This document shows positions 1 through 29,625 of a stretch of 29,625 nt of DNA, piece by piece. Location of the stretch: the IMG/VR virus record IMGVR_UViG_3300023179_003211, positions 1 to 29,625 of that record. One strand, given 5' to 3'. The notes under the pieces were generated by a model, which saw nothing but the letters and a program-made list of their open reading frames with translations, searched no databases and was not told the DNA's origin. This DNA comes from a virus. A program made the translations under genes and the position numbers. Position 1 is the stretch's first letter. Each line of letters starts with the position of its first letter.

Positions 1-122
1 CTAATGGTGTTGCACCAACATTAACTACAACTGTTTCATATCGTGATGTTCTTCAATTTATGACATATGATGGCGGAACTTCTTATTTGGGTCGTGCAAT
101 CTGGTCTAATATAGCTCCTTAA
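1..122 (+). CDS. C-terminal end of a phage virion protein (partial, 5' end outside window)
   Basis: The frame beginning at base 3 is open from the window edge to a TAA at 120-122 and gives 39 residues ending in LGRAIWSNIAP. The segment is rich in Thr and aromatic residues and contains a Y-D-G-G-T-S-Y stretch of a kind common at the C-terminal ends of phage tail or fibre proteins. It is followed nine bases later by another virion-type gene on the same strand, so it probably belongs to the same late structural cluster. Too little is present to name a family. The reading frame is supported by the clean stop and the tight spacing to the next start. Confidence 0.6.
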   Translation, partial: NGVAPTLTTTVSYRDVLQFMTYDGGTSYLGRAIWSNIAP

Positions 123-131
123 GGATAAAAT

Positions 132-524
132 ATGTCAACTATTGCAATACCATTAGCTAACAAAGACAAATATGAAAATAATCTTTTGGTGGTTTTAGAC
201 GGCACCAATAATGAAATGACTATTTCAAAAAAATCACATGATCCCAAAGTAATTGGTGTAACTACTGACTATGATGATGCTGAGTTAGGATTAAATGATT
301 TTGGAGAAAATCCACACCGTCTTGTTGCTGTTACTGGTCGTATCCTTTGCTATGTAAAAGGTCCAATTGGATATGGTGACTGCGTTGTTACCAGTAATGA
401 AGAAGGTATTGGACAAAAACTTGATCAAACAAAGTATGTTCCAGGTTGTATTATTGGAAAGTCACTTACTACTATAAAAGATAATAGCGTAGAATTAATA
501 GAAATGGTATTGACTACTGCATAA
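132..524 (+). CDS. Virion-associated protein resembling the conserved C-terminal module of phage tail/fibre proteins
   Basis: This is a 130-aa protein. Residues about 64-112 read as V-A-V-T-G-R-I...VKGPIGYGD...TSNEEGIG...YVPGCIIGKSL. That pattern (GR-x-x-V-K-G-x-x-x-x-G-D ... P-G-x-x-I-G-K-S) recurs as a small beta-rich module at the C-terminus of many phage tail and structural proteins, so this looks like a free-standing copy. The ATG has a good ribosome binding site (AAGGA, about 7 bases upstream). It lies between the end of one virion gene and a second structural gene. The exact location in the particle cannot be told from sequence; family recognition is from memory of the pattern, not from a search. 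Confidence 0.7.
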   Translation: MSTIAIPLANKDKYENNLLVVLDGTNNEMTISKKSHDPKVIGVTTDYDDAELGLNDFGENPHRLVAVTGRILCYVKGPIGYGDCVVTSNEEGIGQKLDQTKYVPGCIIGKSLTTIKDNSVELIEMVLTTA

Positions 525-527
525 ATA
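520..527 (+). promoter_or_regulatory. Possible T4-type late promoter (CATAAATA)
   Basis: CATAAATA overlaps the stop codon of the upstream gene and lies 19 bases before the ATG of the next structural gene. T4 late promoters are a single TATAAATA -10 element with no -35 box, so this is a 7 of 8 match at a sensible distance. In such AT-rich DNA the match can easily occur by chance. Confidence 0.3.
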
Positions 528-546
528 ATGTTGTGGGATTTTATAA

Positions 547-1482
547 ATGACGTATGCCAGTGGTGGATTAATTCAAGCAACAGATTTTAACACTCGTGCA
601 ACTGCTGTTAATGCAATATGGGGCACTGGTGCTAATGCTAATGGATATGGTCAAGCAAGCACTGTTACTACAACTTCTACTGGTACAGTTGTTCCTGCAA
701 CTGATTGGGCCACACTTATTGCACGTATATCAAGTATGAATCAACATCAGGTTAATAATACAACTGGTGTCCCAACTCAACCTACTTCTGGCAGTATAAT
801 AACTTATTTAAATACTCTTGATACTGCTATTTCTACAGTTAATACTAACAAACTTTCAAGTTTTGCACAACAAGCGGCTATTGCTTTTACTGCTGCTCAA
901 ACTGCCTCTAATACTAATAATTGGCAAGTAAGTGCACAAAGAACATTTACTGCAACTTTTGCAAATGGTAATGCTGCTAGACATTTCTTTAATGCAAATG
1001 GATATCTTGAACTTAGCTTTGTTAACACATCGCTTTCAGGAAACGTAAAAAGCACGACTTGGAATACTTTTCTTACGACTGGTGTTAAACAACACATCTT
1101 ACGTGCAAATGCTTCTTATTATACTGGTACTGGTTTTACTCCAAATACCAATCTAACTTCTCAAGGATATTATAACTTAACAAGAGGTTTAACTACTTTC
1201 TTCCAAGTTTATGATACGCCAAGTTCAGTTGACTATGTTAATAACTATATGTTAATACAGTATGGAATTGGAAGTGCACAAAATGCTGGTGGTAATGGTG
1301 ATAATGGAACAACAGTAGTCGTAAACGTAAGTATGGTTGATGCCGCTGGCGACGTTTTTAATGATAACGTAAGTGGAAATCTTTGTGTTCAGTTACGTCC
1401 AGTATATCCAGAACTTACATATTTAACTTCTGAAAGTTGGGGTGCTGTTACAATTGCCGCTAACGTTAATACCCAAACATAA
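547..1482 (+). CDS. Phage virion structural protein, tail-fibre-like
   Basis: This is a 311-aa protein. The N-terminus runs T-Y-A-S-G-G-L-I-Q-A-T-D-F-N followed by A-I-W-G-T-G...G-Y-G-Q. I recognise this opening from structural or fibre-associated proteins of marine T4-like phages. The rest is rich in Thr, Asn, Ser, Ala and Gly with few charged residues and no enzyme motif, as expected of a beta-structured surface protein. Many Ser/Thr residues (for example the TVTTTSTGT stretch near residue 40) would suit O-linked modification, but that is inference. It is the last gene before the modification operon. The ATG has only a weak upstream purine run. Exact role in the particle is unknown. Confidence 0.75.
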   Translation: MTYASGGLIQATDFNTRATAVNAIWGTGANANGYGQASTVTTTSTGTVVPATDWATLIARISSMNQHQVNNTTGVPTQPTSGSIITYLNTLDTAISTVNTNKLSSFAQQAAIAFTAAQTASNTNNWQVSAQRTFTATFANGNAARHFFNANGYLELSFVNTSLSGNVKSTTWNTFLTTGVKQHILRANASYYTGTGFTPNTNLTSQGYYNLTRGLTTFFQVYDTPSSVDYVNNYMLIQYGIGSAQNAGGNGDNGTTVVVNVSMVDAAGDVFNDNVSGNLCVQLRPVYPELTYLTSESWGAVTIAANVNTQT

Positions 1483-1483
1483 T

Positions 1484-1512
1484 TTGACTTATTAATCTGT
1501 TTTTGTTACAAT
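1484..1512 (+). promoter_or_regulatory. Sigma-70-type promoter for the glycosyltransferase / radical SAM operon
   Basis: TTGACT (1484-1489) and TACAAT (1507-1512) are separated by 17 bases; each hexamer matches the consensus at 5 of 6 positions. The -10 box ends only six bases before the ATG at 1519, so the predicted start site falls on or next to the start codon and the transcript would be leaderless or nearly so. It sits in the only non-coding gap before eleven overlapping genes. Position and spacing support it; AT-rich chance matches remain possible. Confidence 0.5.
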
Positions 1513-1518
1513 TGTAAA

Positions 1519-1839
1519 ATGACTCCAGAAGAACTTAGAGAAAAGGCTATTGAAGCCTACAATCGTGATGTAGCAAAGCAAAATATACTTACTGCCATGG
1601 AATCACGCATGACAGTATCCTACAATGATGGTGTATTCATAGTAACACCTGAACTTATAAGTTTCTTAAATGCATGGCAAAATGAATTAATTTATATGCT
1701 TGATGCTTATGATGTTCCAATCCAAGTTGATGCAAATTATCTTAAAACACTTTGTAAGCAACGTTGGCAAGAAGTAATGAATGAATTTGCCATAGAATAC
1801 GAAGAATATAAAAAGATTCGTAATGCAAAACAACTTTAA
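1519..1839 (+). CDS. Conserved-looking phage protein of unknown function, first gene of the modification operon
   Basis: This is a 106-aa acidic, mostly alpha-helical protein with no recognisable catalytic motif. Helical segments rich in Glu, Lys and Ala flank a central F-I-V-T-P-E-L-I-S-F-L stretch, and the C-terminus is strongly charged. No Shine-Dalgarno sequence precedes the ATG; instead a promoter -10 box ends six bases upstream, which would give a leaderless message. The gene overlaps the next start by 17 bases, so it is translated with the glycosyltransferases. Its size and position just after structural genes would fit a tail-fibre accessory or a modification partner, but nothing in the sequence proves either. 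Confidence 0.6.
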   Translation: MTPEELREKAIEAYNRDVAKQNILTAMESRMTVSYNDGVFIVTPELISFLNAWQNELIYMLDAYDVPIQVDANYLKTLCKQRWQEVMNEFAIEYEEYKKIRNAKQL

Positions 1840-2575
1840 CGGTTGTATTATATTTGCATACAACACAAATAAGATTGATTATTTTAATCAAGCAGTAGAA
1901 GCTGCTGATAGAGTTGTTCATTATCTAAATTTACCAGTAACTATTTTTACAAATGAAGAAAGAAAGTGTAAACACAATGTTATCATTACTGAAATTCCTC
2001 AAAAAAATTACAAACAAAGAAATATTTGGTACAATCGCAGCAGAACTGAAGCGTTTGATCTTACGCCTTACAGTAAAACACTGGTGATTGATAGTGATTA
2101 TTTTTTATGCACTAATACATTAAAATATCATATTGAAAGTCAAAAACCATTTTTAATTGCGAATGAAGTTTATAATCCAGTTAAAGGTGAGAAAACAATT
2201 TTTAATATTGGAAAAAGTCATGTTCCTATGATGTGGGCTACTATAATGATATTTGACAAAAGTGATGAAGCAAAACAAATATTTGATTTTGCAAAAATTG
2301 TTGAAAAACATTATGAGTATTATAGCAGACTATATGGATTTCATTACGCAAGTATAAGAAACGATTACATTTTTAGTATAGCATGTCATGTAATGGGTGG
2401 TTATGGTTCTATATCTTACGCATTGAAAAATTATCCTATTGTAAATTGTGATAGTCAAACATTTTATGAAAGTTTTGATAATAATAAACTTGTATACAAA
2501 TATGCACATGATAAAATATACGGAAATAGATTACAAAATTTAGATTTACATCTTATGAATAAAGGTCAAATATGA
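1823..2575 (+). CDS. GT-A-like glycosyltransferase (nucleotide-sugar transferase fold), paralogue 1
   Basis: This is a 250-aa protein. The N-terminus has a beta-strand (GCIIFAYNT) followed by helix and strand segments as in nucleotide-diphospho-sugar transferases. After R-T-E-A-F-D-L-T-P-Y-S-K-T comes V-I-D-S-D-Y-F, where D90-S-D92 fits the metal-binding DxD motif of GT-A enzymes. A conserved M-M-W-A-T-I-M-I-F segment follows. It would transfer a sugar from a nucleotide donor in the cytoplasm. The downstream gene is a paralogue with the same order of segments (PY-x-x-T-x-x-x-x-x-D). The gene starts inside the previous one and ends in an ATGA overlap with the next. Donor and acceptor cannot be read; a phage-specific transferase of unknown substrate is the safe name. 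Confidence 0.6.
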   Translation: MQNNFNGCIIFAYNTNKIDYFNQAVEAADRVVHYLNLPVTIFTNEERKCKHNVIITEIPQKNYKQRNIWYNRSRTEAFDLTPYSKTLVIDSDYFLCTNTLKYHIESQKPFLIANEVYNPVKGEKTIFNIGKSHVPMMWATIMIFDKSDEAKQIFDFAKIVEKHYEYYSRLYGFHYASIRNDYIFSIACHVMGGYGSISYALKNYPIVNCDSQTFYESFDNNKLVYKYAHDKIYGNRLQNLDLHLMNKGQI

Positions 2576-3429
2576 GTTCTGGTTACATATGTATTGCACA
2601 AAATAGTGGTGATGTAGATTATTTGCGTATGGTATATTTGCAAGCCTTGAGTTGTAAATTGACACAGACAACATATAATAATTTTAGTGTTATTGTAGAT
2701 AAAGAAACTGCCGATTCCATAGAACAAAAATATATTGATGTATTTGACAATATTATTGTTCTTAAAGATGACCTTGCAAGAAATAGCAAAATTAAAATGC
2801 AAAACGAGTGTCAGGTTTTCAGGTATAGCCCTTATAAGCAAACTATGAAAACCGAAGCAGACATGTTGTTTACTTCAAACTATGACGAACTTTGGTATGC
2901 TTGGAATTATAGTACACAAGTTTTTTGTTCACATGTTTATACATATGACGGTCATTTAATCACAGACCGCAGTCAGCGTAAATTGTTTGACGATAGTTTA
3001 TTGCCAAACGTTTATAGTGCTTGGACATATTTTTCATATGACTTGGAATGTAAACAATTTTATGATACAATGCGTGTCATTATAGATGATTGGGATTATT
3101 ATCGTGACAATTATCTTATAAATTGTCGTTATGATGAACCACGCACAGATGAAGTTTATGCACTTGCTTGTAAAATATTAGATATAAAATATAAAAGCAA
3201 TGGTTTTGGATTTGTTCATATGAAACCTAAACTGCAAAGAATTGCAACAAACTCAAGTTGGTCTGAAATGCTTTCATTTGAAGTTCATAGCGATTTTGCA
3301 CCAGTTATTGGTGGATATAAACAATCCAAACCACTGCATTATGTTGAAAAAACCTTTGTAACAGATGAATTATTAGATAGATATGAGTATGAATATAAGC
3401 GAAGAAGAGATCAAGGCTTGGTGGGATGA
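2572..3429 (+). CDS. GT-A-like glycosyltransferase-related protein, paralogue 2
   Basis: This is a 285-aa protein sharing layout with the upstream gene: an N-terminal strand (GYICIAQNS), an R-Y-S-P-Y-K-Q-T-M-K-T-E-A-D segment aligned with the paralogue's T-P-Y-S-K-T-L-V-I-D-S-D, then a C-terminal region with many Tyr, Trp and Asp. The metal site here reads E95-A-D97 rather than DxD, so it could be active with an altered site or be a non-catalytic partner. Translation is coupled by the ATGA overlap at 2572. The 3' end is overlapped by 47 bases by the next small gene. The fold assignment is inference from pattern, since no search could be run. Confidence 0.5.
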   Translation: MSSGYICIAQNSGDVDYLRMVYLQALSCKLTQTTYNNFSVIVDKETADSIEQKYIDVFDNIIVLKDDLARNSKIKMQNECQVFRYSPYKQTMKTEADMLFTSNYDELWYAWNYSTQVFCSHVYTYDGHLITDRSQRKLFDDSLLPNVYSAWTYFSYDLECKQFYDTMRVIIDDWDYYRDNYLINCRYDEPRTDEVYALACKILDIKYKSNGFGFVHMKPKLQRIATNSSWSEMLSFEVHSDFAPVIGGYKQSKPLHYVEKTFVTDELLDRYEYEYKRRRDQGLVG

Positions 3430-3610
3430 GTTTGAAAGAGAACTTGCAAAAATGGTAATACCTTGTGTTCCCATGCCAGAACCTCCTCCGCCTCCACCTG
3501 TTTACAATCCTAGATGGCGGCATGGAAATACTTACTTTACACTTGAGAATGATATGCAATTTGCTGTTGATAATTCACACCCAAATGCTGTAGGTTGGAA
3601 GTATGAGTAA
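3383..3610 (+). CDS. Small proline-rich protein of unknown function inside the modification operon
   Basis: This is a 75-aa protein. Residues 1-24 form an acidic amphipathic helix with two adjacent Trp. Next comes C-V-P-M-P-E-P followed by six Pro, then a C-terminal part with Trp, Tyr, His and Asn (N-P-R-W-R-H-G-N-T-Y). It starts 47 bases inside the upstream gene, and its stop overlaps the next gene by 8 bases. Without it the operon would have a 170-base gap, and the frame is open throughout, so I accept it as real. A second ATG six bases later is an alternative start. Its small size and proximity to radical SAM enzymes make it one candidate substrate, purely by position. Confidence 0.55.
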   Translation: MSMNISEEEIKAWWDEFERELAKMVIPCVPMPEPPPPPPVYNPRWRHGNTYFTLENDMQFAVDNSHPNAVGWKYE

Positions 3611-4541
3611 TTTAGTTGATATAAGTGACCTTGATGTAATATTCTTAAGTTATAAAGAAACCAATGCTGATAGCAATTGGTCTTATGTTCGTAGTTTTGT
3701 TCCATGGGCAAAGCGTGTTCATGGTATAGAAGGAAGCGATGCCGCACATAAAGCCGCAGCTGCTGCAAGCGAAACAGAAAGATTTATTCTTATTGATGGT
3801 GATAATCAACCAAATCCAGAATTTTTTAATCAACAATTAAGACTTAATGATGAGAATAGTGAATGTGTATTTCGCTGGCGTGCAAAAAATCATATTAATG
3901 GATTGTGTTATGGAAATGGTGGTTTAAGCAGTTGGACTAAAACCTTTGTTAATAACATGCGAACTCATGAAGCAAGTGATGGAAATACCGAAACAGCAGT
4001 TGAGTTTTGTTATTTTCAAAGCTATTGGGCTATGCATGATGTTTGGAGTATAACATCACCAAATGGCAGTCCACAACAAGCATGGCAAGCAGGTTTCCGT
4101 GAAGGTGTTAAACTGTGCCTTGACCGTGGTCGACGTGTAAATCCAGAAGAATTTGAAAAAGCAACTTGGTTAGGAAATCGCACAAATCTTGTTATTTGGT
4201 GTAGTATCGGTGCTGATGTTGAATATGGCAAATATGCAATGCTAGGTGCTCGTCAAGGTGCTTATAAAACTATGTTTGATGATGATTGGGATTATACCGA
4301 AGTTCGTGATTTTGATAAGTTAGAAAATATTTGGAATGATAGTTTAGAATATGGTGATAAAGAAAGTGAAACATTTGCAAGAATGTTGCGTAAACGTTTA
4401 AATCTTGATATAGTTACTTTTAATGCTGAACAAAGTAAATGGTTTAAAAATCATCAGCGAACATACCAGAATATTGATATTATGTTACCAGAAAGAGATG
4501 TAGGAAATGTCATCCGAAGTGCTGCTAGACAACTCTGGTGA
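3603..4541 (+). CDS. Glycosyltransferase-like protein with DGD motif
   Basis: This is a 312-aa protein. It opens with a strand ending V-I-F-L-S-Y (residues 12-17), then V-H-G-I-E-G-S-D-A-A-H-K-A-A and F-I-L-I-D-G-D-N, where D65-G-D67 is placed like the metal-binding DxD of GT-A transferases. The order (strand, H-G-x-x-G-x-D-A, helix, DGD) resembles a family of putative glycosyltransferases I associate with T4-like phages. A later W-x-A-G-F-R-E-G-V-K-L segment is shared with the last gene of this operon (12128-13687), which repeats this domain without the DGD. The gene begins within the preceding one, and the radical SAM gene starts 35 bases before its end, so it belongs to the same transcription unit. 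Substrate unknown. Confidence 0.6.
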   Translation: MSNLVDISDLDVIFLSYKETNADSNWSYVRSFVPWAKRVHGIEGSDAAHKAAAAASETERFILIDGDNQPNPEFFNQQLRLNDENSECVFRWRAKNHINGLCYGNGGLSSWTKTFVNNMRTHEASDGNTETAVEFCYFQSYWAMHDVWSITSPNGSPQQAWQAGFREGVKLCLDRGRRVNPEEFEKATWLGNRTNLVIWCSIGADVEYGKYAMLGARQGAYKTMFDDDWDYTEVRDFDKLENIWNDSLEYGDKESETFARMLRKRLNLDIVTFNAEQSKWFKNHQRTYQNIDIMLPERDVGNVIRSAARQLW

Positions 4542-5946
4542 TGTTGCCACAGTTAATGAAGATAGAACTTTAAAAAGCAATTTCCTAACTGCCGCAGAAA
4601 AAATGCAGCAACAGTTAGGCAATTCACTTTGCCTTGCAAAATGGATGCAAACAAGTTTGCACCTGACAACAGGTCATACTAATAGTTGTTACCATCCACC
4701 ACTACATAGGATAAATCCAGATGATCTTACCAATAACCCCAGTGCACTCCACAACACTGAATTTAAAAAAACGCAAAGACAGCGAATGTTACGTGGAGAC
4801 CGTCCAGAAGAATGTAGCTATTGTTGGAGAGTTGAAGCAACAGGAAACTTATCAGACCGACATTACAGATCGGGAGAACCTTGGGCTGGTAATAAGTATA
4901 ATGAGATTCTTATTCAAGACCCCTTAACTTGGAATGTAAATCCATCTTACGTTGAAGTTAATTTTAGTAATGTTTGTAACTTACAGTGTAGTTATTGTTC
5001 GCCACAATTTAGTAGTGCGTGGCAAAAGGAAATAAATGAACACGGTGCTTATCCTACTTCTAATTCCCACAATAGTCCTTCTTACTTTACTACTGATCGT
5101 AGAGTTATACCAAACAGGGAAAGTAATGTTTATGTTGATGCGTTCTGGCGATGGTGGCCCGAACTCTACCCAAACCTAAAACATTTTCGTATGACAGGTG
5201 GTGAACCGCTGCTTGACAAAAACACGTATCGTGTATTTGATTATGTTTTAGACAATCCTAAAAAAGATTTACATTTAAACGTTACCAGTAATTTAAGTCA
5301 GGATGAATATGTGTTTGACAAGTATCTTACCTATGTCAAGCATATGTGCGGTAATCATGTGCTAGAGCATTTCATGCAGTTTGTCTCTATCGACGGATAC
5401 AGAGAACGTGCTGAATATGCTCGCCATGGTCTTGATTTTAAACTTATGCAATCTAATGTTGAAAAATTTCTAACAGATATACCAGGTCGTAACAGCATAA
5501 CTTTTATCATTACAATGAATGTGCTAAACATCACGAGTCTTAAAGAATTAATGCAATGGATTCTTGAACTTCGTGCCAAGTATAATACAACTTACCAACG
5601 TGTTTGGTTTGATACACCGATATTGCGTGAACCAGCATGGCAGTGCATTGATATACTACCAGAAAGTTATGCTTGGTTCTTACAAAATATTGTTCAATGG
5701 ATGCAACCACAAGTAGAAACCATTGATACACGATTTAACGGATTTAAAGATTATGAAGTAACTAAATTACAACGTGTTGTAGATTGGATGCATGAACATC
5801 ACCGTGAAGATACTAACACCATGGCAGATTTTTATCGCTTCTTTGCTGAACATGATCGTCGTCGTAAAATTAATTTTTTACAAACCTTTCCAGAAATGGT
5901 AGAGTGGTGGGATAATTGCAAATATTGGGCAGATAATGCGAAGTAA
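4507..5946 (+). CDS. Radical SAM protein with N-terminal twitch-like cysteine domain, copy 1 of 5
   Basis: This is a 479-aa protein. The radical SAM [4Fe-4S] motif is C157-NLQ-C161-SY-C164, preceded by a strand (VEVNFSN) and followed by R-M-T-G-G-E-P, the SAM-binding GGEP motif. An N-terminal cysteine domain carries C42, C61 (in S-C-Y-H-P) and C103-SY-C106-W, spaced like a SPASM/twitch auxiliary cluster but placed before the barrel. The C-terminus ends with D-R-R-R...NF-x-x-x-FPE...W. Such enzymes cleave S-adenosylmethionine to start radical chemistry on peptides or small molecules; the substrate is unknown. It is the first of five tandem paralogues and is closest to the next one. It overlaps the upstream gene by 35 bases. 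The first 35 residues are poorly conserved, so a later start is possible. Confidence 0.9.
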   Translation: MSSEVLLDNSGDVATVNEDRTLKSNFLTAAEKMQQQLGNSLCLAKWMQTSLHLTTGHTNSCYHPPLHRINPDDLTNNPSALHNTEFKKTQRQRMLRGDRPEECSYCWRVEATGNLSDRHYRSGEPWAGNKYNEILIQDPLTWNVNPSYVEVNFSNVCNLQCSYCSPQFSSAWQKEINEHGAYPTSNSHNSPSYFTTDRRVIPNRESNVYVDAFWRWWPELYPNLKHFRMTGGEPLLDKNTYRVFDYVLDNPKKDLHLNVTSNLSQDEYVFDKYLTYVKHMCGNHVLEHFMQFVSIDGYRERAEYARHGLDFKLMQSNVEKFLTDIPGRNSITFIITMNVLNITSLKELMQWILELRAKYNTTYQRVWFDTPILREPAWQCIDILPESYAWFLQNIVQWMQPQVETIDTRFNGFKDYEVTKLQRVVDWMHEHHREDTNTMADFYRFFAEHDRRRKINFLQTFPEMVEWWDNCKYWADNAK

Positions 5947-7294
5947 AAAAACTGATGAATCTTTTTTAGAATATAAAAAACGTGTTCTTGATACCAAAAG
6001 TGCATCATTTTGTGGTGCTAAATGGTATAATGCAACCATTTGGCTTGGTAGTGGACAAACGACAAGTTGTCACCATCCGCTGCCACACTCTATTCCACTT
6101 GATAAGTTAGCAGACAATCCAAGTGCAATTCATAACACTGGCCAAAAGAAAATGGAACGTTTTATGATGCAGACTGGACAGAGACCAAGTGGTTGTGAAT
6201 ACTGTTGGCGCATTGAAGATAGTAGTGCAAATGCTATCAGTGATCGTCCTTACAAAAGTATGATATATAGTGAAGAAGAATTAAACACAGCATTTAAATT
6301 ACCAAGTGATACTGACGTAAACCTTCGCACACTGGAGATAGCCTTTGATCGCACTTGTAACTTTGCTTGTAGCTATTGTAATCCCGCTTTTAGTACTACT
6401 TGGGTTAAAGACATTAAAAATAATGGACCATACAATAATTTGGTTAGTGATGGTCGCAATCATTTTACCCATTTACATGATAATTCTCAGCTATATGGGT
6501 TTACTGATACAAATCCATATGTAGAAGCGTTCTTTAAATGGTGGGAAACTGATCTACATAAGATACTGCGTGAATTGCGTATAACTGGTGGTGAACCACT
6601 TATGAGTGGTCACACATGGAAGCTGCTTGATTGGTTTAAAAACAATCGTGGTAAAAGCCAAACTAAACTTGCTATCAACAGCAATCTTGGACTTGAACGA
6701 GAAAAACTAATAGAGTTTGTAGATAAGATTCGTGACTTACCACATGTAGAAGTTTATACAAGCTGCGAAGCATTTAAGGAACAAGCAGATTATATTCGTG
6801 ATGGATTAAATTATTATAAATGGTTTGATAATTTAGTTTATCTACAAAAAAGCGGTGCAGTGAAACAGCTACATGTTATGGCAACTATAAATGGTTTATG
6901 TTTGTTATCGCTACCAGATTTTCTTGAACATATGATGGATTTTAAAATGGGTTACGGTCGTGATAGTTTAACTGTTACACTTAACATTTTACGTTTCCCA
7001 AGTTTTCAAAGTCCAGTTGTAATGCCATATGGTATCAAAGAAGAATGTGCTGTTGCTCTTGAAAAATTTTTAGAAAAACATGAACATGGAAAATATTTGC
7101 ATCAAATGGAAATTGAACATGTAAAGAGATTAGTTCAATACCTACGCAACGCAACTATTCCACATGAAGGCGCAAGTCATATTGATATTTTAGAACGAGA
7201 TTTTAAAAACTTCTATGAACAGTATGACCAACGCCGTAGTAAAGATTTTATAAAAACATTTCCTGTTTTGGAATATTGGTATAATGGTTTATAA
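5936..7294 (+). CDS. Radical SAM protein with N-terminal twitch-like cysteine domain, copy 2 of 5
   Basis: This is a 452-aa protein. The cluster motif is C141-NFA-C145-SY-C148, with R-I-T-G-G-E-P downstream. The N-terminal domain has C26 (F-C-G-A-K-W), C45 (S-C-H-H-P) and C87-EY-C90-W-R. It shares with copy 1 the A-K-W motif, the N-P-S-A-x-H-N-T segment and a single Cys followed by His where copies 3-5 have a Cys pair. These two therefore form a subgroup. The C-terminus again has D-Q-R-R-x-x-x-F...TFP. The start overlaps copy 1 by 11 bases, and its end is overlapped by copy 3. Enzyme class is certain from the motifs; reaction and partner are not known. Confidence 0.9.
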   Translation: MRSKKTDESFLEYKKRVLDTKSASFCGAKWYNATIWLGSGQTTSCHHPLPHSIPLDKLADNPSAIHNTGQKKMERFMMQTGQRPSGCEYCWRIEDSSANAISDRPYKSMIYSEEELNTAFKLPSDTDVNLRTLEIAFDRTCNFACSYCNPAFSTTWVKDIKNNGPYNNLVSDGRNHFTHLHDNSQLYGFTDTNPYVEAFFKWWETDLHKILRELRITGGEPLMSGHTWKLLDWFKNNRGKSQTKLAINSNLGLEREKLIEFVDKIRDLPHVEVYTSCEAFKEQADYIRDGLNYYKWFDNLVYLQKSGAVKQLHVMATINGLCLLSLPDFLEHMMDFKMGYGRDSLTVTLNILRFPSFQSPVVMPYGIKEECAVALEKFLEKHEHGKYLHQMEIEHVKRLVQYLRNATIPHEGASHIDILERDFKNFYEQYDQRRSKDFIKTFPVLEYWYNGL

Positions 7295-8555
7295 TTATAA
7301 TGGCAAAGAACCAATCAATATTGCCGTTGATGATCTAACAGATGCTCAAAAACATTTGATATTTGAGAACAAATCATTTTGTATGTATCCTTGGCTACAT
7401 CTTCATGCATTTCCAACAGGAGAAGCGTATCCGTGTTGTAATACTGAAATGCCTGAACTTGTAGGAAACACTCGCCATAACACATTAGAAGAAATTTGGC
7501 ATGGAACAAAGATGCAAGATGTTCGTAATAAGATGCTTGCTGGTGAACACGTAAAGGGTTGCAGTCGTTGTTATGAACAAGAAGACAATGGCTTCTTTAG
7601 TATGCGTATGAGTGCCAATAAACATTTTGGACATCACATTTCATTAACCGATAATCCAACACCACCAATGAAAATGATTTATTGGGATATACGTTTTAGT
7701 AATTTATGTAATCTCCGTTGTCGCAGTTGTGGACATATCTTTAGTAGTAATTGGTATGATGATCAAATTAAACTTGCTGGACAAGATTGGGCAAAAAATA
7801 ACACACGTATTAACTTTGCTGGTCGTAGTGAAGATGATATTTGGAATCAGCTTGAACCGCAAATTGATAACCTTGAACAAGTTTATTTTGCTGGTGGCGA
7901 ACCACTTATCATGGAAGAACATTATCGCTTACTTAAAGAACTTATCAAGCGTGGTCGTCATGATGTTAGATTAATATACAATACAAACTTTACCCAAACT
8001 GTTTACAAAAAAACCAATGTATTTGAACTATGGCGTGAGTTTAAAAGTGTAAGTGTTGGCGCAAGTTTAGATGCGATGGGTAAACATGCCGAGTATATTC
8101 GCAAGAATACAGTGTGGGCGGATGTTGAGCGTAATCGTGAAGAAATGTTAAAGATTTGCCCACGTGTAGATTTCTATATAAGTCCTACGTTAAGCGTTAT
8201 GAATGCATTACATCTACCAATTTTTCATCGTGATTGGGTAGAACGTGGATTTTTAAAACCACAAGATTTAAATATTAATATATTGCAAGACCCGCCTCAT
8301 TATCGCATTGACATATTGCCATTCCAATACAAAGTTGATATTCAAGAACTTTACTTGGAACACATTGATTGGCTTAAACCCCAAGATCACCTTAAACGAG
8401 CAACAACTGGATTTGAAAGTGCTATCAACTTTATGATGGCAGATGATAAAAGTAAATTAATACCAAAATTTATTGAAAAAACTATTAAATTAGACAAAAT
8501 ACGTAATGAAAATATAATGGAATATATACCTGAAATGAGATATATGTATGAGTAA
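7284..8555 (+). CDS. Radical SAM protein with N-terminal SPASM/twitch-like domain, copy 3 of 5
   Basis: This is a 423-aa protein. The radical SAM cluster is C142-NLR-C146-RS-C149-G, followed by Y-F-A-G-G-E-P. The N-terminal domain reads C33-x-x-P-W...G-x-x-x-P-C51-C52...L-E-E-I-W...C93-SR-C96. This is the classical SPASM/twitch layout (C-x-x-P-W, paired Cys, EIW, C-x-x-C), which in most enzymes follows the barrel but here precedes it. After the barrel comes a C-terminal helical tail ending Y-I-P-E-M-R-Y-M. The start overlaps copy 2 by 11 bases, and the next start lies 8 bases before its stop. I recall an NCBI family of radical SAM proteins with an N-terminal twitch domain that this would fit. 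Substrate unknown. Confidence 0.92.
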   Translation: MVYNYNGKEPINIAVDDLTDAQKHLIFENKSFCMYPWLHLHAFPTGEAYPCCNTEMPELVGNTRHNTLEEIWHGTKMQDVRNKMLAGEHVKGCSRCYEQEDNGFFSMRMSANKHFGHHISLTDNPTPPMKMIYWDIRFSNLCNLRCRSCGHIFSSNWYDDQIKLAGQDWAKNNTRINFAGRSEDDIWNQLEPQIDNLEQVYFAGGEPLIMEEHYRLLKELIKRGRHDVRLIYNTNFTQTVYKKTNVFELWREFKSVSVGASLDAMGKHAEYIRKNTVWADVERNREEMLKICPRVDFYISPTLSVMNALHLPIFHRDWVERGFLKPQDLNINILQDPPHYRIDILPFQYKVDIQELYLEHIDWLKPQDHLKRATTGFESAINFMMADDKSKLIPKFIEKTIKLDKIRNENIMEYIPEMRYMYE

Positions 8556-9747
8556 TTTTTGTATATTGCCATGGATTAGCATTGAAACAACACCACTTGG
8601 TCAGATGAGAGTTTGTTGTTTGTCAAATGAAAATATTAAAAATTCTCAAGGAAAAGACTTTCTTATAGAAAATACCACGCTTTCAAATGCGTTCAACAGC
8701 GATTATATAATTGATCTTCGTAAATCTTTTATAAAAGGTGAAAAACCAAAATCATGTAATCGTTGTTGGAGTGAAGAAGAGAGCGGAAGAACAAGCAAAA
8801 GACAAAACAGTTGGCACCGTTTAAAAAATTTAGTAAAGCATATAGATTTTTCTAATCCAAATAATGGAGATTTAATATTTCTTGATTTAAAATTAGGTAA
8901 TATTTGCAACTTAAAATGTAGAATATGCGGTAGTTTTAGCAGTTCAAAGTGGGCACAAGAAGAAATAGAAATTAATAAAAACTATCAATCAGAATATCAT
9001 AGACCTGCTAATGATTTTCTTAAACAAGGTCAATGGCCTCGTAAATTTGATGCTTTTTGGAATGATTTGAATTTAATATTACCACAGATTCGCTATCTTG
9101 AATTTACAGGTGGAGAACCATTTCTTATTAGTGAACATTTTGATTTCTTACAAGCTGCTATAGATGGTGGACATGCATCACAAATTGAAATACATTATAA
9201 TACAAACGGTACACACTTCCCATCAAATGGTCCAGATTTATGGAAACATTTTAAACTTGTAGAGATAGCACTTAGCATTGATGATATGGGTCCACGATTT
9301 GAATATCAACGATATGGTGCAAATTGGAATAGCGTAAACAAAAATTTAAATAAATTTAGACAATTGCGAGACCAAAATAGTAATATTATTTTACAGTTAT
9401 GTTTAACAGTAAATGCACTAAATTTTTATTATATTGATGAGATACTACGTTGGGTTCCTAATCAAATGTTTAATTATCATTATCTTAATGTAGTTCACGA
9501 TCCTTTTCATTTCTGTATTAAACATTTGAATGATAATGCTAAAAAATTAATTACTGATAAGTTATCAGCTGCAGAAATTCCAAGTATTTTTTCTAACGAA
9601 ATTCAAAATTTAATTCAATTTATGAATAGCGGTGATAGTACAAATTGTTCATATCTTAAACAAATTTTACAAGATAGTGATGTATTTCGTAAACAGCATC
9701 TTAAAGATCATCATCCAGAAATAGCGGCGGCAATTGGTTATGAATGA
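8548..9747 (+). CDS. Radical SAM protein with N-terminal SPASM/twitch-like domain, copy 4 of 5
   Basis: This is a 399-aa protein and the most AT-rich of the five by eye. The cluster motif is C120-NLK-C124-RI-C127-G, followed by E-F-T-G-G-E-P. The N-terminal domain begins almost at the start codon: C5-I-L-P-W, then C23-C24 and C70-NR-C73-W. It lacks the extra leader present in copies 1-3. The start ATG overlaps copy 3 by 8 bases, and the stop overlaps copy 5 by 8 bases, so expression is coupled. The C-terminal region is shorter than in copies 1 and 2. The motif set is complete, so catalytic competence is likely; the reaction is unknown. Confidence 0.9.
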   Translation: MSNFCILPWISIETTPLGQMRVCCLSNENIKNSQGKDFLIENTTLSNAFNSDYIIDLRKSFIKGEKPKSCNRCWSEEESGRTSKRQNSWHRLKNLVKHIDFSNPNNGDLIFLDLKLGNICNLKCRICGSFSSSKWAQEEIEINKNYQSEYHRPANDFLKQGQWPRKFDAFWNDLNLILPQIRYLEFTGGEPFLISEHFDFLQAAIDGGHASQIEIHYNTNGTHFPSNGPDLWKHFKLVEIALSIDDMGPRFEYQRYGANWNSVNKNLNKFRQLRDQNSNIILQLCLTVNALNFYYIDEILRWVPNQMFNYHYLNVVHDPFHFCIKHLNDNAKKLITDKLSAAEIPSIFSNEIQNLIQFMNSGDSTNCSYLKQILQDSDVFRKQHLKDHHPEIAAAIGYE

Positions 9748-11032
9748 TTTTTGTTTAGCACCATGGACACATACATACATTTCTCCACAAGGTGAACGCA
9801 GACTGTGCTGTGCATCACGTGAGCCTGCACAAAATTTTAAACAATATATTGACACGGATGCAGCAGATGGTGAATTTAAACCCTTAACATTAGAGGAATG
9901 GTGGAATGGCGAACATGTTAGGAAAATTAGAAGAAAATGGTTATCTGGACAAGTCCCAAAAGAATGTGAAGTATGTGATAAAAAGTTACTTAACACTTCT
10001 GTATATCGGGATTACTTTGGGCATCTCTTTGGTCACTTACGGGGGGATATTATTTCTTCTACTGACAATGAAGGTTATACCACACTAACCCCAATTAGTT
10101 GGGATTATCGTTATAGTAATGTATGCAATTTCAAGTGTCGCATGTGCGGTGATATGTTAAGCAGTGCATGGGAAGTTGAAGTGCGTAAGAATGATATGGT
10201 TGACCTAAACAATCCAAAAAACTATTGGATGCAACCAAAGAATCGCCATGCTATTCGTGATTTTACTCGTGATGTAGTAATACCAGAATTTCGTCAAGCT
10301 ATAGAAAACAAAAATGTGCGTGAAATATATTGGGTAGGCGGTGAACCATTATTATATGATGAGCATTGGACATTCATGCGCCGTATTATTGAATTAGGTT
10401 ATGCAGAACAAGTTCGTGTAAGATATAACACAAATTTAAGTTATATAAAAGATAAAGATGGAACTCTTTGGGATTTATTACAACACTTTCCACATTGGGA
10501 AATATGTGCAAGTTTAGATGGAACGGGAGATATTGGTGAGTATATTAGAAGTGGTCTTAATTATAATGATTGGATTGATAATTTTAAACAAGGAATCCAA
10601 CAGCAGCGACATCCTCGCCAAATGCGTATTGATTTTACTCTTACTCTGCCTGGTTTATATGATCTGGCCAATATTATTTGTCTTGCTGATACTCTCAATG
10701 TTTCGCTATTGAGTAAAGTTGTATTTGCTTTCTCCCCTGATATTCTTTTAAGTCCATTAGCATTGCCTCGTAATATTTTAATTTCATTTATAGAAGATAT
10801 ACAGGAAAGTATTAAGCCGCTTATTACTCCTCGCACTCAAAGTTTATGGGATGTGTTAGAACACCTAAAAACTCGTCCTACGTTTGAAGAACAGTTTCCA
10901 CATACCTTTAAACAAGAAGCAATCAACGGTAAAAGGCATATTTTAAAATTGGAATATATCCGTAAAGATGTTAAAATAAAAATAGAAAATATATTAACTG
11001 GTGACGTTTTAGATTGGTGGAATAATATATGA
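9740..11032 (+). CDS. Radical SAM protein with N-terminal SPASM/twitch-like domain, copy 5 of 5
   Basis: This is a 430-aa protein. The cluster motif is C129-NFK-C133-RM-C136-G, with Y-W-V-G-G-E-P downstream. The N-terminal domain has C5-L-A-P-W, C23-C24 and C76-EV-C79. The open frame reaches a TTG at 9734, but the ATG at 9740 matches the start of copy 4 (M-[SN]-x-F-C) and overlaps the upstream stop by 8 bases, so I chose it. The C-terminus ends with L-D-W-W. An ATGA overlap at 11029 couples it to the unknown gene downstream. It is the last radical SAM enzyme of the series; substrate unknown. Confidence 0.9.
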   Translation: MNDFCLAPWTHTYISPQGERRLCCASREPAQNFKQYIDTDAADGEFKPLTLEEWWNGEHVRKIRRKWLSGQVPKECEVCDKKLLNTSVYRDYFGHLFGHLRGDIISSTDNEGYTTLTPISWDYRYSNVCNFKCRMCGDMLSSAWEVEVRKNDMVDLNNPKNYWMQPKNRHAIRDFTRDVVIPEFRQAIENKNVREIYWVGGEPLLYDEHWTFMRRIIELGYAEQVRVRYNTNLSYIKDKDGTLWDLLQHFPHWEICASLDGTGDIGEYIRSGLNYNDWIDNFKQGIQQQRHPRQMRIDFTLTLPGLYDLANIICLADTLNVSLLSKVVFAFSPDILLSPLALPRNILISFIEDIQESIKPLITPRTQSLWDVLEHLKTRPTFEEQFPHTFKQEAINGKRHILKLEYIRKDVKIKIENILTGDVLDWWNNI

Positions 11033-12135
11033 CTGTTATAATGACTCTTCGCAATCCGTTAGATAAAACAGATTTTTTAAACGTTTTTATTGAACCCAAT
11101 GATACACAACTTGCACGTGATTGGGAAGCAGCATTAGCAATTGAGATACAACGTAATTCTATTTTAGAAAAAAATTATTGTTGGCATGGTTGGCCTAATG
11201 GCGCAAGAAATATAAAATATCTTACTAGTGAATTAAGTCGCCATGCAGTTAACATATGGAAATTTAATGAATTGGGTATATGGCAAAGTTTAGGATTGCC
11301 GAATTTAAAAATTGAAACTGTATATACACCCGAAACAGTTATGCTTCCACTTACCGATGATCCTAGCAGTGGCGGACCAAATCATGATGTAATGAATTTA
11401 GTGCATAATCATTTTGAACATTTACAAGGAACGGTAGAAAACTTAAGTCTTTATTATAAGATTGCGCCACCAAATATAAAATATAGCATTAGACAATTAA
11501 ACAATCTTTGCCATGAAATTGAAACGCTATGTTTAAGTTTACGTAAACAAAAACATAAACCAGATTGGATTCGACCTTCACAGATTACAACATTTTTAAA
11601 TGCCAAACGATATAATTTAACAGATGAGCACCGTAATGGTTTTTTAACAAACGGATACGATAGAAAATTTAGTCATGTATACATGCATTGGACACAGATT
11701 GGTAAGACTCTTATGGAAGTATTTCGTGATGAAGGTGCACCCACGTTAGACCAAGCTACATGTGATGCAATAACACACCTACAATATTATAGCGGTGAAT
11801 TTGACATTGAATGGGGACGTGATGTTTGTTATGGTAAACATAATTGGCAAACTAAAGAAGTTGACGAGTTTAATGCATGGTTGCAGAGTGAAGGATATGA
11901 CCCAAAAAACTCTAGTTTGAGTCTTGGTTATTTGGAACTTGGTAAGATCGATCTTGAAATGAGTTTTGGAACTACAGACATTTCTACGATATGGGATGTT
12001 ATGGGTAATTATCTTGACATATACAGCCTTGAAGTAGATGGTGATCATGCTATCTATGATTATAGTTGGGCTGATGAAGACCATGAACAACGTCAAATTG
12101 ATTACTTAATGCCTGGTTATCGTAGTCATGTTTGA
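11029..12135 (+). CDS. Unrecognised 368-aa protein between the radical SAM series and the repeat protein
   Basis: I do not recognise this family. The protein is soluble, rich in His, Asn, Trp and Tyr, and has no cysteine motif of an iron-sulfur enzyme. Visible features are a central G-G-P-N-H-D-V-M-N-L-V-H-N-H-F-E-H segment (near residues 122-138), a Leu-rich helical stretch after it, and an acidic C-terminus rich in D, E, H and Y. The clustered histidines could bind a metal, but this is speculation. Translation is coupled on both sides: an ATGA overlap with radical SAM copy 5 and an 8-base overlap with the next gene. Its position suggests it is a partner or target of the enzymes. Confidence 0.6.
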   Translation: MTVIMTLRNPLDKTDFLNVFIEPNDTQLARDWEAALAIEIQRNSILEKNYCWHGWPNGARNIKYLTSELSRHAVNIWKFNELGIWQSLGLPNLKIETVYTPETVMLPLTDDPSSGGPNHDVMNLVHNHFEHLQGTVENLSLYYKIAPPNIKYSIRQLNNLCHEIETLCLSLRKQKHKPDWIRPSQITTFLNAKRYNLTDEHRNGFLTNGYDRKFSHVYMHWTQIGKTLMEVFRDEGAPTLDQATCDAITHLQYYSGEFDIEWGRDVCYGKHNWQTKEVDEFNAWLQSEGYDPKNSSLSLGYLELGKIDLEMSFGTTDISTIWDVMGNYLDIYSLEVDGDHAIYDYSWADEDHEQRQIDYLMPGYRSHV

Positions 12136-13687
12136 CATATATTGGTGGGATCACACCACCATAGATTTTCTAAAAGCAATCGAATCTGCTAAACAACAAA
12201 GCAGAACAGAATATGTTTGGTTGTTGCACCGTGGCGTAGATTACAAAAATTTTAATATAAGATGGATGCCAACAAGACACCAAGCAAATTTTATTCATGC
12301 TTGGGGAAGTCATAATAATAAAAGTTGTTTTACAACATGGTTAATTCCAGTCAATAGTAATTGGGATACAACTGATAAAGTATTTCATGAAAATATATTA
12401 CCATTTAATAAATCAAAATATTATCAAGTTTGTTGCATTAATACTGGTAAAGATAAACAGCATGACGCAGACTTTAATGTGCGATTAATTACAACAATGC
12501 ATGAAACTATAAAAAATGCAATTAATAAAGCAACAGCAGAGTGGCTTTGGATTATTGCAGATTGTTGTGAATATAACAATTTTGATTTTGATTGGTTACC
12601 AGATACTTTCAATCAACATTATATACATTGTTGGCCAAGTGGAACTTGTAAACGTGGAGATACATTTTTATTACATGTTCCGTCTCATGTTAATAAAAAT
12701 AATTATGAATATCATTTTTTAAATCAATCTATTCCAAGAAAACCTTGGACGATAATGCAATATAACATTGATAGTATCGTGCCAACGTTAAATCATAGAA
12801 CAAACGAGATATATAATGTTTTTTCAAACCAACTTTTTGTAGATTATAATATTCCAGATGTTTGTTTATGGGAAAAAAGACCAGTAGTAAGTCTTAATAA
12901 ATCAAATAGTATAAGTCTTATCCCAAGAGATTGTGTTGTTGAAAAAGAAATATATGAATATCCATATATCCTTAAGGAACATGTATATGAGGACATACAA
13001 TGTGATGTAATTTTTATTAGTAATTATGAAAGCATGTCTTATGAAAATTATCAACATCTTAAAACAATATATCCAGATGCTAAACATAGTTATGGGGTAG
13101 ATGGCAGAGACAATGCTTATAAGGCTGCGGCAAAGTTAAGTGATACTCCATTCTTTTATGCTGTATTCGCAAAGACAAGAGTAAATGAAGATTTTAAATT
13201 TGATTTTTTTCCTGATTTTTGGCAAGAACCAAAACATTACATATTTCATAGTTTGAATCCATTAAATGGTTTAGAGTATGGAAGCATGAATGTAAATTTA
13301 TATAACAAAGATTTAGTATTACAAACAAACACAGGATTAGATTTTACTTTAAGTTCTAAACACACTGTTGTTCCGCTGTGCATAAGCACAACAAGATTTA
13401 ATAATGAACCTTATATAACTTGGCGTAGTGCTTTCCGTGAAGTTATTAAATTACGACAAGAATTAGAAACTCATAATCGTGTAGAAGTTGCCTATCGCTA
13501 TCATTGTTGGAAAACAATTGCTAATGGTGTTAACGCTGAATGGTGCTTACGTGGTGCCAATGATGCAGATAAGTTTTATGATAATGTAAAAGGCAATCCA
13601 ACTGAATTACAAAATAGTTTTAGTTGGGATTGGTGTAACGACTATTTTAATTCGATTTATAATAATCTTGATTTTGAAACCAATTGA
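12128..13687 (+). CDS. Three-repeat glycosyltransferase-like protein (probably non-catalytic repeats)
   Basis: This is a 519-aa protein. It contains three related segments: about residues 11-76, 116-190 and 291-400. Each has an Ala/Lys-rich helix, an aromatic strand (Y-V-W-L-L, W-L-W-I-I, F-F-Y-A-V) and F-x-[FI]-x-W-x-P or F-x-F-D-F-F-P followed by I-H or I-F-H. The third segment resembles the DGD glycosyltransferase-like protein at 3603-4541: V-I-F-x-S, then G-V-D-G-R-D-N-A-Y-K-A-A-A, then N-G-L-E-Y-G. The DGD is replaced by A-K-T (348-350), so this copy may bind but not transfer sugar. The C-terminal W-R-S-A-F-R-E-V-I-K-L also matches its relative. It is the last gene of the + strand operon and overlaps the convergent epimerase gene by 41 bases. 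Confidence 0.55.
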   Translation: MFDIYWWDHTTIDFLKAIESAKQQSRTEYVWLLHRGVDYKNFNIRWMPTRHQANFIHAWGSHNNKSCFTTWLIPVNSNWDTTDKVFHENILPFNKSKYYQVCCINTGKDKQHDADFNVRLITTMHETIKNAINKATAEWLWIIADCCEYNNFDFDWLPDTFNQHYIHCWPSGTCKRGDTFLLHVPSHVNKNNYEYHFLNQSIPRKPWTIMQYNIDSIVPTLNHRTNEIYNVFSNQLFVDYNIPDVCLWEKRPVVSLNKSNSISLIPRDCVVEKEIYEYPYILKEHVYEDIQCDVIFISNYESMSYENYQHLKTIYPDAKHSYGVDGRDNAYKAAAKLSDTPFFYAVFAKTRVNEDFKFDFFPDFWQEPKHYIFHSLNPLNGLEYGSMNVNLYNKDLVLQTNTGLDFTLSSKHTVVPLCISTTRFNNEPYITWRSAFREVIKLRQELETHNRVEVAYRYHCWKTIANGVNAEWCLRGANDADKFYDNVKGNPTELQNSFSWDWCNDYFNSIYNNLDFETN

Positions 13688-14600
13688 TATAATTTTTAAT
13701 TCCAATTTCAATATCTGTTTGTGGATTATATTGTAAAGTATTAATTATCTTATCACTGTTTAATGTTCCACGAGACGGATACAATCCATCTCTTTCAGTT
13801 AATTCTATTTCGCCACCAATCTCTTGTTTAATTATTTCTGCAACATCTAATAATTTTCTAGCACGTCCACGAGTAGCATTAAACACTTGATTTGCTGCAC
13901 GAGAATTTGTAGCTGCATTTGCAAAATAGTTTGCTAAATCCCTAACAAAAGTAAAATCCAAACTTTCATTGCCTATAACTTTTATTTTTTTATGTGATAT
14001 TGCTTTATCAACCATCTTGCTTATCACACGAAGTCTAAAATCAGGATAACCATATACTGAACTTGGTCTTAATACAACCCACTCAATTCCATGTTGACTG
14101 CAAATATTTTTTGTAATAAATTCACCTTGTAATTTAAAACTTCCGTAAAGAGTATTAGGATTACAATACTGATCTTCGTATGCAGTTGTGAAGTTACCGT
14201 AAACCATACTGCTGCTTGCAAATACAAAACGTTTTGTATTATATTGCTTGCATAGATCTAATATTTTTATTGTTGATGTAATCATATTATCTGTGGCAAT
14301 AACGGGATTATCTTTTACAAAATGAGCATTGGCATATGTTGCTAAATGTATTACAACATCAGGTAAAAAATTATAAAAAATCTTATCCAAATTACTTTGT
14401 TCATTAATATTTGTATCAAATATTAAATCAGTATTTGCTTGTATTATTTTTTGATTCAATATTTCTTTAAATTCCCATTTAGGTATGTCATTATAATTGT
14501 CATTATTATCAACTACTGCAACTGTATGACCTTGGTTAACTAATATGTTGCTAACTTGACAACCTATAAATCCGTGTCCACCTAAAATTAAAATTTTCAT
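13647..14600 (-). CDS. NAD-dependent sugar-nucleotide epimerase/dehydratase (extended SDR)
   Basis: This is a 317-aa protein. The N-terminal G-G-H-G-F-I-G (7-13) is the Rossmann G-x-x-G-x-x-G motif of extended short-chain dehydrogenases. V-I-H-L-A-T-Y lies near 83-89, the S-S-S-M-V-Y-G strand at 129-135, and the catalytic Y152-GSF-K156 follows. Length and motif order fit GalE/RmlB-like enzymes that epimerise, dehydrate or reduce nucleotide sugars. It is last in the sugar cassette, with an ATGA overlap to the aminotransferase gene, so the three enzymes probably act on one nucleotide sugar. The 3' end overlaps the convergent repeat-protein gene. The exact sugar cannot be read from sequence. Confidence 0.88.
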   Translation of the reverse strand: MKILILGGHGFIGCQVSNILVNQGHTVAVVDNNDNYNDIPKWEFKEILNQKIIQANTDLIFDTNINEQSNLDKIFYNFLPDVVIHLATYANAHFVKDNPVIATDNMITSTIKILDLCKQYNTKRFVFASSSMVYGNFTTAYEDQYCNPNTLYGSFKLQGEFITKNICSQHGIEWVVLRPSSVYGYPDFRLRVISKMVDKAISHKKIKVIGNESLDFTFVRDLANYFANAATNSRAANQVFNATRGRARKLLDVAEIIKQEIGGEIELTERDGLYPSRGTLNSDKIINTLQYNPQTDIEIGIKNYINWFQNQDYYKSN

Positions 14601-15682
14601 TTTATATCACTTAACACTTCACAAATTTTAAATATCTCATTATCATTTAATGTACTTTGGCACGGTATTGCTAATAAATTTTTACTGAAATAATTACTGC
14701 AATTCATATCTGTATGCATGAAATCTTTATATAATGGTTCGTCAGTAATCAATGGTTGATAAAATGTTTTTGTCTCAATACCATTTGCATTAAAAATTTC
14801 TATAATTTTTTCTCGCTGTTCAACACAGTCAATAATAAATTTATGCCAAGTATGAATACCTCTATATGGCAATGGTTTAATATAAGAATCTTTTAACGCA
14901 TTAATATAACTTTCTGCAATTTTGCATCTTCTGTTATGACGTTCTTTATGGGAAATGAATACAGATAAAAGCTGTGCAGCTTCTAATGTCCCCAATGTGC
15001 TATTTGCACCAAATATAGTTGCGAAGTCACTGTTTTTTTCTTTGCCATGGGTGATCCACTTTTTAGCAAAATTATGTATTTTATCATTGTCAGTAAGTAA
15101 CGCTCCACCGCTTCCCCATGATGGTATAGTTTTACTTGGGCTAAAACTTGTTACTGAAATAATTCCTTGCGATAAACTTTTGTCAGCATTAAGGCTGCTT
15201 TCAATACTCTGTGCTGCATCCATAATTACAAAAATATTTGGATTTTCTTTTTGCCAATTTTGTAATTTTTCATAATCTATTGAACATCCCCAAAGATCAG
15301 TTACAATAACTGCACTACAATTTTTTGGTATTGTTTCTAATTTTATGTGACCACACTCATCAACATCTATGAAGTATGGAATCATACCGCTTCTTATTAT
15401 ACTTGTAGCTGCGGCAATAAAAGTAAGACTTTGAATAGCTACTAAACTTTTGGGTGGTAAATTTAATGCTTCAATAGCACATGTAAGAGCATCAGTACAA
15501 CTTGCAGTTGTGATTACATGTTTACGATTTGAATATGTTGATAATGCAGTTTCTAAATCTTTTACTGCTTTGCTTTTTTGTCCTAAACCAGTTGCAGCGG
15601 CACTATCAATTAAAGATAGTGCATCATCTTTAATTTCATTCCATAACCTGTCTAATTGAAACATTTTTATATAATAATTCAT
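14597..15682 (-). CDS. DegT/DnrJ/EryC1/StrS-family PLP-dependent sugar aminotransferase
   Basis: This is a 361-aa protein. D155-A-A-Q (PLP pyridine-binding aspartate) and S-F-S-P-S-K184 (Schiff-base lysine) followed by G-S-G-G are the hallmarks of the family. C-x-D-A-L near residue 62 corresponds to the phosphate-binding G-T/S-x-A-L region. Such enzymes transfer an amino group from glutamate to a keto-sugar nucleotide. The ATG at 15682 overlaps the deacetylase stop as ATGA, which favours it over the internal Met at residue 7. Together with the epimerase and PIG-L deacetylase it suggests synthesis of an amino- or deacylated sugar. The typical family is 360-400 residues, so it is full length. 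Confidence 0.88.
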   Translation of the reverse strand: MNYYIKMFQLDRLWNEIKDDALSLIDSAAATGLGQKSKAVKDLETALSTYSNRKHVITTASCTDALTCAIEALNLPPKSLVAIQSLTFIAAATSIIRSGMIPYFIDVDECGHIKLETIPKNCSAVIVTDLWGCSIDYEKLQNWQKENPNIFVIMDAAQSIESSLNADKSLSQGIISVTSFSPSKTIPSWGSGGALLTDNDKIHNFAKKWITHGKEKNSDFATIFGANSTLGTLEAAQLLSVFISHKERHNRRCKIAESYINALKDSYIKPLPYRGIHTWHKFIIDCVEQREKIIEIFNANGIETKTFYQPLITDEPLYKDFMHTDMNCSNYFSKNLLAIPCQSTLNDNEIFKICEVLSDIK

Positions 15683-16299
15683 ATTTGTTTTTTAATAATT
15701 TTGAAAACTTCTACAGGGAAACCACGACCATAATAGATATTATGTCTTATAATTTCATTTGTTTTATTTTCGTCAAGATAACTTGAATAGCAATTTAACA
15801 ATTCTAATTTTTTAGTAAAGAATTGCTCTATGTTAACCAATAAATTAGGAACAAATGCTGTATAGTTATGAGAATAAAGTGGATGTCCTACTTCCCATAT
15901 TTCTTTTACACCATGCCTTATATAAGACATACAAATTTGATTTGCAATTTTATGATCATTGTGGGTATCTTCATTGCAAGGTATAATCATTAAATCATAT
16001 GGTATATTATTAAGTAAACTTTCAAAGTCAGTAATTGTATTAACATTACATTCTAAATTTGGGCGGCCATTGTCAAACAGTAGTGTGTTTAAAATTTTAA
16101 ATTTTTTACCAAATACATTACTGCTTTTATCTAATTCTGTTTCAACAATATCTTTATTTCTTTTTTTATTAACTTCACTGCTTGGTTTAACGAGCACAAC
16201 TAAATCTACATCATGCCCTTCTTGAATAAATTTCAAAACAGTTCCACCACAACTAATTTCAATATCGTCTGGATGCGCTCCAACAACTAAAATTTTCAT
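15679..16299 (-). CDS. PIG-L family N-deacetylase (LmbE-like)
   Basis: This is a 206-aa protein. G-A-H-P-D-D (7-12) near the N-terminus and H-N-D-H (113-116) are the zinc-binding and catalytic motifs of the PIG-L/LmbE family, which removes acetyl groups from N-acetylglucosamine-type substrates. The order and length (about 200-230 aa) match the family. It starts in an ATGA overlap with the thymidylate synthase stop and ends in an ATGA overlap with the aminotransferase start. Within a phage this points to making or altering an amino sugar, either for a virion glycan or a host surface glycan; which one is not visible. Confidence 0.88.
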   Translation of the reverse strand: MKILVVGAHPDDIEISCGGTVLKFIQEGHDVDLVVLVKPSSEVNKKRNKDIVETELDKSSNVFGKKFKILNTLLFDNGRPNLECNVNTITDFESLLNNIPYDLMIIPCNEDTHNDHKIANQICMSYIRHGVKEIWEVGHPLYSHNYTAFVPNLLVNIEQFFTKKLELLNCYSSYLDENKTNEIIRHNIYYGRGFPVEVFKIIKKQI

Positions 16300-17186
16300 A
16301 CTGCCATATCTGCTTTAATAGTTGGATGATGAATATAATTCATTAATCGGATATCATCCATCTGTGCTGTCCAAACATCCTTAACATCACTCAAATCTAA
16401 AAATGGTAATGTAAATGGACGACGACTCATTTGTTCTTTAACTTGTTCAATATGATTATTATAAATGTGAACATCACCAAATGTCAAGATTAATTCACCG
16501 ACATGTGCCCTAATTGTTTTGGCAATAAGATGCGTTAGCAATGCGTAGCTTGCAATATTAAATGGCACACCCAAAAACAAATCTGCACTACGTTGATACA
16601 TTTGGCAACTTAAAATATTATTACGAATATAAAATTGTGCAAACATGTGACATGGTGGTAATGCCATATCTTTAAGTTCAGCGGGATTCCATGCTGTTAA
16701 AATATGACGACGACCAGTTGGATCGTTTTTAAGACTATTAATTAATTCAGCAAGCTGGTCAGTTTCATTATAATTTATTTTATTTAAGTTACTGTCGGGT
16801 TTAAAAGGATTACCAGCTTCATCTACTGAACGCCAATGACGCCATTGCACACCATATACACGTCCTAAATCACCATCATACTTTGCTTTAGGTTTCCAGT
16901 AAGGTGCTTCCGCATTAGCAGTCCAGATAGTAGTTTTATGTTTATCACGTGTGCCATGAAGTATTTCTGCCAATCTTCGTTCATCACCGCTGCCTTCAAT
17001 AAACCAAAGTAGTTCACTTACTACACTTTTCCATGCAAGTTTCTTTGTTGTAACTGCTGGAAATCCTTCTTGTAAATTAAAACGTAATTGTTCACCAAAA
17101 AGACTTACAGTTCCAACACCAGTTCTATCAGTAGATGGTGTTCCTGTTAATAATACTTTTGCACATAGTTGATTATAATTTTGCAC
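16296..17186 (-). CDS. thyA: Thymidylate synthase (ThyA type)
   Basis: This is a 296-aa protein. It converts dUMP to dTMP with methylenetetrahydrofolate. Visible signatures are S-x-D-R-T-G-V-G-T near the N-terminus, the catalytic L-P-P-C179-H, C-Q-M-Y-Q-R-S-A-D-L-F-L-G-V-P-F-N, and the D-V-H-I-Y-N-N-H segment. The length is usual for phage and bacterial ThyA. The start is a GTG; no in-frame ATG is near, and a GGA purine run lies upstream. The gene overlaps the dihydrofolate reductase gene by 14 bases. The pairing of both enzymes in one operon serves nucleotide supply during phage replication. It is followed without gap by the sugar cassette. Confidence 0.97.
   Translation of the reverse strand: MQNYNQLCAKVLLTGTPSTDRTGVGTVSLFGEQLRFNLQEGFPAVTTKKLAWKSVVSELLWFIEGSGDERRLAEILHGTRDKHKTTIWTANAEAPYWKPKAKYDGDLGRVYGVQWRHWRSVDEAGNPFKPDSNLNKINYNETDQLAELINSLKNDPTGRRHILTAWNPAELKDMALPPCHMFAQFYIRNNILSCQMYQRSADLFLGVPFNIASYALLTHLIAKTIRAHVGELILTFGDVHIYNNHIEQVKEQMSRRPFTLPFLDLSDVKDVWTAQMDDIRLMNYIHHPTIKADMAV
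16458..16487 (-). promoter_or_regulatory. Possible internal sigma-70 promoter inside thyA
   Basis: On the - strand a perfect TTGACA (16487-16482) and a perfect TATAAT (16463-16458) are separated by 18 bases. It lies within conserved thyA codons (the D-V-H-I-Y-N-N region), so selection for the protein could have made it by chance. If used, it would transcribe the three sugar genes independently of the nucleotide genes. Confidence 0.35.
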
Positions 17187-17670
17187 GTTTCCATACCTGA
17201 AATAATTTGTCTTTACCGTAAGTTTCCCAATCCATTTGGAAGTTATGTAATAATTCTACCACATCTACGGCGACATCACAATTATAATTATCATCAAAAA
17301 CTGTAAGATATATTTGTTCAAATAAGTGTTTTGTGCTATTAATAAGTTTTGCACCACCAATAATCCATATGTCTCTATCGGGATTGTTGGCTCTTAACAC
17401 TGCTAAACTTTGTTCAATAAAATCACCATTAATTACATAATGTGCATCACGAAAATTATCAACAGGTTGATTAGAAACTACACAACATAGTCGTTCAGGA
17501 AGTGGTTTGGGCATTTTTGGATCTAACCATGTATTGCTACCCATAATAACAATATGATTGCGTGTATTATTACTGAACCATTGCATGTCTTGTTTATCAT
17601 GTGGCCAAGGAAGACTACCACCTTGTCCAATTCCACCATTACGATCCACAGCAAAGATGGCTTTTATCAT
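17173..17670 (-). CDS. Dihydrofolate reductase
   Basis: This is a 165-aa protein. It reduces dihydrofolate to tetrahydrofolate with NADPH, regenerating the cofactor used by thymidylate synthase. The N-terminus A-V-D-R-N-G-G-I-G...L-P-W, the following acidic residue in the K-Q-D-M-Q-W-F helix, I-V-I-M-G-S-N-T-W, and I-W-I-I-G-G-A are the classic DHFR landmarks. The length matches single-domain DHFRs. ATG start at 17670 overlaps the previous gene's stop by 4 bases (ATGA-like). The thymidylate synthase gene starts 14 bases before its end. Confidence 0.95.
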   Translation of the reverse strand: MIKAIFAVDRNGGIGQGGSLPWPHDKQDMQWFSNNTRNHIVIMGSNTWLDPKMPKPLPERLCCVVSNQPVDNFRDAHYVINGDFIEQSLAVLRANNPDRDIWIIGGAKLINSTKHLFEQIYLTVFDDNYNCDVAVDVVELLHNFQMDWETYGKDKLFQVWKRAKL

Positions 17671-17972
17671 AGGTCAAGAAGTTCGTTAGTCTTTGTTTCG
17701 ACTTCTTCTGCTATTGCAGATATATTAAGATGAAAATCTACACAATCTATAAGTTCATCATGTGCATCAAGATAGCTTTCTATAACATTTTCAATGTCAG
17801 GATATTCATAACCATTTGCTAACATTGTTGCTACATCAAATGAATGAAGCTGACCATCTTCAAATTTTGCATCTATTCTTTTAATAAAACGAATGGGAAC
17901 ATCTGATATTTCAACGCTTGAAATCAAATGCTCCCATCTGTCAAAAAATTCGTCACTAAAACTATCAGACAC
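17667..17972 (-). CDS. Small acidic phage protein of unknown function
   Basis: This is a 101-aa, strongly acidic and mostly helical protein with no recognised motif. The likely start is a GTG that overlaps the upstream gene by 8 bases; no clear ribosome binding site precedes it, so coupling to the upstream gene is probable. Residues 20-60 contain I-S-D-V-P-I-R-F-I-K-R-I followed by S-F-D-V-A-T-M-L-A-N-G-Y, which suggests a structured domain and not a spurious frame. It sits in the operon that leads to DHFR and thymidylate synthase. Confidence 0.6.
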   Translation of the reverse strand: MSDSFSDEFFDRWEHLISSVEISDVPIRFIKRIDAKFEDGQLHSFDVATMLANGYEYPDIENVIESYLDAHDELIDCVDFHLNISAIAEEVETKTNELLDL

Positions 17973-18651
17973 TGGTCTTGGTCTTAACGGTCTTTGCTGG
18001 TGCCTTCTTTGTAGACTTTACGACTACAGGCTTGTCACCCTTAAGTTCATTAAGTTGCTTCTGCATGCTTTGCATGGTCTTCATCATTTCCATCATAACA
18101 GCAGTCATGTCTGGTTGTGCTGATGGTGTTGCAACAGGCTGTGGTGCAAGTTTTGCATTTTCTGCTACCCTGTCAATGCCAAGGTCTGCAAGACTTGCGT
18201 TTTCACTTACGAAAGCATCTGTCTGTGCAGTCTTTGCTGGATCAGAATAACCTTGTGAATTTTCCATACGCTCAAGTTTCTTAACAGCGTCATCGCCCTT
18301 ACCAACTGTAGATAATAGGTTGTTTAATTCATCAAGACGCATACTGCTCTTGCTGTTTGGTGTTACCATAACACTATTTGCAGCTACACGCTTAAGATAG
18401 TTTTCTTGACTTAATGCTTGTAACATATTTTGACCGTCACTCATCATGCGGCGTTCAAGAATGTCACTGAACTCATATGCAGCTTGACCTTCTGTGCTTT
18501 CCAAAATCTTCATGACATCATCATGATATTTTTGTGGCATAATATCACTATAAATGACAACTGCCATATGTGGTTCATCACCACCAATACTACGCTTGAC
18601 GATGATAACTTTCTTACTATTAACTTTACCTACGTGTTTAAAAAAACTCAT
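17965..18651 (-). CDS. Conserved phage protein of unknown function with Ala/Lys-rich C-terminal tail
   Basis: This is a 228-aa protein. The N-terminal domain (about 1-115) begins M-S-F-F-K-H-V-G-K and contains V-V-I-Y-S-D-I-M-P-Q-K-Y-H-D-D-V-M-K-I-L-E-S. I associate this kind of sequence with uncharacterised proteins of marine T4-like phages. A helical, probably coiled-coil region rich in Met, Gln and Lys follows near 175-205, and the tail is basic and Ala/Lys-rich, as in proteins that contact nucleic acid. It overlaps the upstream gene as ATGA and the next gene by 8 bases. Function unknown. Confidence 0.65.
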   Translation of the reverse strand: MSFFKHVGKVNSKKVIIVKRSIGGDEPHMAVVIYSDIMPQKYHDDVMKILESTEGQAAYEFSDILERRMMSDGQNMLQALSQENYLKRVAANSVMVTPNSKSSMRLDELNNLLSTVGKGDDAVKKLERMENSQGYSDPAKTAQTDAFVSENASLADLGIDRVAENAKLAPQPVATPSAQPDMTAVMMEMMKTMQSMQKQLNELKGDKPVVVKSTKKAPAKTVKTKTSV

Positions 18652-18857
18652 TGATCCGTTCCTTCGGTTGGTTGTGCAGATTGAGTTGCGTTTGAAATAA
18701 ATGCTTTTACTTTATCATAAACTGCACCAACGGTTGATAACTCTTCTGCTTTAAATGCACCACGTTGTGCAACAATCTCTATAATTTGCACCAAAAATGC
18801 AATATCATTGATAGTTACACTTGGTGGTGTTTGAACTTCGTTAATTTCGTCGCTCAT
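18648..18857 (-). CDS. Small conserved phage protein of unknown function, first gene of the nucleotide/sugar operon
   Basis: This is a 69-aa protein. After an acidic N-terminus comes V-T-I-N-D-I-A-F-L-V-Q-I-I-E-I-V-A-Q-R-G-A-F-K-A-E-E-L as one or two helices, then G-A-V-Y-D-K-V. The G-A-F-K-x-E-E-L pattern recurs in short conserved proteins of T4-like phages. The ATG has a good ribosome binding site (GGAG, eight bases upstream). It directly follows the terminator of the metallopeptidase/VWA gene, so it opens a new transcription unit. An upstream TATAAT (18873-18878) has no convincing -35 partner. Confidence 0.65.
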   Translation of the reverse strand: MSDEINEVQTPPSVTINDIAFLVQIIEIVAQRGAFKAEELSTVGAVYDKVKAFISNATQSAQPTEGTDQ

Positions 18858-18887
18858 TTTAGTCTCCGTTATATTATATTTAATAAT

Positions 18888-18921
18888 ATAAAAAAGGCTC
18901 CGAAAATTTTCGGAGCCTTGA
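18888..18921 (-). terminator. Rho-independent terminator after the metallopeptidase/VWA gene
   Basis: A perfect 26-base palindrome (18894-18919; arm AAGGCTCCGAAAA) forms a GC-containing stem. On the - strand it is followed by a T-rich run (TTTTTATATTATT). It lies 27 bases after the stop of the gene at 18946-20208, exactly where a terminator is expected. The + strand side lacks a T run. Confidence 0.85.
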
Positions 18922-18945
18922 AAGATGCCTTATGGATGGATAGGA

Positions 18946-20208
18946 TTAGGCATCTTCGTAGTAAGCACTTACACCAAATGGTGGTTCAATAGTCTTGTTA
19001 TACTTGTTATGGATAATCCATACAGTATCACAATAGTTTTCATCACCCCAAGAACCAAATGGTTCACCGTCAGTAAACACAATCAATAGTTTTGGTGAAA
19101 CATCTTCGTGTTTCATCCAGTTCCAATTAACTTCAAAGTCAGTGCCACCAAAACCTTTGGGTTCATAGTTTACAAGATCATCACCATCAGCAGTGGTGTA
19201 TTCTTGTGGGTTATGAACCTGTGTATCAAAGCACCACACTTTGATTTTGTAATCATCATATGATTGCATGATACCGTTGATTTCACCAAAGAAGTTATTC
19301 AACTGTTCATTGCTGATAGAACCACTAGTATCAATAGCAACACAAACATCAATAGCTTGGTCCTTACGCATGTTAGGAAGCACAAAACCATTACTAAAAT
19401 GTTTCTTGTTAGGAACAGTCCACGTGTAATCATTCTTAACAGTAGATTGGATTTGTTGTGTAATGAGTTCACGCCAGTTGATTTTAGGTTGCGTGAGTTC
19501 ATTGATCATACGCTTGACATTGCCAGGAACATTGCCAGCACCTGCACTTTGTGCGGCGGCAAGCATTGCTTCTTTAAACTCATCCTTGATCTTCTGACGT
19601 TCTTCTTGTGAAAGCACAGGACGACCCTTGCCATCCTTATCACCATCACCTTCGCCACCACCGTCCTTGCCATCTTTGTCAGCATCAAGATGGTCATCAA
19701 GCAATTGGTCAAGCAAATCTTCAATGTTGATTTTCTGTGCGTTCTTGATCAAGTCATCATAAACTTGTTCAAAATTCCATTCATCATATTTGCGATCATG
19801 CAATACAGGAACAACGGTAATTTTTGCACCAAGGTTATACTTGATACAATCTGCATTTACAACATAGTCCATTGCGATATTGGCAATATCACGTTGCTTA
19901 CCAATACCACGGTTGATATGGTCATATGCACAATGTAGCAATTCGTGACAAAACAAGAACATCATTTGGTTGGTAGGCAACTTGAGGATAAAGTCACTGT
20001 TGTAATAAAAGTGACGACCATCAGTTGCGGCAGTGGTCAGCCAACTATCGGCATTGACCAATTTAAGACGCATGGCAAGATTGCCAAAAAATGGTTGTTT
20101 AAGAACCAGTGCAATACGAGCCTTGAGAATTGCTTGACGTGCGTTGTAATCTACCGTAGCGTCAATAGTATCGGACAGCTTGCCACCACCCTGTTTAACT
20201 TTAGCCAT
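18946..20208 (-). CDS. Putative metallopeptidase with C-terminal VWA domain (partner of MoxR ATPase)
   Basis: This is a 420-aa protein. The N-terminal domain carries H88-ELL-H92, a zinc HExxH motif in F-C-H-E-L-L-H-C-A-Y-D-H. A low-complexity Asp/Gly/Lys linker spans about 168-197. The C-terminal von Willebrand A domain has the MIDAS motif D293-T-S-G-S. This layout matches the DUF2201/COG3864 family, usually encoded beside a MoxR AAA+ ATPase, as here (21127-22254). Such pairs are thought to act in metal-dependent assembly or remodelling of protein complexes; the phage role is unknown. The frame reaches an ATG at 20226, but a GGAG site six to seven bases before the ATG at 20208 makes that the better start. 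The gene has its own promoter and terminator and is less AT-rich than its neighbours. Confidence 0.88.
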   Translation of the reverse strand: MAKVKQGGGKLSDTIDATVDYNARQAILKARIALVLKQPFFGNLAMRLKLVNADSWLTTAATDGRHFYYNSDFILKLPTNQMMFLFCHELLHCAYDHINRGIGKQRDIANIAMDYVVNADCIKYNLGAKITVVPVLHDRKYDEWNFEQVYDDLIKNAQKINIEDLLDQLLDDHLDADKDGKDGGGEGDGDKDGKGRPVLSQEERQKIKDEFKEAMLAAAQSAGAGNVPGNVKRMINELTQPKINWRELITQQIQSTVKNDYTWTVPNKKHFSNGFVLPNMRKDQAIDVCVAIDTSGSISNEQLNNFFGEINGIMQSYDDYKIKVWCFDTQVHNPQEYTTADGDDLVNYEPKGFGGTDFEVNWNWMKHEDVSPKLLIVFTDGEPFGSWGDENYCDTVWIIHNKYNKTIEPPFGVSAYYEDA

Positions 20209-20232
20209 AATTAATCTCCTATCCATATATAC

Positions 20233-20260
20233 ATAATACCATAGATTTATGGGTTGTCAA
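20233..20260 (-). promoter_or_regulatory. Sigma-70 promoter for the metallopeptidase/VWA gene
   Basis: TTGACA (20260-20255), a 16-base spacer and TATTAT (20238-20233) lie on the - strand just ahead of the GGAG ribosome binding site. It is one of seven promoters of the same design on this strand, and shares the GC dinucleotide before the -35 box with three others. Confidence 0.8.
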
Positions 20261-20268
20261 GCATTATT

Positions 20269-21006
20269 TTAGGCTAAATTTACGCTTGCTCCGTTACAAA
20301 TTGGCAATAATTGCCCTGTAATATTCTTATTTTCAAGCAAAAATACCACCGATTTTACTATTTCCTGTTCATCTAAAACCGAATTTAATAGGGATTTTTT
20401 CTTATAATTTTCTATAATTTTATCAGTATTTTCACCAAATTTATCTTGTAATCTTGCGCTCACAAAACATCCTGGCAATAGTGCATTAACTCTAATGTTT
20501 GGAGCAAATTCTGCAGCCATTGATAAAGTAAGTTGATGTTCAGCAGCTTTTGCTACCCCATAAACCATGTTGTGACTAGGAGCAACTTGCAAACCAACTC
20601 TACTTCCTATATTAACAATTGCACCATTACTTGCTTCTAGATATGGTTTAGCTTTTAAACTTAACTCATATGGAACAATGACATTTATTAAAAATTCTCT
20701 ATTCCAATCTTCTCTTTTTATATTATTGTATTGTCCTACCGTGCTTGCATTATTAATTAATCCATCAAATTTACTAAAGTTTGGAAAATTATAAACATAA
20801 CTTATAAATTTATTTTGAATATTTGTATCAGTAATATCACCTTTTACAATTTGTAAATTATCACCAAAATAGTTTTTATAATCATACCATGCTTTATCTA
20901 TAGTACGACTGTTAATAACAACATTGTTATTATTTTTTAACAAATGTAATGCTACAGCACTTCCTATACCAGAAAAATGACCTGCACCTGTAATCCAATA
21001 AGCCAT
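20269..21006 (-). CDS. Short-chain dehydrogenase/reductase (SDR)
   Basis: This is a 245-aa protein. T6-G-A-G-H-F-S-G-I-G15 is the classical SDR cofactor motif T-G-x3-G-x-G, and Y-G-V-A-K is the catalytic Y-x-x-x-K. N-N-A-S (after L-I) corresponds to the N-N-A-G strand motif and N-I-G-S-R contains the catalytic Ser region. Length is typical of classical SDRs. It would oxidise or reduce a small substrate such as a sugar or lipid intermediate with NAD(P). It is clearly more AT-rich than the MoxR and VWA genes on either side and splits that functional pair, which points to insertion. A ribosome binding site (AAGGA) precedes the ATG; a terminator hairpin ends just before it. Confidence 0.88.
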   Translation of the reverse strand: MAYWITGAGHFSGIGSAVALHLLKNNNNVVINSRTIDKAWYDYKNYFGDNLQIVKGDITDTNIQNKFISYVYNFPNFSKFDGLINNASTVGQYNNIKREDWNREFLINVIVPYELSLKAKPYLEASNGAIVNIGSRVGLQVAPSHNMVYGVAKAAEHQLTLSMAAEFAPNIRVNALLPGCFVSARLQDKFGENTDKIIENYKKKSLLNSVLDEQEIVKSVVFLLENKNITGQLLPICNGASVNLA

Positions 21007-21018
21007 AATATATCCTTT

Positions 21019-21054
21019 AAAAAAGGGGGGAAGTGTTGCGGCACTACCCCCCTT
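21019..21054 (-). terminator. Rho-independent terminator after the MoxR gene
   Basis: On the - strand an AAGGGGGG...CCCCCCTT stem with an added TAGTG/CACTT arm (one internal mismatch) and a short loop is followed directly by six T. It lies about 75 bases after the MoxR stop and ends only 12 bases before the dehydrogenase start codon, so that gene would need read-through or regulated termination. Confidence 0.8.
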
Positions 21055-21056
21055 GT

Positions 21057-21127
21057 GTAGGGAAATTCACACTACTTTCCCTACCTTATCTCGCCCTCAC
21101 TGTGATGGAGAACGATAGGGGCGAGAT
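21057..21127 (-). other. Two further stem-loops between MoxR stop and terminator (structured leader/trailer)
   Basis: A perfect 9-bp stem pairs 21057-21065 with 21076-21084 (arm GTAGGGAAA). A second 9-bp stem pairs 21088-21096 with 21119-21127 (arm ATCTCGCCC), enclosing a small TCAC/GTGA hairpin and reaching into the MoxR stop codon. With the terminator just downstream this gives three successive hairpins in 120 bases, more than simple termination requires. Possible roles are mRNA stabilisation, attenuation or a small RNA; none can be chosen from sequence. Confidence 0.55.
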
Positions 21128-22254
21128 TAATCACGCACTGCCGCAAGGATGAAGTCACCGTTTTTAGCATGGTATTCCTTATAGTGTTTCATCTTACTTG
21201 TCTTCATTGGCAACTTGTAGTTACGCAGAATAGTAGCAAGCATCATAACTTGCAATTCCGTATCCATGTTGTCAAGGAAAAAGCGGAACACGTTGTCAAG
21301 TTCATCGTGCCAAGCGGTATTCTCGATGTCCTTCATGCGTTCACCACCACGACGATCATAGCTATCCTTGAGTTCATAGCAACATGAAACGGTTAGCGAA
21401 TACTTAGCACCAATATCCTTGGCTTTAAGTTCCTTGACCTTGCCATTAAGAATATCGGTAGGGTTAGGCATCTGGCTTGCCACTTTGCGGTGTGCGGCAA
21501 ACTTGAGTGCAACACCTTCACCAACAGTGCCTGCAACAAGATCATTCAACTCAACATCTGCAAGGTCTTCTTGCAAAAGATCGCTAACAAATGACCACGA
21601 ACGAGGCGTAGCAAACGATGCACCACTTTGACGAGGATCAAAGTTGAACAAATCATTCTTGTTGCAAGTAACATATGCAACAACGTCAGGATTGATAGCA
21701 TGGTTCAATGCCCAATCATTCCACGAGTCAAAGTCAACACGCAAGTTCAAGTGAACAAAACGGTTGGCAAGTGGCGATGGCATACGATACACGACACCAC
21801 GGTCAGTGTCACGGTTACCAGCGGCAACGATAACAACATTGTCAGGAAGTTCATATGTGCCAACACGACGATTAAGAACAAGCTGATAAGCGGCAGCTTG
21901 CGTTGCTGGTGCGGCACTGTTCATTTCATCAAGGAACAACACGACAACAGGATACTTGGCAGCTTCTTCTGCTGTAGGCAAATCAGGCGGAGCATTCCAC
22001 ATGGCATTGCCAACGGTTGGGTTGTAGTAAAGAACACCTTTAAGATCGGAAGGGTCCATGAGTGCAAGACGCAAGTCATACAGCTTGCCGCCCATGCTTT
22101 CACAGATATCGGCAACCAGTTCGGACTTGCCAATGCCAGGAGCACCCCACAAGAAGATAGGACGTTTACGTTTCATACATACCATAATTTCACGCTTTGC
22201 AGAAGCGAGAGTAACGGTGCGCACTTCGGAAAGTGCTTCATTTGGTTTAGCCAT
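21127..22254 (-). CDS. MoxR-type AAA+ ATPase
   Basis: This is a 375-aa protein. Walker A is G37-A-P-G-I-G-K-S44, Walker B is V-V-V-L-F-L-D-E110, and sensor 1 is I-V-A-A-G-N147. The G-x-x-x-Y-N-P and M-N-S-A-A-P-x-T-Q-A-A-A-Y-Q-L-V-L-N-R-R segments are typical of the MoxR/BchI group, which works as an ATP-driven chaperone with VWA-domain partners. The partner here is the metallopeptidase/VWA gene at 18946-20208, now separated by the dehydrogenase gene. A consensus promoter and a GGAGAA ribosome binding site precede the ATG. Base composition is less AT-rich than in the surrounding genes, as for its partner. The role in the phage cycle is unknown. Confidence 0.92.
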   Translation of the reverse strand: MAKPNEALSEVRTVTLASAKREIMVCMKRKRPIFLWGAPGIGKSELVADICESMGGKLYDLRLALMDPSDLKGVLYYNPTVGNAMWNAPPDLPTAEEAAKYPVVVLFLDEMNSAAPATQAAAYQLVLNRRVGTYELPDNVVIVAAGNRDTDRGVVYRMPSPLANRFVHLNLRVDFDSWNDWALNHAINPDVVAYVTCNKNDLFNFDPRQSGASFATPRSWSFVSDLLQEDLADVELNDLVAGTVGEGVALKFAAHRKVASQMPNPTDILNGKVKELKAKDIGAKYSLTVSCCYELKDSYDRRGGERMKDIENTAWHDELDNVFRFFLDNMDTELQVMMLATILRNYKLPMKTSKMKHYKEYHAKNGDFILAAVRD

Positions 22255-22259
22255 TGTAA

Positions 22260-22281
22260 TTCTCCATCAGTTGACTATAAC
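22260..22281 (-). repeat. 22-base leader repeat, copy 1 (second copy at 22553-22574)
   Basis: The two segments match at 21 of 22 bases and have the same position between the -10 box and the start codon. On the - strand each carries TTATAGTCAA followed by GATGGAGAA, the last part being the ribosome binding site. A degenerate third copy lies at about 23363-23384. They may be duplicated promoter-leader cassettes. Confidence 0.7.
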
Positions 22282-22283
22282 TC

Positions 22284-22311
22284 AATATACCATATTATTT
22301 GTAGTTGTCAA
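22284..22311 (-). promoter_or_regulatory. Sigma-70 promoter for the MoxR gene, with embedded stop codon of the upstream gene
   Basis: TTGACA (22311-22306), 16 bases, TATATT (22289-22284) on the - strand. The TGA inside TTGACA is the stop codon of the 79-aa gene upstream (stop at 22310-22308). The leader between -10 and the start codon is nearly identical to that of the next promoter. Confidence 0.85.
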
Positions 22312-22547
22312 GCAGAAATTTTTTGCAAATCTGCAAGCGCACCTTGCAACCAACGTGATTTTTGTATAAGTGCCTTACCAGACAATTCACCGTCACAGCA
22401 AAGGTTTTCGGGCGAAAGTTCAGCTTCAAGACTATCTTGCAATTCTGCAATATCACGGCTTGTCAAATTATTGACATCCATTTGACGCTTGTTGAAAATA
22501 GCGTTCCAAACGTTCTGCTTATTGATATAGGCTTCAAGATTACGCAT
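22308..22547 (-). CDS. Small phage protein of unknown function
   Basis: This is a 79-aa, mostly helical protein (R-D-I-A-E-L-Q-D-S-L-E-A-E-L region, then W-L-Q-G-A-L-A-D-L-Q) with a C-C pair near the centre and no known motif. The frame reaches a TTG at 22550, but the ATG at 22547 has GGAGAA at proper distance and is preferred. It has its own promoter; its stop codon is part of the -35 box of the MoxR promoter. Function unknown. Confidence 0.65.
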   Translation of the reverse strand: MRNLEAYINKQNVWNAIFNKRQMDVNNLTSRDIAELQDSLEAELSPENLCCDGELSGKALIQKSRWLQGALADLQKISA

Positions 22548-22552
22548 CAATT

Positions 22553-22574
22553 TTCTCCATCAATTGACTATAAC
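22553..22574 (-). repeat. 22-base leader repeat, copy 2
   Basis: This is the second copy of the promoter-leader segment at 22260-22281, differing at one base, and again placed between a -10 box and a start codon. It includes the GGAGAA ribosome binding site of the 79-aa gene. Confidence 0.7.
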
Positions 22575-22576
22575 TT

Positions 22577-22604
22577 ATATTACCACAGGATTAGGGGTTG
22601 TCAA
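22577..22604 (-). promoter_or_regulatory. Sigma-70 promoter with embedded stop codon of the upstream gene
   Basis: TTGACA (22604-22599), 16 bases, TAATAT (22582-22577) on the - strand, driving the 79-aa gene. The TGA within TTGACA is the stop codon of the 213-aa gene (22603-22601). The -10 box is weaker than in the other copies. Confidence 0.75.
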
Positions 22605-23242
22605 GCACTTTTTTCAAGACGAACATAATGTAAACGGGTTACATTTTTGTCATCATGTTTATAGATACGTGCGGTCAAGCTGATTTTCTCGTTATTTTCC
22701 AAGCGGTTAGCATGTGGAAAACTTACAAGATTTCCGTCAATTTCAGCCGTATGATACCATTTACCGTAATTATGGCTATAAACGGCACTTACAATTGTTA
22801 CGGTTGCCTTTAAACCATCACCAATTTGTCCAATGTGACGGCTATTTTCACCAATTTGTGCAATCTTTTCAACGGCTTGCTCACGCTTTACAGCGTTATT
22901 ATAGGAACTAGGAACGCTTGCAATAACTGCCAAATTACGGTAATCGTCCGTTTTAAATTCTTTTTGTTCTGTTAAAAGAACGCAAGTTTTCCAGTATTCG
23001 TGTAATGTGCCAGCAATAAGTTCAATCATCTTGCTGTCAAGATATTCTACAATTTGTTCAGCAAGTTCAATATCTTGTGGCAAAATGTTAAAGTTTTCCA
23101 TTTCTGGATTAAGAAATTCACGCATAAGTGCGGCATTACTCAACTCACCTTGTGTGGCGTCATGCCGTTTGATGTAACGACCGTTCATCCGTTGTGCCGC
23201 ACAAGCGGCAGACATAGCATTTTTTAAGCTAATAATGGTCAT
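22601..23242 (-). CDS. Phage protein of unknown function, possible C-terminal OB-like domain
   Basis: This is a 213-aa protein. The N-terminal half is helical and acidic, with N-A-M-S-A-A-C-A-A-Q-R-M near the start. The C-terminal part (about 140-213) alternates beta-strands: K-A-T-V-T-I-V-S-A-V-Y-S-H-N-Y-G-K-W-Y, then L-V-S-F-P-H, then I-S-L-T-A-R-I-Y-K-H, then V-T-R-L-H-Y-V-R. A five-stranded layout of this sort suggests an OB-like fold, as in nucleic-acid-binding proteins, but this is inference. The ATG overlaps the stop of the 38-aa gene upstream as ATGA. Its own stop lies in the -35 box of the next promoter. Confidence 0.65.
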   Translation of the reverse strand: MTIISLKNAMSAACAAQRMNGRYIKRHDATQGELSNAALMREFLNPEMENFNILPQDIELAEQIVEYLDSKMIELIAGTLHEYWKTCVLLTEQKEFKTDDYRNLAVIASVPSSYNNAVKREQAVEKIAQIGENSRHIGQIGDGLKATVTIVSAVYSHNYGKWYHTAEIDGNLVSFPHANRLENNEKISLTARIYKHDDKNVTRLHYVRLEKSA

Positions 23243-23355
23243 TTTGCACCTTTATGCTTTGGTTTACGGGTATAGCTGCCCTTTCCCTTACGGGGGGTGA
23301 CAATTTTTTGACGGTATTTGGGGTCAGCCAATGACTTGGCAATAAGGCTACGCAT
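23239..23355 (-). CDS. 38-aa strongly basic phage protein
   Basis: The frame runs from an ATG at 23355 to a TGA at 23239 and gives M-R-S-L-I-A-K-S-L-A-D-P-K-Y-R-Q followed by a Lys/Arg-rich tail ending H-K-G-A-K. A consensus promoter (23380-23407) and a GGAG ribosome binding site directly precede it, and its stop overlaps the next ATG as ATGA, so it is a real gene despite its size. Short proteins with the M-R-S-x-I-A-K-x-L-x-x-P-K-[YF]-R-x-x-V start and a basic tail are familiar from T4-like phages. Its charge suggests nucleic acid or ribosome contact; no function is known to me. Confidence 0.75.
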   Translation of the reverse strand: MRSLIAKSLADPKYRQKIVTPRKGKGSYTRKPKHKGAK

Positions 23356-23379
23356 TGCTAGTTCTCCATCCATTTGCCT

Positions 23380-23407
23380 ATAATAGCACGTATTTACTGG
23401 CTGTCAA
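23380..23407 (-). promoter_or_regulatory. Sigma-70 promoter for the 38-aa/213-aa gene pair, with embedded stop codon
   Basis: TTGACA (23407-23402), 16 bases, TATTAT (23385-23380) on the - strand. The TGA inside TTGACA is the stop codon of the 126-aa gene (23406-23404). This is the third consecutive promoter with that arrangement. Confidence 0.85.
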
Positions 23408-23784
23408 GATAAAATTTGAATAGCCTGTTTCAAATTATTATCACAAAGGGATAAAATACTGGATAATTCACCGTCCATTAGGAATAATTCCCCTTTACTC
23501 ATTCTATAAAACCAAGGGTGCGAATGATAACGATCCATTAAAACCAGTTCATTTCCATGGATTGGAAACTTTCTTACATCCAATTTATGTTCATAAAACT
23601 TGTAGCCAGCACCAAATAGTAAGTCAAAAGCAGTTCCATTTAATCTAAAACCAAAGTTTTTATTAGTATTATACCAATATAATATAATTGTATTTTTTTG
23701 ATTTATGTTAGGAAATCTTACGTCTTGACCGTTTGCCAGTGTCCATAATTCATGAGTCCAGTCAATTTTAGACTTTACACTCAT
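23404..23784 (-). CDS. Phage protein of unknown function
   Basis: This is a 126-aa protein with mixed alpha/beta character, many aromatic residues and no recognised motif. Segments such as I-I-L-Y-W-Y-N-T-N-K-N-F-G-F-R-L and H-P-W-F-Y-R-M look structured. The ATG overlaps the upstream stop as ATGA, and its own TGA forms part of the next promoter's -35 box. Function unknown. Confidence 0.6.
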   Translation of the reverse strand: MSVKSKIDWTHELWTLANGQDVRFPNINQKNTIILYWYNTNKNFGFRLNGTAFDLLFGAGYKFYEHKLDVRKFPIHGNELVLMDRYHSHPWFYRMSKGELFLMDGELSSILSLCDNNLKQAIQILS

Positions 23785-24074
23785 TTTGTAGGATACACTG
23801 TTGTCCCACTATTCATAAGAACAACACTAAAACGGTTGGTCTTAAATTGTGCATTAAGTTTCTTGCAAAGATTAATGGCATGACCAGGATTACTAAAACT
23901 TGACTTTTTATATTTTGGTCCACTATATTGTGCCAACATACTTGTAGTTTTGAGATTTACAGGTTTATTATCAAGAAAGATAGCCCAAATGCCTTCACTA
24001 GCCAGTACTTGCTCTGACTTATAAGTTTGTTTGTTAGTAATTTCTAATAGTACTTGAGGCTTTGGTCTACTCAT
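23781..24074 (-). CDS. Conserved phage protein of unknown function
   Basis: This is a 97-aa basic protein. It begins M-S-R-P-K-P-Q-V-L-L-E-I-T-N-K and continues Y-K-S-E-Q-V-L...I-W-A-I-F-L-D-N-K-P-V-N-L, then S-G-P-K-Y-K-K-S-S-F-S-N-P-G-H-A-I-N-L-C-K-K-L-N. I recognise this pattern (L-L-E-x-T-x-K-x-T-Y-K-x-E-Q-V-L ... G-P-K-Y-K-K ... F-x-N-x-G-H-A) from uncharacterised proteins of T4-like phages. It may start its own transcript (possible late promoter just upstream). Function unknown. Confidence 0.7.
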   Translation of the reverse strand: MSRPKPQVLLEITNKQTYKSEQVLASEGIWAIFLDNKPVNLKTTSMLAQYSGPKYKKSSFSNPGHAINLCKKLNAQFKTNRFSVVLMNSGTTVYPTK

Positions 24075-24093
24075 AATTGATAATATCTATAGT

Positions 24094-24117
24094 TTATTTA
24101 TCGGATCGAATCGATCC
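24094..24117 (-). promoter_or_regulatory. Short palindrome and possible T4-type late promoter
   Basis: In the 42-base gap a 6-bp inverted repeat (GGATCG, loop of three, CGATCC; 24103-24117) is followed on the - strand by GATAAATA (24101-24094), a 7 of 8 match to the T4 late element. The distance to the ATG at 24074 is suitable. The palindrome could be an operator or a weak transcription stop. The evidence is slight. Confidence 0.3.
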
Positions 24118-24338
24118 TAAAAATCTTTCCCTACCATTTCTACATTTATAACATCTGCATTTTCAAGTTTTACTTCTAATTCAGCAATATGATTTTCTAA
24201 TTGCAGAACATATCCAAGCAAATCTACGAGTTCACCTTGCACTTTTCGTATTTCATCATTGTCAATAATCTGTTTACCTGCTGCATTTGTAGCACGATTA
24301 TTAAACTCACGAATATAGTGCGTATTAGGCGGTCTCAC
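24117..24338 (-). CDS. Small coiled-coil phage protein of unknown function
   Basis: This is a 73-aa protein. Residues about 25-65 have Leu/Val at heptad-like spacing (V-D-L-L-G-Y-V-L-Q-L-E-N-H-I-A-E-L-E-V-K-L-E-N), typical of a short coiled coil. The start is a GTG supported by AAGGA nine bases upstream, and it overlaps the previous gene by 14 bases. Function unknown. Confidence 0.6.
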   Translation of the reverse strand: MRPPNTHYIREFNNRATNAAGKQIIDNDEIRKVQGELVDLLGYVLQLENHIAELEVKLENADVINVEMVGKDF

Positions 24339-24801
24339 TATTACAAATCCTTAAGCGTTCTTGTTGTTCCAACTTGGTCTTAAATGGACCTTCATACTCA
24401 TAACGTTGTAATGTAATGAGTTTTGGTGTAAACTCTGGAACAAAAGTTTTATTATATTTTACAATATAATATCCAGCGCAATAATAACTACTGCTCTTAT
24501 CATTCTTGGTATAAATTGGAACCTTTAGTTTTACATTCCATAGGATATTATGTGGTGTATGATTAGTAGGATAATCATAAACTGTATTTTCTACAACAGG
24601 TTTTGTTTCACGACTGCGACGAACAAACTTAATATCTTTGTTTGCAATCATTTCTTGCATGTTCGGAAACACTTCTACACTGTCTTCCATAGTGCAACGA
24701 ACACCACTTGTGGTTTGCGCAATGTTTCCAATGCGCTCACCACGATCATTTTCAATAATCCAAAAGCGGTTTTCTACAATACTCTTTGCTTTAAGACTCA
24801 T
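24325..24801 (-). CDS. Conserved phage protein of unknown function
   Basis: This is a 158-aa protein. It begins M-S-L-K-A-K-S-I-V-E-N-R-F-W-I-I-E-N-D-R-G-E-R-I-G-N-I, a start I associate with uncharacterised T4-like phage proteins. It continues with G-V-R-C-T and a basic stretch K-F-V-R-R-S-R-E-T-K. The C-terminal half has Y-Y-C-A-G-Y-Y-I-V and several aromatic strands. The frame extends to a GTG at 24810, but the ATG at 24801 has GGAAG at proper distance. It overlaps the upstream gene by 11 bases. Function unknown. Confidence 0.65.
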   Translation of the reverse strand: MSLKAKSIVENRFWIIENDRGERIGNIAQTTSGVRCTMEDSVEVFPNMQEMIANKDIKFVRRSRETKPVVENTVYDYPTNHTPHNILWNVKLKVPIYTKNDKSSSYYCAGYYIVKYNKTFVPEFTPKLITLQRYEYEGPFKTKLEQQERLRICNSETA

Positions 24802-25003
24802 TTTTAACACTTCCTTTTACCATATCAAGCAATGAATAATATTCACCACGTAATTCAATTACACTTAACCAACCAACGATAGCTGCAATATCAATTACAG
24901 TTCGAGTATTATCAGTGTCCCAATAGTGGACTGTATCATAAACACAAAGTGTTACAAATGCCCACGGAAGAATATTATCAATAATTTTAATTACTTTACG
25001 CAT
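24791..25003 (-). CDS. Small putative membrane protein
   Basis: This is a 70-aa protein with two hydrophobic stretches: I-L-P-W-A-F-V-T-L-C-V-Y near residues 11-22 and V-I-D-I-A-A-I-V-G-W-L-S-V-I near 36-49. They are separated by a polar loop and flanked by charged ends. This fits a small two-span inner-membrane protein, though both segments are short. It overlaps the exonuclease gene by 8 bases upstream and the next gene downstream. Function unknown. Confidence 0.55.
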   Translation of the reverse strand: MRKVIKIIDNILPWAFVTLCVYDTVHYWDTDNTRTVIDIAAIVGWLSVIELRGEYYSLLDMVKGSVKNES

Positions 25004-25994
25004 AGGATTGCTCCATTAAAGGTTTAGCCAAAATATCGGCAATGGGTTGCACATTTTCACTTAACTTGACAAGTTCCCACTTACTACAAAACTTAATAAG
25101 ATGGGTGCCAATTTGTCGATTGCTCTTGGGCTGAACACGCATAAGTTCAGTATCAATAGCATCACGTATATCTTGTGGTTGTGCAGTTAAATCCACTAGA
25201 ACACGATTTTCCTCATAACGGTCAAGCACACGATGTTCTACGCCTTCATGATCAGTCCAACGTTGCAACATCATATTATTCCATGCCCAACCACGTTTAT
25301 CACGGTCAGCAAATGCTTCTACAAGACCAACTTTTTTAGCACTGCCTTTAGTGCGAACACCAGGATAAGCAGTCATAATGTTGTCAGTAGGATCACCACG
25401 CATACACTTTTCAAACAATACAAACTTTGGATCACCAACAGTCTTGTGTTCTTTTGTTTTATTATCAACAACTGGTTTACCATTATCATCAAAATAGCCA
25501 TCAGTTGTAATATAATGATTGATTAACCCATTGTAAATGCTGACATTTTTGTCAAGCAATTGGTGAAAGTCACTGTCATTACTTAAAATGATATGATCAT
25601 CTTGTGGATGCAATGAAATCCAACGTGCAATAATATCATCTGCTTCAGCACGTTCAACTCTAATAACACTGCAATTTGTTTTTTCATTTACCCATGCGGT
25701 AAACTCACCATAGGCTTTCCAAAACTCTGCATCTTCTTCTGCTTCATGTGCGGTCATTTTGCTTTTAATAACTGCACGGTTTGCTTTGTATGTAAGTTTA
25801 TGATCCTTGCGCCAGCTACGAGCCTCAAGTGCAAAAATAACATGGTCAGGCTTGTGCAAACGATTTACCTTTTGTATCACATTAAACATAATGTGCAAGG
25901 CAAGCCCAATCTTTTGCCACGTATCAGTTCCACGATTGGTGGAATGACGTGCACGTGCAAACAGGTTAGCTGTATCTACAAGAAGATATTTCAT
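24996..25994 (-). CDS. 5'-3' exonuclease, T4 RNase H-like (FEN family)
   Basis: This is a 332-aa protein. D7 in L-V-D-T-A-N opens the PIN/FEN fold, A-E-A-D-D-I-I supplies paired aspartates, L-S-N-D-S-D-F-H-Q-L-L is the next metal site, and G-D-P-T-D-N-I is the helix-hairpin-helix-associated site. These match T4 RNase H and related FEN nucleases, which remove RNA primers and flaps during replication. Length (T4: about 305 aa) agrees. It has its own promoter and leads a run of small overlapping genes. Start ATG at 25994 has AAGG upstream. Confidence 0.9.
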   Translation of the reverse strand: MKYLLVDTANLFARARHSTNRGTDTWQKIGLALHIMFNVIQKVNRLHKPDHVIFALEARSWRKDHKLTYKANRAVIKSKMTAHEAEEDAEFWKAYGEFTAWVNEKTNCSVIRVERAEADDIIARWISLHPQDDHIILSNDSDFHQLLDKNVSIYNGLINHYITTDGYFDDNGKPVVDNKTKEHKTVGDPKFVLFEKCMRGDPTDNIMTAYPGVRTKGSAKKVGLVEAFADRDKRGWAWNNMMLQRWTDHEGVEHRVLDRYEENRVLVDLTAQPQDIRDAIDTELMRVQPKSNRQIGTHLIKFCSKWELVKLSENVQPIADILAKPLMEQSYA

Positions 25995-26003
25995 AATAAC
26001 CTT

Positions 26004-26032
26004 AATATAATGTATGGACTTTAATTTGTCAA
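26004..26032 (-). promoter_or_regulatory. Sigma-70 promoter for the exonuclease gene
   Basis: TTGACA (26032-26027) is followed at 16-17 bases by TTATAT/TATATT (26010-26004) on the - strand, just ahead of the ribosome binding site. It belongs to the same promoter set as the others on this strand. Confidence 0.75.
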
Positions 26033-26035
26033 GGG

Positions 26036-26467
26036 TTATTTTATTTCAGTGCGACCATCACCAAGATTAGTTCTGGTAACATAGCGACTATTCTCTAAAT
26101 TAGGGGGATTTTGTTCATTGGTGCGTATAATATTACGTGCCACATCATTAAGCCAAGCATCTACAAGGTCTTCTGGATTTATACCACGATAACCATTAGC
26201 ACGTAGCATTTCAATAAACTCTGCATTCCAATCTAATTCCATGCTACCCATGCTTGGATTTTTTGGATCAAAGTCAAATCCAATAACATTTACACGTGGT
26301 TCTGCTTTTACTGGTTTTTCTTTTTTTGCACGTGGTTTTTTAGGTTTTGGTTCACTGTTAGTTTTAGCAACGGCTGGTGGTGCGCTTTCTGTCTGCACAG
26401 CAGAGGCGTCAGTGGTTTTGTTATTTGTATTAGTTAAAGTTTCTAGTATTTTATTAAAGATTTTCAT
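26036..26467 (-). CDS. Conserved phage protein of unknown function with basic linker
   Basis: This is a 143-aa protein. Residues 1-55 are a disordered stretch rich in Thr, Ala, Pro and Lys (including K-P-K-K-P-R-A-K-K-E-K). The C-terminal domain reads V-I-G-F-D-F-D-P-K-N-P-S-M-G-S-M-E-L-D-W-N-A-E-F and W-L-N-D-V-A-R-N-I, a combination I recall from uncharacterised T4-like phage proteins. The frame extends to a GTG at 26473, but the ATG at 26467 forms an ATGA overlap with the upstream stop and is preferred. Function unknown. Confidence 0.7.
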   Translation of the reverse strand: MKIFNKILETLTNTNNKTTDASAVQTESAPPAVAKTNSEPKPKKPRAKKEKPVKAEPRVNVIGFDFDPKNPSMGSMELDWNAEFIEMLRANGYRGINPEDLVDAWLNDVARNIIRTNEQNPPNLENSRYVTRTNLGDGRTEIK

Positions 26468-26775
26468 TGACACACTGTTTGAAATACTGGACGACCATAG
26501 ATATCACGACCAGCAAAGTAACGGTTGCATACTGGTTGATAATATGGATCGTAATATGGTTGAGGTTGATAATATTGAGGTTGGTTCATGCTGTTAAGCA
26601 TACCACCAATGATAAGACCACCAACAAGTCCACCAAATAGAGCAGCGCCAGCATCCCCACCACCGCCACCACGATAGTATCCACCACCATGATGGTGATG
26701 ACCGTTCCAATCAGCATAAGATACTGATGGCATTAAAGTAGCAGTTACTAATATAGCAGCAATAATCTTACGCAT
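26464..26775 (-). CDS. Small secreted His/Gly-rich protein with signal peptide and glycine-zipper segment
   Basis: This is a 103-aa protein. M-R-K-I-I-A-A-I-L-V-T-A-T-L-M-P-S-V-S-Y-A is a good Sec signal peptide with probable cleavage after Ala21. The mature part has H-H-H-H and Gly/Tyr-rich repeats, then A-A-L-F-G-G-L-V-G-G-L-I-I-G-G-M (a glycine zipper, as in small outer-membrane proteins), then Pro/Gln/Tyr repeats and two Cys near the end that could form a disulfide. There is no lipobox. The frame reaches 26823, but the promoter and a GGAG site place the start at the ATG at 26775. An envelope-targeted phage protein could affect host surface or superinfection; this is inference. Proteins like this are also common in Gram-negative bacteria, so host origin is possible. 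Confidence 0.72.
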   Translation of the reverse strand: MRKIIAAILVTATLMPSVSYADWNGHHHHGGGYYRGGGGGDAGAALFGGLVGGLIIGGMLNSMNQPQYYQPQPYYDPYYQPVCNRYFAGRDIYGRPVFQTVCQ

Positions 26776-26794
26776 GGTTTTCTCCATATAACCC

Positions 26795-26823
26795 TTTATA
26801 CTACGGTATTTAATATCTGTCAA
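26795..26823 (-). promoter_or_regulatory. Sigma-70 promoter for the secreted protein gene
   Basis: TTGACA (26823-26818), 17 bases, TATAAA (26800-26795) on the - strand, with GC before the -35 box. It lies just after the TAG stop of the upstream gene and fixes the start of the secreted protein downstream of the longer open frame. Confidence 0.8.
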
Positions 26824-26826
26824 GCA

Positions 26827-27060
26827 CTAATTTAGATAAGGGCGATTTTTTGCCTCATATTCTTTTATGAATTTAGCGGCACTTGGATGTAGGACTATTT
26901 TCTCATTTTCCAAATCTTCTGGCATTTCAGCACCAAGATATTCGTATATTTCACGTGCTTCTACGTATTTTTTACCGTTTTTAGTTTGTTCTTGAATATA
27001 TTTTAACATAAAATATTCAATTTCTTCTTGGTCAAGTTCAAGTTCTTCTTGGCTATTCAT
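26827..27060 (-). CDS. Small acidic phage protein of unknown function
   Basis: This is a 77-aa protein. It is very acidic at the N-terminus, with a Q-E-E-L-E-L-D-Q-E-E-I-E-Y-F helix and A-R-E-I-Y-E-Y-L in the middle, suggesting a small helical, possibly DNA-mimic-like or adaptor protein. No motif is recognised. It overlaps the upstream gene by 8 bases. Confidence 0.6.
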   Translation of the reverse strand: MNSQEELELDQEEIEYFMLKYIQEQTKNGKKYVEAREIYEYLGAEMPEDLENEKIVLHPSAAKFIKEYEAKNRPYLN

Positions 27061-27313
27061 TTGTCACCTGCAATAGTGTTAAGTAGGTTTTCCATGCTTC
27101 TTCAAGGGATGGATGCTGTTTTTGAAGTTCTTTTTGTTTAGCGTAAGAAATGTTAAAAAACGCACTGTCATTACTTTCTAACCATGCATTCTCAACCCAT
27201 TTTTTTATATTATTCCTACGAGCATCATGAAAATCTTGCCATCCTGCACTATCACGTGGAATAGCCCGTCCAGTATCATACTCAAAATCGTATTCGTATT
27301 GAGTGCTGCTCAC
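27053..27313 (-). CDS. Small phage protein of unknown function
   Basis: This is an 86-aa, Trp/Tyr- and Asp-rich protein. The start is a GTG that overlaps the upstream stop as GTGA, which supports it despite the rare codon. Segments such as W-Q-D-F-H-D-A-R-R-N-N-I-K-K-W-V-E-N-A-W look helical. No family is recognised. Confidence 0.55.
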   Translation of the reverse strand: MSSTQYEYDFEYDTGRAIPRDSAGWQDFHDARRNNIKKWVENAWLESNDSAFFNISYAKQKELQKQHPSLEEAWKTYLTLLQVTNE

Positions 27314-27630
27314 CTGTTACTTATCACATATTGCGTAACGATTTCAGTTAGTTCAGCACCAAGAGTGTCCAACCCATCTGGAATTATATAAATCTGGCTA
27401 TTATTACGATCCTTAAAACGGTCATATTTGTTAAACTCTACAATGTAACCACCATTATCCGCAAACCATAATTTGAAATCAACATAATCTTTTGATGGAT
27501 ATGAGTTTCTTGCCTGTAATGGTCCAATTGCACCATGTGTATCAAGAGTCTGTACACCAACTGTGATTTGATTATGATTATCCCAAGCCCATTTTACTTT
27601 TTTGGCAAACCAACGGTCAAACCATTTCAT
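27310..27630 (-). CDS. Phage protein of unknown function
   Basis: This is a 106-aa protein. It begins M-K-W-F-D-R-W-F-A-K-K-V-K-W-A-W (amphipathic basic helix) and has G-A-I-G-P-L-Q-A-R, Y-V-D-F-K-L-W-F-A-D-N-G-G-Y-I-V-E-F and a hydrophobic end. The start overlaps the cupin gene stop by 4 bases. Its layout seems structured and conserved-looking, but I cannot assign a function. Confidence 0.6.
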   Translation of the reverse strand: MKWFDRWFAKKVKWAWDNHNQITVGVQTLDTHGAIGPLQARNSYPSKDYVDFKLWFADNGGYIVEFNKYDRFKDRNNSQIYIIPDGLDTLGAELTEIVTQYVISNR

Positions 27631-27980
27631 TGGAACTGCCTTTCAATGTCATCTTCATCACATGCCTCGCCATATTGTGTTTCAATAATAACAAGTGGTT
27701 CCTTACCAATGTTTACAACTTGATGCCAATTGCCAACTGGAATTGAAACAGTTTCGCCTGCCTGTAAAATTGTAGTGTGATCATTGTCTTTGGCACCACT
27801 ATAATTTTTTACAACTCTGGCAACACCACTTTGAATTACCCAAAATTCACTGCGCTTGCTATGTTTTTGATAACTCAAGCAATGGCTTGGCTTTACTACA
27901 AGTTCTTTTACTTTAACATTGCCAGCGTCATGCAACACTGTAAAATGTCCCCAAATACGTTCTTCATAATCTTTGCTCAT
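27627..27980 (-). CDS. Cupin-domain protein, mannose-6-phosphate isomerase type II-like
   Basis: This is a 117-aa protein. The beta-barrel layout W-G-x-F-x-V-L-H-D...V-K-E-L-V-V-K-P-x-x-x-L-S-Y-Q-K-H-S-x-R-S-E-F-W-V-I-Q-S-G-V-A-R-V and G-E-T-V-S-I-P-V-G-N-W-H-Q-V-V-N matches cupin motifs 1 and 2 as found in the C-terminal isomerase domain of ManC-type enzymes. The first metal His pair is H-S instead of H-x-H, so activity is uncertain. It may convert or bind a phosphorylated sugar, which would link it to the sugar and glycosyltransferase genes. It overlaps both neighbours by 4 bases. Confidence 0.75.
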   Translation of the reverse strand: MSKDYEERIWGHFTVLHDAGNVKVKELVVKPSHCLSYQKHSKRSEFWVIQSGVARVVKNYSGAKDNDHTTILQAGETVSIPVGNWHQVVNIGKEPLVIIETQYGEACDEDDIERQFQ

Positions 27981-28285
27981 ATTTCTAATCCATCTTTCGG
28001 TAAAACTGGTAATTTCATAGCGGCATAAGTTGCCGCCTCTTTATTTTTAAATTCTATATGGACTTTGCCTAAACCGCAAGTTAAAAATGTAAAATCCACA
28101 TTATATCTATAACCTGCTTCACCCATTGCATTACAGATAATACAAGCGGCTTCTACATCCTGATAGTTTGCATTAAGTGCGCCACCCTCTATATAATCAC
28201 CAGGATCAATCATATATCCGTTTGAAATCGGTCTTTGTGTAAGTGATTTACTTGGAAATTCAAGTACTAAAGGTTTTCTTGGCAT
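27977..28285 (-). CDS. Small phage protein of unknown function
   Basis: This is a 102-aa protein with an A-A-C-I-I-C-N-A-M-G-E-A-G-Y-R-Y segment and three Cys in all, but no zinc-binding spacing that I recognise. The C-terminal part V-H-I-E-F-K-N-K-E-A-A-T-Y-A-A-M-K-L is alpha/beta-like. It overlaps the upstream gene by 19 bases and the cupin gene by 4. Confidence 0.55.
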   Translation of the reverse strand: MPRKPLVLEFPSKSLTQRPISNGYMIDPGDYIEGGALNANYQDVEAACIICNAMGEAGYRYNVDFTFLTCGLGKVHIEFKNKEAATYAAMKLPVLPKDGLEI

Positions 28286-28506
28286 TTATATTTCAACGCA
28301 TAAAAACTACAGTTTGAAGATTCTGCAAACCTAACTTTAATACAATTGCTATTGTCTATTTGTAAAAAAAGATAATCTTGCCCATTTACAAGATTATCTT
28401 CATTAAACCAATTTTTTAAAGTATACATTGCTGTTTGACGACCTACCCAATTTCTTGGTGTTTCGAATGCAATTTCATTTTCTTGTGTTATATATGGCAC
28501 TGGCAA
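28267..28506 (-). CDS. Small phage protein of unknown function (start uncertain)
   Basis: The frame gives up to 79 aa. The first possible codon is a TTG at 28506; a GTG at 28500 has GGA eight bases upstream and may be the true start. Sequence includes F-E-T-P-R-N-W-V-G-R-Q-T-A-M-Y-T-L-K-N-W-F and Y-L-F-L-Q-I-D-N-S-N-C, alternating strands and helices. It resembles the next gene downstream in overall layout (a Y-x-F-L-x strand followed by a V-x-F segment), so the two could be distant duplicates; this is weak. Confidence 0.5.
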   Translation of the reverse strand: MPVPYITQENEIAFETPRNWVGRQTAMYTLKNWFNEDNLVNGQDYLFLQIDNSNCIKVRFAESSNCSFYALKYKCQENL

Positions 28507-28516
28507 TATCCATTAA

Positions 28517-28738
28517 TTACTGGACGCTTCCGTAATTTTTTTCATTAAACAACTTATCATCAATATCCCAGTTATTTGGGATTTTATCGCCACGCCTTAC
28601 ACGCTCAAACTGCGAGTAAGCATGCTTATCCTTTCTATAAAGGTCTGCCTCATTGAAGGGAAAACCATACTCTACACAAAATGCCTTAAAATTTTCAAGG
28701 TCATTGAACACACGATTTACATTCTGGTTCTTAATCAT
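28517..28738 (-). CDS. Small phage protein of unknown function
   Basis: This is a 73-aa protein. F-K-A-F-C-V-E-Y-G-F-P-F-N-E-A-D-L-Y followed by S-Q-F-E-R-V-R-R-G-D-K-I-P-N-N-W is a pattern I associate with short conserved proteins of T4-like phages. It has a strong promoter of its own at 28789-28816. The ribosome binding site is weak (AGAAAG). Function unknown. Confidence 0.6.
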   Translation of the reverse strand: MIKNQNVNRVFNDLENFKAFCVEYGFPFNEADLYRKDKHAYSQFERVRRGDKIPNNWDIDDKLFNEKNYGSVQ

Positions 28739-28788
28739 TTGCTATCTTTCTGTTAGCGTTATATGGACTTGCCAGTGCCATAATTGTC

Positions 28789-28816
28789 AATATACCCTAA
28801 ACTTATAGTTTGTCAA
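28789..28816 (-). promoter_or_regulatory. Sigma-70 promoter for the 73-aa gene
   Basis: TTGACA (28816-28811), 16 bases, TATATT (28794-28789) on the - strand. The -35 box lies inside the 3' end of the upstream gene. The leader to the ATG at 28738 would be about 45 bases. Confidence 0.8.
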
Positions 28817-29141
28817 CTGTTTTTTTATCTTTATTTTTTAATAACTTATTGTAGTGGTCAATAGCCGCCTGTATTTTAGGAATATCTTCCTTTTGCACAA
28901 TTATATCATTCCAAATCAATTCTGCCCCAAAAATATATTTTATCGCAGCCCACACTCTCTTGTGAAATGATTTGTAATTAGTAGACTGTAATTCAATAAA
29001 GAAATCTGGTTTATAAGGCATACTATCACCCCAATCATACACTTGAATAATAACAGTATGTTCAGGAGATTGGCATTCACATGAAAGAAATACTTTCAAG
29101 TCATTATCATGCTTTACTGATATATCTTCAATTTTGCTCAT
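28803..29141 (-). CDS. Phage protein of unknown function
   Basis: This is a 112-aa protein. The N-terminal half has alternating strands with C-E-C-Q-S-P-E-H-T-V-I-I-Q-V-Y-D-W, and a helical part F-H-K-R-V-W-A-A-I-K-Y-I-F-G follows. The tail is Lys-rich. The ATG overlaps the upstream stop as ATGA. A promoter for the next gene lies within its last codons. Function unknown. Confidence 0.6.
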   Translation of the reverse strand: MSKIEDISVKHDNDLKVFLSCECQSPEHTVIIQVYDWGDSMPYKPDFFIELQSTNYKSFHKRVWAAIKYIFGAELIWNDIIVQKEDIPKIQAAIDHYNKLLKNKDKKTVDKL

Positions 29142-29368
29142 TTTTCTAATCCAAAATGTCCTTTTAATGTATTATTAGCAGCGGAAATACCACTTTTAAA
29201 GCCTCTGGCATATTCATCGCCACTTCCTTTAAAGGTATCATAACGGTTATTCAACACAGAAATACATTCCTTAATGAGAAAATTAGCAAACTTCATATGG
29301 TTTGAATGACTTGTCTCTGGATCAGACCATACTTTTCTTGCTATTTCTAAAATACGTTCTTCATTCAT
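29138..29368 (-). CDS. Small phage protein of unknown function
   Basis: This is a 76-aa helical protein. R-I-L-E-I-A-R-K-V-W-S-D-P-E-T is followed by H-M-K-F-A-N-F-L-I-K-E-C-I-S-V-L, then Y-A-R-G-F-K-S-G-I. No motif is recognised. It starts one base before the end of the upstream gene and overlaps the next gene as ATGA. Function unknown. Confidence 0.55.
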   Translation of the reverse strand: MNEERILEIARKVWSDPETSHSNHMKFANFLIKECISVLNNRYDTFKGSGDEYARGFKSGISAANNTLKGHFGLEK

Positions 29369-29625
29369 TATTTTGTCTTTGCTGGTAAGAGATATTCATA
29401 CTTGATAAGACCGCTGTCAACTGTAATCTTGGCTACACCATCATCACTGAATTGCATTGTCTTATCACCTTGTAGGTTAAGAATAGACATTACCAAAGTA
29501 ACTGGCCATGCCCAACCTTTTGTAAGAGTTCCTGTCACACCGCTTTGGAATACAAAGTTACCAGCATGAGTTGAAGCATCACCAAAATAAAACTTCAAGT
29601 CATTGCCTTCGGTCTTTGCAATAAA
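29368..29625 (-). CDS. C-terminal part of a possible DNA polymerase sliding clamp (partial, 5' end outside window)
   Basis: The frame is open from the window edge to a TAA at 29368-29370, giving 85 residues. A TTG at 29598 is not needed as a start, since the frame continues past it. The sequence alternates strands and ends S-I-L-N-L-Q-G-D-K-T-M-Q-F-S-D-D-G-V-A-K-I-T-V-D-S-G-L-I-K-Y... with a P-A-K-T-K end. The G-D-x-x-x-x-x-S-x-x-G-x-A-K ... K-Y pattern and the C-terminal strand resemble the last domain of T4 gp45/PCNA-like clamps. A clamp near a replication exonuclease fits a T4-like layout. This is pattern-based; another beta-rich replication or structural protein remains possible. Confidence 0.4.
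   Translation of the reverse strand, partial: FIAKTEGNDLKFYFGDASTHAGNFVFQSGVTGTLTKGWAWPVTLVMSILNLQGDKTMQFSDDGVAKITVDSGLIKYEYLLPAKTK

Follow-up and report, generated by a model that had tools for sequence, protein, structure and literature searches.

The window, which is the whole stretch of viral DNA analysed here (29,625 nt; IMG/VR record IMGVR_UViG_3300023179_003211), carries on its minus strand the gene order ArfA-like, p213, a 79-aa gene, MoxR, three hairpins, a short-chain dehydrogenase (SDR) and VWA; all features below lie on this strand unless stated otherwise. The message of the MoxR-type AAA+ ATPase gene (21127-22254; Pfam AAA/AAA_3, PHROG 1297) bears the element that is the subject of this work. 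A promoter-like site of MoxR, TTGACA-16-TATATT, is located at 22284-22311 (a consensus match only). The leader TGATGGAGAA serves as Shine-Dalgarno sequence of MoxR (22269-22260) also of the 79-aa gene (leader 22562-22553, gene 22547-22308). A GATGGAGAAC / GGATGGAGAAC leader lies at 23361-23370, ahead of the ArfA-like gene (23355-23239), and the VWA leader in the window is a weaker form of the TGATGGAGAA motif. The SDR gene occupies 20269-21006 (adh_short_C2, 4.4e-32) and is followed by the promoter-like VWA site TTGACA-16-TATTAT (20233-20260, by consensus), which adjoins the third hairpin in relatives that lack cargo. A terminator scan, which also overlooked the third hairpin, reported nothing convincing on the minus strand from the ArfA-like gene to MoxR; messages from three promoter-like sites should therefore all end in the three hairpins. 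The window holds no occurrence of the late-promoter motif TATAAATA, no Rfam match at gathering score and no tRNA match. The ArfA-like gene product, 38 aa long, is homologous to the ribosome-rescue factor ArfA (PF03889, E 1.7e-9), and the gene has an inverted repeat within its coding sequence (23277-23299). The arfA gene of E. coli has a hairpin within its ORF too. Five adjacent plus-strand ORFs (4507-11032) have cysteine motifs resembling those of radical SAM/SPASM proteins, which is unusual for a phage.

The hairpins fill the 120-nt gap between MoxR and SDR (21126-21007). H1 (21088-21127) has 9 perfect bp in its arms (21127-21119 and 21096-21088), and so has H2 (21057-21084; arms 21084-21076 and 21065-21057), which is missing from part of the clade. 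The stem of H3 (21054-21023) consists of 8 bp, a mismatch and 4 bp, six G residues (21052-21047) facing six C residues (21030-21025), and is followed by a T6 run (21024-21019) that ends 12 nt ahead of the SDR start codon at 21006. H3 with its T6 run (21019-21054) was named a terminator from its fold and U run, a generic terminator scan leaving this interrupted stem unlisted. The three-hairpin fold has an energy of -50.6 kcal/mol (z -4.68; none of 200 shuffles was equally stable) and is the most stable of 2360 segments of 133 nt on both strands. The gap, the two perfect 9-bp stems and the G6/C6 terminator were thus correctly placed in a preliminary description of this DNA, in which the H1 loop and its match to upstream leaders were overlooked.

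Comparison with related loci assigns the hairpins to MoxR. A scan with MoxR gave the best 80 matching loci, from which rare lineages may be absent; 34 of these, in which MoxR is at least 85% identical, count as close relatives (L001-L031, L034, L040, L046). VWA lies directly behind MoxR in 20 of these 34 loci, nine have a cargo gene between terminator and VWA (L040 and eight more, besides the window) and in the remaining five the contig ends ahead of VWA. In the gaps compared (31 loci) the hairpins are succeeded by a promoter-like TTGACA-16-TATTAT site. The cargo site behind the MoxR terminator is occupied by genes of at least four kinds: an SDR 53% identical to that of the window (L040), radical SAM (L012-L014, L031), a B12-type radical SAM with a second ORF (L015, L034) and minus-strand ORFs of ~370 aa (L009, L029). 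These cargo ORFs were read in L009, L012, L015, L029, L031 and L040, and the remaining loci were assigned by a near-identical gap. At the L016 contig end the MoxR end is duplicated in inverted orientation, probably an assembly artefact. In the more distant L224 and L231, the large ORF that follows lies on the opposite strand, so that the hairpin goes with MoxR there as well. Since relatives carry the hairpins followed by VWA, or by cargo in between, H3 is read as the MoxR terminator and the site behind it as a cargo site. By this comparison the three hairpins are taken as the 3' end of the MoxR message, not as a dehydrogenase element, and the dehydrogenase looks like cargo inserted behind the MoxR terminator. 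A ribosome binding site right behind the T run and the absence of a sigma-70-type promoter between H3 and SDR, both pointed out before, were seen again. Dependence of the dehydrogenase on read-through is plausible, L040 showing the identical order of terminator, ribosome binding site and SDR; among the matches listed, L040 is the only further relative with an SDR of this type. Read-through from MoxR would be the simplest source of any dehydrogenase message, and the putative expression is predicted to be weak, probably.

In the window, 10 nt of the H1 loop UUCUCCAUCA form a perfect complement to the Shine-Dalgarno leader of MoxR, TGATGGAGAA, the putative target. The loop segment involved, TTCTCCATCA (21103-21112), has a mean unpaired probability of 0.82. 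In 25 H1-bearing loci (19 distinct pairs) the longest complement between H1 and the own MoxR leader is 8-13 nt, mostly 12, and reaches at least 10 nt in all but L224 (9 nt) and L040 (8 nt). In the window's group the value is 10 nt; the window falls short of 12 nt through a CA insertion in its loop. The core costs 0-5 kcal/mol to open on either side, L025 having a partly occluded core at 5 kcal/mol, and these costs are low relative to the duplex energies of -14 to -22 kcal/mol, which makes loop-leader pairing plausible. The CTCC of the core would match many Shine-Dalgarno sequences, and part of the within-clade match is to be expected since main-clade sequences are near-copies. A candidate antisense gene opposite H1, whose ATG follows GATGGAG at 11 nt in L008 and L018, was dismissed because it is absent in L004, L025, L040, L231 and the window.

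The 338-kb relative G001 contains the TGATGGAGAA motif eight times (reversed control: 0): one copy is the H1 complement, three lie in the MoxR cluster and four elsewhere, and each of those other than the H1 complement stands shortly upstream of a start codon. A complement to H1 of at least 10 nt was found at 6 of 2207 candidate starts, MoxR included, and the 10-nt MoxR self-match is the joint longest among 582 ORFs. This survey of starts was run by 20-kb pieces, genes crossing piece ends being missed, and the motif at 79686 was found by pattern search. The four out-of-cluster genes with a TGATGGAGAA leader (G001 39329, 79503, 79686 and 317910; loci L238, L240 and L252) are possible trans targets; the gene at 79686 has AGTCAACTGATGGAGAA in common with MoxR. 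In some relatives the motif also stands ahead of VWA. When IMG/VR was scanned for exact 15-mers of the loop, 120 stretches were obtained, by our estimate about the number expected by chance.

Loop and leader were found to change together. The pairs of L025 (TTTGATGATGGAG/CTCCATCATCAAA), L231 and L224 (TTGATGGAG) match over 13, 11 and 9 nt, respectively, with different stems and with flanks that differ on both partners. L282, with a MoxR 65% identical to that of L231, has a different leader, TTGGAGGTGC, in another Shine-Dalgarno context, and the hairpin just past its stop codon carries GCACCTCCAA, a 10-nt match to TTGGAGGTGC. In an 8x8 swap matrix the own pair was maximal or tied in every row; L025 scored 13 with its own leader versus 8 with main-clade leaders. 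Own MoxR pairs also differed from permuted ones in duplex energy (P 0.0016). H1 stems are wholly different between lineages, yet 7-12 bp are kept; these divergent stems were misaligned by MAFFT and were lined up from the loop by a script, and the H3 alignment A2 was excluded from the pair counts. In L224, L231 and L025 the G6/C6 terminator is replaced by a hairpin farther downstream of H1 whose loop is G-rich. The ArfA-like leader of L040, GATGGAGACG, matches the loop CGTCTCCATC over 10 nt, both altered from the main clade, and the VWA leader of L025 forms a duplex of -19.2 kcal/mol with its loop. Pair permutation was weak for VWA (P 0.053) and for ArfA-like (P 0.24, a test weakened by a misplaced ArfA-like start in L002). 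The base preceding the T of the GATGGAG core (extension position -2) does not pair in the window's group, nor in L002 and L022; the extension test gave P 4e-4, a rough value with six lineages treated as independent. Because relatives keep the loop-leader match while the letters change, the message probably controls its own translation. Covariation in relatives (L025, L231, L224, L282), which had been suggested earlier as a check, lends support to the former proposal of a small RNA or regulatory mRNA end.

The match could also be a by-product of a shared Shine-Dalgarno motif at an ordinary 3' end, where H1 and H2 protect the mRNA and H3 terminates it. ATGGAGA-like leaders are indeed common in G001, and most distant MoxR genes are followed by a plain terminator. 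This explanation is unlikely in view of the lineage-specific co-changes outside the core, including the different Shine-Dalgarno context of L282, and of an excess over swapped pairs and other genes across the family of phage MoxR genes. For the family-wide test 216 loci were reduced to 201 usable ones (15 being too short or unmatched), 125 of them unique, and these were grouped via common 8-mers of leader and 3'UTR into 72 clusters. The score was the longest perfect complement between the own start region (-35 to +15) and the first 120 nt of the own 3'UTR. Own pairs reached at least 10 nt in 14, at least 9 nt in 18 and at least 8 nt in 29 of the 72 clusters, against 0.8, 3.0 and 10.1% of 5112 swapped pairs. 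None of 100,000 permutations attained the observed counts at the thresholds of 9 or 10 nt. At 10 nt or more, the reversed-leader control gave 0/72 clusters, sense-strand repeats of the leader were present in 3/72, and other ORFs of at least 120 aa in the same loci matched in 3 of 358 cases, one of which is the L025 MoxR read from an upstream ATG. A single one of 73 cellular MoxR genes had a match.

A match of at least 10 nt is absent in 58 of the 72 phage MoxR clusters and in all 11 cultured phages, in which the longest match is 9 nt (Atu_ph07, at nt 99 of the 3'UTR); for PA5oct, examined with a shorter leader, the value was 4 nt. Among the 18 matches of at least 9 nt, 16 touch positions -15 to +2. 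The match lies inside the terminator or other hairpins in L042/L045, L317, L328, L329, L336, L344 and L348, and elsewhere near the stop codon. The L349 match, well upstream of the start, is probably due to chance; it is counted within the 14 and was scored negative on the tree. On a tree of 68 clusters (4 of the 72 omitted) the trait needs 11 changes, at least seven of which are forced by well-supported branches, and 2 of 500 shuffles were equally clustered. All members of the branch holding the window, L025, L224 and L282 are positive. The sister MoxR genes of L298 and L302 have nearly alike 3'UTR motifs (TACTTGGGA and GTACTTGGG), of which one matches early codons and the other the leader.

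The data argue with good confidence for a model in which the MoxR 3'UTR exerts negative feedback on MoxR dosage. H3 would terminate the MoxR message, and the H1 loop would display a complement of the MoxR Shine-Dalgarno/start region. This loop may pair with the start region of the same message or of sister copies, either in cis or, as a 3'UTR RNA that ends in the terminator, in trans, and the pairing would block ribosome loading. With the ribosome site of own or sister messages covered, MoxR output would be self-limiting. We infer that the pairing occurs in cells, that it represses rather than activates, and that a free RNA of ~110 nt may be formed. A broader generalization is somewhat more doubtful than not: that phage MoxR mRNAs carry a self-targeting 3' lock and key that outpaces protein evolution, its letters being replaced and the match kept or regained, and that in the window's clade the RNA might in addition act in trans on the ArfA-like, 79-aa and VWA leaders and on four further ones.

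Complementarity and covariation fit equally well with an activating or stabilising 5'-3' contact that circularises or protects the message without repression, the sequence not giving the direction. Such a contact appears quite improbable, however, as pairing would cover the ribosome site or start codon touched by 16 of the 18 matches. A single protein binding repeated TGATGGAGAA sites in the DNA near promoters and at H1 would explain why the motif stands at a similar distance behind promoter-like sites and is inverted within H1; the stems kept with changed letters while the motif remains in the loop, and the matches that span start codons and coding bases in other lineages, make such an operator very improbable. 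The attenuator or read-through switch for the dehydrogenase proposed in the preliminary description, to which the terminator 12 nt ahead of a start codon without visible promoter gave rise (likewise in L040), is scarcely tenable with VWA directly behind the hairpins in 20 of 34 close relatives and an opposite-strand gene next in L224 and L231.

Self-pairing through the 3'UTR has been described in bacteria. In the icaR mRNA of Staphylococcus aureus a C-rich 3'UTR motif, 260 nt past the stop codon, pairs with the own Shine-Dalgarno region; pairing and RNase III cleavage were shown experimentally, and action in cis or trans was left open (PMC3868564). The MoxR element likewise has a 3'UTR segment complementary to its own Shine-Dalgarno sequence, with covariation of the partners, and may likewise act in cis or in trans. 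In Vibrio cholerae the 3'UTR-derived sRNAs OppZ and CarZ, for which RNase E processing was shown, base-pair with their own transcript and inhibit translation (PMC7398697). Similarly, the MoxR message would provide an RNA from its 3' end that targets the transcript itself, and it has an intrinsic terminator end (H3 and T6) and an accessible seed (the H1 loop segment). Unlike the cellular, experimentally characterized icaR, the MoxR element belongs to a phage gene, has its loop directly past the stop codon and turns over in sequence between lineages.

Among phages, the PHIKZ298 3'UTR ncRNA of jumbo phage PhiKZ has a length of ~100 nt and two stem-loops, of which the second may be a terminator, and was detected by Northern blot (PMC8545117). 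It resembles the MoxR element as a jumbo-phage 3'UTR RNA with stem-loops; its description, as far as consulted, names no target. The PeSLs of T4-like phages combine an intergenic stem-loop with an early promoter and are linked to gene shuffling (Arbiol 2010 and Comeau 2014, via PMC4503421). The hairpins followed by a promoter-like site and the exchange of cargo (VWA direct in 20/34, cargo in 9/34) are reminiscent of PeSLs, which differ in that their description in PMC4503421, as far as consulted, mentions no loop with complementarity to the upstream gene's start. T4 RegA is a protein repressor that occludes translation starts of phage mRNAs, and according to a review, no small trans-acting regulatory RNA from T4 had been functionally characterised (PMC3014915). 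Both RegA and, putatively, the MoxR RNA act at translation starts, RegA being a protein. A paper on a self-pairing phage MoxR mRNA was not found by title or abstract in the open-licence literature, subscription papers being outside the scope of this search.

Self-targeting 3'UTRs are known from few bacterial genes. The phage MoxR family adds a strong case from uncultivated large phages, built on sequence evolution within one gene family, with over a dozen natural loop/leader pairs that could be tested. The locus is also to be read differently, in that the terminator appears to belong to MoxR and the dehydrogenase to be cargo. The MoxR element may be an RNA counterpart of protein repressors such as RegA, and gives a hint that phage MoxR protein dosage is important.
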